Assembly (NCBI GenBank): GCA_014284505.1 | Contig: JAAFYY010000001.1 | Location: 2,666,001-2,730,000, forward strand | Length of the DNA: 64,000 nt | Direction: 5' to 3' | Origin: Streptacidiphilus sp. 4-A2 | Lineage (GTDB): Bacteria > Actinomycetota > Actinomycetes > Streptomycetales > Streptomycetaceae | Shown here: positions 1 through 64,000 of the stretch, one piece after another | How positions within the stretch are numbered: position 1 is the stretch's first letter | How the letters are laid out: the number at the start of each line of letters is the position of its first letter | Notes under the pieces: generated by a model | The model's database searches: none | What the model saw: the letters and a program-made list of their open reading frames with translations, nothing else | Told to the model about the DNA's origin: nothing | Program-made: the position numbers and the translations under genes

Positions 1-1
1 C

Positions 2-160
2 GCATTCGCGTGGGTCGACGACGAGGTCACCGACACAGACCGGGCCTGGACCGCCGCGCACCATGGGGGCCGGGCGCTGATCCACCGCGTCGACCCCCGT
101 CGCGGCCTGGCCGACGCGGACTTCACCCTTCTCGACAACTGGCTGCGGGCCGAACACTGA
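2..160 (+). CDS. C-terminal end of a HAD-like protein (partial)
   Basis: The frame is open from the left edge and ends with TGA, giving 52 residues; the N-terminus lies outside the window. The piece contains 'WVDDE', then 'GRALIHRVDPRRGL' and a terminal 'LDNWL'. This resembles the end of the HAD domains found in Swiss-army-knife RNA-repair-like proteins (HAD_SAK type) of Streptomyces, which end in a WxDDE block followed by an RVDP...GL block. The family call is from memory of the motif pattern, not from a search. A GC hairpin at about 207-228 may be its terminator. Confidence 0.5.
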   Translation, partial: AFAWVDDEVTDTDRAWTAAHHGGRALIHRVDPRRGLADADFTLLDNWLRAEH

Positions 161-560
161 AACCGCCCACCGCAGTTCGCCGCTCCCGTCGGCTCACGGC
201 GATCCCGTCCCTGGGGTTCCCGAGGGACCGGAAGGCAGCAGGGGCGACGGCGGGACAAGGGGCACATACCTGGTCACACAACCGAGCAACCGTGGCATCA
301 CATCCGCGTTTTCGGAGCGGCGGTGCGGCGCCTTTACTGCTTGATACAACTTCACATCGGCTCCATGAGTTCCCTGACTGAATGTGATTTTTGCCTGGCT
401 GTGCGCTCCTTCTCGGCCCGCCGACGGCCACTGCATACTGCGGTCTGCACATTCGCGATCACCCATGGGGCCTGTCAGCCTTTCGCGGCACCCGCCGCGG
501 CCGACAGGCCCTCGATGCCGCACGTCACCGTCGCATCCGAAGCAGCTGAGGATCGAAGCC
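161..560. other. 400-bp stretch without a convincing gene
   Basis: Between the partial HAD-like gene and the oligopeptidase I see no conserved protein on either strand. A hairpin with arms gtccct/agggac at about 207-228 could end the first gene. The middle (about 320-420) is noticeably more AT-rich than its surroundings and contains 'ttgata' and 'gatttttgcc', so the oligopeptidase promoter probably lies here, but I cannot place -35 and -10 boxes with confidence. Confidence 0.4.
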
Positions 561-2698
561 ATGGCCACAAAGGACCGTATCCACGCCGACTATCCACAGG
601 CCGAACGCCTCGAACTCGTCGAGGAAATCCACGGACAACCGATCGCCGACCCGTACCGATGGCTGGAGGACCCGGACGACCCGCGGACCCGGAGCTGGTG
701 TGCGCAGCAGGACGAACTCTTCGCCCGGTGGCGGGAGGGCCGGCTCGGCGACGTGGTGTCCGAGCGGCTGGGGCAAAGGCTCGCCGTGCTGGCCGACGCC
801 GGGAACGTCTCGGTCCCTGTCTGGCGGGGTGAGCGGCGGTTCTTCACCCGACGTGGTCCCGGGCAGGAGCACGAGGTGCTGCTCACCACCGGCCCGGACG
901 ATGTGGAGCGGGTGCTGATCGACCCGGTGGCCCTCGATCCTTCCGGTTCCACGACGCTCGATGCGTGGTTCCCCTCCCAGGAGGGCGATCGGCTGGCCTA
1001 TCTGCGCTCCGAGGGTGGTACCGAGCAGTCGATGCTGTGGGTGATGGACGTGAGGACCGGCGAGACGCTCGACGGACCGATTGACCGTACCGCGCATTCG
1101 CAGGTGGCCTGGCTGCCCGGCGGCACAGCGTTCTACTACCAGCGCCGGCCTGCGCCCGAGGAGATCCCGGCCGGGGAGGGAAACCTGCACCGGCCGGTCT
1201 ACCTGCACCGGGTCGGCAGCGATCCGCGGGACGACGTCCTGACGCTGGGCGAAGGCATGCCGCTGAGGTCCTACTACGTCCCCACTGTGTCCCGGGACGG
1301 CCGATGGCTGCGACTGGACGTGGACTGGGGGCCGCGCATCGACACCTATCTGGCGGACCTTCACGCCGACGGAATTGAGACGCCCCGGTTCTCCCCCTTG
1401 CAGAAGGGAGTTGACTCGATATCAGTTCCGCGCTTCGGCCGCGACGGACGCATGTACGTGCTCACCGACCGCGACGCGCCGAACCGCAGGCTCTGCGTGG
1501 TCGATCCCAATCAGCTGGAGTACGAACACTGGAGCACCCTGCTGACCGAGGATCCCGAAGCGGTGCTCAAGGACTTCGCGATCCTCGACGGCCCGGAACT
1601 GGACCGGCCGCTCCTGCTGGCCCTGTGGTTCCGGCACGCGCTCAGCGAGCTCACCGTGCACGATCCGGCCACCGGCGAACAGGTCGGCTCCGTGCCGCTC
1701 CCCGGCCTGGGCACCATCAAGGCGCTGACGTCCCATCCGGACGGCGGCCCCTTCGCCTGGTTCGGCTACACCGACTTCGGAACACCGCCAGGTGTCTACC
1801 GCTACGACGCCCGTAGCGGCGAGGTGACCGTATGGGCCCCGTCACCCGGTGCGATCGAGGTCGGCACACTCCATGTCGAGCAGATCACCTACACCTCCGG
1901 GGACGGCACTGTCGTCAGGATGTCCATCCTGTCGCCAACGGGGGAGCCGGACCGGGCACGGCCGACGGTGCTGCACGGGTACGGGGCGTTCGGCAACTCG
2001 CAGACCCCGGTCTTCAACGCGCTGAAGCTGGCCTGGGTCCAGGCCGGCGGCGTCTACGCGATCGCGCATGTGCGCGGCGGCGGGGAGGAGGGCCGGGCCT
2101 GGCACCGCGCCGGGATGAGGGAGAACAAGCAGAACACCTTCGCCGACTTCCACGCGGCGGGTGACTACCTGGTCGACCATGGCTGGACGACTCGCGCCCA
2201 GCTGGGTCTCTACGGTGGATCCGCAGGCGGACACCTGGTCGGAGTGGCCCTGACACAGCGGCCGGACGCCTACGCGGCAGTCACCTGCTCCGCGCCGCTG
2301 CTGGATCTGGTGCGCCACGAACTGTCCGGGATCAGCGCGCTGCACACCGGCGAGCGCGGCTCGACAAGCGTCCCGGAGGAGTTCGCCTGGTTGCTCGCAC
2401 AGTCCCCGTACCACTCCGTCCGACAGGGGCCAGCTATCCGGCCACGCTGTTCACCGTGTTCGACGCGGACAGCAGAGTCGACCCGATGCATGCGCGCAAG
2501 CTCGCCGCCGCGCTTCAGCACGCCACGTCGGCCGCACCGGAAGACCGGCCGATTCTGCTGCGCCGGGGACGCGGCATAGGACACTCGACCCGTGCCGTCT
2601 CCCGCTCGATCCCGTTGTGGCTCGACCAACTCGGCTTCTTCGCCGAACACCTGGGGCTGACCCCGGAGCAGGGCCGGCGCTCGGACGGCCCCCAGTAG
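561..2698 (+). CDS. Prolyl oligopeptidase family serine peptidase (S9A), one frameshift
   Basis: Cytoplasmic serine peptidase of about 711 residues, usual for S9A. The N-terminal propeller opens with the family signature 'PYRWLEDPDDP' (about residues 31-41). The C-terminal alpha/beta-hydrolase domain has 'GGGEEGRAWH' and the nucleophile elbow 'YGGSAGG' (Ser about 554). The catalytic Asp region 'FDADSRVDP' and the final His in 'GIGHS' lie after a break at about 2428, where the frame moves by one base (VRQG to SYPATLFTVFDAD), so the triad is complete only if the break is repaired. ATG 561 is chosen because 'gagga' sits 9 bases upstream and the family N-terminus starts there; the frame is open further upstream without homology. 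Substrate is unknown; the family cleaves short proline-containing peptides. Confidence 0.88.
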
Positions 2699-2815
2699 GT
2701 CGGGGGCACAGGTCGCTGGACGGCGTTGTCGGTCTCCGCACCCGGGCACGGAGACCGACAACCCTGTCGGACAGGAACGCCGGCGCGCGTTGCGCCCTCA
2801 CCCGGTCCCGCCGGC

Positions 2816-3483
2816 TCAGAGGCTGCGGGCGGTGATGTCGCCGTGGTTGGTGGTGGCCCGGATGTCGAGTTCGGTGGTGCCGTTGTTCTTCAGGGCGTTG
2901 CTGACGCGGCCGTGGCCGGTGCCGGCGTCCAGGGCCGCGGAGACGCCGGGGGCGGCGCCGACGGTGATGTCGCCGGTCTGGGTGCGCAGTTCGACCGTGC
3001 CGTGGGCGGCCTCGGTGACGCGGATGGCGCCCCGGGCGGTGGTGATCTGCGCGGGGCCGGTCAGCCGGCCGATCTCCACATCGCCGTCGACCGCGGTCAG
3101 GCGTACGCCTGCGGCTTCGTCGATCTTGATGTACTGGTAGGCGCCCTCGAAGTCGACCTCACCCAGCCGTCCCACGCCGCGCAGTTCGCAGCTGGCGGTG
3201 CGGGCCCGCAGGTGCGAGCCGGCGGGCAGCTGGACGGTGATCTCCACCGCCCCGGTGGGGCCGAAGTACTGGTTCCCGGGCTCGGCGCTGCGGATCCGCA
3301 GGACGCCGTCGGCGAACTCCACCGAGGTCCCTCGGCCGCCTTCAGGTCGCGGCCCTTGGCGGGGTCGGCGGGGCGGACCCCGACGACGGTGTCGGCCCGG
3401 TCCGCGGCGATGACCTGGATGCGTCCGGCGGCGATGTCCACGACGGCGGTGACCGGGGCGGGGGTCTGGAACGTCTGCATCAT
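2816..3483 (-). CDS. DUF4097 family beta-strand repeat protein, one frameshift
   Basis: About 222 residues made of short repeated beta strands, rich in T, G, V and 'D/EI' turns such as 'GDVEIGRL', 'GAIRVTEA' and 'GDITVG', as in the bacterial adhesin-like DUF4097 family. The N-terminus 'MMQTFQTPAPVTAVVDIAAG' is typical and has no signal peptide, so the protein is probably cytoplasmic. The frame changes near 3335 ('DLKAAEG' to 'VEFADGVLRI'). It is divergent from the HTH/MarR gene at 3713, a pairing common in Streptomyces, and probably regulated by it through the repeats between them. Molecular function is unknown. Confidence 0.85.
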
Positions 3484-3528
3484 GCTCTCCCAAGCTCACT
3501 CATCTGTTTTCCGACACCGCAAACGCTA

Positions 3529-3660
3529 CGTTGCATTCGCACATCAAGCAACGAGTCTGTTGCGCAAAAACCCCATCACCGCAGGCAGACGCCTGGATTT
3601 CATTGCAACGAACGTGGAGCTAACGCAACGACCCGTCGCCCCGAGCGTTGCATTGAGTCA
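3529..3660. promoter_or_regulatory. Divergent operator region with repeated CGTTGC elements
   Basis: The 229-bp gap between the two divergent genes contains 'cgttgcatt' twice (about 3529-3537 and 3646-3654), its inverse 'aatgcaacg'-like 'cattgcaacg' (3601-3610), 'cgcaacg' (3624-3630), and a hyphenated palindrome gcaac-N6-gttgc at 3548-3563. Such a cluster of the same half-site in both orientations is expected for cooperative binding by the MarR-type regulator encoded next door. That protein/site link is inference from position. Confidence 0.6.
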
Positions 3661-3712
3661 AGAGTGAACGCTATGCTGACCGCACCAGCAGCACACAGAC
3701 AGGAGACCCGCG

Positions 3713-4474
3713 GTGCCCGGCGGCAGACTCACCCAGCAGGAACGCCAGCAGATCGCACTCGGACTGGCCGACGACCTCCCCTACGCCGAGATCGCCCGCC
3801 GCCTGGACCGCCCCACCTCCACCATCACCCGCGAAGTCGACCGCAACGGCGGCCCCACCAGCTACCGCGCCGACCTCGCCCACCGCGCCACCGAACACCG
3901 CGCCCGCCGCCGCAAGCCCACCACCGCACACGCACCACAGGACCACGGACGCGACAACCAGGCCGTACGCGCCTACGAAGAAACCTTCGCCACCCTGATG
4001 ATGCAACAGGGCCTGCCCAAAATGACCGCCCGCGTACTGACCAGCCTTTTCGTCGCCGACACCGGCAGCCTGACCGCGACCGAACTCGCCCACCACCTCC
4101 AGATCAGCCCCGCCTCCGTCTCCAAAGCCATCACCTTCCTCGCCGACCAGGGCCTCATCCGCCGCGAACGCGACGAACGCCGCCGCGAGCGCTACCACGT
4201 CGACGAAGACGTCTGGTACCAGTCCACCATCGCCGCCGCCCACGGCATCGCCCAAGTCGCCCACACCGCACGCCAGGGCATCCCCGTCCTCGGCCGCGAC
4301 ACGCCCGCCGCCACCCGCCTGGAAAACATCGCCCGCTTCAGCGACTTCATCAGCGAAAGCATGCTCCGCGCCGCCGAACAAGTCCGCGACATCCTCCACA
4401 CCAAACCACCCGCAACACCCACCCCCGGCCACAGACACAGATCACTGACGCCGACTAGCCTCACAGAGCGATGA
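3713..4474 (+). CDS. MarR/GbsR-type regulator with an N-terminal IS30-like HTH
   Basis: 253 residues, intact. Residues about 4-45 ('LTQQERQQIALGLADDL', 'AEIARRLDRPTSTITREV') match the helix-turn-helix found at the N-terminus of IS30-family transposases (HTH_38). Residues about 100-165 form a MarR-like winged helix ('TATELAHHLQISPASVSKAI', then 'ERDERRRERYHVD'). The C-terminal third is helical and probably dimerises. It thus carries two different DNA-binding modules. GTG 3713 is chosen over upstream codons because 'aggag' precedes it by 7 bases. It faces the DUF4097 gene across a repeat-filled intergenic region, suggesting control of itself and that gene. Ligand unknown. Confidence 0.85.
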   Translation: MPGGRLTQQERQQIALGLADDLPYAEIARRLDRPTSTITREVDRNGGPTSYRADLAHRATEHRARRRKPTTAHAPQDHGRDNQAVRAYEETFATLMMQQGLPKMTARVLTSLFVADTGSLTATELAHHLQISPASVSKAITFLADQGLIRRERDERRRERYHVDEDVWYQSTIAAAHGIAQVAHTARQGIPVLGRDTPAATRLENIARFSDFISESMLRAAEQVRDILHTKPPATPTPGHRHRSLTPTSLTER

Positions 4475-4475
4475 C

Positions 4476-4490
4476 TTGACGGCCAGTCAA
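4476..4490. repeat. TTGAC-N5-GTCAA inverted repeat just after the regulator stop
   Basis: Perfect 5-bp arms around 5 bases begin 2 bp after the stop of the MarR-type gene. It could be an operator of TetR/MarR size or part of a promoter (TTGAC is a -35-like core). The following gap to 4717 contains one more GC hairpin (about 4559-4590) that may act as terminator between convergent genes; nothing else is evident there. Confidence 0.35.
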
Positions 4491-4717
4491 ATCTGCAAAC
4501 CCTCGCAACCGGGGACGCGCGGCCGTACCTCAGCATCTCCGCGCCCGAGCAACTCCCCCGCAGCCCCCGGCTGTTCGGCCGGGAGCTGCGGTGCCTTTGT
4601 TTGGTTTCCTGTTCTGCTGATTCCACGTCAGTCGACGGCGGAGTGAGGGGTTGCGTCAACGCCGCTTGAATGCCGGGCACTTGGCGGATCTGGTGACACC
4701 CCGCGCGCTGACTGCTC

Positions 4718-5556
4718 TCAGTGGAAGGCGGCGATATTGCGGGTGGCCCAGTCCGCGAAGGGGCGCGGGGCGCGGCCGAGGACCTGCTGCACGTCCGGGC
4801 TGACCCGCAGTTCGGCCGGGTTCGGGGAGCCGAGGATGTCCAGGGTGTCCCCGGCGAGTTCGGCCGGCATGCTGTGGGTCATGGCGGCCAACGCCTCCTC
4901 CCGGGTGAGGTCGTGGAACCGCACCGGTGAGCCCAGTGCGGCCGCGATGGCCTCCGCCTGTCGGCGCGGTGTGATCACCTCCGGGCCGGTCAGCTCGTAC
5001 ACGCCGCCGGTGTGCCGCTCGTCCAGCAGACAGGCCGCCGCGACCTCGGCGATGTCCGCCGGGTCGACGACCGGCACTCCGACGTCACCGAAGGGTGCGA
5101 AGACGACCCCCTGTGTGCGGATGGACTCGGCCCACCAGAGGGCGTTGGAGGCGAAGCCGCCCGGCCGCAGGATGGCCCATTCCAGGCCGGACTCCCGCAG
5201 TTGGTCCTCCAGCGCGCGCATCGCGATCCGCGTGGAGCCGAAGGGCCTGGTCGCCACGCCCTGCGAGGAGAGCAGGACGACCCGGCGGACCCCGGCGGCC
5301 TCGGCCCGGCCGATGATGTCGGCCGGGTTGGCTCCGGCAGCGTGCAGGTCGCCGGAGAGCAGCAGGAACAGCGCCTTCGCCCCGGCCAGCGCGGGCTCAA
5401 GGCCGTCCGGCTCGGCCAGGTCGGCCACAACGTGGCGGACGCCGTCCGGCACCGCTGCCGCGTGCCGCGACACCGCCGTCACCTGTCGCCCGCCCCGGCC
5501 AGTGCCTGCGTCAGCGGTCGGCCGACATTTCCGGTAGCCCCGGTCACCACGATCAT
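4718..5556 (-). CDS. NmrA-like NAD(P)H-binding protein (atypical SDR), one frameshift
   Basis: About 280 residues. The N-terminal dinucleotide-binding motif 'VVTGATGNVG' (TGxTGxxG) lies in the first 12 residues, followed by 'LLSSQG', 'ILRPGGF' and 'LTGPE', the usual blocks of NmrA/YtfG-type atypical short-chain reductases. The break is near 5487, where 'ALAGAG' and 'VTAVSRH' are in different frames. ATG 5556 has 'aaggag' 6 bases upstream. It diverges from the HxlR regulator at 5648, the standard arrangement in which the regulator represses the quinone/aldehyde reductase gene. Substrate unknown. Confidence 0.83.
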
Positions 5557-5611
5557 GATCTGCTCCTTGCGCGTTGTCCTGTGGCCTTCACGCTAGGAGT
5601 CCGGGCTAACT

Positions 5612-5640
5612 CTTGGTAAGGACATACCTTGAGGTAAGCT
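5612..5640. promoter_or_regulatory. Likely HxlR operator
   Basis: In the 91-bp divergent gap, 'ggtaag' occurs twice (5615-5620 and 5633-5638) and encloses the dyad aagg-acata-cctt (5618-5630). HxlR/DUF24 regulators bind short imperfect dyads and direct repeats of this size in front of their divergent targets. Assignment rests on position and symmetry only. Confidence 0.5.
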
Positions 5641-5647
5641 CAGCACA

Positions 5648-6017
5648 ATGGTGGAAGGTTCGCAGCTCATCCGGCCGAGGCGGGGACGCGGTATGAGGTG
5701 TTTCACACTGACTGCCCCGCGCGCGATGTGGTCGACCATGTGACCAGCAGGTGGGGCATCTGGGTCCTGATCTCCCTGCGGAAGAACGACCTTCGCTTCT
5801 ACGAGCTGCGCGAGAGCATCCAGGGCATCAGCGAGAAGATGCTCGCCAGACCTTGCGCGCGCTGGTCCAGGACAACCTGGTCTGGCGGAAGGTCGAGCCG
5901 ACGACACCGCCCCAGGTCACCTACGGACTGACCGACTTCGGCCGGGATCTCAGCCAACCCCTGGAAGAGCTGTTCGATCGGATCACCCGAGGGCTGCCGC
6001 CGCGCGACGCGAAGTAG
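5648..6017 (+). CDS. HxlR family winged-helix regulator, two frameshifts
   Basis: About 123 residues after repair. Recognisable HxlR blocks are 'DCPARDVVDHVTSRWGIWVL', 'FYELRESI.GISEKML', 'LRALVQDNLVWRKVEPTTPP' and 'YGLTDFG'. The start is ATG 5648 ('MVEGSQL'), and the frame changes at about 5690 (a G run one base short) and about 5850. Cysteine in 'TDCPA' is the conserved Cys that senses reactive electrophiles or quinones in this family. It sits divergently to the NmrA-type reductase, implying redox- or electrophile-controlled expression of that enzyme. Confidence 0.83.
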
Positions 6018-6042
6018 CCGAAGGTGCCACGCCGGTAGGGCG

Positions 6043-7269
6043 CTACCCCAGCTGGTCACGACGGCGCGTCAGGGAGGCGATCTCGGCGTGTTGTCCGCCA
6101 GCTCGATGGCCTTGTCGTAGCCGCGCGCGACTTCCGACCGTGGCCCAGCCGACGCAGCAGCTCGGCGCGGGTCGCATGGTAGGCGTGATAGCCGGCCAGC
6201 TTGTCGTCAAGACGTTCCACGGCCGCCAGCGCCACCTCCGGGCCGTCGAGCTCGGCGACCGCGATGGCCCGGTTGAGCGCGACGATCGGCGAGGGGTCGA
6301 GCCGGACCAGCTGGTCGTAGAGAGCGACGATCTGCGACCAGTCGGTGTCGGGCAGGTCGCGGGCGGAGGTGTGCACGGCGTTGATCGCCGCCAGGATCTG
6401 GTAGCGGCCCGGAGCCTCACCGGCGGCCAGGCGCTCGCGCACCAACCGGTGTCCCTCGGCGATCAGCGCCGCGTCCCAGGCCGTACGGTCCTGCTCGTCG
6501 AGGGCGACCAGTTCGCCGCCCGGCGAAACCCGGGCGGTGCGGCGGGCCTCGATCAGCAGCATCAGCGCCAGCAGCCCGGCCGCCTCCCCGTCGGTCGGCA
6601 TCAGGGCACGCAGCAGACGGGTGAGCCGGATCGCCTCGGCGGTCAGCTCGTGACGTACGGGATCGGCGGCGGGTCCGGTCGCCAGGTAGCCCTCGTTGAA
6701 GACGAGGTAGAGCACGGTCAGTACGCCGGACAGGCGTGCCGGGAGCTCCTGCGCGGACGGCACCGGTAAGGGATGCGGGCCGCCTTGATCTTGGCCTTCG
6801 CGCGGGTGATCCGCCGGCTCATGGCGGTTTCCTGCACCAGGAAGGCGCGGGCGATCTCCGCCACGGTCAGACCGCCGACCATGCGCAGGGTCAGTGCCAC
6901 CCGGGTCTCCAGCGCCAGCGCGGGTGACAGCAGGTGAAGATCAGCCGGAGCCGCTCGTCGTCGACGGCGCCGAGCGGCTCCGGCGAGTCGTCGTCGTACA
7001 AGAGCTGAGCCTCCTTCTGCTTGCGCCGCGCTTCTGCTCGCGCCGGAGCCGGTCGATGGCCTTGCGGTGGGCGGTGGTGGTCAGCCAGGCACCGGGTTGG
7101 CAGGTACGCCGTCGGCCGGCCACCGCTCGACGGCGGTCGCGAAGGCCTCGGCTGCCGCTTCCTCGGCGATGTCGAGGTCCCCGAAACGTCGGGTCAGGGT
7201 GGCGACCATCCGGGCCCACTCCTCGCGGTGGGCCCGGATGATCGCTCCCTGGACGTCGGTCGCACTCAC
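6043..7269 (-). pseudogene. ECF42-type sigma factor with C-terminal TPR extension, about six frameshifts
   Basis: Reassembled, this is an about 400-residue sigma factor: region 2 'EEWARMVATLTRRFGDLDIA' with 'AEEAFATAVERWP', the helix 'AWLTTTAHRKAIDRLRRE', sigma4 'LALETRVALTLRMVGGLTVA' with 'EIARAFLVQETAMSRRITR', then the long helical tail 'VLYLVFNEGY' ... 'LNRAIAVAELDG' found only in the ECF42 group (DUF6596). Breaks fall near 7100, 7030, 6930, 6765, 6135 and 6095. Start GTG 7269 overlaps the stop of the DGPF gene upstream. ECF42 sigma factors lack a classical anti-sigma factor and are co-encoded with DGPF/YCII proteins, as here. The breaks are so dense and the protein so well conserved that I suspect sequence errors rather than decay. 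Confidence 0.75.
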
Positions 7270-7588
7270 AGGAAGGGGCCGCACCTCGGTCTTCCGGTTG
7301 CATGCCTTCGAGCCCTCGGCTGCCAGTTCGAGTGCGACGTCGAGGTCGGGAGCTTCGATGATCCAGAAGCGACGAGGAACTCCTTCGACTCCACGAAGGG
7401 TCCGTCGGTGACCAGGGCCTCCGCACCGCGGTTGTCGATCACCGTGGCCATGCTGGGCCCCCGAGGCCGCCGGCGAAGACCCAGTGACCCTGGGTCCGGA
7501 GCCGCTCGTTGAACACATCGATCGCGGCGTCCTCTTCCGCGGTGGCGAGACCGGTGGTGTCGGTGATCACGGAAATCAGATACTGCAT
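7266..7588 (-). pseudogene. YciI/DGPF-type small protein, three frameshifts
   Basis: About 107 residues after repair: 'MQYLISVITDTTGLATAEED', 'IDVFNERLRTQGHWVFAGGL', the signature 'TDGPFVESKEFL' and 'FWIIEAPDLDVALELA'. DGPF is the hallmark of YCII-related proteins linked to ECF42 sigma factors. Breaks are near 7465, 7372 and 7275. ATG 7588 is preceded by 'aggag'. Its stop TGA overlaps the GTG start of the sigma factor by 4 bases, so translation is coupled. Biochemical role is unsettled; the fold is a ferredoxin-like dimer. Confidence 0.75.
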
Positions 7589-7906
7589 CTCGCATCATCT
7601 CCTGCGCTTCGGGAATGCCCCTGGCGGGCAACCCCTCACCCGTACGACGAACGCGGCCGCCCCGGTCCGACAGCAGCGCCCTCTTTTCTTTCGCAGACTT
7701 TTCCGGTCCACCGGACGATGCGGCGTCCGACCGGAAGAAACCCGCGCCGGGCCCCCGCATCAAGACCATGGGCACGGCCGACGGTCTTCGCCGTACCGCG
7801 CCGCACCTCGACCCTACGGTTGCGGGCCTCCAACCTCCCGGCGACCGCGTGAACGCCACATCGAACCGCAGGCCCCAGGAACCTCGCGCCGTGCCACAAG
7901 CCGGGT
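7589..7906. other. 318-bp intergenic stretch without a gene
   Basis: Between the DGPF operon and the PadR terminator no conserved frame is visible on either strand. The promoter of the DGPF/ECF42 operon should lie between 7589 and about 7720 on the minus strand; the AT-richer 'tcttttctttcgcagacttttcc' stretch at about 7680-7702 is the likeliest place. Confidence 0.4.
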
Positions 7907-7930
7907 GCCCGGCCGGATACCCGGCCGGGC
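7907..7930 (-). terminator. Hairpin terminator abutting the PadR stop codon
   Basis: Perfect 10-bp arms (gcccggccgg / ccggccgggc) around a 4-base loop lie directly downstream of the PadR stop codon on the minus strand, with no gap. There is no T tract, as is common for Streptomyces terminators. Confidence 0.65.
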
Positions 7931-8548
7931 CTACGGCTCCTGCGCCTCGGCGAAGGCAAGCAGTTCCTCCCGGGACCAGGCCAGGCGGCCGGTCCGCAGG
8001 TCGTCGACCACCGACCGGACCCACTGGAGCTCCGCGGCCGTGGTGGCTCGCAGGTACTCGATCTCCAGTCGACTGATCCGCGGCAGCCCGCCCTCGGTCT
8101 CGGCCGCCAGGCCGGCCTCCAGCCCGGCCAGGGTGGCAGCGAGCGTGTCAGCGCGCCGGGTGAGCTGCTCCTGGATCTCCTGCGGGGCGAGCAGCAGCAG
8201 GTGCGAGAGCGCGGCCGGGAACTCCGGGTACTCCTGCTTGGGCGCGGCGAGCATCTCGCACAGCCAGTCGTGGGCCGCCGTGCGCCCGGCGTCGGTCAGC
8301 TCGTACACCGTGCGCTCCGGGTACAGCTGGTCGCGCCCGGTCTCCCGGACCGTGATCAGACCCGCGGCCAGCAGGCGTTCGATCGTCCGGTAGAGGCTCG
8401 CGCGCTGGGTGACGTTGACGACCTGATCCTTGCCCCACTGCTTGATCAGCCGCTGCACGCCGTACGGGTGCAGCGGCTGGTAGTGCAGCAGCGACAGGAC
8501 GGTCAGGGCGAGCGGCGAGCGGCGCAGTGGGGTGCTCATGGCGGTCAT
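7931..8548 (-). CDS. PadR family transcriptional regulator
   Basis: Intact, about 205 residues. The winged helix 'SPLALTVLSLLHYQPLHPYG' then 'QRASLYRTIERLLAAGLI' and 'RTVYELTDAGR' is classical PadR, followed by the Vir-like C-terminal helical domain used for dimerisation. Two in-frame ATG codons (8548 and 8539) are possible; the former has 'gggag' close upstream, the latter 'agga'. It is divergent from an FAD monooxygenase and the gap holds repeated ACTAGT sequences, so it probably represses that gene and itself. Confidence 0.87.
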   Translation of the reverse strand: MTAMSTPLRRSPLALTVLSLLHYQPLHPYGVQRLIKQWGKDQVVNVTQRASLYRTIERLLAAGLITVRETGRDQLYPERTVYELTDAGRTAAHDWLCEMLAAPKQEYPEFPAALSHLLLLAPQEIQEQLTRRADTLAATLAGLEAGLAAETEGGLPRISRLEIEYLRATTAAELQWVRSVVDDLRTGRLAWSREELLAFAEAQEP

Positions 8549-8560
8549 CCTACTCCCAAA

Positions 8561-8586
8561 GTGACTAGTTGACTTGAAACTAGTTT
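8561..8586. promoter_or_regulatory. Likely PadR operator (repeated ACTAGT)
   Basis: ACTAGT occurs at 8564-8569 and again inside the perfect palindrome aaactagttt (8577-8586). The outer sequences gtgactagt and actagtttcac also mirror each other. In a 72% GC genome this AT-rich dyad immediately upstream of the PadR start is a strong operator candidate. Confidence 0.6.
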
Positions 8587-8603
8587 CACTGCAACTATCA
8601 AAC

Positions 8604-8665
8604 CATCGCGGAGCCCGCAAAGCCCGCGGAGCCCGCAAGCCCGCAGAACCGGCCAGACCCGCAGA
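8604..8665. repeat. Imperfect short tandem repeat (gcccgca-type)
   Basis: The sequence repeats cgcggagcccgcaa-like units of about 17-18 bases four times with decay between the PadR operator and the monooxygenase RBS. It has no coding meaning that I can see. Confidence 0.45.
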
Positions 8666-8703
8666 GCCATCGCACCAGCGGAACCCCACCGAGGAGCACC
8701 GAC

Positions 8704-9916
8704 ATGAGCAGCAGCACCAGCAACACCCGCACCGTCTCCGTCATCGGCGGCGGCATCGCCGGACCGGTCACCGCCATGGCACTGCAACAGGCCGGGATGG
8801 AGCCGACGGTGTACGAAGCCTTCGACGGCACCGCCGACGGGGTCGGTGGGGGCTCAGCATCGCCCCCAACGGCCTGAACGCGCTGGATGTGGTCGGCCTG
8901 GGCGACCTGGTCAGGGAGATCGGCGAGCCGATGACCGCGATCGTGCTGCAGAGCTGGACCGGCAAACGGCTGGCCGAGTTCGGCAGCCCGGCCGGGGTGG
9001 CGCCGATGCGCTTGGTGATGCGCGGCGAGCTGCACCGGGCCCTGTACGACGAGGCCGCCCGCCGGGGTGTGCGCATCGTGCACGGCAAGCAGCTGGTCGG
9101 CGCGCAGGACGACGTCCGGGGCGACGGCGTGACCGCGCACTTCGCCGACGGCACCACTGCCCGCGCGGATCTGCTGGTGGGCGCCGACGGCATCCGCTCG
9201 ACGGTCCGCTCGCTGATCGATCCGACAGCCCCGGAGCCCCGCTATGCCGGACTGGTCAGCGCCGGAGCCTCGGTACGGGGCAGCGGGCTGCCCTCCACCG
9301 ACGGCAGGATGCACATGGCCTTCGGCAAGCGGGCCTTCTTCGGCTACTGGATGTTCGCCGACGGCTCCGGCGGCTGGTTCGCCAATCTGCCGCGCCAGGA
9401 GGCGATGACCGCCGCCGAGGCCCGGGCGCTGGGCACCGAGGAGTGGCTGCGGATGCTGGGCGAGGCCTTCCGGCACGACCGCACCCCGGCGCTGGAGCTG
9501 CTGCGCGAAACCGATCCGGCCGATCTGGTGATTGTCGGGCCGATGGAGAACATGCCGGAGTGCCGCACTGGAGCCGGGGCCGGATGGTCCTGGTGGGCGA
9601 CTCGGCGCACGCGGCGTCGTCCAGCTCGGGGCAGGGAGCCTCACTGGCCGTCGAGAGCGCCGTGCAGCTGGCGCGCTGCCTGCGCGACCTGCCCTGCCCG
9701 GAGGCGCTCTCCGCGTACGAGGAGCTGCGCCGCCCCGGGTCGAGCGGATCATCGCCGGCGCGGCCCGTACCAACGGCAACAAGGCCGCGGGGCCGTTCGG
9801 CCGGGTGCTGCGGGACCTGGCCATGCCGGTGGCGATGAAGCTGGTCAAGCCGGAGAAGATGGCCTGGCAGTACGACTACCGGATCGACTGGCAGGCCCCG
9901 GTCCGCCGCCGCCTAG
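8704..9916 (+). CDS. FAD-dependent monooxygenase, three frameshifts
   Basis: About 404 residues. FAD-binding 'VSVIGGGIAGPVTAMALQQAG' region (GxGxxG) at the N-terminus, 'RGELHRALYDEA', the 'DLLVGADGIRSTVR' block (DG motif) and 'MVLVGDSAHAASSSSGQGAS' (GD motif) are all present, which defines the PHBH/UbiH-like single-component flavin hydroxylases. Breaks: about 8850 (G run one short), 9565 and 9740. ATG 8704 follows 'gaggagcac'. The gene is controlled by the divergent PadR regulator. Substrate is unknown; homologues hydroxylate aromatic or tetracycline-like compounds. Confidence 0.86.
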
Positions 9917-9978
9917 CCCGTAGCGCCTCGCACCCCGCACCCCGTGCCTCGCGCCTCGCGCCTCGCGCAGCCTGCGGG

Positions 9979-10822
9979 TTACCGCACCGGATTGTTCAGC
10001 CGGTCGGTCAGGTCGGCGAAGGCCGCCCGGACCGCCTGCGGATTCTCGATCCAGGGGAAGTGGCCGGCGCCTTCGATCTGCCGGTGCAGGATGTTCGGCC
10101 CGGCGAAGGCGGGTTCGTCCTGCCACAGGGTCTGGGTGACCACATGGTCCTGGCCACCGCTGATGATCAGGGCAGGCATGTCCTGCGGGGCCCAGCGCGC
10201 CGGTAGCTGTCGTCGAAGTGGGCCGCGGACCATGCCACCGCGTCGTGGTTGTAGTCCAGACCCGCCAGCAGGGACCGGCCCTCGGCCAGGGCCTGCTCGC
10301 CGAAGTTCCACGGTGCGGCGGCCAGTGTCAGGGCACGCAGGCTCTCGTCGTCCGGGTGCCCGGCGTAGCGGGCAGCGGCCGTCTCCACGGCGGGGATCGG
10401 GTGCTCCTCGGCGTAGCGCGCGAACGTGGTCTGCCAGCCCGCGTGCGGGGCGCTGCTGACCAGGGCCATCCCCGCCAGGTGTGCTTCGAGTCCGGGGACG
10501 GAGAGCATGAACATGCCTCCGGTCGAGTGGCCGACCATGACCACCTCGTCCAGGGCCTGCGCGGCCTCCACCAGGACATCCGGCCAGTGGGCGTAGGGGT
10601 CGGCGACGGCGGGCACAGCGCGGTTGGAGCCGTCGCCGGGCAGGTCGACCAGCCAGGCCGATCCCGGGACCTGGACCGCCTGCACCAGCCCCTCCAGCGA
10701 CCGCGAGCCGAGGCCCGGACCGCCGGGACGAACAGCCAGTTCCACCGCCCGGCACCGGAGGCGGCCAGCCGCAGTCTGACCCCCGAGCGCGTCCATCGCT
10801 CCCGCCGCTGCTCCGCTCCCAC
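9979..10822 (-). CDS. Alpha/beta-fold hydrolase, two frameshifts
   Basis: About 281 residues. Oxyanion-hole block 'FVPGGPGLGS', nucleophile elbow 'VGHSTGG', acid region 'ISGGQDHVV' and catalytic His in 'EGAGHFPWIE' give a complete Ser-Asp-His triad. Breaks near 10735 and 10195. Start GTG 10822 has 'gaaggag' upstream; other starts lie too far from the conserved N-terminus. The gene stands alone, convergent to the monooxygenase; 'GGPG' near the N-terminus resembles proline iminopeptidase-like hydrolases. Substrate not predictable. Confidence 0.8.
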
Positions 10823-11018
10823 CGTGGACTCCTTCTCCCTCACTCCCCCAGCCCTGGGAAGCCACCCGGTCGGTGGGCCACGTCGGCGTCGCAGGGGACG
10901 TTCATGTGCCGCAGCCTACGGGCCGCCGCCGTCGCTGCATCTCATCCGAGCCCGAACCCGCCCGCCCGTGAGGGACAGCCGGACAGGTGAGAGCCGGTTT
11001 GCCCGGCGCCGCTGCCGG

Positions 11019-11042
11019 GTTTGTTTCCCGGATCCGGGGTAC
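11019..11042 (+). promoter_or_regulatory. SigB-type (general stress) promoter
   Basis: GTTT at 11019-11022, a 14-base spacer and GGGTAC at 11037-11042 match the published Streptomyces SigB-like consensus GNNT-N14-16-GGGTAY. It lies 35 bp upstream of the gene at 11078. This fits the stress-type genes that follow. Confidence 0.6.
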
Positions 11043-11077
11043 ACGCGCCACGCAGCCACACGAAGGAGTGGGTAGCC

Positions 11078-11401
11078 ATGCCACGTGGATCATCACCCAA
11101 GCGGGAACGCCAGTACGAGCACATCAAGGACAGCGTGCTGGAGCGCGGTGAGAGCGAGCAGCGTGCCGAGGAGATCGCCGCCCGCACGGTGAACAAGGAA
11201 CGCGCGAGGCACCACGAGTCCAGGACCGCCAGCCGCAGCTCGGTCCAGGACATCTCCTCGTCCCGGCGCGGCGGGCTGCGGTCCCACAGCGGCGCACAGG
11301 GCCGCACCAAGGAGCAGCTGTACAACGAGGCCAAGCAGCGCAACATCCACGGCCGCTCGAAGATGAACAAGAAGCAACTCGAACACGCCCTCGGCCGATA
11401 A
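11078..11401 (+). CDS. Small basic protein with Rho_N/SAP-like C-terminus ('plasmid stabilization' type)
   Basis: Intact, 107 residues, very rich in R, K, E and S. The C-terminus 'TKEQLYNEAKQRNI.GRSKMNKKQLEHAL' has the helix-extended-helix pattern of Rho termination factor N-terminal/SAP domains, which bind nucleic acid; such proteins are usually labelled plasmid stabilization protein in Streptomyces. ATG 11078 follows 'gaaggag'. A SigB-type promoter sits just upstream, suggesting osmotic or general stress induction. No evidence of a plasmid here. Confidence 0.78.
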   Translation: MPRGSSPKRERQYEHIKDSVLERGESEQRAEEIAARTVNKERARHHESRTASRSSVQDISSSRRGGLRSHSGAQGRTKEQLYNEAKQRNIHGRSKMNKKQLEHALGR

Positions 11402-11550
11402 GCCGACAGAGGAGCCGCCCGCCTGAGCGCCGGGCCCTCCCGGTGCCCGCGCCACAGCGCCGGCAACCCGGGGCAGGCTCCGCGGGTGCCGATACCGGCG
11501 CGGTTTCCGGGGGGTACACGTCCAGCGCGTCAGCGACGGAGGTCCGCGAC

Positions 11551-11685
11551 ATGGTCAAGACCCAGACCGCTTCCCACACCGCTCCTGCACACCGACCCGC
11601 TCGGCGCCTGGCGGCGGGGCTCGGCGGGACAGCCCTGGCCGGAATGGCGTTGTGGCTGTGGCTCCGAGGACGGCTCGACCTGTGA
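11551..11685 (+). CDS. 44-residue single-pass membrane peptide coupled to yihY
   Basis: Basic N-terminus ('HRPARRL') followed by a hydrophobic segment 'AAGLGGTALAGMALWLWL' and a short basic tail. ATG 11551 has an excellent 'ggagg' at 8 bases. Its TGA overlaps the GTG start of the YihY gene (GTGA), so the two are probably translated together. I do not recognise a family. A 'gggtac' -10-like sequence lies at about 11513-11518, but no matching -35 is seen. Confidence 0.55.
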   Translation: MVKTQTASHTAPAHRPARRLAAGLGGTALAGMALWLWLRGRLDL

Positions 11686-12680
11686 ACGGGGCCGAGCGGG
11701 CCTTGCGGGGCGCCGACCGCTGGCAGCAGCAGCACACTCCGGCGGCCTTCGTGTTCGCTGTGGTCAAGAAGTACGGGGACGACCGGGGCGGACAGCTCGC
11801 CGTGCTGATCACCTACTACGGTTTCGCGGCCCTGTTCCCGCTGCTGCTGCTCCTGACGACCACCCTCGGCTTCGCGCTGCGCGGCAACCCGCAGCTCCAG
11901 CACGACGTGCTGAACTCGGCCCTGGCGGACTTCCCCATCATCGGCGACCAGCTGCGCGCGAATGTGCACTCCGTGCAGGGCAGCGCGCTGGCGGTGACCG
12001 TCGGATGTCTGGGCCTGCTCTACGGATCCCTGGGCATCGCGCAGACCCTGCAGTTCGCCATGGCCCAGGTCTGGAACATCCCCCGGCACCCGGCGCCCGG
12101 GCTACCTGCCGCGGCTGACCCGTTCCCTGCTCCTGATCGGCGTCCTGGGGCTGGGCCTGCTGCTGACCACCACCGCCACCGCGCTGCTCGCCGGCACCGG
12201 CCGCGGCCCCACCGCCACCGTGCTGGGACTGTTGGCCTCCGCGGTCCTCAACAGCGGCCTGTACCTGGCCTGCTTCCGCATCCTCACGCCGTCCCAGGTC
12301 GCCTGGCGCCGCCTGCTGCCCGGCTGCCTGGTGGCCGGCCCCGCGTGGACCCTGCTGCAAGCCTTCGGCGGTGTGCTGATCGCCCACCAGCTGCGCCACT
12401 CCACCCAGGTCTACGGCCTGTTCGCCACCGTGCTGGGACTGCTCTGGTGGATCTACCTCGGGGCTCAGCTGACCGTCTACGCGGCCGAGGCCAATGTCGT
12501 CCGCGCCCGGCACCTGTGCCCCGGGCCGTCATGCAGCCCCCGCTCACCCACGCGGACAAGCGGGTCCTGGACGCGGTCGCCGAACAGGAGCGCCGCCGCC
12601 CGGAGCAGTCGGTCGACAGCCACTTCGAGGAACCCCCGCCCGACCCGCAGGAGCAGCCGCACGAACCCCCGGCCGGCTAG
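11682..12680 (+). CDS. YihY/BrkB family inner-membrane protein, two frameshifts
   Basis: About 333 residues with several membrane segments: 'VLITYYGFAALFPLLLLLTT' starts TM1, with 'GLLYGSLGIA', 'LTRSLLLIGVLGLGLLLTT' and 'GLFATVLGLLWWIYLGAQL' as later family blocks. The tail is hydrophilic, rich in E and P. Breaks near 12100 and 12520. GTG 11682 is favoured because it overlaps the upstream stop and matches the usual family N-terminus. The family was once called RNase BN; that activity is now assigned elsewhere and the transport role is unproven. Confidence 0.84.
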   Translation: MNGAERALRGADRWQQQHTPAAFVFAVVKKYGDDRGGQLAVLITYYGFAALFPLLLLLTTTLGFALRGNPQLQHDVLNSALADFPIIGDQLRANVHSVQGSALAVTVGCLGLLYGSLGIAQTLQFAMAQVWNIPRHPAPGLPAAADPFPAPDRRPGAGPAADHHRHRAARRHRPRPHRHRAGTVGLRGPQQRPVPGLLPHPHAVPGRLAPPAARLPGGRPRVDPAASLRRCADRPPAAPLHPGLRPVRHRAGTALVDLPRGSADRLRGRGQCRPRPAPVPRAVMQPPLTHADKRVLDAVAEQERRRPEQSVDSHFEEPPPDPQEQPHEPPAG

Positions 12681-12801
12681 CCCTCTCCCGGCGCCCGCCC
12701 GGCCGGTTCGGGTTTGGACGGCCGCATCCCGGCAAGTCGCCCAGCTGGCAGCGCTCGTGCACACGAGCGCGGTCCCACCAACCACGACGGAAGGTACCAC
12801 C

Positions 12802-13025
12802 ATGGAATCGGCGGCTGCATCATCGTGATCGCCGCGGGCGCCATCGCGACATTCGCCGTCAACTGGCACCTGGCCGGGATGAACATCCATGTCGGGGTGA
12901 TCCTGATGGCAGCCGGACTGCTGGGGCTGGCCACCTACGCCCGCGTATACCGGAGCCGCCTCCCGTCCCGGCGCCTCGGCGGCGACGAGGTCGTGGAGGA
13001 ACGCCGGTACTACGACGAACCGTGA
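12802..13025 (+). CDS. DUF6458 small membrane protein, one frameshift
   Basis: Two membrane segments in about 74 residues: 'GGCIIVIAAGAIATFAVNW' and 'GVILMAAGLLGLATYARVY', ending in a charged tail 'VVEERRYYDE'. This is the DUF6458 pattern (MGIGG..I, W, AG). The start 'ATGG' lacks one G: repair gives MGIGG. 'ggaagg' precedes the ATG by 8 bases. Often found among actinobacterial stress genes; function unknown. Confidence 0.8.
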
Positions 13026-13026
13026 C

Positions 13027-13101
13027 CGTCCGGACCCCCGACGTCCGGACCCCCGACGTCCGGACCCCCGTCGTACGAACCTCCGACGCCCGGACTTCCG
13101 A
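13027..13101. repeat. Tandem array: five copies of a 15-bp unit
   Basis: Unit cgtccggacccccga: copies at 13027-13041, 13042-13056 and 13057-13071 are identical or differ by one base; 13072-13086 and 13087-13101 are diverged. It fills the gap between the DUF6458 stop and the patatin start. Neither strand encodes anything recognisable here. Confidence 0.85.
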
Positions 13102-13128
13102 CCTCCGCAGGCAGGGAATGAGCACCGC

Positions 13129-14011
13129 ATGACCGACCACGCCACCACTCCCGCCCGTCCCGGCTGTGCCTTCGTCCTCGGCGGCGGCGGCTCGCTGGGC
13201 GCCACGAGGTGGGCATGCTCAAGGCCCTGCTGGAGGCCGGGGTCAAACCCGACCTGGTGCTCGGCACGTCGGTCGGCGCGATCAACGGAGCGCTGGTCGC
13301 CGCCGACCCGAGCCCGCACGCGGTCGAGCGGCTGAGCAGTCTGTGGCAGGGCATGGGCGCAGCGGGGTCTTCGCCGGCTCGCTGGCCGGGCGGGTCGGCA
13401 CGGCCGTCCGCAGCCGCACCCACCTCTACTCCGACAGCCCGCTGCGCGCGCTGCTGGAACAGGATCTGGGCCGGATGGCGATCGAGGACCTCGCGGTGCC
13501 GTACCAGTGCGTCGCCGCCTGCGTCGAGCGTTCGGCCGAGCACTGGTTCAGCAGCGGCCCGCTCGTCCCGGCGATTCTGGCCTCGTCGGCCGTGCCCGGG
13601 CTGCTGCCGCCGGTACGCCTCGGCGGCGAGCACTTCCTCGACGGCGGCCTGGTCAACAGCATCCCCGTCGGCAGGGCCGTGGCACTGGGCGCCCGTACCG
13701 TGTTCGTGCTCCAGGTCGGCCGGATCGAGCAGCCGCTGACTGCGCCCCGGCAGCCCTGGGAGGTCGCCTCGGTCTGCTTCGAGATCGCCCGCAGGCACCG
13801 TTTCGCCCGGGACATGGACGACCTGCCCGACGATGTCACCGTGCATGTGCTGCCCACCGGGAGCGATCCCGGCCGACGGGTCACCGCAGCCCGGCAGCTG
13901 CGCTACCGCGACTTCGGCTCCGCCCGGGAGCGCATCGACCGCGCCTACCGGGCCTCCCGCGGCTATCTGGAGTCGCTGGACCCGCCGACGCCGACGGACC
14001 CCGGGCGGTGA
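13129..14011 (+). CDS. Patatin-like phospholipase, two frameshifts
   Basis: About 293 residues. Oxyanion-hole glycine loop 'VLGGGGSLGA', nucleophile 'GTSVGA' (GxSxG) and the Asp of the dyad in 'FLDGGLVNS' are present, the complete patatin Ser-Asp machinery. Breaks near 13200 (a C missing after GGCGCC) and 13360. ATG 13129 precedes the conserved block by 16 residues. The stop overlaps the GTG start of the acyltransferase gene. Together the two suggest lipid acyl-chain removal and re-addition. Confidence 0.85.
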
Positions 14012-14993
14012 GGCCGGAGCGGCTCCGACCACCGCCCGCCGACTGGTCACCGTGCCGGCCTGATCGTGCTGGTTCCGGTCGCCGTGGCGGTGTTCGCGGT
14101 GTGCCTGGTGGTCACCGGCCCGGTGTCGCTGCTGTCGCGCGGCGCCTGGCGCCCGGTCCGGCTGAGAGGCTACCTGGTGCTCTATCTGCTGGCGGAGCTG
14201 GTCGGGCTGGGTCTGTCGGTGGTGGACCTGCTCGGCCCGCGTGCCGGTCTCCAGAGGCGTTCCTATGCCCGGCTCGGCGCACTGCTGGCCTTCCTGTGCC
14301 GAGCGGCGGTACCGGTGTTCGGGCTGCGGGTCGAGGTGAGCGGCGAGCGGGCGCCGGCGGCCGGCTCCGGGCAGCGTGACGCCCGCTGCTGGTGGTCGCC
14401 AGGCACGCCCCCCGGGGACTCCTTCCTGCTGGTCACGCGCGCTGATCACGCACGCCCGGCTGCGGCCGCGGGTGGTCCTCAAGCAGGCGCTGCGGCTGGA
14501 TCCCTGTCTGGACGTGCTGCTCGGCGGGTCCCGCACTGCTTCGTGGCGCCCGACGCCCACCGCACCGCACCGCCGCAGCGATCGGCGCACTGGCCGCCGG
14601 CCTGGGCGCGGGCGAAGCCCTGGTCATCTCCCCGAGGGCGGGAACTTCACCGAGCGCCGCAGACAGCGCGCGATCCGCTGGCTGCGCCGCCACGGACGTC
14701 CCGCGAGGCAGCACGGACCGAGGGCCTGAGCCATGTGCTGCCGCCGAGGACCGACGGGACGCTGGCGGCGCTGGCGGCCGCCCCGCACGCCGATGTGGTG
14801 CTCGTGGCCCACACCGGCCTGGACGACATGGTCTCCGTCCGCACCCTGTGGCAGGGCATCCCGCTGCGCCGGACCGTCCGCGCGACCTGGTGGCGGGTCG
14901 CCGCGGAGGACGTCCCGGCGGCACCGGCAGCAGGCCGACTGGCTGCGGGCGCAGTGGGCCCGCGTCGACTCCTGGATCGACGGCCAGCCGTAG
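14008..14993 (+). CDS. 1-acyl-glycerol-3-phosphate acyltransferase-like (PlsC) protein, several frameshifts
   Basis: After repair about 325 residues: N-terminal membrane helices ('VPVAVAVFAVCLVVTGPVSL', 'YLVLYLLAELVGLG'), then HX4D motif I in 'ARHAGPGDSFLL', and the motif III-like 'FPEGGNFTERRR'. This is the PlsC/LPLAT fold found on the inner face of the membrane. Breaks near 14050, 14385, 14440, 14525, 14625 and 14915. The GTG at 14008 overlaps the patatin stop and is the likeliest start, but the first 20 residues are uncertain. Confidence 0.72.
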
Positions 14994-15144
14994 CGGCCGG
15001 CCAGCGACCGGCCGTAGCAACCAGCCGTAGCGAGCGACCGGGCCCTGCGCGGTGCCCGGCGCGCAGCCGGTGCCACCGGGCACATACGCCGGCGCAGGTG
15101 CCAGACTGGGAGATCCGCCGTATCCGGACGGAAAGAGACGTGGC

Positions 15145-16492
15145 ATGGTGCGAGCCGAGCCGCAGGACGACGGTGCCGGGCCCTTCGGCCCGGACCGGGC
15201 CAGACCGGACCTCCTTGCCTGGCTCACCCTGGTGGCCGACGCGTCCGAGGCGCTGGCCAGCACCCTGGAGGTCGGGCCGGGACTGCACCGGCTGTGCCGG
15301 GTGCTGGTACCGGCCCTGGCGGACTGGTGCGCGGTCGACCTGGCCGACGACGCGGGACGGCTGCGCCGGGTGGTGCTGGAACCGCGGGACGCGCGGCGGC
15401 GACGACGAGCTGTCCGGTGTGCTGCTGCCGGAGGCGGCCGACGACTCGTCCGCTCCGCTGGCGCGGGCGCTGCGGGGAACGGAGCCGCTGCGGCTGTCGA
15501 GTTCCCGGACCCGATCGGGCCGCCGACGCCCTGCACCGGTGGAGCTGGAGACTTTCGCCCTGCTCGGAGCGGATCACGCGGTACTGGTCCCGCTGCGCGC
15601 CCGGCACCGGGTGCTGGGTGTGCTGACCCTGGTGCGCACCGGCCCGGGCGGGCTGGACGAGCAAGGCCGGCTGCCGCTGATCGCCGACCTCGCCCACCGC
15701 ATCGCCATGGCCGTGGACAACGCGCGACTGCACGCCCTGGTCTCGCGCACCTCCGAACGCCTCCAGCGCTCCCTGCTGCCCACGCTGCCGCGGAACGGGC
15801 CGCTGGAGCTGGCCGCCCGCTACGATCCGGCGCGGGCGGGCGCGGAGGTCGGCGGCGACTGGTACGACGCGTTCCTGCTGCCGGACGGGGCCCTCACCGT
15901 CATCATCGGCGACATCACCGGGCACGACCTGAAGGCCGCGGTGGCCATGAGCCAGATGCGCAACATGCTGCGCGGCATCGCGGCCGACCGCAAGGAGCCG
16001 CCCAGCAGGATCCTGGCACGGCTGGACGCCGCCAACGGCATCCTCTACCCCGGTCAGACCCTGACCTGCGTCTATGCCCTGGTCACCAAGCCCGAACCGG
16101 AGGGCGGCTGGCGGCTGCACTACGCGACCGCCGGCCATCCGGCTCCGCTGCTGGTCACCCGCCAGGGCGACGCCCGCTTCCTGGAGGCCGGGCGCAGCCT
16201 GCTGCTCGGGGTGCGGCCGGACGCCGAGCGTCCGGACGCCGTGGTTCCGCTGCCGCCGGGCAGCACGGTGCTGCTGTACACCGACGGGCTCATCGAACGC
16301 CGTGGTGAGGTTCTGGACCATGGCATGACCCGGTTGCGCGCGCGGGCCGCCGCACTGGCGCAGGCGCCGCTGGACGTGTTCTGCGATCGCCTCATGGCCG
16401 AGCTGGGCGACCGGAGCACCGACGACATCGCCATGATCGCCGTGCGCGTGCCCGAATCCGTCTCCCGGACCTGCACGGCGACCGCGGAGTAG
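15145..16492 (+). CDS. GAF domain PP2C (SpoIIE-type) protein serine phosphatase, one or two frameshifts
   Basis: About 449 residues. N-terminal GAF-like sensor (about 20-190), then the SpoIIE/PP2C domain with metal-binding 'GGDWYDAFLL', 'IIGDITGHDLKAA', 'ATAGHPAPLLV' and 'VLLYTDGLIERRG', and a final 'DDIAMIAVRV'. Such phosphatases dephosphorylate anti-sigma-factor antagonists and so release SigB/F-type sigma factors. The adjacent convergent gene encodes such a sigma factor, a strong functional link. A clear break near 15393, and possibly one near 15520. ATG 15145 has 'gaaagag' upstream. Confidence 0.87.
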
Positions 16493-16493
16493 G

Positions 16494-17373
16494 TCAGCTC
16501 TCGCCGAGGAGGCCGGTGCGCAGCTGGACGAGGGTGCGGTTGAGCAGACGGGAGACGTGCATCTGGGAGATGCCCAGTTCGTTGCCGATCTCGGTCTGGG
16601 TCATGTCCGCACCGAAGCGCATCGACAGGATGCGGCGCTCGCGTTCCGGAAGCTCCGCGATCAGGGGCTTGAGGCAGATGATGTTCTCCGCTCCCTCGAT
16701 GCCGGGGTCCAGAGTGCCCAGGCGGGACAGGAAGCCGGACTCCTCGTCCTGCGATTCGGAGTTGAGGGCGCTGGCGTCCAGGGAGCTGGGGGTGTAGCCG
16801 TTGGCCGCGACCATGCCCTCGCGGACCTCGTCCACCGACAGTTCCAGGTGGGCGGCGAGTTCGTCGGCCGTGGGCCGGTGCCCGGTCAGCTGCTCCAGGC
16901 CGTCACTGGCCCGTGCCAGCACCAGTCGCAGCTCCTGAAGCCGGCGCGGCACGTGCACGGCCCAGCTGGTGTCGCGGAAGAACCGCTTGATCTCACCGGT
17001 GATGGTGGGCAGCGCGAAGGTGGTGAACTCGCTCCCCCGCGGGGTCGAACCGGTCGATGGCCTTGATCAGGCCGATGGTGCCGACCTGGACCATGTCCTC
17101 CATCGGCTCGCTACGGGTCCGGAACCGGCCCGCGGCGAACCTCACCAGCGCCATGTTCAGCTCGATCAGGGTGTTGCGCACGTACTGGTACTCGTGGGTC
17201 CCCTCCTCGAGCTCCGCCATCCGGGCGAACAGCACCTTCGACATGGCCCGTGCGTCGGTCGGCGATGCCTTGCCGGGGACCGACAGGTCCAGGTCAGGGA
17301 AGTAGTCGATGCGGTCCGCCTCCACGGCGGCCCGGGCAGTCACTCGTTCGGTGGTCCTCACGCCTGTGTGCAT
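16494..17373 (-). CDS. SigB/SigF-type RNA polymerase sigma factor, one frameshift
   Basis: About 293 residues. Region 2 '[20 protein letters not shown]', then '[18 protein letters not shown]' and '[12 protein letters not shown]', region 3 with '[16 protein letters not shown]', region 4 '[20 protein letters not shown]' and '[10 protein letters not shown]'. These are the hallmarks of the sporulation/stress SigB-F-G group. Break near 17040. ATG 17373 has 'gggagag' upstream. Its stop is 2 bp from the phosphatase stop (convergent). Confidence 0.88.
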
Positions 17374-17631
17374 GGTCTCTCCCGATCGCCGTGGGTCAGC
17401 CGGCCTTGCGGGTGCCGCCCGGTCGTACCGGACCGGTGTCCCGCTCCGGCCGTATCCCCCCGATCCGGCATCCCATGCACACCCCGCGCCACCTTTCTGG
17501 GGCCGTGCTCCACCGCCCCACGGACGCCGCACCGCCTCAGCAGGTTCCCGGCGCCGCAGACCGGTGGACGACCGGATCCCGGGTAGGCGCCGCACCGGAG
17601 CAGGTCCGCACGCGATCCGAAGGAGGCACGC

Positions 17632-17805
17632 ATGAGCAGCGAGAACAAGGCCGCCAACGCCGCTGAGAAGCTGAAGGGCAAGGCCAAGGAGGCCGCAGGC
17701 AAGGCGACAGGCAACGAGCGCCTCCAGGCCGAGGGCAAGGGCGACCAGGTCAAGGGCGACGCCAAGCAGGCGTTCGAGAAGGTCAAGGACACCCTCAAGG
17801 ACTGA
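17632..17805 (+). CDS. CsbD-like stress protein
   Basis: 57 residues, intact, lysine- and glutamate-rich with the family pattern '[20 protein letters not shown]', '[13 protein letters not shown]' and 'VKDTLKD'. CsbD proteins are small cytoplasmic, largely helical proteins induced by SigB-type sigma factors in Gram-positives. ATG 17632 has a perfect 'aaggagg' at 6 bases. It lies beside the sigma factor gene, consistent with membership of its regulon. A strong terminator follows 11 bp after the stop. Confidence 0.9.
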
Positions 17806-17816
17806 CGTCCGCGACG

Positions 17817-17858
17817 ACGGCTGTGGGGGCCCACCGGACGGTGGGCCCCCACAGCCGT
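17817..17858 (+). terminator. Perfect 19-bp stem terminator after csbD-like gene
   Basis: Arms of 19 bp (17817-17835 and 17840-17858, outer sequence acggctgtggg / cccacagccgt) pair without a mismatch around the loop ggac. There is no T tract. It is the strongest hairpin in this part of the window. Confidence 0.85.
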
Positions 17859-17964
17859 GTGCGTCGGCGCGGCCGTACCCCTGTGCGGCTACCCCCGTGC
17901 CGGACCGTCCGAAGCCGACGCGGCCGTGGGGCATTCCCGGCGCAATAGCGGCTATACACCCCTC

Positions 17965-18321
17965 ATGGAAGCGATTCGGAACGATTGGCACGACCCGGAT
18001 GCCGTGGGCGCGCGGTCGAGGCGGGAAGTCGAGCGGTCCCTCGACGCGCTGCGGGAGCGGGTGGGCTCCCACCAGACCCAGACCGAGTTCTACCGCGGGG
18101 TGACGACCGGGCACCTCTGGGCGCTGGGCCGCGCCGACGCGGCGCCGATCACCGGCGTACGGGGAGCGGCGGTTCCGAGCCTGGCGCACCTCACCGCGGA
18201 GGTCGACGCCGCCACCGTGCAGCTGGAGGACCGGACGCTGCACACGGTGGCGCGCGACTACATCCAGGGCGCGCACGACGCGCTGGTCTGGATCTGCGGC
18301 TACAGCAACGACCAGCCCTGA
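17965..18321 (+). CDS. Hypothetical protein, 118 residues, possibly leaderless
   Basis: Intact frame with mixed alpha composition ('[20 protein letters not shown]', '[14 protein letters not shown]', '[16 protein letters not shown]'). I do not recognise a family. An upstream in-frame start exists, but 'tatac' (17953-17957) lies six bases before ATG 17965, as a -10 box of a leaderless mRNA would. It sits between CsbD and PRC-barrel genes and may belong to the same stress group. Confidence 0.7.
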
Positions 18322-18458
18322 CCCTGGCCCGGTGCCCGGCACCGCCCACGGCGTCGCGCCGCGTGAACGCCACCGATCGGGGCAGGCGACGGACGGACAG
18401 AGGAGCAGGGGAATGCGAGAGCTGCCCTCCCTCCCACACCGGACGAAAGGGCTTTCCC

Positions 18459-18803
18459 ATGCAGAGCGGCATGTGGGGTTACTCCGCCACCGCGGGACAC
18501 CGGACCGGGATGGATCTGGCCGGGTTCCACGTCGAGGCCACGGACGGCCGGATCGGCAAGGTCGACAAGCACTCCGACGAGGCCGGGATGTCCTTCCTGG
18601 TGGTGGACACCGGCCCGTGGATCTTCGGTCGCCGGGTGGTGCTCCCCGCCGGCACCGTCGTGCGGGTGGACCCGGCCGAGGAGACCGTCCACCTGAACCG
18701 GTCCAAGGACGAGATCAAGGGTTCGCCCGAGCTGGAGACCCACCAGCACCCCGACGAGCGCACCTACTACGAGCAGGTCGGGAACTACTACGGCCTGCTC
18801 TAG
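18459..18803 (+). CDS. PRC-barrel domain protein
   Basis: Intact, 114 residues. '[20 protein letters not shown]' followed by '[20 protein letters not shown]' and '[11 protein letters not shown]' is the PRC-barrel beta barrel; the tail '[12 protein letters not shown]' is typical of actinobacterial stress-associated members. ATG 18459 has 'gaaaggg' upstream. Probably cytoplasmic; partners unknown. Confidence 0.87.
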
Positions 18804-18903
18804 GCCGTAGGACCGGCGGGAGCCTGCGGGCACGACCGGCCCGCCGCACCCGGCGCCCGGCAGCGACCGACGGGTCTCTGCCGGGCGCCGCGGTGTGCGG
18901 CGT

Positions 18904-19622
18904 CTACCAGGGCTGCGCGGCCAGCCGCTCCAGGCAGATCCGGCGGTCCTGCGGATCCTTCAGGCCTTCGGCCAGGCGGTGGGCCTCCGCCCTGAGCACG
19001 GGGGCGTCGGGGCACCGGCGCAGGAGGCCACCCGGGCCAGCCCCTCCGCGGCGAACGCGCGGTCCCAGTCGGCGAAGGCCATCGGGTGCTGGTCGATCAG
19101 CTCGGCGTAACGGGCCGCGTGCCGGGCCGCGACATCCAGCAGACCGGTGCTCACCGCCACGGAGGCGACCAGGTACTCGCCGCGCCCGTGATTGGCGACC
19201 GTGCCGACCTGCATCCAGTGGTAGGCGGAGGCATAGGCCGCGTACAGGGCCTGCTCCCGCTCGGCCTGCGGGCTGTCCGCGGACAGCCCGCTGTCCAGGG
19301 CGTCCCAGGTGCTGTTGTTGAGCTCGACAGCGAACCAGCGGTGCAGGTCCCGGCCGCCGCTCTGCTTCTCGACCACCGCCGCGGCGACCTCCCGCCAGCC
19401 GTCGAAGCCGTACTCCCGGGCGATCACCAGCTGGGCGTCCCGCAGCTGGATCTCCGCGCCGGCGTCGGGGCGCACCGCCCGCACCCGGGCGACGGCGGCC
19501 GGGCTCCCGCCGGCGTAGGCCCGCCTGAGTTCCTTGGCCCGCGCCCGCAGCTGACCGAGATCGGCATTGCCCGGCAGAACCTTGCCCGGCAGATCCCTGC
19601 CCGGCGGATTTTCGGCTTCCAT
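18904..19622 (-). CDS. Conserved hypothetical protein with 'LRARAKELRR' N-terminus, one frameshift
   Basis: About 239 residues. The block 'LGQLRARAKELRRAYAGG' and 'QLRDAQLVIAREYGFDGWRE' is found at the N-terminus of many Streptomyces ankyrin-like or helical-repeat proteins; the C-terminal part is helical ('LDVAARHAARYAELIDQHP'). Break near 19015. ATG 19622 is preferred to ATG 19634 because 'ggag' lies 6 bases before it. The first 15 codons encode three copies of x-x-L/P-P-G from a 15-bp tandem repeat. Function unknown. Confidence 0.65.
19569..19613. repeat. Three copies of a 15-bp unit inside the start of a gene
   Basis: Units gcccggcagaacctt, gcccggcagatccct and gcccggcggattttc occupy 19569-19583, 19584-19598 and 19599-19613. 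On the minus strand they encode three five-residue repeats ending in Pro-Gly near the N-terminus of the neighbouring protein. Confidence 0.75.
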
Positions 19623-19861
19623 ACGGCGCTCCATCGTCACCCGGGTCCGCTGCGGCCGGATGCGACAGGACACAGCCGCGCATGGCTACGCACAGTGAAG
19701 AGGAATCCAGGTGCACTCGGTGCTTGCCGCGGACGAGAGGCGCCCTGGTGCGCGCTGAGGTCACTGTAGAGCAAGCCCCGGCCGGCACCAACCTGCCTCG
19801 GCAGGTCCGGACAAGCGCACCCACGGTTCCTCGCCGACGTCCTCTCCCGGCCCGGGTGGGG

Positions 19862-21081
19862 TCAGTCGGCCGCCGCGCCGCGCGCCCCCTGCGCGGGTGC
19901 CGGCCCGGCACGCAGCTCACAGACGACCGACCACGCCACCGAGACCACCGGGACCGCCACGACCGCGCCGGTGACCCCGTCGAGGGTGCCCCGGCGATCA
20001 CCGCCAGCGCCACGACCACCGGGTGCAGCCGGACCGCCCAGCTCATCACGAGCGGTTGCAGGAGATGGCCTTCGATCTGGCCGATGACCACGATCAGCAC
20101 CAGGACGATCGCGGCGGTCACCGGGCCGCGCGCGGCCAGGGCCACCACCGCGGCGACCGCCATCGCGACCGGCGAGCCGACCAGCGGGACAAAGGTCGCG
20201 AAGAACTCCAGCAGGGTCAACGGGAGCGCGAGCGGCACCCGCAGCAGGTACAGGGCGATGCCGACCATCGCCGCGTTGCTCGCCGCCACAATGACGATCC
20301 CGCGGGTGTAACCGGCGAAGGTCCGCCAGGCCGCCCTACCGGCGCGCTCCCAGCGCGGGCGGGTGCCACCGGGGACCTGCCGCACGAACCAGTGCCACAT
20401 GCGGTCGCCGGAATGGATGAAGAAGACCGAGCAGAACAGCGCCAGGGCGGCGCCGGTGGCCAGTTCCACAGCCCGCCCGGCACCGCTGACCGCCGTGCTC
20501 ACCACTGTGGCGCGATGGGTCGAGAGGTAGGAGGCGGCCGTCTTCTGCATGGCTGACAGCGTCGCCGGGCTGAGCCGGAAGGGCGGCCGCTCCAGCCAGC
20601 GCTCCACCCGCCCCAGCCCGCTGCTCAGATCCCGCCCCAGCACCGGCGCCTGGATCGCCACGGTCTCACCGACCAGGGACAGCAGACCGCCCACCAGTAC
20701 CAGCGCGCCCAGGAGAGTCACCAGCACGGCCGGCTTCCTGGGCATGGCGGACGACAGCCGGTCCGCCGCCGGCCGCAGGACCGACGTCAGTACGAGCGCG
20801 GCGAACAGGGCGGTCGTGATCAGTTCCAGCCGCTCCGCCAGCACGAACACGGCATAGGCGACGATCCCGAGCACCAGCAGCCGCCAGGCGTAGCCGGCCG
20901 CCGACCGGAGCAGCGGATGGACCGTCAGGGCACCGCGCCCGGTGCCGCGGCGGACACCGCCCGGCTTGGGCGTCCGGACCCGCTGCGGAGCGGCGCCGGG
21001 GCCGCCGCGTGCGAGCAGCCGACGGGCCCGGGGAGGACGCCGTCGGGCCGGGCGTTCGTCCGGGCCGGTCCTGTCGTCCAC
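19862..21081 (-). CDS. AI-2E family transporter (permease-like), one frameshift
   Basis: About 406 residues with seven to eight membrane segments: 'LLVLGIVAYAVFVLAERLEL', 'ALFAALVLTSVLRPAADRL', 'VLVTLLGALVLVGGLLSLVG', 'AVELATGAALALFCSVFFI', 'FFATFVPLVGSPVAM', and the conserved 'GQIEGHLLQPLVM' (family: ExxxLxP). Break near 19990 moves the last part (GTLDGVTGAVVAVPVVSVAW) into another frame. GTG 21081 is the likeliest start but the N-terminal 50 residues are basic and poorly conserved, so the start is uncertain. Substrate unknown; despite the name most members do not carry AI-2. Confidence 0.82.
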
Positions 21082-21282
21082 GAGCCTGTCCCTACCTCTG
21101 GGCCGCCAAGGGGGCGTCCGTGTCCATCGCGGGCAGCTCCTCACAGCGGGTTGTCCACCCGATCCTGGCCCCTGCCGGTACGCCCGGCCCGCATCACAGC
21201 ACCGTCCGCGGCCGACGCTCACTCGAACGGCACTCCGCGACGGATTCCGGTGGCTCCGGTGCGGGCCGCTACGCTGCCGGGT

Positions 21283-22374
21283 ATGCCTCACCGCGCCCTC
21301 CCGAATCGCGCCGACGGCCTGCTCGCCCTGGCCGCCGCGGACGCCTTGTGGGCCGACCTGACGGGCGGCGGCGCCGTCCCGACCGTCCGCGGGGCGCTCA
21401 CCTGCTCCCCCGCCCATCCCCGGCGGGGTATGTCCTGCTCGGCAGCACGGCGGTGCCGACGGTGCGGGGAGCGGACGGCCACTGGCACGTCCCCGGGGCC
21501 GGGGTGCGCCGGGCGGCCGAGGAGCTGAGCACGGTCGCGGTGGACCGGGCGGACCTGGTCCGCGTCGGGCCCTTCAGGGTCCCGCCGCGGGCGCAGGACA
21601 ACGCCCCGCCGGGGCTCAGCTGGCGGCAGCGCATCGGCCAGGAGCTGACGGACGCGCCGGACGACCGCACCGCGGCCCGGGCACCGCGGTCCGGAACCGG
21701 CCGGCTGCGCCATCTGGCGGGGATCGACTGGCGCCGGGCCTTCCTGGCGCGGCCGGAACACCAGGCACCGGACACCTGGTGGCTGCCCCGTGCCCTGGTC
21801 AGGCTGCTCGACGCGGCGGAGCACAGCGAGGCGCGATGGGCGCGGTCGGCACGGACCTGCCAGGAGTGCGGAGCCGTGTCGGACCGGCCCGGCCCGTGGC
21901 GCGACCCGGCAGGCACCGACCTGCGGACCGTCTGCCCCGACTGCCGCGGCACCAAGCCGCGCCCGTACCACGGCGAGCTGGAGGGCCGCCGGTACGCCGA
22001 GCTCAGCAAGAAGCGCGGCTCGTCACGGATATCCGGGTGGATCTGCGCCGTCTGCCAGGAGGCGCCCGCCATCGCGCTCGACCACTGCCACGAGCACGGC
22101 TACGTCCGCGCTCCCTGTGCCAGTCCTGCAACACCCGGGAACGGCCGAACTACCGCTACAGCAACGACGTCTACGTCACCGACCGTTACTCGGGGCTGTT
22201 CCGCGCCCACGCCGGGGACTGGCTCGCGCACTGGCACCGCTGCCCCGGCTGCCGTGCCCGCAACACCCTGCCGCTCCCCCACCTCGCCGCGCTCACCGCG
22301 CTGCTGGCCGGGGAACCGCTGCGTCCGAGCCACCGCGACCCACGCAGCTCCCGTGGCCGCAGGCCCTGCGGTGA
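21283..22374 (+). CDS. Recombination endonuclease VII-like HNH protein, three frameshifts
   Basis: About 363 residues. The C-terminal half has zinc cysteines 'CQECGAVS' and 'VCPDC', then the nuclease motif 'CAVCQEAPAIALDHCHE.GYVR' followed by 'LCQSCNTRERP', which is the His-Cys arrangement of T4 endonuclease VII relatives. The N-terminal half is a predicted target-recognition region with no known family. Breaks near 21420, 22110 and 22345; I infer the end at 22374 ('QLPWPQALR') because other family members finish in this way, whereas staying in frame would run on into the next gene. No phage genes surround it. Confidence 0.72.
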
Positions 22375-22420
22375 GCTGCGCGCCTCGTGGACCGGCAGTC
22401 ACCACGCACCCGGCTCCTGC

Positions 22421-22636
22421 GTGATCACCATTGCCGTGGACTATTGCCCCACCGGAGAGCACCGCGTCCTGGCGCAGATCCCGTACCGGCAGGCCGTGGA
22501 ACAGTTCCGCGCCTGGCTGCCTCAGGCCGCCCCGGAGGTGGCCGTGGCGGCCGGGCCCGGCCGCCACGAGACGGTGCCCGCCCAGTTCCGGCCCGTCGTC
22601 CCGGACACCAGCGGCGAGGGCCTGGCACTGTTCTGA
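22421..22636 (+). CDS. 71-residue hypothetical protein
   Basis: GTG 22421 starts 'VITIAVDYCPTGEHRVLAQI' and the frame ends 'SGEGLALF'. It lies directly behind the endonuclease gene on the same strand. With the sequence as written it is in frame with the preceding gene, so it could instead be the true C-terminus of that protein. No family recognised. Confidence 0.4.
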   Translation: MITIAVDYCPTGEHRVLAQIPYRQAVEQFRAWLPQAAPEVAVAAGPGRHETVPAQFRPVVPDTSGEGLALF

Positions 22637-22686
22637 GCGGGCGCGACGGCGCGCGCAGGCGCGCGCGACGGCGGGCGGCCCGGGGT

Positions 22687-22910
22687 TCAGCCGTGGAGCA
22701 GATCCTGTGCGTGCAGGATGGGTGGGACGGTCATCAGCGCGGTCTCGACCACCGCGCGGTCGCCTTCCTTCTCGGCGACGGCGGCGAGCAGGGCGCGCTG
22801 TGCCAGGGTCGCCCGCGATCGGGCAAGCGTGGCGAGACTCGCCAATCGCTCGGGCGGCAGTCCCGTGACGGTCGGACCCGGGACGGATGCTGGGGCTGGT
22901 CGGTGCTCAT
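22687..22910 (-). CDS. Small helical protein coupled to the SDR gene, one frameshift
   Basis: About 74 residues: 'MSTDQPQHPSRV' then, after a break near 22870, 'LPPERLASLATLARSRATLA' and 'ALLAAVAEKEGDRAVVETAL', ending 'LHAQDLLHG'. The ATG overlaps the TGA of the upstream dehydrogenase (ATGA), and that gene's last codons supply its RBS 'ggaggc'. Family not recognised; a helical partner or regulator is possible. Confidence 0.5.
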
Positions 22911-23788
22911 GCCTCCAGCGTCCCTCCGCATCCCCCGAAAAGCATGCGGTGGACGCTGCGGGCCCGCCGAAGGGTCAGCGGCTGGTGGACGGGACCACGG
23001 CCGGCGTGCCGGGGCGGGGCGGAGCAGGCGCTCGGTGACGACCGCGACCGTCCTGCGCGGCGCCAGCCGGGACAGCCGGGCAACCAGCGCGTTGCGGTGG
23101 CCGGAGACGACCGTGGGACGGTCCCGGCGCAGCGCCCGGAAGGCGGTCGCGACCACCTGCTCGGGGTCTGCCGGGCGCCGACGGCCGCCTGGTCGGTGCC
23201 GACGACCTCGAAGAACGGGGTGTCGGTCGCCCCCGGGCACAGGGCGAGGAACCGCACGCCGCTGCCCCGGTTCTCGGCCCACAGGGCTTCGGTGAAGGAG
23301 AGCACGAAAGCCTTGGTCGCACCGTACACGGCCATGTGCCCGAGCGGCTGGAAGGCGGCGGTGGAGGCGACGTTGATGACGGTGCCGGTGCCGCGCCGCA
23401 GCATCGACGGCAGGAAGCGCCCGGTCAGGTCGAGCACGGCGGCGCAGTTCAGCTTCACCTGGTCGAGCTGGCGGTCGAGGTCCGCCTCCGCCACGTTCCC
23501 GTAGACCGCGAAGCCGGCGTTGTTGACGAGGACATCGACGTGCAGCCCGAGGGCTTCGGTCCGGGCGGCGAGCGCGGCGGCCGTTCCGGTTCCGGTCAGA
23601 TCGGCCGGCAGCACCTCGACCCGTACCTGGTGGGCGGCGCGCAGTTCCTCGGCCAGCTGCTCCAGGGCCGGCCCGGTGCGGGCGACCAGGACGAGATCGG
23701 CCCCGCGCGCGGCGAACTCGCGGGCGAAGACCGCGCCTATGCCGGTGGAAGCTCCGGTGACCAGGGCGGTCCGACCGTGGAAGTCCAT
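22907..23788 (-). CDS. SDR family NAD(P)-dependent oxidoreductase, two frameshifts
   Basis: About 294 residues. Classical SDR: 'TALVTGASTGIGAVFAREFA' (TGxxxGIG), 'NNAGFAVYG' (NNAG), catalytic 'NVASTAAFQPLGHMAVYGATK' region with YxxxK, and 'LCPGATDTPFF'. Breaks near 23172 and 23020. ATG 23788 has 'aaggag' upstream. A strong promoter with two matching operators lies in front. Substrate unknown; the sequence is of the general acyl/keto-reductase type. Confidence 0.85.
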   Translation of the reverse strand: MDFHGRTALVTGASTGIGAVFAREFAARGADLVLVARTGPALEQLAEELRAAHQVRVEVLPADLTGTGTAAALAARTEALGLHVDVLVNNAGFAVYGNVAEADLDRQLDQVKLNCAAVLDLTGRFLPSMLRRGTGTVINVASTAAFQPLGHMAVYGATKAFVLSFTEALWAENRGSGVRFLALCPGATDTPFFEVVGTDQAAVGARQTPSRWSRPPSGRCAGTVPRSSPATATRWLPGCPGWRRAGRSRSSPSACSAPPRHAGRGPVHQPLTLRRARSVHRMLFGGCGGTLEA

Positions 23789-23819
23789 GTCCGTGTCTCC
23801 TTGAGGAAAGCGAGCAAAG

Positions 23820-23882
23820 TGCGAGTACAAGCTCGCATTCGTCGATCCCGATAAAATACGAGCACTGGCTCGCATTAGTCAA
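23820..23882 (-). promoter_or_regulatory. SDR promoter with two repressor operators
   Basis: On the minus strand TTGACT (23882-23877), an 18-base spacer and TATTTT (23858-23853) form a good promoter. The spacer is filled by the dyad tgcgag-N6-ctcgta (23857-23874), and a second copy tgcgag-N6-ctcgca (23820-23837) lies in the leader. Two same-spaced operators, one between -35 and -10, indicate tight repression, probably by a TetR-like protein. No such regulator is encoded beside it. Confidence 0.75.
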
Positions 23883-24044
23883 TCCTGCCCGCGCCCGGCC
23901 GGACACCACCCCGCTCCGGCACGCCCCGCCACCGGCCTCCCGGAGCGTCGAACCGGCCGCCGACCTGCGGTTGCCCCGGTTCCGGCGTCAGGCGAAGCTG
24001 ACTGGGACAAGGCCAGGCGAGGAGCGATCACGGACGGATCAGAC

Positions 24045-24788
24045 ATGGACCACGCTTCCGGCATCAACGTGGTCCTCACCACGGACAACCACGGGGTCGC
24101 CACCTGGATGCTGCTGGCCTTCGTCGTCACCTTCGTGCTCACCCGCCTGATCACCCGTCTGATCCGCGCGGGCCGGGGCCCTTCAGCAACATCGAGGTCG
24201 GCGGAACCCATGTGCACCACGAGGTGTACGGGATCATGGCGATGCTGATCTCCGGGGCGATCGAGTTCGCCTACCGCCCGCAGACACCGGGCGCGCAGAT
24301 CCTCGGCGCACTGTTCGGAGCCGGTGCGGCACTGACCCTGGACGAGTTCGCGCTCTGGCTGCATCTGGAGGACGTCTACTGGGCCCACGAAGGCCGCAAA
24401 TCCGTGGACGCGGTGTTCATCGCGGCCGCCGCCGGGGCTGCTCCTGCTGCTCGGCGGCAACCCGTTCAGCAACCCGGGCGGGGAAAGCCATCTGGTCTTC
24501 GGGATCGCCCTCGGCGTCAACCTGCTGCTGTGTCTCGGCACGATCCTCAAGGGCAAGACCTCCCTCGGGATCATCGGCCTGTTCATCCCGCTGGTGGCGC
24601 TGATCGGCTGCCTGCGCCTGGCCAAGCCGCACTCGCCCTGGGCCCGCTGGCGCTACCGCCCGGACTCCCGCAGCGCCCGCCGCTCGCTGCGCCGCTATCC
24701 GCCCGGCCGGCGCACCCGCCTGGACTCCCTGAAGGACTTCCTCGGCGGCACCCCGCAGGACCCGGAACAGCCGGAACAGCACCCCTGA
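24045..24788 (+). CDS. Conserved integral membrane protein, two frameshifts
   Basis: About 247 residues: TM1 'TWMLLAFVVTFVLTRLITRL', then the block 'NIEVGGTHVHHEVYGIMAML' with paired histidines, 'EFALWLHLEDVYW', and two further hydrophobic segments ('LVFGIALGVNLLLCL', 'GIIGLFIPLVALIGCLRLA'), ending in a basic tail. The HVHHxVxG motif recurs in a family of uncharacterised actinobacterial membrane proteins. Breaks near 24178 and 24432. Function unknown. Confidence 0.7.
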
Positions 24789-25041
24789 CTCTGATGTCGC
24801 GTCAGCACCGCTCCGGCCCCGCCGGCCCGGACCGGGCCGCAGAACCGGTTCCCGGCCGGGGCGCTCCCGTCAGCAGACGAAACGGAATCCGGTAGTCACC
24901 TGTTCGCGGACAAGCCGACCAGTGGTGTTGGATATCGCAGGCACAGAGTCGTCACTCCGCTGTCCCATGGGGCCATGAAGAGCACATTCATGATCAACCT
25001 TATGATGGAGGACGCCGAGAACGAACAAGGAGCAGCACGCC

Positions 25042-25116
25042 ATGCATGTCATCCCGCGCCACGAGTCGGAGGCCGTCCGTGCGGCCGTCGGGGCGGCGGT
25101 GTCGTTCCATGAGTGA
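25042..25116 (+). CDS. 24-residue micro-ORF overlapping the thymidine kinase start
   Basis: ATG 25042 has a strong 'aaggag' 10 bases upstream, whereas the thymidine kinase ATG has no clear RBS of its own. The peptide 'MHVIPRHESEAVRAAVGAAV' ends four residues later at TGA 25114-25116, overlapping the first 8 bases of the kinase gene. The layout suggests translational coupling or a leader peptide. A 'tatgat' hexamer at 25001-25006 could be its -10 box. Confidence 0.5.
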   Translation: MHVIPRHESEAVRAAVGAAVSFHE

Positions 25117-25672
25117 GCTGGTTGCTTTCCTGGGCCTGATGGACTCGGGGAAGTCCGCGCTGGCACTCCAGATGCACCACTCGCTCGGTGCCGGAGGTGT
25201 CCTGCTGACCAGCGGCAGCCGGGACGGCGAAGGGGTCATCTCCTCTCGGCTCGGCCTCAGGGCGCCGGCCCTCGAGGTGCATGACGCCCTGGATCTGTAT
25301 GACCATCTGGCGTCCGTCAGCGAAGGCAAACAGCCGCACTACGTCATCGCCGACGAGGTGCAGTTCTATACCGAAAAGCAGGTGAACCACCTGGCTGACG
25401 CCGTGGACGGGCTCGACCTCTCGGTCTACGCTTTCGGGCTCCGCACGGATTTCCGCGGAGAACTCTTCCCCGGTTCGAAGCGGCTTCTGGAGCTGGCCGA
25501 CCGGGTCGAGAATCTGCCGGTGAAGACATTGTGCTGGTGCGGCCGTGAAGCCACCCACACCGCCCGGGTACGCGACGGCGTGATGATTCTCACCGGCGAT
25601 CTGGTCGAGGTCGGCGACATGGACTCCTATCAGAATCTCTGCCGCCGGCATCACCGTGCGGGCCTGGCCTGA
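25109..25672 (+). CDS. tdk: Thymidine kinase
   Basis: Intact, 187 residues, the usual size of type II (TK1-like) kinases. P-loop 'GLMDSGKSALALQM' (about 9-22), Walker-B-like 'VIADEVQFY', lasso/zinc region 'CWCGREATHTARV' and 'YQNLCRRHH' supplying zinc ligands. It phosphorylates thymidine to dTMP in the salvage pathway. The first Gly-Pro-Met of most TKs is Gly-Leu-Met here, as in other actinobacterial members. Start ATG 25109 lies inside the end of the upstream micro-ORF. Confidence 0.88.
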   Translation: MSELVAFLGLMDSGKSALALQMHHSLGAGGVLLTSGSRDGEGVISSRLGLRAPALEVHDALDLYDHLASVSEGKQPHYVIADEVQFYTEKQVNHLADAVDGLDLSVYAFGLRTDFRGELFPGSKRLLELADRVENLPVKTLCWCGREATHTARVRDGVMILTGDLVEVGDMDSYQNLCRRHHRAGLA

Positions 25673-25711
25673 CGACAGCTCCCCGCCCGCCCCGACACGA
25701 TGCCGGGCCCC

Positions 25712-25756
25712 TGGATACCGAGGTCCTGGATGCCGAGGTCCTGGCAGCCGGCGGCA
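25712..25756. repeat. Short tandem repeat, 15-bp unit
   Basis: tggataccgaggtcc (25712-25726) and tggatgccgaggtcc (25727-25741) differ at one base; a third, decayed unit follows to 25756. It lies between the kinase stop and the convergent DoxX stop. Confidence 0.7.
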
Positions 25757-25766
25757 CCGGCTGAAC

Positions 25767-26129
25767 TCAGGGCCAGGTCGTGGCCAGCCAGACGGTGACG
25801 GCCGCGGTGAGCAGGAGCGCGATGTTGAGGGCGATCCCGCGGTCCCCCCGGCGCAGGTGAACCCTGGTCGCACCGAGCTGCAGGAGCACGAACCCGATGG
25901 CGGCGGCCAGGGCCAGCCGGGGCGCGATGCCGGTCAGCGGCGGGAGGATCAGTCCGATCGCCCCGAGCACTTCGATCGTCCCGATGGCTCTGACGGCCGG
26001 CATCGGGGTGCTGTCCACCCAGGCCATCATCGGCAGCAGCTGCTCACGGCTCCGGAGCAGCTTCACTCCTCCCCCGTAGAGGTAGAAGAGCGCAAGCAGG
26101 CCGGCGACGATCCAGTAGGCGATGTTCAC
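25767..26129 (-). CDS. DoxX-like membrane protein
   Basis: Intact, 120 residues, four hydrophobic segments: 'IAYWIVAGLLALFYLYGGGV', 'IGTIEVLGAIGLILPPL', 'LALAAAIGFVLLQLGA', 'IALNIALLLTAAVTVWLA'. The 'GGxK' after TM1 is the DoxX/DUF3593-like signature. Start GTG 26129 overlaps the stop of the cupin gene (GTGA), so the two are co-translated. Expression is probably controlled by the LysR gene divergent from the cupin gene. Confidence 0.83.
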   Translation of the reverse strand: MNIAYWIVAGLLALFYLYGGGVKLLRSREQLLPMMAWVDSTPMPAVRAIGTIEVLGAIGLILPPLTGIAPRLALAAAIGFVLLQLGATRVHLRRGDRGIALNIALLLTAAVTVWLATTWP

Positions 26130-26641
26130 GATTCCCGTCCGCGGGCGATGTCGGCGACGGGCTCGGTGGCATAGCGGCTCATCACCTGGAGGTTCGCCTG
26201 CGGGGTCAGTGCCCGACCACCGGCGATCATGTCCTGGAGGTCCCGGAAGTACCGCACATAGAGATCGGGCGTGAAGGTGCTGAGCATGACGGCCGGCTGG
26301 TCGGTGACATTGGCGAAGGTGTGCGGGGCGCCGGGCGGCACCATCACCAGCGTTCCCGCCGTCGCGTCGTGGTCCGTCCCGCCGACGGTGAACCGCACCG
26401 CGCCGGAGATGACGTAGAAACCCTCGTCGTGCTGGGCGTGACGGTGCTGCGGCGGGCCGGGCGTGTGCGGCGCGAGTACGGACTCGGCGAGCCCGAGGCG
26501 GTGTCCGGTGTTGCTGCCGTCTTCGAGGACACGCAACCGGGTACTGCCCAGCAGGATCGTCTCTCCCTCGTCCGGCCCGACCACCGAGACGGTAGCGGCG
26601 GGGTTCACGGTCGGCTCGCCGGTTCCGGCTTCCTCAGTCAT
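26126..26641 (-). CDS. Cupin domain protein
   Basis: Intact, about 171 residues. Cupin motif 1 'PQHRHAQHDEGFYVISGAVR' (HxH...E) and motif 2 'VPPGAPHTFANVTD' carry the metal ligands. ATG 26641 is preferred to an upstream in-frame ATG (26677) because it leaves room for the divergent promoter and LysR site. The family includes dioxygenases and small-molecule binding proteins; specificity cannot be told. Confidence 0.83.
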   Translation of the reverse strand: MTEEAGTGEPTVNPAATVSVVGPDEGETILLGSTRLRVLEDGSNTGHRLGLAESVLAPHTPGPPQHRHAQHDEGFYVISGAVRFTVGGTDHDATAGTLVMVPPGAPHTFANVTDQPAVMLSTFTPDLYVRYFRDLQDMIAGGRALTPQANLQVMSRYATEPVADIARGRES

Positions 26642-26696
26642 GCTTCGATTCCACAGCCGGGCACGGCTGCTGTCCAAGACCCGTTCCGCGATCTCA

Positions 26697-26711
26697 ATAC
26701 CCTACCGGTAT
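26697..26711. promoter_or_regulatory. LysR-type box ATACC-N5-GGTAT
   Basis: Perfect 5-bp dyad of the ATA-N9-TAT size preferred by LysR regulators, 10 bp before the LysR start and within the 79-bp divergent gap to the cupin gene. Confidence 0.6.
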
Positions 26712-26720
26712 CGTGATGTC

Positions 26721-27572
26721 ATGGAGCTACGTACTCTGCGCTACTTCGTGACGGTCGCCGAGGAACTCCACTTCGGCCGGGCCGCCTCCCGGCTGCACAT
26801 GAGCCAGCCGCCGCTGAGCCGGGCGATCAAGCAGCTGGAGACCGATCTCGGTGCCAGACTGCTCGACCGCTCGTCCGCGGGTGCCACGCTCACTCCGGCG
26901 GGGGCGGTGCTGCTCGACGAGGCGCGCGCCCTGCTCGACCAGGCCGAGCGGATCCGGGTCCGGGTGGCCGCGAAGGCCGGCGCCGCGGTCCTCACCGTCG
27001 GCATGCTGGGCGACAGCACCGACCCGGGCGCGACCCGGCTGGCCGCCGCCTACCGCCGACGGCATCCGAACGTCGAGGTCCGCGTCCGCGAGACCGACCT
27101 GGCCGATCCCACCTGCGGGCTGCACGCCGGGCTGGTCGACATCGCACTGACCCGCGCGCCTTTCGACGAGACCGGCCTGACGGTGCGGCAGTTGCGCGCC
27201 GACCCGGTGGGTGCACTGCTGCGGGCCGACGATCCGCTGGCCGGGCACGGCACGCTGAAGCTGGCCGACCTGGCCGATCGCCGCTGGTTCCTGTTCCCGC
27301 AGGGGACCGATCCGCTCTGGCAGTCGTACTGGAACGGCGGCGAACCCCGCGAGGGCCCGGTGGTGCGCGCCGTCCAGGAGTGCCAGCAGGCCGTTCTGTG
27401 GAACGGCACGGTCGGCATGACCCTCCTGGACCACCGGCCCGCCGCCGGGCTCACCGTGGTGCCACTGGTCGACATGCCGCCCAGCCGCGTGGTGGCGGCC
27501 TGGAACGAGGGCGACGGCAATCCGCTGATCGACTCGTTCGTCCGGATCGCGACCACTGCCTACCGCGACTGA
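26721..27572 (+). CDS. LysR family transcriptional regulator
   Basis: Intact, 283 residues. HTH 'MELRTLRYFVTVAEELHFGR' and 'AASRLHMSQPPLSRAIKQLE' is classical LysR; the rest is the periplasmic-binding-like effector domain ('VLTVGMLGDSTDPG', 'LVDIALTRAPFDETGL'). It diverges from the cupin-DoxX operon, with a LysR box in between, and most likely activates it. Effector unknown. Confidence 0.9.
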   Translation: MELRTLRYFVTVAEELHFGRAASRLHMSQPPLSRAIKQLETDLGARLLDRSSAGATLTPAGAVLLDEARALLDQAERIRVRVAAKAGAAVLTVGMLGDSTDPGATRLAAAYRRRHPNVEVRVRETDLADPTCGLHAGLVDIALTRAPFDETGLTVRQLRADPVGALLRADDPLAGHGTLKLADLADRRWFLFPQGTDPLWQSYWNGGEPREGPVVRAVQECQQAVLWNGTVGMTLLDHRPAAGLTVVPLVDMPPSRVVAAWNEGDGNPLIDSFVRIATTAYRD

Positions 27573-27631
27573 GGCACTCAACAGCCGTGCCCTGCCGGGG
27601 TGCTGTCGGCAAGGCGGGCCAACGAGACCTC

Positions 27632-27684
27632 TTGTCAGGGATTCCCTGACATTCTAGGCTGTCAGGGAATCCCTGACAGCCTAG
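27632..27684 (+). promoter_or_regulatory. Promoter covered by two large palindromic operators
   Basis: Palindrome 1: tgtcaggga-t-tccctgaca (27633-27651), perfect 9-bp arms. Palindrome 2: 15-bp arms, left ctaggctgtcaggga (27654-27668), centre a, right arm its exact reverse complement (27670-27684). The shared core is TGTCAGGGA-N-TCCCTGACA. TTGTCA (27632-27637), a 17-base spacer and TAGGCT (27655-27660) form a promoter on the + strand, so the first palindrome covers -35/spacer and the second -10/start. The downstream gene at 27694 has its own HTH and may autoregulate. Confidence 0.85.
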
Positions 27685-27693
27685 GAGCGTGCT

Positions 27694-28071
27694 GTGACGA
27701 CCCTTCCTGATCCCCTGGGCGAACTCGCCCGGTGTTCCTTCTGCCGTAAGCCGGGCGCCGAGGTCGGCAAGCTCGTCGCCGGCGCCGGTGTCTACATCTG
27801 CAACGAGTGCGTGGCACTGTCCGTGTCGATCATCGAGGGCAGCCCCGGCAGCAGCCCGGCCGGGGCAGGCGGGCCGATGTGGGAATCGATGGCGGACGGG
27901 GAGATGCTGAGCCACATCCCCCGCGTCGCCGCACACATCGACCAGGCCGAGGCCGACCTGCGCGCCTGGGTGCAGGAGCTGCGCCGACGCGGCGTCGCCT
28001 GGGCCAGGATCGGGGAAGCCCTCGGAATCACCCGCCAGTCCGCGTGGGAGCGGTTCTCCGGCGAGGAGTGA
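27694..28071 (+). CDS. ClpX-type C4 zinc finger protein with C-terminal HTH
   Basis: Intact, 125 residues. N-terminal '[20 protein letters not shown]' plus 'YICNECV' is the CxxC-N19-CxxC zinc finger of ClpX, but no AAA+ ATPase follows. The C-terminus '[20 protein letters not shown]' and '[10 protein letters not shown]' is a helix-turn-helix. GTG 27694 starts right after the second palindrome. A zinc-binding adaptor or repressor is possible; stand-alone ClpX zinc fingers with HTH are common but uncharacterised in actinobacteria. Confidence 0.82.
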
Positions 28072-28292
28072 CCCTGGCCGAAGCCCGCCGCGGCGGGCGG
28101 GCGCGGCCCGGATGCCACCCGCGTAGACAGCGTGCGACCTGCAAGGACATCCGGACGAAGAAAAACGGCGGCGGCAGTCTTCCCGTTCGTCATGCACGGT
28201 TCATCGGACTGGCCCATCCTGGCTTCTGACAGTCGCTCAGAACCGCTCTGCCTCACCCGAATCACGGGTGGAGGTTTAGGTCTAGGAGGACC

Positions 28293-30718
28293 GTGTCCAG
28301 ATCCCGTTCCCGGCTGCTGACCGCCACCCTCGTGGTGAGCGGCCTGGTTGCCGCCGTCGCCCTCGTGCCCTCGGCAGGCGCGGCGGCGTCCCCCAACGTG
28401 GTGATCAGCCAGGTCTACGGCGGCGGCGGCAACTCCGGCGCCACGCTCAAGAACGACTTCATCGAGCTGCGCAACAACGGGACCGCCCCGGTGGATCTCA
28501 GCAGCTGGTCGGTGCAGTACATCTCGGCGGCCCCGGGGACGAGCACGACCTGGCAGTCCACGCCCCTCACCGGGTCCATCGCCGCCGGCGGCTACTACCT
28601 GGTCCAGGAGGCCGCGGGCGCGGCCGGCACCCAGGGCCTGCCGGCGCCGGACGCCACCGGATCGGTCAACCTGAGCGGCACCTCCGGCACGGTCGCCCTG
28701 GTGACCTCGCAGACCCCGCTGAGCTGCAAGACCGCAGCGGACTGCGCGGCGGACAGCAGCATCGGGGACCTGGTCGGCTACGGCACCGCGGTGATCGACC
28801 AGGGCAGCGCGGACGCGCCCCTGCTCAGCAACACCACGGCCGACACCCGCGACGCCAACGGCGCCGACACCGGGCAGAACGGTGCGGACTTCACCGCCGT
28901 CGCGCCCGACCCGCACAACTCCGCCTCGGGCACCGGCTCGGCCTCGCCGACCCCCAGCCCGACACCGACGCCGGGCAGCGTCCGGATCCACGACATCCAG
29001 GGCACCAGCTGGATCTCACCGCTGAACGGACAGGCCGTCAGCAATGTCCCGGGCATTGTCACCGCCGTCCGCACCAGCGGCAGCAAGGGATTCTGGATAC
29101 AGGACCCCACCCCCGACAACAACCCGGCCACCAGCGAGGGCATCTTCGTCTACACCGACGCGGCGCCCACGGTCTCGGTCGGCGACTCGGTCCTGGTCTC
29201 CGCCAAGGTCCAGCAGTACTACCCGCTGGCCAGTGGCGACACCACGGCGACCACCTCCAACCTCAGCGTCACCGAGCTGACCGGCCCGACCGTGGTCACC
29301 CTCAGCAGCGGCAACCCGCTGCCCGCGCCGATCGTGCTCAGCGCCGCCGACGTGCCCGCCACCTACGCCCCTGATCTGGGCGGCGGCAACATCGAGAGCA
29401 CGCCGATCACTCCGAGCCGCTCGGTGCTGGACTTCTACGAGTCCATCGAGGGCATGCGGGTCGAGGTCGACAACGCCCGGGTCGTCGGCCCGTCCGACTC
29501 CTACGGCGAGCAGTACGTCACGGTCAAGCCCGACGAGGACACCACCTACCGCGGCGGCAGCGAGCTCCTCGCGGAGAACGCCACCCCCTCCGGACGGCTG
29601 GAGGTCGTCGCCGACGACGGCAGCAACCCGGAGGTGAGCGTCGGCGACGAGTTCACCGGGGCCACCATCGGCACCGTCGACTACTCCCAGTACGGCGGCT
29701 TCGTGCTGGCGGCCTCCACCCTGGGCACCGTTCAGCACAACAACCTGGCCCCGGTCGTGGCCACCGCCGCCAAGCCGCGTGACCTCTCGATCGCCACCTA
29801 CAACGTGGAGAACCTGGCCCCACCGACCCGGCCACCAAGTTCTCCGCGCTGGCCAAGGGCATCGTGGTCAACCTCGCCAAGCCGGACATCATCGCCCTGG
29901 AGGAGATCCAGGACAACTCCGGCGCGACCGACGACGGCACTGTGGCCGCCGACGTGACCATCGGCAAACTGACCTCCGCGATCACCGCCGCCGGCGGGCC
30001 GCAGTACAGCTACCGCGAGATCGACCCGGTCAACGACCAGGACGGCGGCGCGCCCGGCGGCAACATCCGGGTGGTCTTCCTGTTCGACCCCTCCCGGGTC
30101 TCCTTCGTGGACCGGGGCCCGACCGGCGTCGACCGCAGCACCACCGGCACCGAGGTGACCAAGGTCCACGGCCGCCGCAGCTGACCCTCTCCCCCGGCCG
30201 CATCGACCCGCAGAACCCGTCTGGGAGGACAGCCGCAAGCCGCTGGTGGGTGAGTTCGACTTCCAGGGCAAGCCGGTCTTCGTGATCGCCAACCACTTCG
30301 TGGCCAAGCTCGGCGACCAGAACCAGGACGGGCGCTTCCAGTTCCCGGAGCAGTCCTCGCAGGTGCAGCGCTCCGGGCAGGCCCAGGTGGTGCACGACTT
30401 CGTGCAGCAGATCCTGGCCATCAAGAAGAACGCGGACGTGGTCGTCGTCGGCGACCTCAACGACTACCAGTTCAGCCCGGCGCTCATGTCGCTGACCACC
30501 GGCACCTCGGACGGCACCGGCCCGTCGCTGCTCACCGACCTGATCACCAAGCTGCCCGTGGACGAGCAGTACACCTACTACGAGGGTTCCGAGGTCCTGG
30601 ACCACATCCTGGTGAGCCGGGCCGTCACGGGACCGTCTACCAGGTCGTGCACATGAACTCCGAGTACGCCAACCAGACCAGCGACCACGACCCGCAGGAG
30701 GTCCAGTTCCGCCCGTGA
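28293..30718 (+). CDS. Secreted ExeM/NucH-type nuclease with lamin-tail domain, four frameshifts
   Basis: About 808 residues. Sec signal peptide (1-31, ending 'GAAA'), lamin-tail domain ('VVISQVYGGGGNSGATLKND' then 'FIELRNNG', about 35-150), Ser/Pro/Thr linker, OB-like region, and a C-terminal endonuclease/exonuclease/phosphatase domain: 'SIATYNVENL', 'IIALEEIQDN', 'VIANHF', 'VVGDLNDYQ', 'VLDHILVS' and 'TSDHDPQ' hold the expected catalytic Asn, Glu, His, Asp and final Asp-His. Breaks near 29820, 30172, 30222 and 30635. GTG 28293 has 'aggagga'. Extracellular DNA degradation, probably for nutrient scavenging. Confidence 0.88.
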
Positions 30719-30750
30719 CGCCCCAGGCTCCGTGAGCGGCACCCGACCAC

Positions 30751-30791
30751 CCCGGCCCGGCCGACGGCTTCCCCCCCGTCCGCCGGGCCGG
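30751..30791. terminator. Bidirectional GC hairpin between convergent genes
   Basis: ccggcccggcc...ggccgg arms (about 30752-30766 and 30776-30791) form an imperfect long stem between the nuclease stop and the LLM oxidoreductase stop. Confidence 0.5.
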
Positions 30792-30833
30792 TGTCATCTG
30801 CCCGTCACAGAGCAGGCCGGCCGCCGGCGGGGG

Positions 30834-31879
30834 TTACCCGCGGTCGAGGGCGCGGACGAGGTCGATGCCGCGTCCGAGGTTGTCCAGGCGGGCTTCGATC
30901 GTGTCGCCGGCCGGGTAGAGCCGGATCGTGTCAACGCCTGAGTCCTGCCACACCTTGAGCCGGTCGCGGACCATGTCCTCGGTGCCGATCAAGGTGGTGG
31001 CCAGCACCATCTCGTCGGTGACCAGGGCCGCGGCGCCGTCGCGGTCCCCGCCCTGCCAGCGCTCGCGCACCTGGGCCGCGACCTCCGCCCAGCCCTGGCG
31101 GCTGTAGGCGTTGTTGTAGAAGTTGGTCGATCCGGAGCCCATCCCGCCCAGGGAGAAGGCCAGTTCCTTCTTGCGACCGGCGACGACGCCGGCCAGCCGG
31201 TCCTCGTCGGGGACGATGTTGATCTCGGCGCCCTGACAGACGTCGAGGTCGGCGCGGGTACGTCCGCCGCGGGCCAACCCGGCGTCCAGGCAGGTGAAGT
31301 AGGCGCCCGAGCCCTCGGGACAAAGCTGGTGCCCAGCCATCCGTCGGCGGTCTCACCGGTGAGCTCCAGCATCCTGGGCGACAGGGCGGCCAGGTAGACC
31401 GGCACCTCCACCGGCTCCACGCTCAGCCGCATCGGTCGCCCCTCGCCTCCGGCGAGGGGAATGGCGAAGTGGCGTCCCGCATAGGCGATCTTCTCGCCGG
31501 TGAAGGCGCTGCGCACGATCTGGACGGTCTCGCGCATCCGGGCCAGCGGCTGGGCGAAGCGGATCCCGTGCAGGCCTTCGATCACCTGGGGTCCCGATGC
31601 TCCCAGACCGAGCAGGAAGCGGCCGTCGGACAGCTGAGCGAGCGTCATCGCGGTCTGCGCGATGGTCACCGGCGAGCGGGTGCCGAGCTGGATGACGCCG
31701 GAGCCGAGCAGGATCCGCTCAGTGCGGGCAGCCAGATAGCCCAGCGGCGAGGGTGCGTCGCTGCCCCAGGCCTCGGCCACCCAGCAGATGTCCAGGCCCA
31801 GCTTCTCGGCTTCGACGACGAAGTCGGCCGTCTCCCGCCAGTTGCCGGAGGAGGCCTCGATGGTGGTTGCGGTGCGCAT
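30834..31879 (-). CDS. LLM class F420-dependent oxidoreductase, one frameshift
   Basis: About 348 residues. 'GLDICWVAEAWGSDAPSPLG', 'LGTRSPVTIAQTAMTLAQLS' with 'GRFLLGLGASGPQV' and the C-terminal 'IGTEDMVRDRLKVWQDSGVD' are typical of the F420-binding luciferase-like TIM barrels of actinobacteria. Break near 31325. Start ATG 31879 has 'aggag' and overlaps the stop of the SRPBCC gene upstream (TGATG), so the two form one operon. Substrate unknown. Confidence 0.87.
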
Positions 31880-32423
31880 CACTTCTCCTGCTCCACACGT
31901 TCCCTGATGGCGGCCAGATTGGCCTTGATCCCGGCTTCGAACTCCCGCAGCCGGACAAAGACGATCTTCTGCTCCTTGTCGGGCATGGCCTTGATGGCGA
32001 TGCTCAGACCCCGACGGAGCCGGTCCCATCTGCGTCCACTGCTCCAGGGCGGTACCTTCGCCCCGGGCGGTCAGCACGAACCGCCAGATGCTCGACGGGA
32101 AGGCCGGGTCCCCACCGCCCAGGCGAACCGCCACGGCGGCCGGCACTCCACGACGGTGCTGACCGTCGTCCAACTGCCCAGCGATTCATGGGTGTTCCAG
32201 CCGGTGAACCGGTTCCCCGGCCCCGGGCCGGTCGCCCCGTCGAGCCACTCGACGCGTTCGAGCTCGCCGCTGAGCTGCGGCATCAGGTGGATGTCGCTGA
32301 CATACCGCCACACCCGCTCCGGCGGCGCATCGATGTAGATGTCCGCGGCCACCGTCGGGATGTCCGCATAGACCTGCCCGTCCACTCCACAGTGTTCCCC
32401 TCCGTCACCGTCGCGAGCTCCAT
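31878..32423 (-). CDS. SRPBCC (START-like) family protein, three frameshifts
   Basis: About 181 residues. 'VAADIYIDAPPERVWRYVSD' is the standard SRPBCC opening and 'EGTALEQWTQMGPAPSGLSI' a later block; the end is 'AGIKANLAAIRERVEQEK'. Breaks near 32385, 32105 and 32025. The ATG at 32423 gives 'MELATVTEG' but has no clear RBS; GTG 32385 is the alternative. The fold binds hydrophobic ligands; operon position before an F420 oxidoreductase suggests it handles the same lipid or polyketide-like substrate. Confidence 0.72.
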
Positions 32424-32498
32424 AGTTGCGTAAAGAGACTCACTGGGGCAAGAGCGAGAAGGCCTATCTGACTGCTGGGTCTCAACATAGGACCCTCT

Positions 32499-32541
32499 CG
32501 ACAGGATCCTGTCGACGGGACTTTCCCGACGGGATTTTCCC
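32499..32541. repeat. 16-bp palindrome followed by a 14-bp tandem repeat
   Basis: cgacagga/tcctgtcg (32499-32514) is a perfect palindrome. It is followed by gacgggactttccc and gacgggattttccc in tandem. The element lies between the HxlR stop and the SRPBCC start, both on the minus strand, so it may hold the SRPBCC promoter/operator. Confidence 0.6.
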
Positions 32542-32564
32542 GACGGCCCCGTGCGACGGGAAGG

Positions 32565-33094
32565 TCAGCCGGCTGCCGGTGCGCCTGGCTCCGGCGCGTC
32601 CAGCTGGAAGCGCTCACGGACGTCGGGCGGTTGAGGAGCTTCGCCGGATAGCCCGGCCCCGGGCGGGCGGTGACGTCCTGCCAGGCGACCGGCTCCTTGC
32701 AGTGGGAACAGACGACCTCGGCCTGGAAGTCGTGGCCGCACCCCTCGTGACGGGTCAGGACAGGCGGCCCCGCCGCCTCCGCGAGCCACCGGTCACCCCA
32801 CCGGGTCATGACCAGGATCACCTCGTAGAACTCGCGTCCCGGCTCGGTGAGCAGGTATTCGTGCCGTACCGGGGCCGTCTCGTAGACGCGCTTCTCCAGC
32901 AGGCCGGCCTCGACCAGCCGGCGCAGCCGCTCGGACAGGGTGTTGCGGGCGATGCCCAGCTCCTGCTGGAAGTTGTCGAACCGGCGGACCCCGTAGAACG
33001 CCTCCCGCAGCACCAGCGGCGTCCATGAGTCACCGAGCAGATCCATGGTCCTGGCGACCGAGCAGGGCCAGTTCGCGAACGATGTGCGCCTCAT
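32565..33094 (-). CDS. HxlR family regulator with C-terminal zinc-ribbon-like tail, one frameshift
   Basis: About 176 residues. Winged helix 'CSVARTMDLLGDSWTPLVLR' and 'NFQQELGIARNTLSERLRRL' with 'RHEYLLTEPGREFYEVIL' is HxlR. The tail holds 'HEGCGHDFQAEVVCSHC' (four Cys), which could bind metal. Near 32625 the frame shifts so that the likely end is 'FQLDAPEPGAPAAG'. ATG 33094 is preferred to ATG 33117 because the latter has no RBS. It faces the secreted phosphatase gene across 210 bp and precedes the SRPBCC/LLM operon. Confidence 0.82.
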
Positions 33095-33253
33095 GCCCCC
33101 ATCGTAGGGGTTGCTCATTAAGACCCAGGAGAGAGCTGCCGTGCTCCTCGACAGCAACACGCTCGGCTGTTCCCCGAGCGCAGCCCGTCCGTCGCGGGGA
33201 CGGCCCCGGGCCGGCCGGGCCGGGCCGTTCCGGCAGCGACGCGGTCGGCCGCC

Positions 33254-33304
33254 GTTCACCGCGGCAACCTTGTCCGGCCACACCGCGCTTCTATCATGCC
33301 GCCC
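33254..33304 (+). promoter_or_regulatory. Leaderless promoter with a PHO-like heptamer
   Basis: TTGTCC (33270-33275), a 16-base spacer and TATCAT (33292-33297) put transcription start at about 33304-33305, the A of the ATG chosen for the phosphatase. GTTCACC, the core of the Streptomyces PHO-box repeat, lies at 33254-33260 just upstream of -35; a full second repeat is not evident. Confidence 0.55.
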
Positions 33305-34912
33305 ATGACTACCTCCAAGATGACGCCGGAGCAGGCCGCCCGTCTGTCCATGGCGGAACAGCACGACTGGTACCGGAGAGCCACCTCTCGCCGTTCGATG
33401 CTGCGCGGCGGTCTGGTCGGAGCCGCGGCGATCGCCGCGGCCCCGGCACTCACGGCCGCACCGGCCCTCGCGGCAGGGACGCCGGCCCCGTCCGGCGCCA
33501 CCGCCGGCGGGGCCGCCCTGCTCGCCAGGGCCGAGCGTCCGGCCGGTTCGTCGGTGATCCCGTTCGCGCGGCACGTCGCCTACGGCGCCGACCCCTCCAC
33601 CTCGCTGTCGGTGACCTGGCAGGTGCCGGCCCCGGTGGATCACCCCTTCATCCGGATCGGCCACTCGCCGCTCGACCTGGGCGAGCGGATTCCGGCCACG
33701 CTCTCCGTACTGACCACGCCGTTCGCCGACATCTCGGCGGTCGACTCGGTGCCGCTGGTCAAGCCCACCCAGGTGGAGCAGTACTACCTCCAGGCCCGGG
33801 TCGAGCACCTGCTGCCGGGCCGGACCTACTACTACGTCGTGGGCCACGACGGCTACGACCCGGCGGCCGACCCGGCGCTGGACCCGGCGCGTGCCGTCAC
33901 CACCGCCCTCACCGGCCGTCCCGAGTTCACCTTCACCGCCTTCGGCGACCAGGGCGTGACCTATGACGCGGTCGCCCTGGCCAACCTGATCCGCGCTCAG
34001 AAGCCGGCCTTCCACCTGCACGCCGGTGACCTCGCCTACGCCAACTCCAGCGGCGACGGCCTGATCACCGACTCGTACGACCCCCGGATCTGGGACTCGT
34101 TCCTGACCCAGAACGAGCTGTTCGCCGCCTCCATCCCGTGGCAGGCGGTCGTCGGCAACCACGAGATGGAGCCCTGGTACTCCCCCGACGGCTACGGCGG
34201 CTTCTTCCAGCGCTTCGCCCAGCCGGTCGAGAAGCGGGCCTACTACTCCTTCACCTACGGCAACGTCGCGTTCCTGGCGCTGGACGCCAACGATGTCGCC
34301 TACGAGTTCCCGGCGAACTTCGGCTACAGCGGCGGAGCACAGACCAAGTGGCTCGGCCGCCAGCTCGCCGGGTTCCGCGCGGACAGGAACATCGACTTCA
34401 TCGTCGTCTACTTCCACGAGTGCGCCTACTCGACCACCGAGGAGCACGCCTCCGACGGCGGGGTCCGCGCGTTCTGGACGCCGCTGTTCGACAAGTACAC
34501 CGTGGACCTGGTCATCAACGGCCACAACCACGTCTACGAGCGCACCGACCCGCTGCGGGCCGGCAAGGTGACCAAGGGCGCGCCGATCGGCTCCACGGTG
34601 AACACCCCGGCCGACGGCACCACCTACGTGGTGGCCGGCAGCTCGGGCGCGAGCCTCTACCAGTTCCCGGCCGCCGACAGCTACGAGGGCGCCGTCGACC
34701 ACATCACCTCGGTCGACACCTGGGTGCGGAACTCCTCCGGCGGCAAGACCCCGGAGGTGGTCGACTGGTCGCGGGTGCGCTACACCGGCTACGCGCTGCT
34801 GACCGTGGACAGCGAGCCCGGCCGCCACGGCAAGGCGCCGCAGCTGGTGCTGCGCGGCGTGAACGAGTACGGCAACGAGATCGACCGGATCACCATCGTC
34901 CGCTCGGCCTGA
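33305..34912 (+). CDS. Secreted purple acid phosphatase-like metallophosphoesterase
   Basis: Intact, 535 residues. Twin-arginine signal 'RRSMLRGGLVGAAAIAAAPA' (about 29-48) after a 28-residue n-region. A fibronectin-like N-domain ('SVTWQVPAP') precedes the metallophosphatase domain with all motifs: 'FGDQG', 'HAGDLAYAN', 'VVGNHEM', 'VYFHECAYS' and 'NGHNHVYER'. Exported folded through Tat, as metal enzymes usually are. No RBS precedes either ATG 33296 or 33305, and the -10 box spacing favours a leaderless start at 33305. Phosphate release from organic esters is the likely role. Confidence 0.9.
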   Translation: MTTSKMTPEQAARLSMAEQHDWYRRATSRRSMLRGGLVGAAAIAAAPALTAAPALAAGTPAPSGATAGGAALLARAERPAGSSVIPFARHVAYGADPSTSLSVTWQVPAPVDHPFIRIGHSPLDLGERIPATLSVLTTPFADISAVDSVPLVKPTQVEQYYLQARVEHLLPGRTYYYVVGHDGYDPAADPALDPARAVTTALTGRPEFTFTAFGDQGVTYDAVALANLIRAQKPAFHLHAGDLAYANSSGDGLITDSYDPRIWDSFLTQNELFAASIPWQAVVGNHEMEPWYSPDGYGGFFQRFAQPVEKRAYYSFTYGNVAFLALDANDVAYEFPANFGYSGGAQTKWLGRQLAGFRADRNIDFIVVYFHECAYSTTEEHASDGGVRAFWTPLFDKYTVDLVINGHNHVYERTDPLRAGKVTKGAPIGSTVNTPADGTTYVVAGSSGASLYQFPAADSYEGAVDHITSVDTWVRNSSGGKTPEVVDWSRVRYTGYALLTVDSEPGRHGKAPQLVLRGVNEYGNEIDRITIVRSA

Positions 34913-34982
34913 CCCAGCTCGCGGCCCCGCCCGTACGAGGCCGGGCGGGGACCGCCAGTGCGGCCGGGATAGAGTCCACCGC

Positions 34983-35513
34983 ATGTCACGCCGGGGCGCA
35001 GGGATCGGACCGTCGCGCGCCAAGCCGGTCGCGGCGGTCGCGCTGGTCGTGGCTGCCCTGCTCATCGGTGCGGGCGCGACGCTGCTGGCCAGTGTTCCGA
35101 ACCTGGCGTATGCGACCCGGCTGGCCGGGACCCCGGGGCTGTTCGTCGTCCGCTCCTGCGCCGTCGTCGGAGCTGTGCGGCAGTCGCACACCGAGTGCAC
35201 CGGGACCTTCCAGTCCGACGGCGGCACGGTCGTGGATCCCGACGCGACCGTCGACCAGCCGCTCACGGTGGGCGCGGACGTCCCGATGCAGCGCACCCCG
35301 GGCGGCGGCTATGACGACGTGGGGGTCGCGGCCTTCTGCGGGTGGCTGGCCGTGGCGCTGTTCGGGGTGGCTTTCGCGGGTGCCGCGGTCATGACCGCCC
35401 TGGCCCTCACCGGGCGCGGCCGTCGCCGGGCGGGTTGGCTGTGGCCCCTGGGCGCGGTGGCCACAGCCCTGATGTCCGCGCTGGTCAGCGCCATCGTGGG
35501 CGCCCTGACCTAG
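34983..35513 (+). CDS. Hypothetical membrane protein, DUF3592-like layout
   Basis: Intact, 176 residues. TM1 'AVALVVAALLIGAGATLLA', an outside domain of about 75 residues with two cysteines (C59 and C72 region, 'RSCAVVG', 'HTECTGTF'), then TM2 'GWLAVALFGVAFAGAAVMTAL' start and TM3 'LGAVATALMSALVSAIVGAL'. The layout resembles DUF3592 proteins but I cannot be sure of the family. Confidence 0.65.
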   Translation: MSRRGAGIGPSRAKPVAAVALVVAALLIGAGATLLASVPNLAYATRLAGTPGLFVVRSCAVVGAVRQSHTECTGTFQSDGGTVVDPDATVDQPLTVGADVPMQRTPGGGYDDVGVAAFCGWLAVALFGVAFAGAAVMTALALTGRGRRRAGWLWPLGAVATALMSALVSAIVGALT

Positions 35514-35624
35514 CCTGCTGCGGTCTCCCCGGCTCCGGCTCCGGCGCTGCCGGGGGCGGTGTCCGGAAGGAGGACGACGCTGACCGAACGGCCCTGTCGA
35601 TCGGCGGTTTCACGGTCCCGGCGC

Positions 35625-35896
35625 TCACCGCTTGTTCTCGTGATCGGGAGAGTTCCGGTCGTGGCCGGGCTTGTCCCAGTCCGGGTCGTCCCAGCGCGGG
35701 TCGTCCCACCAGTCGTCGTCGCGGTCGGGCGCATTGGTGAGGATCGCCGCGACCGGGGGATGATCATGGCCACCACGCACATGCCGATCGCCGCGCCGAC
35801 CGAGTAGAAGCGCACGAATCCCCATGCCATGACGAACAGCCCCACGCAGACGGTCATCAGGACGAAATAGCGGACATGGCGGCGGTGTGCCTGCAT
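35625..35896 (-). CDS. DUF3099 membrane protein, one frameshift
   Basis: About 91 residues: 'RRHVRYFVLMTVCVGLFVMA' and 'VGAAIGMCVVAMIIP' form two membrane helices, followed after a break near 35758 by a very acidic, Trp-rich tail 'DDDWWDDPRWDDPDWDKPG'. This is the DUF3099 pattern of actinobacteria. The gap to the preceding convergent gene (111 bp) shows no feature. Confidence 0.8.
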
Positions 35897-36139
35897 CCCT
35901 CCAGGGTAGTGCTCGGGCGGCAGGGCTCATACGGGCAACGGGGCCGTTCTGTCCCGCTCCCCCCGGGTGGATCCGTGAGCCCCGGTACGGCCCGCCCGTG
36001 CGGAAGGCGGTGACGGCGACCGGCGCGGTTCTGCCGGACCGGCGCGGAGTTAAGGTGATGGCGCGGGGCCGCTGTACGCAAGCGGGAAGCTCGTCGCGAC
36101 CTTGCCGGGCGACACCGGATCGAGCTCCAAGGAGACAGG

Positions 36140-36325
36140 ATGAACCTGGACGACGAGCGCAACTGGAAGGCCGGCCAGTTCTACTTCAACCGGGACGACC
36201 CTCGCATTCTGGTGCCCAAGCGGCTGGGGTTCGGCCGCACATTGAACTTCGCGCACCCGGTGTCCTGGGTACTGTTCGCGGCTCCGATCGCCATAGGCGT
36301 GTTCGCCGCCGTCAACAAGGGCTGA
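36140..36325 (+). CDS. DUF5808 small protein
   Basis: Intact, 61 residues. 'FYFNRDDPRILVPKRLGFGR' followed by 'TLNFAHPVSW' is the DUF5808 signature, with one C-terminal membrane helix ('VLFAAPIAIGVFAAV'). ATG 36140 has 'aaggaga'. Function unknown. Confidence 0.85.
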   Translation: MNLDDERNWKAGQFYFNRDDPRILVPKRLGFGRTLNFAHPVSWVLFAAPIAIGVFAAVNKG

Positions 36326-36353
36326 GCACCGAGCGCTGCCCGAGGCTTTCCTG

Positions 36354-37555
36354 TCAGCCGGAGCACCCGGCCCGGACGCTCCGCCGCCCCTGGCCGGGCG
36401 ACCGCGGTGTCACCCGGAGATGGAGTACGGCGAGCAGGAGGCACAGCGCGGCCAGCGCGGACCACAGGGCGGTCGTCCCCGCGCGGGCGAGCAGCTGGGT
36501 GCCCAGGACAGGTGCCAGTGTCGCGGCGACACCCCAGCTGGTGCCGAAGGCAGCGAGGTAGCGGGGGGCTCCGCCGGCCGGCGCGAGGTCGGTGACCAGC
36601 GCATAGGCGCGCCCCATGACCATCAGGTCGCCGACGCTCCACACCACGGCCGGGACGAGGTGCTCCGGCAGGGTGCGGGCGAGGGCGTAACCCGCCAGTC
36701 CCATGGCCAGCAGGACATGGGCGAGGGCCAGCGCGGCCGGCGCCGTGAGCCGGCTCGCCCAGGGCAGCCGGAGCAGCGGCTGGGCGAGCACGGTGGTGGC
36801 TGCCGTGGCGGTGAAGAGCAGCCCGGCGTCGGCGGCGGGCAGGCCCTGCCGCGCGAGCGCGAGTGGCAGGGTCATCACGGTCTGCTGGTTGATCAGGGCG
36901 TAGGCGGTTCCGGTGGCGAGGATGCTCAGCAGGGCGCGGTCCCGCAGCGGTCGCACGGGGAGGCGTACCCGGCCCGCCTCCGGTGGTCCCGGACGGTCGC
37001 GGGGCAGAACCAGGCCGATGATCAGCGCGCAGAGCGTACAGCTGGTGGCGTCGGCGACAAAGAGCCAGCGCAGGTCCCAGTGTCCGAGCAGGGCCGCGAG
37101 CAGCCCGGCTCCCATGCCTCCGGCTGCGAGTGCGGCGCTGAACAGGCTGAATGCGCGTACCCGCTGCCGTTCCGGCACGGACTCGCCGATGATCGCCTGG
37201 CTCGGCGGCTCGTAGAGCTCGAAGGCCAGGCCGAGCAGCACTGCTCCGCCGACCGTCCAGATGAGTGCGGTGGAGGCGGCGATCGCCAGCTGGGCGGTGG
37301 CGCATCCGCCGAGCCCCAGCAGGATGGTCGTGCGTCGGCCGATCCGGTCGGCCAGGCGTCCCCCGGCCAGCCGCGAGGGAATCGTCGCGAGCCCGAAGGC
37401 GGCGGCGACCAGCCCGGCGGTGGTCAGGCCGGCGCCGTGGTCGGTGCAGATCAGTGCGGTGAGAAAGGCCAGCGAGAAGGACCCGAGCTGGTTGACGGCT
37501 CGGGCGAGCAGCAGCAGGCGGACGGTGCGGGGCAGCGGTTCGGGGGCGGCACCAC
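36354..37555 (-). CDS. MFS transporter, one frameshift at the start
   Basis: About 400 residues, 12 predicted helices. Motif A-like 'GGRLADRIGRRTTILLG' between TM2 and TM3, 'FELYEPPSQAIIGESVPERQ' after TM4, and a homologous 'LPRDRPGPPEAG' central loop. No ATG/GTG exists in the main frame before the conserved region; GTG 37555 behind 'gggag' reaches it after one shift in the C run at about 37545, so I place the start there. It diverges from the CGNR regulator. Drug/proton efflux is the usual role. Confidence 0.8.
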
Positions 37556-37626
37556 GGCTCCCGTTACTGTTGAATCGACTAATGTCAGTGACGAATACCG
37601 TAGGAGAGCAAGGGGTAACTGGTCAA

Positions 37627-38195
37627 GTGTTGTTCGACAGTCACATGCGTACGCTGCTCGACGCCTCCGTGGCACTGGTCAACGCGCTGACCGACGGTGA
37701 GGTACGCGGTCGCCGCTACCTCGCCCCGGAGGGCGCCGAACGGGTCGGCGTGGTCCGGGCGGTGCTGGCGGGCGGGGCGGACCTGGGGCTTGCCGAGGCC
37801 GACCGGCTGGCCGAGAGCGCCCGGACCCTGCGTACCGTGTTCGAGGCCGTGGCTGCCGACCGCCCGACGACGCGGCCCGCGCCCTCAATGCGCTGCTGCG
37901 GGAGACCGGCGCCCGCCCGCAGCTCGACCGGGCCCCCGGGGAGCCGTGGCAGGTCCACTTCCACGGCGCCGACGACTCCTACGCCGTCGGCTGGAGCGCG
38001 GGCTGCGCGACCGGCCTGGCGATGACCCTCGGCGGCGACCACGCCGGGCGCCTCGGGGTCTGCGCGGCCCCGCGCTGCGACCGGGTCTATGTGGACACTT
38101 CACGCAACGCCGGCCGCCAGTTCTGCTCGACGGCCTGCCAGAACCGGGTCAAGGCAGCCACCTTCCGGGCGCGGCAGGCATCCGACGAGCCCTGA
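37627..38195 (+). CDS. CGNR zinc finger regulator (ABATE-type), one frameshift
   Basis: About 189 residues. N-terminal stress-response ABATE-like domain ('LLDASVALVNALTDGEVRGR'), C-terminal CGNR zinc finger 'LGVCAAPRCDRVYVDTSRNA' and 'RQFCSTACQNRVKAATFR'. Break near 37868. GTG 37627 ('VLFDSHM') follows 'aagggg'; an in-frame ATG lies at 37582. It is divergent from the MFS exporter and likely regulates it. Confidence 0.85.
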
Positions 38196-38231
38196 GCCCT
38201 GGCCCCGGGCACCGCCGGGGCAGCCCGGGCG

Positions 38232-38880
38232 TCAGCTTGTCGGCTGGAACGCGGGGCCGGTCCTGGTGAGTGCGAAGGCGGACCTGGGAGTGGGCGAGGT
38301 CGGGGCGCTGACCGACATCCGGCTGTACGCACCGCCGTTCAGTCCGCTCACAGTCACCGTGGCCGGGTACGTGGACATGCCGCCTGACGCGCAGTTCGGC
38401 TTGCAGTTCTTCTCCGACCACTTGCCGGTCGCCGACGCCGTCGGTCGGCCCCAGTCGGTCCAGTTCAGGCCCTCCAGCACCCAGCCCGCGTCGGCGCACG
38501 TCAGCACCAGCGAGGCCGGTCGCGGCGAGGGCTTGCCCGAGCAGTCGTAGATCACCACAGAGGCCTGGGCCTGCTGCGGGGCGGGGGTGGCGGGAGGCAC
38601 TGCCGGGAAGGGCTCGCGGTAGGCGGGGCGTGGCGGACGGGCTCGCCCCGCTCGCGACCGGGGTGGTGGAGATCCGGGCGGAGGGGCTCTGGGCGGAGGG
38701 GCTCTGGGACGACGGGGCCGCGGCTGCCGTCGAGCCGGTCGTGGGGGTCGTGGGGGTCGTGGGCTTTGCCGCGCTGCTGCCGCAGCCGGCGAGGCACAAG
38801 GCGGCAGCGAGCGCACCGGACACCGCGAGCAGACCACGGCCGGCGCGTTCCGTGCCACGCTGACCGCGGTCGCTCCCCAC
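38232..38880 (-). CDS. Putative lipoprotein, one frameshift
   Basis: About 216 residues. Lipobox 'ALCLAGCGSS' after a short hydrophobic stretch, a long Ser/Pro/Thr/Ala linker including two copies of a five-residue 'S-x-Q-S-P' repeat (15-bp units), then a globular domain with four cysteines ('IYDCSGKPS', 'LTCADAGW', 'KNCKPNCASG'). Break near 38635. GTG 38880 is favoured because it gives a normal-length signal. No family recognised. Confidence 0.62.
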
Positions 38881-39112
38881 GTGTCCCCGGAGGATGTCTC
38901 TGACACGATGAGCGCTGGTGGCTTTCACGGTAGTGCCCCTGTTCGATCACGGGAGCCGAAACGCTCCCGATGCTCCCAGACCGACCTCCACCGCGACGCG
39001 GTGACACTCCCTCAGACGCACCCGGCCCGGCGGGGTTTCCAGCGTTCGGGTAACAGCCTGGCAACTGCTGCTTCAGCTGCCCGGGGGAGCGTGCGGCTCA
39101 GGGGCGTACGGC

Positions 39113-39937
39113 TCAGGGAGCGCCGACGAGGAGTTCGCCGTCGATGACGGTGACGGCGGTGCCGATCAGGAGCACACGGTCCCCACGCAGCACAGTGCGC
39201 ACCAGGCCCGTGCGGGCCGAGGCCTGAAGCCCGGTCAGTTCCTGCCGCCGGAGGCGGGCGGACCAGAACGGGGCCAGCGCCGTGTGCGCGCTGCCGGTCA
39301 CCGGATCCTCGTCGATGCCCACCGCGGGGCCGAAGAAGCGTGAGACGAAGTCGTAGCCCGCGGCGGGATCCTGAGCCGCGGCCGTGACGATCAGTCCACG
39401 GCTGGAGAGCCGGGCGATGGCGGACAGATCCGGGGCGAGCCCGCGGACGGTCTCCTCGTCGGCGACCTCGACCAGCAGGTCACCCACATGCGGGCCGGTG
39501 TCGTGGGCCGACAGCACCTCGGCGCCGATCGCGGCCGCGGCCTGCTCGGTGTCCGGGTGGACGGTGAGCGGGGCGGTCGGGAAGTCCAGCGTGATCCGGC
39601 CGTCCCCGGCGGCCTGCGCGGTCAGCACGCCGCTGCGCGTGGCGAAACGAACGAGGCCGGTCGTCGCGCCCGTGCCGTGCAGGACGTGGGCGGTGGCCAG
39701 GGTGGCGTGTCCGCACAGATTCACCTCGGTCACCGGAGTGAACCAGCGCAGCGCCCAGTCGCTCGCGCCACCGGGTGGCAGCGGGTGCGCGAAAGCGGTC
39801 TCGGCGAGATTCACCTCAGCCGCGATCTGCTGCATCAGGGCCGGATCCAGGAAGCCCTCGGGCCCCAGGAGCACGACACCGGCCGGGTTGCCGGCGAAGG
39901 GCCGGTCGGTGAAGGCGTCGACAATACGGATCTTCAT
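39113..39937 (-). CDS. PhzF family isomerase-like protein
   Basis: Intact, 274 residues. N-terminal 'VDAFTDRPFAGNPAGVVLL', catalytic Glu in 'NLAETAF', 'RWFTPVTEVNLCGHATLA' and the second-half 'GIDEDPVTGSAHTALAPFW' are diagnostic of PhzF/YddE diaminopimelate-epimerase folds. Stand-alone member with no phenazine genes nearby, so the substrate is unknown. Confidence 0.92.
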   Translation of the reverse strand: MKIRIVDAFTDRPFAGNPAGVVLLGPEGFLDPALMQQIAAEVNLAETAFAHPLPPGGASDWALRWFTPVTEVNLCGHATLATAHVLHGTGATTGLVRFATRSGVLTAQAAGDGRITLDFPTAPLTVHPDTEQAAAAIGAEVLSAHDTGPHVGDLLVEVADEETVRGLAPDLSAIARLSSRGLIVTAAAQDPAAGYDFVSRFFGPAVGIDEDPVTGSAHTALAPFWSARLRRQELTGLQASARTGLVRTVLRGDRVLLIGTAVTVIDGELLVGAP

Positions 39938-40098
39938 GACGGCGAGACTAGCCGCCCTGTGCCGGACCGGTCACCAGCGCGCGGCACCGGTACCCGCGGG
40001 TCGCACCCGCGCACAGCGGCGCGCCCACGGCCCGGGGCCGGGAAGCGGGGAGAACAGGGGGAACAGGGCGCTCGCGGAGTCCGGCTTCGGCCAGGGCG

Positions 40099-40428
40099 TT
40101 ATACCTTGGCCACGGTCAGCAGGACGGCGGCGTCCTCGATGGCCGCCAGGGCGTGCCGGGCGGGAGGAACGACCAGGAAGTCCCCGCTCATGCCGTCCCA
40201 GGAGGTGTCGCCGCTGCGCAGCCGGACCCGGCCGTGCAGCACCAGCAGCGTCGCCTCGCCGGGGTTCTCGTGCTCGGCCAGTTCGGCGCCTGCCCTGAGG
40301 GTGACCAGGGTCTGCCGCAGGTGGTGCTCGTGGCCGCCGTAGACGGTCTCGGCGCTGCGCCCGCTCGGGGCGGATCTGGCCTTTTCGAGGTGCTCGTGGG
40401 CGCGTGCCTCCAGGGAGAACTTCTGCAT
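40099..40428 (-). CDS. Cupin domain protein
   Basis: Intact, 109 residues, single small cupin barrel: 'TLVTLRAGAELAEHENPGEA' then 'LHGRVRLRSGD' and 'LVVPPARHALAAIEDA'. Only one His/Glu pair of motif 1 is present ('EHENPGEA'), typical of RmlC-like short cupins annotated as LuxR/stress cupins. Role unknown. Confidence 0.82.
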   Translation of the reverse strand: MQKFSLEARAHEHLEKARSAPSGRSAETVYGGHEHHLRQTLVTLRAGAELAEHENPGEATLLVLHGRVRLRSGDTSWDGMSGDFLVVPPARHALAAIEDAAVLLTVAKV

Positions 40429-40550
40429 GATCCGAGTCTGGCACCGCAGCCGGGCGTTGTCCCGTGCATCCGGCGCGGCGCGCCCTTTCCGGCGTCACCC
40501 GCGCCGTGCGGGGGCCGGGCCGGCGCCCTGCCGTCGGCCCGGTCGCCGGG

Positions 40551-41087
40551 TCAGTCCCGGAAGAGCGCGCTGAGGCGGGGCAGCCGGCGGTCCACCTCCT
40601 TTCGGTCGTCGAAGTCGAAGGCCCAGGCGGGGTCGAGCTTCGGGTAACGGATGCTGAAGCTGCCGGGTGGGAGCTGTTCGCCGGTCGCCGCCTTGTGCGC
40701 GTTCCAGGCGATGCCCAGGGTCGCCTCGCAGTCGAGGTCTGTTCCGTCGGCCGCCGCGGCGCGGACGACGGGCAGCTCGGCGAGCGTCTCCGGGTCTTCG
40801 ACGACCCGCTCGAACACATCCCGCCCCTGGGTGATCAACCAGCCTCGGAAGTAGTCGAATCCGTCGTCGGAGCAGCCGCCGTTGATCAGGTAGGCGGCTG
40901 CCCACAACGGGTTCCGGTAGGAGTCGGCCATCAGCTCCCACAGGGCCTGCTGCGCTGCGACGATCTCGGCACGGGGGCGGGCCGCGAGCAGGGCCGCGGC
41001 CCGTTCGGCGACCGGCCGGCCGTCCGCGGGTTCGGGGACTTCACGGCGGGCTTCGGCTACCAGTTTCCAGAACTCCTGAGTGTCCAT
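40551..41087 (-). CDS. DUF4240 protein
   Basis: Intact, 178 residues. 'MDTQEFWKLVAEARREV' start, 'ALWELMADSYRNPLWAAAYL' and 'CSDDGFDYFRGWLITQGRDV' are the DUF4240 blocks seen in toxin-immunity-like and uncharacterised actinobacterial proteins. It stands alone behind the roadblock genes on the same strand, 48 bp away. Confidence 0.87.
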   Translation of the reverse strand: MDTQEFWKLVAEARREVPEPADGRPVAERAAALLAARPRAEIVAAQQALWELMADSYRNPLWAAAYLINGGCSDDGFDYFRGWLITQGRDVFERVVEDPETLAELPVVRAAAADGTDLDCEATLGIAWNAHKAATGEQLPPGSFSIRYPKLDPAWAFDFDDRKEVDRRLPRLSALFRD

Positions 41088-41135
41088 GGCGGTTCAGCAT
41101 GCCAGCCGGGTCCGACAGGGCCCCGGCCCGGGACA

Positions 41136-41621
41136 TCACAGTGTGCGCAGGAGTTCCAGTATGCGCTGGAGGAAGGAGGCTTCCACCTCTTCCGCCTGCT
41201 CCACGGGGCCGGGGACGGGTCTGCGATGACGGCGGGGAAGTTCCGGTTTCGGGAGCAGCCGGGGGACCTCCTCAAGCAGGCGGCGCAGGTGCATGCGGGC
41301 CAGAGCGGGATTGGCCTCCTTGCGGACAAGGGTGACCTGGGCAACCGCACAGCCGTCGCCGGCCAGGATCTTGACCTGTTGCAGCGAGCAGTAGGTCATC
41401 CCGGTGATCATGATCTCTTCCGGTGTTTCGCCGTCTCTCCGGCTCTGCCGGGCGACATCGAGTGACGCTCTGCCTGCGGCAAGGGCGAAATCCTCCGGCA
41501 TGTTCGGCGCCTGGCCGACGAGGAGGGCATCGTTCGACAGCTCGCCGATGACGGCGCCCACGGCGCCGGGGATGCGCAGCAGAACGTCCAGGGCTTCGCT
41601 CAGCGAGCGAACGGCAGCCAT
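41136..41621 (-). CDS. Roadblock/LC7-like protein with extended tail
   Basis: Intact, 161 residues. The first 120 residues ('LSEALDVLLRIPGAVGAVIG', 'QQVKILAGDGCAVAQVTLVR') follow the roadblock fold; the tail is Pro/Arg-rich and ends in a helix. ATG 41621 aligns best with the neighbouring paralogue; GTG 41660 is an upstream alternative. It is the second of two tandem roadblock genes. These proteins regulate small GTPases, but no GTPase, DUF742 or kinase of a conservon is present. Confidence 0.7.
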   Translation of the reverse strand: MAAVRSLSEALDVLLRIPGAVGAVIGELSNDALLVGQAPNMPEDFALAAGRASLDVARQSRRDGETPEEIMITGMTYCSLQQVKILAGDGCAVAQVTLVRKEANPALARMHLRRLLEEVPRLLPKPELPRRHRRPVPGPVEQAEEVEASFLQRILELLRTL

Positions 41622-41677
41622 CGACGGGTCAGGGCGCCATAACGCGACCGAGGTTCCCACAGGTCCACGTCTTCCGA

Positions 41678-42055
41678 TCAGAGCGTGAGGCTGTCCTCTA
41701 TCTGGCGCAGCTTCAGCCGGGCCAGGGCGAGGTTGGCACGATTGCGGTCGAGCGCGAGGTAGAGGAAGTGTCCTTCGCTGCCCTTGTTGGTGAGCGGACG
41801 GATCAAGTGGTACTGACCTGTCAGGGTGATCAGGATGTCTTCGATGGTCTCGTGGTGGAGGTCGAGCATTTCCAGGGTCCGCAGCTTCGACCGCACGACC
41901 TCGGTGTTCCCGGCGGCGGCGATGTTCAGGTCCAGGCCGCTGTTGCCCATCGTGCCGAGGGCCATGCCGCTGTGGTAGTCGACCAGAGCCACGCCCATGG
42001 CGCCCTCGATGGTCATGGCGGTCTTCAGTGCGATGTCCAGATTGGTCACAAGCAT
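41678..42055 (-). CDS. Roadblock/LC7 domain protein
   Basis: Intact, 125 residues. 'LDIALKTAMTIEGAMGVALV', 'DYHSGMALGTMGNSGLDLNI' and 'LITLTGQYHLIRPL' are typical of bacterial roadblock (MglB/CvnB-like) proteins. Paralogous to the next gene downstream. It lacks the rest of the conservon operon, so it may act with a partner elsewhere. Confidence 0.85.
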   Translation of the reverse strand: MLVTNLDIALKTAMTIEGAMGVALVDYHSGMALGTMGNSGLDLNIAAAGNTEVVRSKLRTLEMLDLHHETIEDILITLTGQYHLIRPLTNKGSEGHFLYLALDRNRANLALARLKLRQIEDSLTL

Positions 42056-42242
42056 GCCCCTGTCTGTTGGGCGTCCGGTAGGCGGCGTGCAGGGGGTACA
42101 AGCACCCCGCCGCTTCTTGCCCCGAGCATATGCCAGACGCCACCTCGCCCATGGGCCAAGTGCGGAAAGACAGTTGGGTTACCAGCGCTCGTTTTCCGCG
42201 CGCGCCCCCCGGCCTGGCTGCGACCGGGGACGGCACACGAGC

Positions 42243-42272
42243 GGCCGGTGCCCGCCGTTGCGGGCACCGGCC
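42243..42272 (-). terminator. Perfect 13-bp hairpin after DUF4916 gene
   Basis: Arms 42243-42255 and 42260-42272 (ggccggtgcccgc / gcgggcaccggcc) around loop cgtt, 15 bp downstream of the minus-strand stop at 42288. Confidence 0.75.
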
Positions 42273-42287
42273 GACGGGCCCTCAGGG

Positions 42288-42821
42288 TCAGGTCAGGCAG
42301 CCGACATGGGCGAGGGCCTGCTTGAGCAGGATTCCCTGACCGCCCGGCATCTCCTGCTGGAGCAGCTCGGACGAGGCCTCCTGCGGGCTGAACCAGACCC
42401 AGGTCGAGGGCGTCCTGCCGGGGCCGGCAGTCGCCGCTCACCGGGACGATGTAGGCCAGGGACACGGCGTGCGGGGGTCGTAGAACGGGGTGATCCCCTG
42501 CGTCGGGAAGTACTCGGCGACGGTGAACGGCTGGAGCGAGGCCGGGACCCTGGGCAGTGCCACCGGACCGAGGTCCTTCTCCAGGTGCCGCAGCAGGGCG
42601 TCACGCACCCGTTCATGGTGCAGCACCCGGCCGGAGACCAGAGCGCGGCTGACCGTCCCCTCCGGCCCGATCCGCAGCAGCAGCCCGATCCGGGTCACTT
42701 CCCCGCTGTCGTCGACCCGAACGGGAACGGCTTCTACATAGAGGATGGGCATCCGGGCGCGCGCCGATTCCAGCTCGTCGGAGGCGAGCCAGCCGGGCGT
42801 GGTTTCCGTCAAGTCTGACAT
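42288..42821 (-). CDS. DUF4916/NUDIX-like protein, two frameshifts
   Basis: About 178 residues. 'PGWLASDELESARARMPILY', 'VRVDDSGEVTRIGLLLRIG', 'ALLRHLEKDLGPVALPRVPA', 'HAVSLAYIVPVSGDCRPRQD' and 'VWFSPQEA' match the Streptomyces NUDIX-family DUF4916 protein almost throughout. Breaks near 42465 and 42400. The catalytic NUDIX box is not canonical, so hydrolase activity is doubtful. ATG 42821 is chosen by similarity; no strong RBS is visible. Confidence 0.82.
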
Positions 42822-43351
42822 TGGCTGATCGTACGTGCATACCCAGTGCGGCTCAAGGAGCCATTGCCGCTGGTCGGGCCGGACTGCCCGGCGCCGGCGC
42901 TCCCGGCCGGGCAGCGCCGGTCCGGTGACGGACCGGCAGAACCAGGGGAACCCGGCAGCGCCGCTGCCGCTGACCTGACCCCGCCGCTGCCCGGTCGCCG
43001 GGTAGTGCCCGGCTCCGCCCGCGCCCGCGTGGCGGCGGGTGCGGTCGTCGCGGACCGCCCGGGCGGGGCAGTCGGCCCGGCGTCTCCCCTTGAAGTGCCG
43101 GGCCGGGCCCGGAACTCTTCCCCCGTGGAGTGCCGGGCCGCCGACCCGGGCCGGCCCTCGGCGCTCGGCCGGGGGTCGGTCACGGGACGGAAGGCGACGT
43201 GCCGCCTTTCTGCTCCTCGTCGAGGATCTCAGGACGCCGTCGGGAGGTGTTGCCGCTGCGTCGACAGTGCCTTGGCTTTGCGTCCACTCGCCCCCGGCAG
43301 TTACTCGCCATCGGCGCCTGCTCGCCCGCGGTGCCTGGTCGCCCGCGGCGG
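42822..43351. other. 530-bp stretch without a convincing gene
   Basis: Open frames exist on both strands but are of extreme Pro/Arg/Ala composition without conserved motifs. A perfect hairpin (gccggtccg-gtga-cggaccggc, 42916-42937) and repeated 'ctcgcccgcgg'/'ctcgcccgtg' units (about 43285-43365) are the only structures. The DUF4916 promoter must lie at its left end. Confidence 0.5.
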
Positions 43352-44369
43352 CTACTCGCCCGTGCCCCCGGTCAGCGTCTGCTGCCGGTGCTCGCTGGGC
43401 GAGAGTCCGTAGGCGGCCTGGAAGGCGCGGCTGAAGTCGGAGGCGCGGTGGATGCCCCAGCGGGCGGCGACGGCGTGGATCGGCATGCCGTGCAGCGCGG
43501 GGTCGGCCAGGTCGCGGCGTGCGTTCTCCAGCCGCCGACTGCGGATCCACGCGGCGACCGTCTCCCCTTCCGACTGCTGGGTGAAGACCCGGTGCAGATA
43601 GCTGACGGAGATGTGGTGCGCGGCGGCGATCATGGAAGGCGACAGTGAACAGTCGTGCAGGTTCCGCCCGATGAACGCCCGGATCTCCTCCGCCAGGGCC
43701 CGCCGCCGGGTGTCCTCGGGCACCGCCCCCTGGGCGTCCAGTTCCGTGGCCAGCCAGGCGGCCACCAGGTCGACCACAACCGTCCCCAGGCGGGGTGCCT
43801 CGGCGGGGCCGAGGACGGCGGCCTGCCGGTCCAGGCCGATGAGGAACTCCGAGAGCAGCGCACAGGTGCCCTCCCGCCCGGAGAACCCCCGGGCCCAGTA
43901 TGTGGCGCAACTGGTTCGGCGGCAGCGGCAGCAGCGACGCCGGGAAGTCGACCCCCAGCGCTTCGACGCGACGCCTCCCGCGGTCGGCGGTGGGTGCGCC
44001 GAAGGCCCGGAGGTCGAACGGATCCGAGCTGTGGGCCAGGTGCAGATCACCCGGCCCGAAGGTCGTGCTGGGAGCGCAGTCGCGCGTCAGCGCCATGCCC
44101 CCGTCGAGCAGCAGCGTCAGATGGAACACCTCCGGATCCGACCGCCGCACCATGGCCGCGGTCCGCTGGAACCGCACCGAAGGGAACGAGGTCCGCAGGA
44201 GGGTCACCGGCCCCAGCTCCAGACGCCGCGCCTCCGCCTCGAAGTGCTCGGTGTGGGTACTGATCACCTTGCTGGCCCGGGTCAGCCCGATCAGTTTCTG
44301 CCAGTCCTCGAATCGTTCCTTCCCGGACTCGGCCTCACTGCGGAACACGCTCTCTGTCCCCGCCGTCAC
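43352..44369 (-). CDS. AraC-like regulator with AraC_binding_2 domain, one frameshift
   Basis: About 338 residues. N-terminal sensing domain ('LLRTSFPSVRFQRTAAMVRR', 'LLLDGGMALTRDC'), C-terminal double HTH: 'LSPSMIAAAHHISVSYLHRV' and 'PIHAVAARWGIHRASDFSRA' followed by 'FQAAYGLSPSEHR'. Break near 43885. GTG 44369 follows 'ggggag'. The neighbouring targets are not obvious; the dienelactone hydrolase gene lies upstream on the same strand. Confidence 0.83.
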
Positions 44370-44520
44370 TGTCCACTCCCCATCGGATCGCTCCCTGCCG
44401 ACCGGCAGGACCTTCCCACGCGAAATCTTCCGCCCCGCGCCGAGACGCCCGGCAGGGGGGCGCCGGTTTCCGGGTTCCCGCCGGAGGCGGTCGTGATCCG
44501 GGCGGTGCGGACCCCGGTTC

Positions 44521-44563
44521 CCCGGTCGGCGAGGGCGGGCAGAGGCCGCCCTCGCCGACCGGG
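44521..44563 (-). terminator. Perfect 18-bp stem terminator after the dienelactone hydrolase gene
   Basis: Arms 44521-44538 (cccggtcggcgagggcgg) and 44546-44563 pair without mismatch around a 7-base loop. It ends the hydrolase transcript (stop at 44600, minus strand) before the AraC gene. Confidence 0.82.
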
Positions 44564-44599
44564 GCCGGGGTCCGGACGCGATGGGTGCGGGCCGCAGCC

Positions 44600-45348
44600 T
44601 CAGCCGGCGGCCAGGGCGCGGCCCAGGAGGGGCAGCAGACGGTCCCAGTGGCGTTGCAGTCCGGAGGGGCTGAAGGCGGACGTGTCGGACATGGTGAAGC
44701 CGTGGACGGTGCCGGGGTAGATCTCGGTGGGGTCGCCGGCGTCGGCGGCGGCCAGGGCGCCGTCGAGTGCGCTACTGGCCTTGGGCGTCATGTCGCCTTC
44801 GGCGAGGCCGAGATGGGCGTGAGCGGGGAGCCGGGGAGGAGGAGATGCGGGCTGTCGGGCGCACCGGTGACCAGCGCGCCGGGGTGGAATCCGGCGACGG
44901 CGGCCACCTGGCCGGGGTGGGCCGCGGCGGTGCGGATCGCCGAGACGGCGCCCATGCAGTAGCCGATGGCGGCGACCGGTCCGGCGCTCACCTCGGGCTG
45001 GGCGGTGAGGAAGCGGAGGTAGGCGTCGGCGTCGCGCAGCACCCGCTCGGTGGTGTGCGCCTTGAGCAGCGGCAGCAGCTCGGCGACGACCCCGGGCCGC
45101 TCCTCCTCCCCGATGTGCTCGGGCAGTCGGGTCAGCGGCGCCGGGCCGTGCCGGTAGAAGAGGTTGGGGACGAGCACGTAGTACCCGTGCCCGGCCAGTT
45201 CGCGGGCCTTGCGCTCCAGTTCGGGCCGCAGACCGAAGATGTCCATGTACAGCAGCACCGCCGGGTGCCGCTCGCCGTGGTCGGGGAAGGCGGCGAAGGC
45301 ATCGGCCCGGCCGTCCGCGGTGGGGATCGTCAACGTCTTGGTGGGCAT
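44600..45348 (-). CDS. Dienelactone hydrolase family protein, one frameshift
   Basis: About 249 residues. Nucleophile Cys in 'IGYCMGA', acid region before 'LAEGD', His in 'YPGTVHGFTMSD' give the Cys-Asp-His triad of dienelactone hydrolases. Break near 44832 ('ISASPK' to 'HLGLAEGDM'). ATG 45348 has 'aggag'. The family opens lactones in aromatic degradation, but many members have other ester substrates. Confidence 0.85.
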
Positions 45349-45460
45349 GGTTCTCCTGTCGTGGTGTGTGTCGAGCCTGTGGTCAACACGACGGAGGCGG
45401 GGCCCGCGGCGGCGCCGGGTCCCGAACCGAACAGCGGGCCGTCACCGGCCCGTACGGCGC

Positions 45461-45517
45461 TCAGCGGAGCGCCGGGTCACCAATTCGTGCGTGGCGCAAT
45501 GCCGTCCCGGTCGTCAT
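45461..45517 (-). other. Possible leaderless 18-codon ORF upstream of the hydrolase
   Basis: ATG 45517 starts 'MTTGTALRHARIGDPALR' and stops at TGA 45461. TAGGCT (45530-45525) lies 7 bases before the ATG, as in leaderless Streptomyces mRNAs, but no -35 box is seen. It may be a leader peptide or chance; the rest of the 222-bp gap to the btuD-like gene is empty. Confidence 0.25.
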
Positions 45518-45570
45518 CGCCCCCAGCCTAGCCCACCGGGCGGGGCACGGCCCGGGGGACGCCGGGGGCC

Positions 45571-46416
45571 TCAGGCCGCGCCGGGTCCGTCCCCGGCCGG
45601 GTCCTGCCCGCGGCGGCCGTGGACGCGCATGCCGTCGGGGATCGGGCCGCGCAGCGGGGTCACCACCGGCCGTCCGCCGTCGTCGCTGCTGACCTGTACG
45701 CGCGCCGAGTAGACCTCGGACACCAGCTCCTCGGTGATGACGTCGACCGCCGGGCCGCTCGCCCGCACCCGGCCGGCGTCGAGCAGGACCAGCTCGTCGG
45801 CGTACTGGCCGGCCGTGGTCAGGTCGTGCAGCGTGGTGACCACGGTCAGGCCCTGGGCGCAGCGCAGTTCGTCGACAAGGTCCAGGACCTGCTGCTGGTG
45901 ACCGATGTCGAGGGCGGAGGTCGGCTCGTCGAGCAGCAGCAGGCTGGGTTCCTGGGCCAGGGCCCGGGCCAGAGCCGCCCGTTGGCGTTCGCCGCCGGAG
46001 AGGGTGGCCAGCCTGCGGCCGGCGAAGCGGGCCACGTCGAGCCGGTCCGCGGAGCTGTCGGCGACCAGGCGGTCGTGCCGGCCGGGGCCGCTCAGGTAGC
46101 CCAGGTGGGGGGTGCGCCCCAGCAGCACGTAGTCGGCGACGGTCATGTCGTCCGGCAGGAGCGGGTTCTGCGGCACGAAGGCCAGGACCCGGGCGAGGGC
46201 GCGGCCCCGCAGGGCGTGGGTGTCGGTGGCACCGAGGGTGACCTGGCCGCGGTGCGGCAGCAGTCCGGCGACGGCGCGCAGCAGCGTGGACTTTCCGGCG
46301 CCGTTGGGGCCGATGACGGCGAGCCAGCCGCCGGAGCCGACGCCGCAGGAGACCCCGCGCACGACCGGTGTGCCGTCGAGGTCGACCTCCAGGCCCCGCA
46401 CGGTGAGGGCGCTCAT
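45571..46416 (-). CDS. btuD: Cobalamin ABC transporter ATP-binding protein
   Basis: Intact, 281 residues. Walker A 'GPNGAGKST', Q-loop 'FVPQNPLLPDD', ABC signature 'LSGGERQR', Walker B 'LLLLDEPTSALD' and switch 'LHD' are all present. FecE/BtuD type by sequence ('VVRGVSCGVGSGGWLAVIGP'). The ATG overlaps the permease stop (ATGA). Cobalamin is assigned as substrate because the operon lies behind a cobalamin riboswitch. Confidence 0.85.
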   Translation of the reverse strand: MSALTVRGLEVDLDGTPVVRGVSCGVGSGGWLAVIGPNGAGKSTLLRAVAGLLPHRGQVTLGATDTHALRGRALARVLAFVPQNPLLPDDMTVADYVLLGRTPHLGYLSGPGRHDRLVADSSADRLDVARFAGRRLATLSGGERQRAALARALAQEPSLLLLDEPTSALDIGHQQQVLDLVDELRCAQGLTVVTTLHDLTTAGQYADELVLLDAGRVRASGPAVDVITEELVSEVYSARVQVSSDDGGRPVVTPLRGPIPDGMRVHGRRGQDPAGDGPGAA

Positions 46417-47506
46417 GTGCGTACCGACCGGGTGCTGCGCAGGATCCAGATGAACACCGGGGAGCCGATCAGTGCCGTCACCACGCCGATCGGCAGTTCT
46501 CCGGGGGCCAGGACGGTGCGGGCCAGGGTGTCGGCGAGCACCAGGAACCCGGCGCCGAAGAGCAGGGACAGCGGCAGCACCACCCGGTAGGAGGTGCCCG
46601 CCAGTCGCCGGACCGCGTGCGGGACGATGATCCCGACGAAGCCGATCAGGCCGCTGACGGCGACCGCGGTCGCGGCGGCCAGGGCGCAGGCGGCGACCAC
46701 CAGGAAGCGGACCCGGCCGGGGTGCATGCCGAGGCTGCGGGCCTCCTCGTCACCGACCGAGAGCACGTCCAGGTGTCGGCCGTGGAGCAGGACGACCAGC
46801 GTGCTGACGGCGGCGTAGGGCAGGATCTCCCCGGTCTGCTGCCAGTCGGCGGTGGCCAGCGAGCCGAGCAGCCAGGAGTACACCTGCTGGAGGTCCTGGG
46901 CCGAACGCTGGAGCACGAAGGTCTGGACCGCCGTCAGGAACATCCCCACCGCGAGCCCCGCGAGCAGCAGAGTGGCGGTGCCGGGGCCCCGGCCGCCCCG
47001 GCCGCGTAGGCCACGGCGACCCCGGCCAGGGCCCCGACGAAGGCGGCGACCGGCACGGCCGAGGGCCCGGCCCCGCCGAGGTAGACGATGGCGACGGTCG
47101 CGCCCAGCCCGGCCCCGGCGGAGGCGCCCAGCAGCCCGGAGTCCACCAGGGGGTTGCGGAACACCCCTTGGTAGCCGGCCCCGGCCAGCGACAGCAGCCC
47201 CCCGACGAGCGCACCGAGCACGATCCGCGGCATCCGGATCTCGTACAGCACCGCGCGGTCCAGCGGGCTCAGGCTGGAGTGCAGGTCGACGAACGGGATC
47301 CGGTCCAGCAGGGCGGTGACGGTGGCGAGGGGGTTCAGGTCGGCCGCGCCCACCAGCGCGCTGCCCAGCACCGCGACGGCCAGGAAGGCCACCGCGATGC
47401 CGTAGGCGCGGGCGGTGCGCCGCCCCGGCCTCGCGGCCGGATCCGCCCCCGGCTCAGCCGCGGGGGCGGTGGACGGGCCGGCGGAAGGGCCGGTGGACGC
47501 GCTCAC
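46413..47506 (-). CDS. btuC: Cobalamin ABC transporter permease (FecCD family), one frameshift
   Basis: About 364 residues, nine to ten helices: 'YEIRMPRIVLGALVGGLLSL' and 'GAGYQGVFRNPLVDSGLLGA' (RxPR and FxNPLADP-like FecCD motifs), 'SGLIGFVGIIVPHAVRRLAG' and 'PGELPIGVVTALIGSPVFIW' at the end. Break near 46985. GTG 47506 lies 25 bp after the binding-protein stop. The N-terminal 30 residues are Pro/Ala-rich and cytoplasmic. Confidence 0.86.
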
Positions 47507-47531
47507 TTCCGGCGGCCTGTTCGCGCAGGGG

Positions 47532-48538
47532 TCACGAGGTGGGCGCCTTCTGCAGCGCCTGCGCGATCTGCTGGACCAGCTCGGGCAGACGCGGCCCCAG
47601 CGGGAGGCGACGTCGTCGTTCAGGGGTACCACCAGGCCGGTGCTGACGGCCGGGATGCCCGCCCAGCCGGGCCGCTTGGCCACGACGGCCGGGGACTGCC
47701 CGCCGTCCGCCGCGCTGTTGTCGGCCAGCAGGATCAGCTGCGGCTTCGCGGTGACGATGTACTCCTGGGACAGCTCCGGGTAGCCGCCGTCCGCGGCCTT
47801 GTCCGCCGCGTCCGCGATGTTCTTGAGACCGAAGAGTCCGACGACCTGCCCGATGAAGGTCTTGGAGGTCGCCGAGTAGTACGGGTTGGCGCTCAGCTCC
47901 CAGTAGTAGCTGAGGTTCTGGTGCGCGGTTCCGGCCGACTTCACGTCAGCGGCGATCTCGGTCTTCATGGTCGACACGGTCTGCGCGGCCTGGGCGTCGT
48001 GGCCGGTGGCGGTGCCGAGCTGGTCGATCTGCTGGTAGGCGTCGTCCAGGGTCGCGGCGGCGGGCTCGATCAGCACCGGCACCCCGACCTTGGTCAGCGC
48101 GGCGACCAGGCCGTTGGAGTCGGCCGAGGCGACAACCAGGTCCGGCGAGTACTTGATGATGGCCTCGGCGTTGGGCGTGAGCCCGCTGAGGCTGGTGACC
48201 GGAGCGCCGGACGGGTAGTTCGACTGGGAGTCGACGGCGACGACCTGCTTGCCGGCGCCGACCGCGTAGAGGTCCTCGGTCGCGGTCGGGGAGAGCGACA
48301 CGATCCGCTTGGGCTGGGCCTTCAGCGTGACCTTCCCGTTGGCCGGGCTGACCGTGACCGGGAACGCGGCCGAGGCGGACGAGCCGGATCCCGGGGAGGC
48401 GGGGGCGGTCGAGCTGGTCCCGGTGGAGCTGCTGGAGCTGCATCCGGCCAGCACCACCGCGACGGCGAGGGCCGTACCGACCGCTGTCAGGCTCCGGACC
48501 GCTGGTCCGCGCTGGTCGTGCCGTTGCCGAGCGAGCAT
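47532..48538 (-). CDS. btuF: Cobalamin-binding lipoprotein (BtuF-like), one frameshift
   Basis: About 336 residues. Lipobox 'VVLAGCSSS' after a Sec signal, Ser/Gly/Thr linker, then a class III binding protein: 'KRIVSLSPTATEDLYAVGAG', 'VVAVDSQSNYPSGA', 'SPDLVVASADSNG' and 'KPQLILLADNSAA'. Break near 47598; the end is 'LVQQIAQALQKAPTS'. It delivers substrate to the permease encoded next. First gene of the riboswitch-led operon. Confidence 0.86.
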
Positions 48539-48639
48539 GTTTTCGCCGTACTTCCGTCAGGGGCGGGAAGGCAGGCGATCGCTCCGGCCGGGCGCATGCG
48601 GGCGCATGGACCCCACCAGGACGTACCACCCTTCCCACG

Positions 48640-48830
48640 AGGGTTTGATGTCGTCCGCGCGTCAGGAGGCGACCTGGCTTGGGCCCCGGTGGGGCCGTCA
48701 CAGTTGCGGGACAGCGCCGGAATGGTCCACCGGAGGGGCGTGGACGTCACCGGCTTCGCTGCCTGGCGCGCTGCCGGTACCCGCACGTCTGGCGTCCGAA
48801 TCCGACCGTCGGTCACCGTAGCACGGCGTC
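48640..48830 (-). ncRNA. Cobalamin riboswitch
   Basis: On the minus strand the leader of btuF contains 'tccggcgctgtcccgcaact' followed by gt (48721-48700), the most conserved segment of cobalamin riboswitches, and 'aagccaggtcgcctcctga' (48680-48662), a good B12 box, separated by a GC hairpin (ggcccca.. ggggccc). The 5' part with ccggtg repeats reaches about 48830. A hairpin (gcgcatg/catgcgc-like, about 48590-48605) between it and the start could be the expression platform. B12 binding would shut the importer off. Exact ends are approximate. Confidence 0.85.
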
Positions 48831-48975
48831 ACCTTGTCCTGCGGAACCGGTGAGCGGGGGCACCTGGCCCCGGCTGCGCCGCCAGGGCCGGGTGCGGCGC
48901 CGGAGCGGGCGCCGGGGCGGGCAGCGGTCCGGTCTCCCGGCCGGCCGGTCCCCGCAGGCGCGGCGGGCGGCCCGG

Positions 48976-49769
48976 CTAGCCGGGTTGGGCGACCGCGCGC
49001 AGGAATGCCTCGGCGCACAGGTCCCGGACCTCCTCCACCGAGGGCAGGCCGTCGCCCAGCACGGGTCCGAGGACCGGTCTCAGCAGGATGTGGGTGACCA
49101 TCGGGCCTGCCAGCAGATGGAACAGGACCGGGAGCGGCAGCGTTCTCATCCGGCCCGCCTCCATGTGCGGCAGCAGCAGCCGGGCGAGGCTGTCGAACAG
49201 GCGCGGAGGTGTGCCTGCATCGCTCGCGCGGCGGGCCCCTCCGGTCGGCTGAAGAGATCCGCGAAGATCCCCGGGAGCACCCGCGGCTCGCTGTCGAACG
49301 CCGTGACCACGGCCTGGCAGACGCCGCGCACGGTGTCCTCAAGGCGCTCCGGCGGGTCGGCGGCCAGAGCTTCGAGGTCGGGCAGCGGGCCGTACCGCTC
49401 GTAGACGGCGCCGAGCAGGCCGTCCCGGCCGTCAAAGACCGTGTGCAGTCCGGGAAGCGAGCACTCGGCCCGCTCCGCGACGGCGTCCAGGGTCATCGCG
49501 CCGAGGCCCCGCTCGGCGACCAGCTGCGCCGCCGCCTCGATCGCGCGCTCACGCACCGGCCGGCGTCCGCCCGGGTCGACGCCCGCCCGCCGGACCGCCT
49601 CGTCCAGCGCGGCCCGGGAGCCCCCGAGGCGGCGCAGCAGTGTGCTGCGGGAGACTCCGGCCGCCGTGGCGATCGCCGTCAGCGGGACGTCGGCGACGTC
49701 CCGCCCGCATTGCCTGGCCGCGCCCAGGGCGGCGGCCACCAGGTCCGGGAACTGCTCATCCTGCTGCAT
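48976..49769 (-). CDS. TetR-type regulator, one frameshift
   Basis: About 264 residues. An unusual N-terminal segment with its own HTH-like stretch 'VPLTAIATAAGVSRSTLLRR' precedes a second HTH, 'RAIEAAAQLVAERGLGAMTL' and 'DAVAERAECSLPGLHTVF', followed by a helical ligand domain. Break near 49195. ATG 49769 is chosen because TATGAT (49782-49777) lies 7 bases before it, predicting a leaderless mRNA. It diverges from the FAD monooxygenase and probably represses it. Confidence 0.75.
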
Positions 49770-49775
49770 GTGGAA

Positions 49776-49822
49776 CATCATACGACTTGACATCTGAGAC
49801 GGTCCCAAACAGTCTGTATATG
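49776..49822. promoter_or_regulatory. Divergent promoter/operator of the TetR and monooxygenase genes
   Basis: Minus-strand -10 TATGAT (49782-49777) serves the regulator; on the plus strand TTGACA (49787-49792) is a -35-like hexamer and 'tgtatatg' (49815-49822) an AT-rich candidate -10 at non-standard spacing. agac-N11-gtct (49797-49815) is a hyphenated dyad lying between them. Confidence 0.5.
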
Positions 49823-49853
49823 TGAGTTCCACTCAGACTGAGGGGAGAGTGCC

Positions 49854-51085
49854 ATGAGTGTCGTCATCTCCGGGGGCGGACCGGCAGGCATGATGCTGGG
49901 CCTGCTGCTGGCGCGGGCCGGGATCGAGGTGACCGTGCTGGAGAAGCACGGCGACTTCCTGCGCGACTTCCGCGGGACACCGTCCACGCGTCCACTGTGC
50001 GGCTGATGGACGAGCTGGGCCTGGGACGGCAGTTCGCCGCACTGCCGCAGAGCCGGGTCGGCAACCTGGAACTGCCGGTCTCGGGCGGCGGGTTGATGCA
50101 ACTGACCGACTACGCGGCCTGCCCGCGCCGTACAACTACATCGCGATGATCCGCAGGGACCTGCTCAACCTGCTCGCCAGGAGGCCCGGCGGGAGCCGTC
50201 GTTCACGCTGCGGATGAAACCACCGCGACCGGGCTGATCCGGGAGGGCGACAAGGTAGTCGGGGTGCGCTACCGCACCCGGGACGGCGAGGAGGGCGAGA
50301 TCCGCGCCGCGCTCACGGTAGCGGCCGAAGGCCGCCACTCCGTGCTGCGCCGGAGGCGGGGCTGGTGCCCAGGAGTTCCCGGTCCCGTTCGACACCTGGT
50401 GGGTTCGGCTGCCCAGGTCCGTCGCCGAGGGGCCAGGAACCCCGGCTGACCCCGGCGTTCCGGAACGGCGAGTTCGCCCTGAGCATCACCCGGAACGACT
50501 ACTTCCAGATCGCTACTTCACCGCCAAGGGCTCCGACGCCCGGCTGCGCGCCGAGGGCGTCGAACATTCCGGGCCCGGATGCCGGCCTGATGCCGCAGTA
50601 CGCCGACCGGGTCGACCAGCTGGCGGCATGGACGACGTCCATCTGCTCGACGTCCGGCTCGACCGCTTCCGCGCTGGTACACCGACGGCCTGCTGTGCAT
50701 CGGCGACGCCGCACGCGATGTCCCCGGCCGGCGGAGTGGGGATAACCTCGCCGTCCAGGACGCGGGCGGGCGGCCACCCTGCTGGCCGCGCTTCGGGCTG
50801 GGCCGGCTGACCACCTGCCGACTGGCCAGGGTGCAGCGGCGCCGGTGGCGGCCCATGGTGATGTGCAGCGCGTGCAACTGATGCTGCACGACGGGGTGTT
50901 CGCCCCGGTGCTGGCCGGCCGCCGGGTCGGCGCGCCCCCGCGATCGTCCTGGCCGCCCGGTACCTCCCCGGATTCCGCCGGCTCCCCTCCCGCCTGGTCG
51001 CGCTGGGCCCGCGCCCGGAACACGCCCCGGCCTTCGCCCGCCGCTCCCGGCGGAGCCGAGCAAGGTGCAGCCGGCCAAGGCGTAG
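49854..51085 (+). pseudogene. FAD-dependent aromatic monooxygenase, eight or more frameshifts
   Basis: Pieces in all three frames assemble into a typical PHBH-like flavin hydroxylase: 'VVISGGGPAGMMLGLLLARA' (FAD site), 'TVLEKHGDFLRDFRG', 'STVRLMDELGLG', 'RRDLLNLLA', 'FRNGEFALSITRNDYFQIA', then 'GLLCIGDAAHAMSP.GGVGIN' (GD motif, also broken) and 'AARYLPGFRRLPSRL'. Breaks near 49970, 50118, 50182, 50352, 50430, 50515, 50630, 50685, 50755 and 50930. ATG 49854 has 'gggga'. The end at 51085 ('KVQPAKA') is a guess, because a tandem repeat covers this region. Either decayed or badly sequenced. Confidence 0.65.
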
Positions 51086-51114
51086 CCGAGCAAGGTGCAG
51101 CCGGCCAAGGTGCC
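51055..51114. repeat. Four copies of a 15-bp unit at the end of the monooxygenase gene
   Basis: gccgagcaaggtgca and gccggccaaggcgta alternate (51055-51069, 51070-51084, 51085-51099, 51100-51114, the last ending in gcc). One frame reads as a five-residue repeat (A-E/G-Q-G-A/V). Confidence 0.8.
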
Positions 51115-51130
51115 GCCACCGGCGCGGCGG

Positions 51131-51796
51131 TCAGCGCGGGACGGTCACCAGGCCCGTCTCATAGGCGAGGATGACCAGTTGCACCCGGTCCCGGGCGCCG
51201 AGTTTGGCCAGCAGCCGGGTCACATAGGTCTTCGTCGCCATGCTGATGACCAGTTCGGCGGCTATCTCGGTGTTGGACAGGCCGCGGCCGACCAGCGTGA
51301 GGATCTCCCGCTCCCGGTCGGTGATGCCGCTGATCCTTCGGGGTGCGGGAGCAGCGGCGGAGCCGGCCCGCTCGGGCCGTCCGGCGAACTCCGCGATCAG
51401 CCGGCGGGTGACGCTCGGCGCGATCAGGGCGTCCCCGGCGGCGACCACCTGGACGGCGGCGAGGATGTCGTCCAGGGCCATGTCCTTCACCAGGAAGCCA
51501 CGCCCCGGCGCGGAGCGCGGCATAGACACAGTCGTCGTCGTCGAAGGTGGTCAGCACGACCACCCGCGCCGCCGCCGGGCCCGCGGTGATCAGGCGGGTG
51601 GCCTCGATACCGTCCATGCCGGGCATGCGGATGTCCATCACCACCACGTCCGGGTGCAACTCCCCCGCCAGCCGGACCGCCTCCGCGCCGGTTCCGGCCT
51701 CCCCGGCGACCTCGACCCCGGGCGTGCCGGAGATGACCATCTCCAGAGCCGCCCGGACCAGCGGCTGGTCGTCGACCAGCGGACCCGGACGCTCAT
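51131..51796 (-). CDS. NarL/FixJ-type response regulator, two frameshifts
   Basis: About 222 residues. Receiver domain: 'LVDDQPLVRAALEMV' (acidic pair), phospho-Asp in 'VVVMDIRMPGMDGIE', 'VVVLTTFDDDD', Lys in 'GFLVKD'. LuxR HTH: 'ITDREREILTLVGRGLSNTE' and 'IAAELVISMATKTYVTRLLA'. Breaks near 51784 and 51505. ATG 51796 overlaps the end of the kinase gene. It probably controls the divergent ABC exporter. Confidence 0.83.
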
Positions 51797-53089
51797 CGCG
51801 CACCCCGGTCAGCGGCAGCCGGGCAGCGACCCGGAAGCCGCCGCCGATCCGCGGCCCGGCCTGGAACTCCCCGTCCAGCAGGGCGACCCGCTCGCGCAGT
51901 CCGGCCAGTCCGTAGCCGCCGCCCCGGGCAGTGCCCCGCTCCGGCCGCGGTCGGTGATCTCGACGGCCACCTCGGCGTCCCCGCGGCAGTCGACGGACAC
52001 CTGGCAGGAACCGGCCCCGGCGTGGCGCACCACATTGGCGACCGACTCCTGGATGACGCGGAAGGCCGCCAGGTCGACCTCCGGCGGCAGCGGGCACCGC
52101 TCACCGCGCCAGCGCACGTCGACCCTTACCCCCGCCGCGGTGGTCGCGGCGGCGAGCCGGTCCAGATCGGCCAGGCCCGGCGGCCGGCGCCGCCCGGCGG
52201 TGCCGCCTCCGGTGTCGTCCGCGGCGTCGTCCGCGGCGTCGTCGCCTCCGGTGCGCCTCCGGTGTCCTGCTCGGCCTGGCGCAGCGCGCCGAGCATGCGT
52301 CTGAGCCCCGACAGTGTCTCCCGCCCGCGGTCTCGATCTCGGCCAGCGCGTCCCGCGCCCGGTCCGGCCGGCTGTCGATGACCCGCCTCGCCGCACCGGC
52401 CTGCAGGGGCGATGCCCATGCTGTGCGCCACCGTGTCGTGCATCTCCGGGCGATCCGCAGCCGTTCGGCGGTGACCGCCTGGGTGGCCAGCTGGGCGCTC
52501 AACACTGGCTGTGCTCCCGGGACTGGCGGATCGAGCGTCCCACCAGCCAGGCGATGACGGCGGCAGGATGCCCTCGTCGAGACGCCGATGTGCGGCAGGC
52601 GGTGGTCAGCTGGACATGGTCGACGACCAGCACCGTCCCCGGCGCCCGGGCGCCGTCGTAGGTGGCGGTGGTCAGTCGAGGCGTTGTCCGGCGTCACGCC
52701 CAGTGGCAGAGAATCAGCCACGACAGCACAGGGCGGCACGGGAGGTCCGGCCCGGCCCGGCGGCCGGTGACCAGGCAGAGCGCGACGTCCACCGCCAGCA
52801 GCGCGGTCAGCGGCAGCTGTATGTCCGCGTGGGTCGCGTCCGTCACCGCGAGCGTGGCGACGAGCAGCAGGGCCGTCGAGAGCAGCGGCCGCCGGCTCAG
52901 CAGCGCGGCGGCGCCGAACGCGACCAGGGACGCGGCGGTGAGGACTGCCCAGTCGCGGTGGGCGGTGGGGCGCTCCGGGCTCCCGCCGAGGACGACCACG
53001 GGATAGCCGACCGACACACACCAGGCCAGGGCGGTCCACGCACTCGGTGGCACGCGCTTGAGCAGGGGCAGGGCCGGGGTCACGGACAT
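51793..53089 (-). pseudogene. Sensor histidine kinase (HisKA_3), several frameshifts
   Basis: N-terminal membrane part ('AWTALAWCVSVGYPVVVLGG', 'LLSTALLLVATLAVTDATHA', 'LTALLAVDVALCLV'), then 'QAVTAERLRIAR' leading to the phospho-acceptor 'MHDTVAHSMGIA', dimerisation helix, and the HATPase 'LAAFRVIQESVANVVRHAGA' (N box) and 'GYGLAGLRERVALLDGEFQA' (G box). Breaks near 52690, 52600, 52450, 52410, 52320, 52190 and 51930. Its stop overlaps the regulator start. Partner of the neighbouring response regulator. Confidence 0.75.
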
Positions 53090-53239
53090 GTGGTGATCGT
53101 AACCAGCCGCCCTCCCGAAGGCATCGGACCACGGTTGTACAACCAGGGTCGACCCGCCCCGCCATGGAGTGTCAGTTCCGGTCCGATGCCCGCCCGGTCC
53201 CGGCCCGGGCACCGTTGCAGGCATGACCGAAGGTGCAGG

Positions 53240-54145
53240 CATGATCGAAGTCCATGAGCTGACCAAGCGCTACGGCCGGAAGACGGCTGTGAACCGGCTG
53301 AGTTTCACCGTGGATCCCGGCCGGGTCACCGGGTTCCTCGGCCCCAACGGAGCCGGCAAGAGCACCACCCTGCGGCTGATCCTCGGTCTGCACACACCAC
53401 CAGCGGTCCGTCACCGTCGGCGGCCGCCCGTTCCGCTCGCTGCCCCGGGGGCTGCGGCAGGTCGGCGCGCTGCTGGACGCCGGTGAGGTGCACGGCGGGC
53501 GGACCGCCGGGCGCACCTGCGCGCACTGGCCCGGAGCAACACGATCCCACGCGGCCGGGTGGAGCAGGTGCTGGCGGAGGTCGGCCTCGCGGACGCGGCG
53601 GGCCGGCGGATCGGCGGCTTCTCGCTCGGCATGCGCCAGCGCCTCGGCATCGCCGCCGCGCTGCTCGGTGACCCGCCGGTGCTGCTGTTCGACGAGCCGC
53701 TCAACGGACTGGATCCGGAGGGCGTCCGCTGGGTGCGCGGACTGTTCCGCCGGCTGGCCGGGGAGGGGCGCACGGTCTTTGTGTCCAGCCATCTGATGTC
53801 CGAGATGGAGCACACCGCGGACCAGTTGATCGTCCTCGGCCGCGGTGAGCTGATCGCCGCCGAGAGCCTGGCGCGGTTCGCGGCCCGCGGCGGCGGGAGC
53901 GTGTCGGTGCGCACCCCGGAACCGGAACGGCTGTCCCCGCTGCTGACCGCCGAAGGAGGGTCGGTCCGGCGCGGGCCGACGGGCGGCTCACCGTGGCCGG
54001 GCTCGGCGCGGAGCGGATCGCCGCGACCGCCTTCCAGCACCGCATCCTGCTGAACGAACTCACCAGCCGCACCGGTTCGCTGGAGGAGGCGTTCATGGAA
54101 CTGACCGCCGACAGCGTCGAGTACCTCGCAGGAGAGACCCGGTGA
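53240..54145 (+). CDS. ABC transporter ATP-binding protein, two or three frameshifts
   Basis: About 301 residues. Walker A '[10 protein letters not shown]', then '[20 protein letters not shown]', signature '[17 protein letters not shown]' (LGMRQR, as in drug/bacteriocin exporters), Walker B '[15 protein letters not shown]' and 'SSHLMSEME' switch. Breaks near 53400 and 53980, probably also 53545. Two ATGs 18 bp apart (53222 and 53240) lie in a repeated 'gcaggcatgaycgaag' sequence; the second has 'gaaggtgc' upstream. Its stop overlaps the permease start. Confidence 0.83.
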
Positions 54146-54987
54146 CCGAACCGACGACGACCGCGGCGCCCGGCGCGCGGGCCCCGGAGCCCCGGGCCCG
54201 GTTCACCGATCTGCTCGCCGCGGAGTGGATCAAACTGTGGTCGCTGCGCTCGACCTTCCCGGCCTTCGTCGCGACCATGCTGGCGGCCGTGAGCGTCAGC
54301 GCCACTGCCGCATACGCCGACTACCGCAACTGGAGCGGCTACGGCCCCCAGCACCAGCAGTACTTCCGCGTGTTCGGGGCGGTGACCGACTCGTTCCCCA
54401 CGGGCAGTGCCACCCTGCTGATGGTGGGCGCCGGTGCCATCGGCGCCATCACGGTCCTCGGCGAGTACACCACCGGCATGATCCGCACGACCTTCACGGC
54501 CGTCCCGGCCCGCCGTTCGGTGCTGGCCGCGAAGGCCTGCGTGGTCACCGCGACCACCGGCGCCTTCGGCGTGATCGTGGCACTGGTCTCTTTCGGCGTG
54601 GCCCAGTTGATCCTGTCCGGCCGCGGCGCCGACTCCGGGCTCGGCCATCACGGCGTACCGCGCCTGCTCGCGGCGTCCGCGGCGCTGGCGCCGGTGTCCG
54701 CGCTGGTCGGCATGGGCCTGGCCGCGGTCATCCGGCACAGTGTGCTCACCATCGTGGCCACGGTCGCGCTGCTCTTCGTCCTGCCGTCGCTGCTGGACAG
54801 TCAAAAGCGTGCCACGGTCACCGTCCTGCACCTGATGGTCCTTCAGGCCTGGCGGCGCCTGAGCTTCGACCCCTCCCCCGGTGCCCCCTGGCCGTGGACC
54901 ACGACCGGAGCCTGGAGCGTGCTGGCCGCCTGGGCACTGGCCGGAGCGGCGCTGGCCGTGCTCACCTCGAACCGCCGGGACCAGTGA
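54142..54987 (+). CDS. ABC-2 type exporter permease
   Basis: Intact, 281 residues. N-terminal 'LLAAEWIKLWSLRSTFPAFV' amphipathic/first helix is characteristic of ABC-2 permeases; further helices include 'TLLMVGAGAIGAITVLGEYT', 'ATTGAFGVIVALVSFGVAQL', 'TIVATVALLFVLPSLL' and 'WSVLAAWALAGAALAVLTSN'. GTG 54142 overlaps the ATPase stop. With the divergent two-component system this makes a LiaRS/BceRS-like export module, possibly for an antibiotic. Confidence 0.86.
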   Translation: MTEPTTTAAPGARAPEPRARFTDLLAAEWIKLWSLRSTFPAFVATMLAAVSVSATAAYADYRNWSGYGPQHQQYFRVFGAVTDSFPTGSATLLMVGAGAIGAITVLGEYTTGMIRTTFTAVPARRSVLAAKACVVTATTGAFGVIVALVSFGVAQLILSGRGADSGLGHHGVPRLLAASAALAPVSALVGMGLAAVIRHSVLTIVATVALLFVLPSLLDSQKRATVTVLHLMVLQAWRRLSFDPSPGAPWPWTTTGAWSVLAAWALAGAALAVLTSNRRDQ

Positions 54988-55149
54988 GCGGCTCCCGGGC
55001 TCCCCGGGGCCGCCCCGGGGCGAGAGGGGCGGCTCCGGCTCGGGGCGCCGGGGCGGAACGCCCGCCGCGCGGGCCCGGCGGTGAGGCCAGGTCCGCGCGG
55101 CGGCGTCCCGCTCAGGGTGTCCGGTCACGACGGTGCCCGGACCCGGTGC

Positions 55150-58100
55150 TCACTGCACCACGGACCACACAAAGGTGGCCGTACCGGAGACTCCTTCCTT
55201 GTCCGTGGCCGTCACCGTCACCGTGTAGGTCCCCAGCGTGCCGCTCGCACCGGAGACCGTGCCGTTGGACGCGATGCTGATGCCCGGCGGCAGCCCGGTC
55301 GCGGTGAACGCGAGGGTCTGCGAGGCGTTGGAGTCCACGGCCTGCATGGCGAACGAGACCGCCGCGCCCCTGGGGCTGCTGTAGCCGAAGGGATTGACCA
55401 CGCCGACCGTCTCCGCACCGGGCACGCCCGAGTTCGGTGTGACGTTCGCGCTGACCGCGGTGTTGGCCAGGGAGACGCCCGCGCCCGCGGCGCCCGCCGC
55501 GATCTGCCCGGTCAGGGTCTGCGCCAGGCTGGTCGAACCGGTCAGCGGCAGGTTGCTGGACGCGTCCCCGACCTTGATCGAGTACCCGCCCGCGTGGGCC
55601 TCCCACTGGTTGTCCGTCGGCGACCAGGCGGCCAGGTCGTGGATGTCCAGTGGGAAGGTGACCGTGGTGCTCTGCCCGGGGCTGAGCGTGACCCGCTGGA
55701 AGCCCTTCAGCTGCTCCGGCGGGTCCTGGCTGGCGGCCGGGTCGCCGACATACAGCTGTGCCACGTCCGCGCCGGCCACCGACCCGGTGTTGGTGACCGT
55801 CGCGGTCACCGTGGCCGTGCCGTCGGCGTTGAAGGCGCCGACACCGAGGTTGGCGAAGGAGAACTTGGTGTAGGACAGCCCGAAGCCGAACGGGAAGGCG
55901 GGGGTGATGTTCTGGGACTGGTACCAGCGGTAGCCGATGTCCACGCCCTCGCTGAAGTCCACCCCGGTCGAGGTGCCCGGCCACTGCGCGGTGGTCTGCG
56001 CCGGAACCTGGCTCAGGCTGCCCGGGAAGGTGACCGGCAGCTTGCCCGACGGGTCGGCGCTGCCGAAGATCAGGGCGGCTGTCGCGGCGCCGGTCTCCTG
56101 CCCGCCGTACCAGTTCTCGAACACTCCCGCGACCGAGCCCAGCCACGGCATGACCACCGGCGAACCGCTGTTGACCACCACAATGGTGTTCGGGTTGGCC
56201 GCGGCCACGTCAGCGATCATCGTCTCGTCCGTGCTGGACAGGTCGAGGGTGGTCAGGTCGGTCTCCTCGCCCTCCGGGGCGTTGACGTAGATGATCGCGT
56301 CGGTCGCGGCCTGGGCCGCGGCGACGGCCTGCGGGATGTCGGTGGTGCCGTTGTCGTCGCCCTGGGTGTAGCTGACCTTGACGTTCGGGCCGGCCGCGTC
56401 CTGGATGCCGGTGATCGGCCAGATCGTGTTGGAACTGGTGACCGTGCCGCTGCCGCCGCCGGCGAGCTCCACCCCGGCGCCGCCGTCGGTGCCGATCACC
56501 GCGATCGACTCGCTGCCGTTCGGGTTGAGCGGCAGCAGGCCGTTGTTCTTCAGCAGGACCGTGCCCTCCTCCCCGAGTTGCAGCGCGGTCTGCTGGTGCG
56601 CCGCGCTGGTGACGGTGGCCGAGAGGGAACCGGTCTGCGGGTTGTCGAACATGCCGAAGGCGAACATCTGGGTCAGGATCCGGGCGACATTCCCGTTCAG
56701 CGTCGCCTGGCTCAGCGTGCCGGCCGTGAGCGCGGCGGACAGGGCGCTCGCGTCGGAGAACGGCATCGCCACGTCCATACCGGCCTCGGTCGACGGGACG
56801 CTGGAGTAGTCGGCGCCCCAGTCCGAGGTGATGAAGCCGCCGAAGTTCGCCTGGCCGTCGAGGCCCTGCTGCTGGATGTCGGCGTTCTGGCAGGAGGCGT
56901 CGCCGTTGACCACGGCGTAGGAGCACATCATCGCGGCCGGGGCGGAGCTGTCGATGGCCGACTGGAACGGCGCCAGGTACAGCTCTTCCAGCGCCTGCTG
57001 GCTGACCGTCTCATTGCTGTCGCCGTTGGGGTACTGCTCCTGGTCGTAGGCCGCGGTGTGCTTGACCATGGCCATCACGCCCTGGCTCTGCAGGCCCTCG
57101 ACCTCGGCCGAGGTGATCTGCCCGGCCAGGTACGGGTCCTCGCCATAGGTCTCGTAGGTCCGGCCCCAGCGCGGGTCGCGCACCAGGTTGGTGGTCGGGC
57201 CGAGCGAGACGTTCACCCCCTTGCCGGCGAACTCGTTCCCGATGGCCGAACCCTCCTGCTGGATCAGCGCCGGGTCCCAGGTCGCGGCGGCGTTCTCGCC
57301 GTCCGGGAAGGCCGTCACCCCGCCGGTGCCGTCACCGACCCCGTTCGGGCCGTCCTCCATATTGGTCGGCGGGATGCACAGATCGGGGATGCCGGGGATC
57401 TGGCCGATGTAGGACGAGCCGCCGTCACCGGCGACCAGGCTGAGCTCCTCCGACTGGTCCATGGTGTCCAGCACCTGCTGGACCCGCTGGGCGACCGGCG
57501 CGGTGGAGCCGACCCACGAGCAGCTGCCGTTGCCCCCGTTGCCGTTGCCGCCGGTGACCGGCGCGACGGTGGTCAGGCCGTAGACGTCGAACTCGAAGAC
57601 GGAGTAGCCGAACTGGGTGGCCCGGGCCGTGCCGTACATCCGCACATAGCGGGCGGTCACCGAGACCGGGAACGACTGGCTGCCGCCGGCCCCGGTCGTC
57701 GTGGAGTAGACCGTGGTCCAGGTCGAGTTGTCGCTGGACACCTGGACCTGGAACGCGGTGGCGTAGGCGTCCTCCCAGAGCAGGCCGACATCGCAGATCT
57801 GCTGCTGGGAACCGAGGTCCACCTCCAGCCACTGCGGGTCGCTGAAGGCGCTGGACCACCGGGTGCCGGGGTCGCCGTCGGTGGCGTCGGAGGCCGGGTA
57901 GTCAGTGGCGTCCTGGGTCGAGGAGGCCGTGGTCGGCTGGTCCAGCGCGAGGTCCTGCGTACCGCAGTACTCGGTCGGGCCGGAGCCGCCGCTCCCGCCA
58001 CCCGTTCCGCCGCCGCCGGTTCCGCCGCCGCCGGTGCCCTGAGTGAAGGCCAGGTAGTGGAAGTTCCAGCCGTTGGAGTCCTGGTCGACGGTGAGCGTCT

Positions 58101-59182
58101 GCTCGCCGGCGGGCAGGGTGACGCTGGCGGTGACCGTGGCCCAGGTTTCATAGCCGCCGGTGTCCGGAACCGCGACCGCGCCGGTCAGATCGGTGCCGGA
58201 GCCGTTGGCGATGTGCAGCGCGTCGGTGATCCCGTACGGCGAGGACACCCGGAGGGAGACCGTGTAGATCCCGGCGGTGGCCACATTGACGGTGTAGTCG
58301 AACCACTGGCCCGCCGTGGTCCAGCCCAGGTCGTACCCGCCGCCGGCCGCACCGGCGTCCGCGGTGTCGGCGGTGGTCTCCAGATCGACCCCGTCGGAAC
58401 GGTAGCTGTCGGCGGTGCCGTTGGCGGAGGTGACGTTGTACGCCACACCCTGGCCGCCGGTGTCGTAGTTGGCCACCTGGACCGTGCCCGGGACGGCGGC
58501 GGCGTCCCGCCGAACGGCTGGGCCGCGCCCGATCCGCCCGAACCGCCGCCCGAGTCCTGGGTGAAGGCCATGTTGTGGAAGTTCCAGCCGTTGGAGTCCT
58601 GGTCCACGGTGAGCGTCTGCTGCCCGGCGGGCAGGGTGACGGTGGCGGTGACCGTGGCCCAGGTCTCGTAGCCGCCGGTGTTCGGCACCGCGACCGCGCC
58701 GGTCAGGCTGGTGCCTGAGGAATTGGCGATGTGCAGCGCGTCGGCGATCCCGTACGGCGAGGACACCCGGAGGGCGACGCTGTACGTCCCGGCGGTGGCG
58801 ACATCGACGGTGTAGTCGAACCACTGACCGGCCGTGGTCCAGCCCAGGTCGTACGTGCCCCGGCCGGACTGGTGCCCTGCGTGTCGGCGGTGGTCTCCAG
58901 ATCGACCCCGTCGGAACGGTAGCTGTCGGCGGTGCCGTTGGCGGAGGTGACGTGTACGCCACACCCTGGCCGCCGGTTCGTAGTTCGCCGCCTGCACCGT
59001 GCCCGGGACGGCGGCCGGGTGGCCGCCGTAGGGGCGCTGCGGCGGCGTAGGCCGAGCTGCGGACACCGACCAGTGACAGGGCCAACAGACCCGCGACCAC
59101 CAGCGCACGCAACGTGGGTCGGCGTCGGGCGGTCGCGGTCTGCGCGCGGGGCGCCGCGACCGCAGGAGGGGAGGAAGCCTCA
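55150..59182 (-). CDS. Secreted GH3 beta-glycosidase with two CBM6 and one discoidin module; frameshifts in the N-terminal part
   Basis: About 1340 residues. Signal peptide 'VVAGLLALSLVGVRSSAYA', CBM6 copy 1 and copy 2 ('YDLGWTTAGQWFDYTV', 'QQTLTVDQDSNGWNFH'), Gly/Thr linker, F5/8 type C domain ('WSSAFSDPQWLEVDLGSQQQ'), GH3 N-domain ('MEDGPNGVGDGTGGV', 'KHTAAYDQEQYP') with the nucleophile Asp in 'FITSDWGADY', GH3 C-domain ('NNGLLPLNPN'), fibronectin-like domain ('PPEQLKGFQRVTLSPGQS') and an Ig-like C-terminus. About 1100 residues from CBM6 copy 2 onward are intact; breaks cluster at 58505, 58875, 58945, 58975, 59015 and 59125. ATG 59182 has 'gaaggg'. Extracellular hydrolysis of plant or fungal beta-glycans. 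Confidence 0.88.
58043..59018 (-). repeat. Recently duplicated CBM6 module (two copies, 518 bp apart)
   Basis: 58043-58503 and 58561-59018 are near-identical at DNA level over about 460 bp, including synonymous positions, with the stretch around 'gaagttccagccgttggagt' identical in both. A segmental duplication inside the gene is the simplest explanation. Confidence 0.8.
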
Positions 59183-59251
59183 TGACGTTCCCTTCAGTAG
59201 CCTGAACTTTCATCTCCGGCGCCGGACCGCTCGGTCGGTCGGCGGTGCTTC

Positions 59252-59310
59252 GGCAGGGCGGTGGTTCGGCGGGGCGGTGGTTCACGGGGCGGTGGTTCAA
59301 CGGGGCGACG
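59252..59310. repeat. Tandem repeat, 15-16-bp unit
   Basis: ggcagggcggtggttc (59252-59267), ggcggggcggtggttc (59268-59283) and acggggcggtggttc (59284-59298), then a partial fourth. A second low-complexity run of cggtggtg units lies at about 59438-59463. Confidence 0.75.
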
Positions 59311-59566
59311 GCCCGGCCGGGCCGGACGCCGCCCACGGACGTCCACGATCGGCCCGCACGCACGCGCCCGGGTCAGCTCGGTCGGGCACGGCTGGGCAGA
59401 CCGGATCCGCGGATGTCCGCAGGCGGCGTGTGAGTAGTGCGGTGGTGCGGTGGTGCGGGTGGTGACAGGGCATGGCAAACCGCAGTTGCCGCAAAGCAGC
59501 AGTTCAGCGCGCCGCAGGTCGTCCCGCCGACCATGGAGCGTGCTTTTCCCGAGCATGAGCACAGAG

Positions 59567-59586
59567 CTGAGAGAGCGCTCTCTCAG
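59567..59586. promoter_or_regulatory. LacI-type operator CTGAGAGAGC/GCTCTCTCAG
   Basis: Perfect 20-bp palindrome with the central GAGCGCTC core recognised by LacI-family sugar regulators of Streptomyces (for example CebR, whose site has the core GGAGCGCTCC). It lies 385 bp upstream of the GH3 start. No LacI gene is in the window. Confidence 0.75.
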
Positions 59587-59899
59587 GTCTATGGCAGCAG
59601 CCCTGCCCTGTCAAGGTTCCGCGACGGATCGAGAAAGCCGGCGGGCGGGTGAACCCGAACACCAGGCCCGCACTCAACGGCCGTCGGCGAGGCGGGGTTG
59701 AAGTATTGCGGCAGGTCAGGGCCCGTCGAGCAACGGTCGTTGCCCAGGCCGACCGACGGACACGGGGACGGAGGCATCACCGTCACGGACCAGGTTCCGG
59801 TACGCATGGCCGCGCCGACAACGACGGCCCCGGCCAGCACGAGTGCTGACCGGGGCCGAGGTGGCGCAGACGGGCGATCGAAAAAAATTTGACGCCAGG

Positions 59900-60303
59900 T
59901 CAGCGAACGGTGATCGCAAGGGTGTTGGACACCGCACCGCCGCCGACGAGGCGCAGGTGGTTGACACCCTTCAGGCCCAGCTCGGCGTGCAGCCCGTAGC
60001 CGCCGCTGCGGGTGACCGTGGTGGTGGCGGGCAGCGAGACCCAGTGACCACCGCGCAGCTGCTGGAGCGTCAGCTGCGTGCCGGCCTTGAGGTGGGTGGT
60101 CTGGCCGGTGATCTGGAACAGCTTCCAGGCAGCGACGGTGGAGGTGCTGCTGTGCGCAGTGACGGTAGCGGCGGCGGCCTTGACCGACACGGTGGTCGGC
60201 GCGGCGGCGTTGGCGGTGGCCGGGAGCACGGCGACACCGGCGAGGGGGCGATGACGGCGGCGGCGCCGAGGGTGCGGACGCGGAGGGAGGTGCGAGCAGA
60301 CAT
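59900..60303 (-). CDS. Small secreted protein, one frameshift
   Basis: About 134 residues. Signal peptide 'RVRTLGAAAVIAPLAGVAVL' to 'ATANAAAP' (the break near 60247 lies in its C run), then an all-beta region: 'AAWKLFQITGQTTHLKAGTQ', 'LTLQQLRGGHWVSLPATTTV', 'GVNHLRLVGGGAVSNTLAIT'. It resembles a single Ig-like/SH3-like extracellular module without catalytic motifs. ATG 60303. Function unknown. Confidence 0.72.
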
Positions 60304-60507
60304 GGGAGTCCCCCAGGGAGTGCGAGTGGCGAGAGCAAATGATCAGTCCGCACGGCCGGGCTTCGCTTACCGCCGCGACCTGCGATATGAGAATCCTGTC
60401 AGGCAGCTGTCCGCGCTTGATCCGCAGATCGTCACAGCGATGTAACAGCACACGAACCATCACCCCGGCCGACGCCCTCCGGGCGGGGTGACGGCCGCCT
60501 GCGCCGG

Positions 60508-61032
60508 CTACGGCGTCTCGTCGAGGTGATCGGCGTAGTGGGCGATGGCCCGGCGGTGCTGCTGCACCTGCGGGTCGGCACTGGTGGCGGCGGTGACCAG
60601 CAGCAGGATTCGGACCGCTTCACCGGATTCCCCGGCGTTGTGCAGGGTCATGGCGAGGAAGGTGCGCAGCGCGGCGTCGTCGGGGAACTCGGTCAGGCCG
60701 AGACGGAGGGTTGTCAGCGACTCCTGGTAACGGCCCAGCAGCCGGTAGGTGCTGCCGAGTCCGAGAAAGGCTCCGTGCCGGTCCTCCGGCGACAGGCCCG
60801 GCAGCTCCAGGGCGCGGCAGTAGAACGGGGCGGCCTCCGCCTCCAGACCGAGGGTGTCGTGGATCCAGGCGGTCTGGTAGGCGATGCCGGCCTGCTGCGG
60901 GTGCTGTTCGCTGAGGGCCACCAGCTGGATCCGGTCCTGTTCGGTGCCCTGTTGCCGCAGTCGCACCGCTCGGTGGAGCAGGTCCTGCCGGAGCCCGGCC
61001 GGGGAAGGTGTGTTGTGCGCTTGATCGTCCAT
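60508..61032 (-). CDS. Tetratricopeptide repeat protein
   Basis: Intact, 174 residues. Helical pairs with TPR consensus: 'AGIAYQTAWIHDTLGLEAEA', 'HGAFLGLGSTYRLLGRYQES', 'LTTLRLGLTEFPDDAALRTF' and 'LAMTLHNAGESGEAVRILL'. A common stand-alone Streptomyces TPR protein of unknown partner. ATG 61032. Confidence 0.85.
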   Translation of the reverse strand: MDDQAHNTPSPAGLRQDLLHRAVRLRQQGTEQDRIQLVALSEQHPQQAGIAYQTAWIHDTLGLEAEAAPFYCRALELPGLSPEDRHGAFLGLGSTYRLLGRYQESLTTLRLGLTEFPDDAALRTFLAMTLHNAGESGEAVRILLLVTAATSADPQVQQHRRAIAHYADHLDETP

Positions 61033-61189
61033 GTCGGCTCACGCTGCCACAGCCGCCGGACGGAATGCGTGCGATATACGCGATCGGTCGACAGCGCTGC
61101 CGGGGTCGGCCGAGCCCGGCCCCGGCAGCGCCAGGACCTTGGACCGGGCGGCCGGTCGTCGCCATGTTGTCCGATGGGAAGCACAGCTG

Positions 61190-61260
61190 TGGGAACAGGG
61201 CCTCGTGGACCGCTCCTGGGCGCGGGCGCGCCTGCGAGTTGTCACGAGGCCCTGTTCCCA
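61190..61260. repeat. Perfect 18-bp inverted repeat with a 35-bp centre
   Basis: Left arm tgggaacagggcctcgtg (61190-61207) and its exact reverse complement (61243-61260) flank 35 bp. It lies between the PEBP gene and the TPR gene (both minus strand). It could be an operon terminator; arm length and loop size are unusual for that, and a transposon remnant is possible. Confidence 0.75.
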
Positions 61261-61310
61261 GCGGTATCCGCCACGGCTGCCCGAAGCGGGCGGCCGGGCG
61301 CGGCCGGGGG

Positions 61311-61883
61311 TCAGCGTTCGTAGACGCCGGTCAGTCGGCCGCGGCCCAGGAACAGGTGTGCTGACGGCGTCCAGGAGCGCCCGGGGGCGTGCGCGGTCCA
61401 CCGCGCGCGCGTTCGGGTCGCGCCCAGCGGGCTTTCCAGGGCGAACAGTTGAAAAATGTAGCGGTGCGGTCCGTGGCCCTTGATGGGCCCCGGACCGTGG
61501 TAGCCGCGGCCGATGACCGCCCGCAGCACCTGCACCCCGGGGCCGGGCTGCTTCGCGGCCAGGGCGCCGGGCTCCAGGTGCGTGGTCGTCGGGTCGATCA
61601 GGGCGACACAGTGCACGGCGGGCCTGGCCGTGGGGACGTCGACGTCCTCGACGACCAGGAGCAGCTGCGCGGTACCGGCCGGGGGCGGGCTCCAGGCCAG
61701 CTGCGGGGACAGGTTGTCGCCGCCCACGTTCTTGCCGCAGTGCTCCAGGAGCATGGAGCCGCCGTCGCCGAAGTCCCGGCTGGTGAGGGTCAGCAGTTCG
61801 GGGCCGTGCAGGTTGGGCAGGTTCCAGGCCAGATGGGTCTCGCCTGCCCTGCGGTTCTTCAGGAGTCGGCCGAGCAGGCTCAT
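61311..61883 (-). CDS. YbhB/YbcL (PEBP-like) protein, two compensating frameshifts
   Basis: About 190 residues. 'FGDGGSMLLEHCGKNVGGDN' and 'LSPQLAWSPPPAGTAQLLLV', the ligand motif 'VEDVDVPTARPAVHCV', and 'GPHRYIFQLFAL' are the PEBP family signatures. Between about 61365 and 61425 the best reading uses another frame ('AVDRARPRALLDAVS'). ATG 61883 overlaps the stop of the isochorismatase gene, with 'ggagg' upstream. Phospholipid- or small-molecule-binding; role unknown. Confidence 0.82.
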   Translation of the reverse strand: MSLLGRLLKNRRAGETHLAWNLPNLHGPELLTLTSRDFGDGGSMLLEHCGKNVGGDNLSPQLAWSPPPAGTAQLLLVVEDVDVPTARPAVHCVALIDPTTTHLEPGALAAKQPGPGVQVLRAVIGRGYHGPGPIKGHGPHRYIFQLFALESPLGATRTRARWTAHAPGRSWTPSAHLFLGRGRLTGVYER

Positions 61884-62447
61884 CGGGTGGCCTCCACCGT
61901 GTCGATGACCTCGGCGGTGGTGGCGGTCTCGCCGATCTTGGGGAAGACACGCTCGACGCTGTGCCGGTGGGAGTCGGCGTCGGGGTCGCTCATGGCGTCG
62001 GTGGCCAGGACGACGTGGTAGCCGTAGTCGGAGGCGGAGCGCGCGGTCGACTCGACGCCCGAACTGGTGGAGATCCCGGCGAGCACTATCTGGGTGACGC
62101 CCAGGTCCCGCAGCAGGGTGTCGAGTCCGGTGTCGTGGAACGCGCTGCGCCGCCGCTTGGTGACCAGGTGGTCGGTCGGCTGCACGTCGAGCTCGTCGAC
62201 CAGCTCGGCCCAGTCGGGCGGCAGCGCGCCGCCGCCCCGGGACCAGCCGGCTTCGGTGCGTCCCGGCGCGCGGCCGGTGACGTTGACCAGGATCACCGGC
62301 AGGCTGTGCCGACGGAACTCGGCGGCCAGGTGCGCCGCCTGCTTGACGACGACGGTGACCGCAGGATCGCTCTGGCCGGAGACGATGCCCTTCTGCAGGT
62401 CGATCACCACCAGTGCGGACCTGGGGTCGATGGTTGTCAGTGCCATG
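61880..62447 (-). CDS. Isochorismatase-family protein without the catalytic Cys
   Basis: Intact, 188 residues. 'SALVVIDLQKGIV' supplies the Asp, 'HLVTKRRRSAFHDTGLD' the Lys, but the position normally occupied by the nucleophilic Cys reads 'LAGISTSSGVESTARSAS' (Gly), as in PhzD-like and many uncharacterised members. ATG 62447 has 'ggag' at 7 bases. The frame is continuous with the upstream transporter because the transporter stop lies in another frame, so a fusion is not needed. Cysteine-independent hydrolysis or ligand binding is expected. Confidence 0.83.
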
Positions 62448-62458
62448 GTGGCTTCTCC

Positions 62459-64000
62459 TACGGGTGACGAAATGGTGCGGATGTCGGAGGACGGCGTGGC
62501 CGCCGGAGCCGGAGCACCGTCGGCGGCTGCCGCTTGTGTCTTCAGTCCGGTGGCGCCGGGGTTGGCGCCGCGCAGCAGGGAGACGATCGCGGCGAGGAAG
62601 GCGAGGGCCGCGCCGAAGGCGAACACGATGACCAGCCCCGAGTGGAAGGGGCCGGAGATCAGATGCGGGAAGAACTCGCGTCCGGTCAGCGCCTGTTGCT
62701 GTTCTGCTGTCAGGTGGGTCAGCACACCGCTGGGTTGCAGCAGGTGCTGGATCGGGTTGACGCCCAGTTGGGCGGCGAACAGCGAGGAGACCGGGGGCAG
62801 GCCGCCGACCTGGGCGGCGACGTGGGCCGGGACGCCCTGCTGTTGCAGGCCGCTGGTGAGGGTGCGCGGCAGGCTTCCGGCCAGTCCGGCGATCATCAGC
62901 GAGAAGAACACGCCGATGGAGACGGCGGTACCCGAGTTCTGGAAGGTGGCCCGCATACCGGAGGCAACGCCGCGCAACTGGCTCGGCACGCTGCCCATGA
63001 TGGAGGAGGAGTTGGGGGAGGCGAACATGCCGCTGGCGATCCCGTTGAGCGCGATCAGCACCGCGAAGATCCAGTAGCTGAAGGCGACCGGCAGGAGCAT
63101 CAGGCCCAGGAAGCTGGCGCCGAACAGCATTGCACCGCCAGTGGCCAGGCCCCGGGAGCCGATCCGGTCGGACAGGTACCCCGACACCGGGCCCGCGGCG
63201 AGGAAGCCGGCCGTCAGCGGCAGCATGAAGATGCCGGCCCACAGCGGCGTGCTGCCGTAGTCGTAGCCGTGCAGCGGCAGCCAGATCCCCTGAAGCCAGA
63301 TGATCAGTACGAACTGCATGCCGCCGCGGCCGATCGATATCGCCAGGCCCGCCAGGTTGCCGAAGGTGAAGGCCCGCAGACGGAAGAGGCTCAGTTGCAC
63401 CATCGGCGCGGAGACGCGCCGCTCGATGGCGACAAACGCGGCCAGCAGGACCAGCCCGCCGGCGATCAGCCCGTCGACCAGCGGGTTGGTCCAGCCCATG
63501 GTGTGTCCGCCGTAGGGCTGGAGGCCGAAGGTGACCGCGATCAGGATCGCGCTCAGCCCGATCGCGAAGGTGATGTTGCCCCACCAGTCGATCCGGCCGC
63601 CGCCGCGCTGGCCGGTCTCGCGCAGGGTGCGGTAGGCCCACAGCGTGAAGAAGACGCCGACGGGCACGTTCACCCAGAACACCGCCCGCCAGTCCCACGC
63701 CGCGAGCAGGCCGCCCGCGACCAGGCCGATGAACATTCCGCCCAGCCCGGCGACCTGGTTGATGCCCAGGGCGAAGCCGCGCTGCTCCTTGGGGAAGGCG
63801 TCGGTCAGGATCGCGGCCGAGTTGGCGGTGAGCATCGAGCCGCCGACGGCCTGCAACAGCCTCCAGGCGATCAGCCACATCGCTCCGTGGGCGCCGTCGA
63901 AGGGATCGAAGGAGAGCAGGATCGAAGCGACGGTGAAGACCGCGAACCCGGAGTTGTAGATCCGGACCCGGCCGAACATGTCGCCGAGCCGGCCCACGGT
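62459..64000 (-). CDS. DHA2-type MFS drug exporter (5' end outside the window)
   Basis: 514 or so residues visible; the N-terminus lies beyond the right edge. Motif A 'GRLGDMFGRVRIYNSG', then 'GGSMLTANSAAILTDAFPKE' and 'GFALGINQVAGLGGMFIGLV' (motif C-like), 'WRAVFWVNVPVGVFF' and 14-helix layout define the EmrB/QacA family. As written the frame runs into the isochorismatase; a one-base shift gives a TAG at 62461-62459 right before that gene's RBS, which I take as the end. It heads a three-gene operon with the isochorismatase and PEBP genes. Confidence 0.86.

Follow-up and report, generated by a model that had tools for sequence, protein, structure and literature searches.

An IS30-type helix-turn-helix fused to a MarR winged helix in a Streptacidiphilus regulator beside an array of transposon-end-like half-sites

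A regulator gene and a DUF4097 gene diverge from an array of half-sites

The window is a stretch of 64,000 nucleotides from Streptacidiphilus sp. 4-A2. Near its start, a regulator gene and a DUF4097 (Toastrack) gene are read away from each other, and an array of short half-sites lies between them. The span first singled out, 3529 to 4474, is the regulator gene plus this array. The features are as follows.

2816 to 3483, minus strand: divergent DUF4097 (Toastrack) gene, frameshifted in the assembly (open reading frames, PF13349)
3506 to 3524: imperfect dyad GTTTTCCGACACCGCAAAC, where relatives have GTTTCyGA-N-GAAAC (conservation)
3523 to 3528, minus strand: ACGCTA, on the minus strand TAGCGT, possible -10 element of the DUF4097 gene (by eye and conservation)
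3530 to 3651: array of six GTTGC/GCAAC half-sites (positions, conserved spacing, enrichment), at 3530 (+), 3548 (-), 3559 (+), 3602 to 3609 (ATTGCAAC, cores at 3602 and 3605), 3625 (-) and 3647 (+)
3581 to 3585: GCAGG element, mid-array (kept in place in 87 of 88 loci)
3648 to 3677, plus strand: TTGCAT ... TATGCT, possible weak -35 and -10 elements of the regulator gene, overlapping the last half-site (by eye and conservation)
3713 to 4474, plus strand: fusion regulator gene, 253 aa, GTG start (open reading frame; HTH_38 and MarR over Pfam cut-offs; full length kept in relatives)
3725 to 3847, plus strand: HTH_38 domain of IS30-transposase type, aa 5 to 45 (profile match, alignment, model helices)
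3956 to 4201, plus strand: MarR/GbsR winged-helix module, aa 82 to 163 (Pfam, model, Foldseek)
4205 to 4396, plus strand: two long C-terminal helices, aa 165 to 228, presumed dimer interface (AlphaFold2 model)

The initial annotation had placed the regulator opposite a DUF4097 gene, across repeated CGTTGC half-sites in both orientations and a gcaac-N6-gttgc element, and this is the arrangement we found. The DUF4097 gene matches PF13349 (E = 1.3e-7), though it is split by a frameshift in this assembly; its two halves are in one frame in the sampled relative L217. A prolyl oligopeptidase gene at 384 to 2698 appears frameshifted as well. Together with a genome completeness of 76.5%, these frameshifts point to an indel-rich assembly rather than to real pseudogenes.

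The region between the two genes contains five copies of CGTTGC/GCAACG and six of the shorter GTTGC/GCAAC, and GCAAC-N6-GTTGC is present at 3548 to 3563. Six half-sites in 229 bp compare with 1.17 expected (p = 0.0005, 2000 dinucleotide shuffles). The array is the densest 130-bp stretch of half-sites in the 64 kb, and the densest elsewhere holds three. A promoter scan found no sigma-70-type promoter in 3400 to 4600. Therefore, the -35 and -10 assignments rest on conservation and inspection by eye. A small hairpin, CAGGCAGACGCCTG, lies mid-array at 3582 to 3595, and its GCAGG part is conserved in position. We dropped the idea that the array acts as an RNA hairpin: this stem is the sole terminator-like one, at the number expected from shuffling (1 versus 0.9).

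The regulator joins an HTH_38 domain to a MarR winged helix

In a Pfam profile search, HTH_38 (PF13936) matched aa 5 to 45 (53.2 bits, cut-off 27, E = 2.4e-14). MarR (PF01047) matched aa 116 to 155 (41.9 bits, cut-off 24.6) and MarR_2 (PF12802) scored 41.6 bits (cut-off 27), and together they cover aa 100 to 156. The IS30-type HTH and the MarR/GbsR domain that had been read from the sequence at the outset are therefore both present over Pfam cut-offs, and the expected likeness of the N terminus to HTH_38 profiles holds. In an alignment, the likeness to IS30 transposases runs beyond the HTH to about aa 70. The protein stays below the cut-offs of both the IS30 transposase model NF033563 (17.4 versus 80 bits) and the CudC/GbsR equivalog NF047500 (15.8 versus 218 bits). 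It differs from an IS30 transposase in its fusion to MarR, in having no DDE or rve catalytic domain among the 25 of 40 Pfam matches listed, and in copy number: the window's own genome has one full-length copy, unlike a multi-copy mobile element.

Structure prediction recovered the two modules as anticipated. The AlphaFold2 model, for which the input alignment held 41 sequences (the window protein and 40 of the best 80 loci), had a mean pLDDT of 86.5 and a pTM of 0.55. The HTH_38 helices span residues 8 to 19, 24 to 31 and 35 to 44, and a fourth helix spans 48 to 66. A poorly predicted linker (about aa 67 to 81) leads to the winged helix and then to the two long C-terminal helices. In a Foldseek search, the C-terminal part matched the MarR-type structures 4nb5, 1ku9 (Mj223) and 5jbr at E ≤ 5e-5; these GbsR/MarR regulators likewise have a winged helix and long C-terminal helices.

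The fusion is widespread

A scan of species genomes gave 549 candidate stretches, 457 of which encode relatives; the best 80 of the 457 are 66 to 84% identical. In the regulator's own genus, 13 of 14 genomes matched at 1e-20 and 11 hold a full-length fusion. The genomes without one are G011 (HTH part missing), G008 (a MarR-only relative) and G013 (no match). At 1e-33, 177 of the 249 genomes sampled in the family have a relative. Across the phylum, 28 of 296 genomes matched at 1e-10, many of them with MarR-only or transposase matches. The fusion recurs across many genomes and is therefore no assembly artefact.

The usual neighbor is a divergent DUF4097 gene at a distance of about 225 bp; it is present in 71 of the best 80 loci. 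Among the other nine, L058 has DUF4097 downstream and eight show none, four of these having less than 260 bp upstream before the contig ends.

The array is conserved in sequence and spacing

We started from 98 usable loci, 96 of which had 245 bp upstream, and kept 88 after dropping those with at least 85% identity. The mean pair identity of the 88 upstream regions is 63%. GTTGC/GCAAC occurs at a mean of 5.58 per 245 bp, against 0.87 to 0.88 in shuffled sequence. The cores of sites one to six are intact in 87, 53, 76, 67, 70 and 74 of the 88 loci, and the reverse core overlapping site four in 44. The first two spacings, 18 and 11 bp, are the same in all 88. Later spacings are 23 or 24 bp in 87 loci and 20 to 22 bp in 86, and those around the GCAGG element are 23 and then 20 bp in 87. 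From the third to the sixth site, with GCAGG counted in, five elements stand about 21 to 23 bp apart, which is two helical turns.

Beside the array, a GTTTC-N5-10-GAAA[AC] dyad pattern fits 66 of the 88 loci, the window not among them. Its counterpart in the window, the imperfect dyad at 3506 to 3524, is a possible site of the MarR domain.

Distant fusions have other neighbor genes, and those without an adjoining DUF4097 gene still have GTTGC sites upstream: a mean of 2.83 half-sites in six loci versus 0.64 shuffled. Of four further distant fusions, L162 and L164 entered this six-locus count; L159 and L161, counted separately, have three and one.

The half-site resembles the inner core of IS30 ends

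IS30 terminal inverted repeats have an inner core, GTCGTYGCAACACC, to which the half-site corresponds (p about 0.0005). Our set of 20 ends came from nine multi-copy groups in eight genomes and from E. coli IS30A; the IS30-like copies of G327, whose ends were not defined by the alignment, stayed outside the matrix comparison. GCAAC is present in 18 of the 20 ends, both G093 ends read GCGAC, and the consensus is GGTCgtcGCAACACc. A matrix of 616 operator instances reached a correlation sum of 7.86 of 10 with the IS30-end matrix (p = 0.0004 and 0.0006, shuffled columns, flank-aware), in a comparison that was not blind, such ends being known beforehand. The IS30 end gave its best fit when read on the opposite strand; as its core is nearly palindromic, contact could be in either orientation. 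The exact string TCGTTGCAAC is present in the ends of two IS30 groups and in published ISLxc3 ends, given as GGTCGTTGCAACA in one account (PMC2516522).

The HTH_38 model matches the E. coli IS30 transposase (InsI1) at aa 58 to 98, its second HTH, and the ends of that element share the GCAAC core. Our assignment of the HTH that binds the ends follows what Nagy in 2004 reportedly described for the IS30 HTHs, as cited in later work. The isolated N-terminal part of the IS30 transposase is described as footprinting the inner region of the ends, overlapping the promoter (PMC3299598).

Downstream of HTH_38, an NGG..Y-A-A-R-R motif is common to the fusions and IS30 transposases. In an unrooted HTH_38 tree of 76 columns with long branches, 27 fusion segments group in a single clade (support 99/94) distinct from the 22 IS30 transposases; rows whose HTH resisted pattern cutting, including L183, L208, L196 and L199, were left out. 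The extended alignment and the match to the second IS30 HTH support the fusion architecture and an origin of the regulator's N terminus from an IS30 transposase. We infer the direction, from transposase to regulator, because IS30 is far more widespread.

HTH_38 is the likely reader of the array

We consider it likely that an exapted IS30 transposase HTH reads a transposon-end code in an array that controls both DUF4097 and the regulator. The match to IS30 ends, and the occurrence of the array with fusions and not with MarR-only relatives, support indirectly that HTH_38 is what reads the repeated half-sites. The 25 MarR-only relatives average 0.28 half-sites versus 0.47 shuffled; in 23 a TTCA-N5-8-TGAA dyad is present instead (0.01 shuffled). 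We dropped an operator shared by both groups, as only 4 of 88 fusions have the TTCA-N-TGAA dyad. The regulator differs from the GbsR/MarR kind in its extra IS30-type HTH and in a six-site GTTGC array in place of one TTCA-N-TGAA dyad.

MarR domains normally supply operator recognition. An alternative is that the winged helix reads GTTGC with altered specificity, with HTH_38 as a minor helper or protein-protein module and the likeness to IS30 ends as a coincidence; a chance match between a five-base core and a 19-base end is possible, here with a flank-aware p of about 0.0005. However, the MarR-only relatives carry TTCA-N-TGAA and not GTTGC, whereas at least one GTTGC/GCAAC core lies upstream of all 88 fusions (at least three in 87), and the HTH_38 residues are among the least variable positions in the 41-sequence alignment of the protein. 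We therefore think this explanation unlikely, although the specificity of the MarR domain itself may have changed.

The MarR-only genes L094, L098 to L104, L114 to L118, L132 and L133 usually face an apparent ABC transporter ATPase gene together with the TTCA-N-TGAA dyad, and MarR-only relatives of this kind seemingly form a separate, large regulator family. The distant fusions L159 and L162 seemingly face an ABC ATPase gene as well, yet keep GTTGC sites. Therefore, the same kind of target appears with two operator types.

Array and fusion coincide in the genus

Arrays with no or one mismatch lie at DUF4097 genes in 11 of the 14 genus genomes, the same 11 that hold a full-length fusion. G003 is a special case: the array at the regulator itself is two mismatches off, and it is a distant DUF4097 gene that has the close match. 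In G008, G011 and G013, the array search gave nothing better than two mismatches. At up to two mismatches, totals were at chance level in every genome (the reversed control was similar), and the few one-mismatch matches elsewhere look like chance. In one case, L093 of G011, the HTH_38 part is lost, a natural domain deletion, and the array upstream is also absent.

Nine DUF4097 genes without an adjoining regulator, in seven genomes, retain the array through its last site, which suggests control in trans. At these loci (L217, L219, L220, L221, L222, L225, L234, L239 and L242), the alike stretch stops near AACGCTATG. Searching for a regulon with the array's right half proved too strict: it gave a single match in 14 genomes (G005), which was not an array locus, and nothing in the genome of the window.

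The array might instead serve another DNA-binding protein or the promoters, with the fusion regulator adjoining it by happenstance. The half-sites do overlap possible promoter elements, and the array persists at the regulator-free DUF4097 genes. However, the three genus genomes without a full-length fusion lack it at up to one mismatch, and distant fusions keep GTTGC sites where no DUF4097 adjoins, which makes this explanation improbable. That the N terminus is a generic sigma-70 region 4-like HTH is highly improbable: its matches to that region are weak and below cut-off (23 bits versus 53 for HTH_38), and the NGG..Y-A-A-R-R motif is shared with IS30 transposases.

A proposed mode of action

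In the favored scenario, in which the transposase-derived HTH reads the array, a MarR/GbsR-type regulator would have gained, once, an IS30 inverted-repeat-binding HTH at its N terminus. HTH_38 would still read the transposon-end core TCGTTGC/GCAAC, now laid out as six half-sites. With dimers formed through the C-terminal helices, several HTH arms could sit on the array, and both divergent promoters would be covered. The regulator would thus control, presumably by repression, the envelope-associated DUF4097 gene and itself, and other DUF4097 copies in trans. The role of the winged helix may be to bind the separate dyad near the DUF4097 gene or to sense a signal. A transposon address code was thus apparently put to new use as a control switch.

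In animals, host-transposase fusion transcription factors, such as KRAB-transposase fusions, join a transposase DNA-binding domain to a regulatory domain. The present regulator differs from these in being bacterial and apparently IS30-derived, with its putative operator arrayed beside its own gene. It appears to be a MarR/GbsR-type regulator with an exapted transposase DNA-reader, new to the literature searched, most of it outside subscription journals, in which we found no description of an IS30-HTH/MarR regulator. If our reading is correct, a widespread bacterial regulator was born from a transposase DNA-reader and MarR and has kept the transposon-end code. Transposase-domain domestication would then be directly testable in bacteria, with a legible ancestral code and the MarR-only relatives as natural controls.

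Several genomes, G036, G312, G010 and G318 among them, hold a fusion regulator (in G318 a distant form) together with IS30 copies with GTCGTYGCAACACC-type ends. Regulator and resident elements might share one DNA code, with the regulator also sitting on IS30 ends or the IS30 transposase on the DUF4097 array, coupling element activity to envelope-gene control, but we regard this as distinctly unlikely.

Our reading would also assign a regulator and an operator to the DUF4097/Toastrack genes of Streptomyces-like bacteria. DUF4097 belongs to the Toastrack group, which one account places in envelope stress systems as a proposed membrane-proximal platform for assembly (PMC11237479). The same account links PadR regulators to Toastrack systems (PMC11237479), and a PadR-type regulator gene lies nearby in the window, at 7934 to 8689.

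Follow-up and report, generated by a model that had tools for sequence, protein, structure and literature searches.

A predicted single-target autoregulator that joins a ClpX-type zinc-binding domain to a ClpC2-family helix-turn-helix

The window analyzed here, a 64,000-nucleotide stretch from Streptacidiphilus sp. 4-A2, contains a gene (27694–28071, + strand, GTG start) predicted to encode an autoregulator of 125 amino acids in which a ClpX-type C4 zinc-binding domain (ZBD) is joined to a helix-turn-helix (HTH) domain. What the sequences provide is the domain composition of the protein, the operators and their conservation, a single target, covariation between recognition helix and operator, and homology to ClpC2 and RelI. 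Autorepression of the ZBD-HTH gene appears very probable, and we favor with moderate confidence a model, drawn by analogy, in which the autorepressor would be released by a ligand of the ClpX ZBD and would thus constitute the ClpX-side analogue of ClpC2.

The operator pair and its promoter

The first-pass annotation had described a 19-bp and a 31-bp palindrome with centers 27 bp apart, which cover the -35/spacer and the -10/start of a TTGTCA-N17-TAGGCT promoter, and the coordinates bear this out. Operator 1 (TGTCAGGGATTCCCTGACA, 27633–27651) overlaps the -35 hexamer and the spacer, and operator 2 (TGTCAGGGAATCCCTGACA, 27660–27678) begins at the final -10 base and runs through the likely start point. 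Neither is assigned to a strand, both are kept in orthologues, and both are perfect 19-bp palindromes about a central base (27642 and 27669, respectively). The palindrome of operator 2 grows to a perfect 31-mer (27654–27684, likewise without strand). This extension is present at this locus and in a few relatives only, however, and the family-wide operator is instead a core of 17 to 19 bp.

When up to three mismatches to the 19-bp pattern were allowed, the window yielded 2 matches versus 0.03 expected, and the whole genome (9.05 Mb) yielded operators 1 and 2, one further match with three mismatches, and no more. Perfect inverted repeats with 9-bp arms and a 1-nt gap are not rare here, with 4 in the window versus 1.3 in shuffled sequences. 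Because such repeats are not unusual in this GC-rich window, we place weight on the repetition of one sequence and on its conservation rather than on palindromicity.

The -35 hexamer TTGTCA (27632–27637, + strand) is the same in 41 of the 50 orthologue loci that carry two operators. The -10 hexamer TAGGCT (27655–27660, + strand) follows at a spacing of 17, and TAnnnT occurs at exactly N17 in 34 of these 50 loci and at N18 in several others, such that the promoter recognized in the first pass is both present and conserved. A likely Shine-Dalgarno sequence, AGGAG (27683–27687, + strand), can be read 6 nt upstream of the GTG start. The distance between the two operators ranges from 20 to 41 bp among orthologues; its two peaks, 27 and 38 bp, lie about one helical turn apart and may be explained by relatedness. 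This spread does not support a strict helical phasing of the operator pair. Because the operators sit on the promoter and yet at a variable mutual distance, the arrangement is suited to steric repression. In some Nonomuraea the start codon lies inside the second operator, and in the KQAAW group the second operator stops a few bases upstream of the ATG. The clpC2 gene, which is leaderless, has a comparable operator placement near its start (PMC10030653).

The protein, its distribution and its sites

The gene downstream had been read as a ClpX-like C4 zinc finger joined to an HTH, and domain searches agree. Pfam PF06689 matches residues 13–48 (E = 2.6e-16, 59.7 bits, cut-off 27), and the ClpX-type domain (27730–27837, + strand) contains Cys14, Cys17, Cys36 and Cys39. 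It is followed by a variable linker, a long helix and the C-terminal HTH (residues 103–121; 28000–28056, + strand), for which AF2 places helices at 103–110 and 114–121, the recognition helix being TRQSAWERF (28030–28056, + strand). In a Pfam scan of the 125-amino acid protein, zf-C4_ClpX alone scored above the cut-off, with no AAA+ match and no Clp_N repeats, and a separate clpX is also present in the same genome. The modeled ZBD fits the Escherichia coli ClpX ZBD (2ds5/2ds6), superposing on 2ds5–2ds8 at 0.6–1.6 Å over 40–44 residues with 50–54% identity. Note that the pTM of the AF2 model is low (0.47) and that the mutual arrangement of ZBD and HTH is not fixed by it. With Foldseek and VIA-align the ZBD gave clear matches and the HTH weak ones (Fis-like, Z about 4.5); 8ada and 9sdc were absent among the structural matches listed, although sequence profiles did recover both. 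Elsewhere in the window, a lamin-tail/nuclease-like gene (start 28293) seems to shift frame near 29.8 kb (29780–29960), which is likely a sequencing indel.

Among 100 relatives, 18 have an orthologue. Orthologues also occur in named genomes, including those of Streptosporangium, Nonomuraea, Microbispora, Kribbella, Amycolatopsis, Arthrobacter and a Mycobacterium sp., and about 44 of 395 genomes from the class carry a ZBD-HTH gene. The distribution is patchy, with the gene present in 7 of 14 genomes of its own genus and absent from all 40 genomes of a large sister genus. A plasmid of Streptomyces zaomyceticus and a PLSDB-listed replicon of Nonomuraea gerenzanensis carry full-length copies, and a search for phage copies returned none that was full-length. 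Two MAGs labeled Phenylobacterium (Pseudomonadota) also contain ZBD-HTH genes with GTCAGG operators (L049 and L052), which reflect either cross-phylum transfer or contig misassignment.

A near-exact search for the 19-mer in relatives matched only one other genome, a result that is explained by the more relaxed pattern of the family. Sites that differ from GTCAGG-N5-CCTGAC at no more than one position are present at 61 of the 62 loci scanned (which include three repeats of the same gene), and 50 loci have two of them. After identical HTH sequences were dropped, 58 genes with an intact helix remained, and all 58 have upstream sites of the GTCAGG-N5-CCTGAC type, usually two. The GTCA/TGAC portions are exact in both half-sites for 57 of these genes, and the remaining one (L046) has one mismatch per site. 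The sole locus without a site (L050, from Nocardia aurantia) encodes a degenerate helix, SVETARLRF, instead of (T/S/A)RQSAWERF. The first-pass annotation had left it to be seen whether the motif follows this gene family or is absent upstream of orthologues; operators accompany every orthologue whose helix is intact.

To define the regulon, we scanned 24 gene-bearing genomes with the exact pattern YGTCAGG-N5-CCTGACR, and looser sites may therefore exist. Of 51 occurrences, 44 are located at the promoter of the ZBD-HTH gene itself, and the other 7 compare with 5 for a reversed control pattern. Six off-gene sites were inspected: three belong to inverted repeats that resemble terminators, two of them next to secA-like sequence, and three overlap long open frames. 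No zinc, redox or other genes stood out as carrying an exact match in these 24 genomes. Conserved neighbor genes were not found except among three close Nonomuraea species, and the other shared neighbor clusters are mostly small or consist of frames that overlap the ZBD-HTH gene itself. Judged by its sites, the ZBD-HTH protein is a single-target autoregulator. Because there is one target and the neighbors are not conserved, the gene product itself should be the effector.

Related HTH proteins and helix–operator covariation

Alignment of the HTH with the ClpC2 family gave an hhalign probability of 97.3% (E = 2.1e-11), and hmmsearch recovered RelI (9sdc, E = 1.8e-10) and Rv2667 (8ada, E = 0.017). 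The same HTH is also found in Clp_N-fused (ClpC2-family), DUF3887-type and other proteins, and these families have related operators of the form GTCAnn-N5-nnTGAC. The dinucleotide that distinguishes them is GG for ZBD-HTH, AC for the ClpC2 type, AG for the DUF3887 type (few exact sites) and GC for L170 (one gene). Across families it changes with the recognition helix, with SAW helices paired with GG, SAH with GC, AAQ with AC and AAF with AG. In the helix motif (R/K)Q-x1-x2-x3, S or T at x1 accompanies G and A accompanies A, and at x3, W or F accompanies G and Q or H mostly C; there are exceptions, and the AVQ and AVH types are mixed. G occupies half-site position 5 for 169 of 173 S/T helices versus 15 of 36 A helices (Fisher p about 1e-15, a value that ignores relatedness). 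In the tree of the ZBD family, the S-to-A helix change represents at least two events, and AG half-sites occur in both groups. We regard this covariation as the strongest sequence evidence that the ZBD-HTH protein would read its sites.

The D46–R57 salt bridge that is required for ClpC2 dimerization (PMC10030653) aligns, at the level of sequence, with E/D86 (18/18) and an invariant R97, and both Phenylobacterium sequences lack the acidic residue. The 8ada structure (Mycobacterium tuberculosis ClpC2, residues 4–72) stops at V72, just ahead of the helix TKQAAQKRF, which its relatives have too. By covariation this ClpC2 helix should read the operator, whereas the authors of 8ada assigned DNA contacts to the C-terminal domain instead.

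Several other genes with this HTH were observed. The same genome holds a ClpC2-type gene (L233, G000:C4:716835-717071) with two GTCAAC-N5-GTTGAC operators, whose frame breaks right after KQAA, possibly through an assembly indel (genome completeness 76.5%). L162 and L166, with their relatives L163–L165, encode HTH proteins of 209–214 amino acids that we infer to be of the DUF3887 type from PMC13284704. Upstream of them lie operator pairs, for example GTCAAGG-N3-CCTTGAC and GTAAAGG-N3-CCTTTAC, and these genes are apparently autoregulated too. L170 (G045:C48:54200-56315) encodes 267 amino acids with the helix TRQSAHKRF downstream of two GTCAGC-type palindromes and may be another sensor built on this HTH.

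A candidate ClpX-side counterpart of ClpC2

The nearest precedent is ClpC2, which autorepresses via CGTCAAC-N5-GTTGACG, often in two copies across the -35/-10 region (Taylor et al. 2023, PMC10030653). Cyclomarin binds a domain common to ClpC1 and ClpC2 and lifts repression, and ClpC2 then serves as a sponge (PMC10030653); a 2026 study found ClpC2 induction to be ligand-specific (PMC12913811). The RelI paper connects ClpC2, RelI and DUF3887/DUF2812 fusions (PMC13284704), and its main text makes no mention of ClpX, zinc or a ZBD fusion.

Like ClpC2 (M. tuberculosis Rv2667), the ZBD-HTH protein has a homologous HTH, two pseudopalindromic GTCAnn-N5-nnTGAC operators on its own promoter, and, as its sensor, a copy of a Clp-unfoldase docking domain. 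The domain order differs, with the HTH preceding the Clp_N repeats in ClpC2 and the ClpX ZBD preceding the HTH here, as do the operator (GTCAAC versus GTCAGG) and the partner unfoldase (ClpC1 versus ClpX). Autorepression and the cyclomarin response have been demonstrated for ClpC2, whereas the ZBD-HTH protein is likened to it from sequence; because it lacks the cyclomarin-binding Clp_N repeats, it does not count as a ClpC2, although it may function in a similar way. The RelI antitoxin belongs to the same HTH family (PDB 9sdc), and its DUF3887/DUF2812 fusions are also stand-alone genes, but RelI has no zinc domain and is partnered with the RelS toxin. The ClpX ZBD (PDB 1ovx, 2ds5–2ds8) shares the fold and the four cysteines, but the ZBD-HTH protein has no AAA+ module and is joined to an HTH. 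Both the HTH family and the principle of an autorepressor that acts as a sponge were already known. The open-licence PMC literature searched yielded no description of the fusion to a ClpX zinc domain, of its operator or of its single-target circuit, and the text matches to the half-site, among those listed, looked unrelated by title and abstract. The first pass did not recognize the system from the literature and missed the closest parallel, the ClpC2/RelI HTH with its two-operator promoter.

The ZBD of ClpX is a docking site for adaptors and substrates. In the model that we favor, two homodimers of the autorepressor would sit on the GTCAGG-N5-CCTGAC operator pair and keep the TTGTCA-N17-TAGGCT promoter of their own gene, the sole target, blocked. 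A ligand of the ClpX ZBD, whether a small molecule, an adaptor, a foreign inhibitor protein or a misfolded substrate, would bind the copy of this domain in the N-terminal half and lift repression, and the released protein would accumulate and compete with ClpX for the ligand. We infer repression rather than activation, dimerization, ligand-induced release and sponge function; the presence of operators by itself would suit an activator too. A role directed at ClpX ligands, or as a decoy, we consider about an even proposition. The ZBD residues that are retained mostly serve the fold, zinc and the core, so conservation cannot tell a decoy from structural reuse. We know of no natural ligand of an actinobacterial ClpX ZBD that would fill the part of cyclomarin.

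The switch envisaged in the first-pass annotation was autoregulated, which the orthologue operators support, and possibly zinc- or redox-sensitive, for which only the cysteines speak. Zinc loss or oxidation of the C4 site could alter dimer geometry and free the operators, and the four cysteines are indeed invariant in 55 ZBD-HTH sequences, with a fifth (C43) common. However, the same four are likewise invariant in ClpX, whose zinc site has a structural role, no zinc or redox genes stood out as carrying the exact operator, and a self-only target would give such a sensor no output. We judge this trigger unlikely. Somewhat less doubtful, although still improbable, is a proteostasis feedback in which the autorepressor docks with ClpX or is itself degraded by ClpXP, such that busy ClpXP would mean less repression and the protein would sense ClpXP load instead of sponging up a ligand. 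ClpX ZBDs dimerize (1ovx), so mixed ZBD dimers with ClpX can be envisaged, and heat induces ClpC2 about twofold (PMC10030653), but the single target again demands that the product be the output.

Two other readings dispense with the protein. The palindromes might act as RNA, forming attenuator or terminator hairpins, since either could fold as a short hairpin if transcribed. Operator 1, however, holds the conserved -35 hexamer and would lie upstream of the transcript, and the half-site sequence is kept beyond what mere pairing demands and covaries with the recognition helix. On position and covariation, we reject this highly improbable reading. Another regulator might use the sites, for example the adjacent LysR-type protein encoded upstream (ending at 27572), as LysR-type sites can be palindromic. 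Because neighbors are not conserved and the operators track the ZBD-HTH gene across orders, this is the most remote of the readings.

Within the ligand-released autorepressor model, we tentatively entertain the narrower possibility that the protein evolved to mimic the ClpX docking domain as a decoy and, under its own repression, serves as an inducible sponge that detects and absorbs attackers of ClpX such as natural products, phage or plasmid inhibitors and rogue adaptors. If so, ClpX would be guarded as ClpC1 is, through a copy of the targeted domain that the cell can induce, and together with ClpC2 this would describe a modular actinobacterial defense in which each Clp unfoldase has its docking domain copied onto a common HTH whose two-residue operator code is readable. 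The promoter would in that case offer a ready reporter of ClpX zinc-domain binding by compounds or proteins; we know of no natural-product ligand of that domain. Presence of the gene would also warn of intrinsic resistance to drugs or degraders directed at the ClpX ZBD. The correspondence between helix and operator over four subfamilies offers a simple route to finding and assigning new members.
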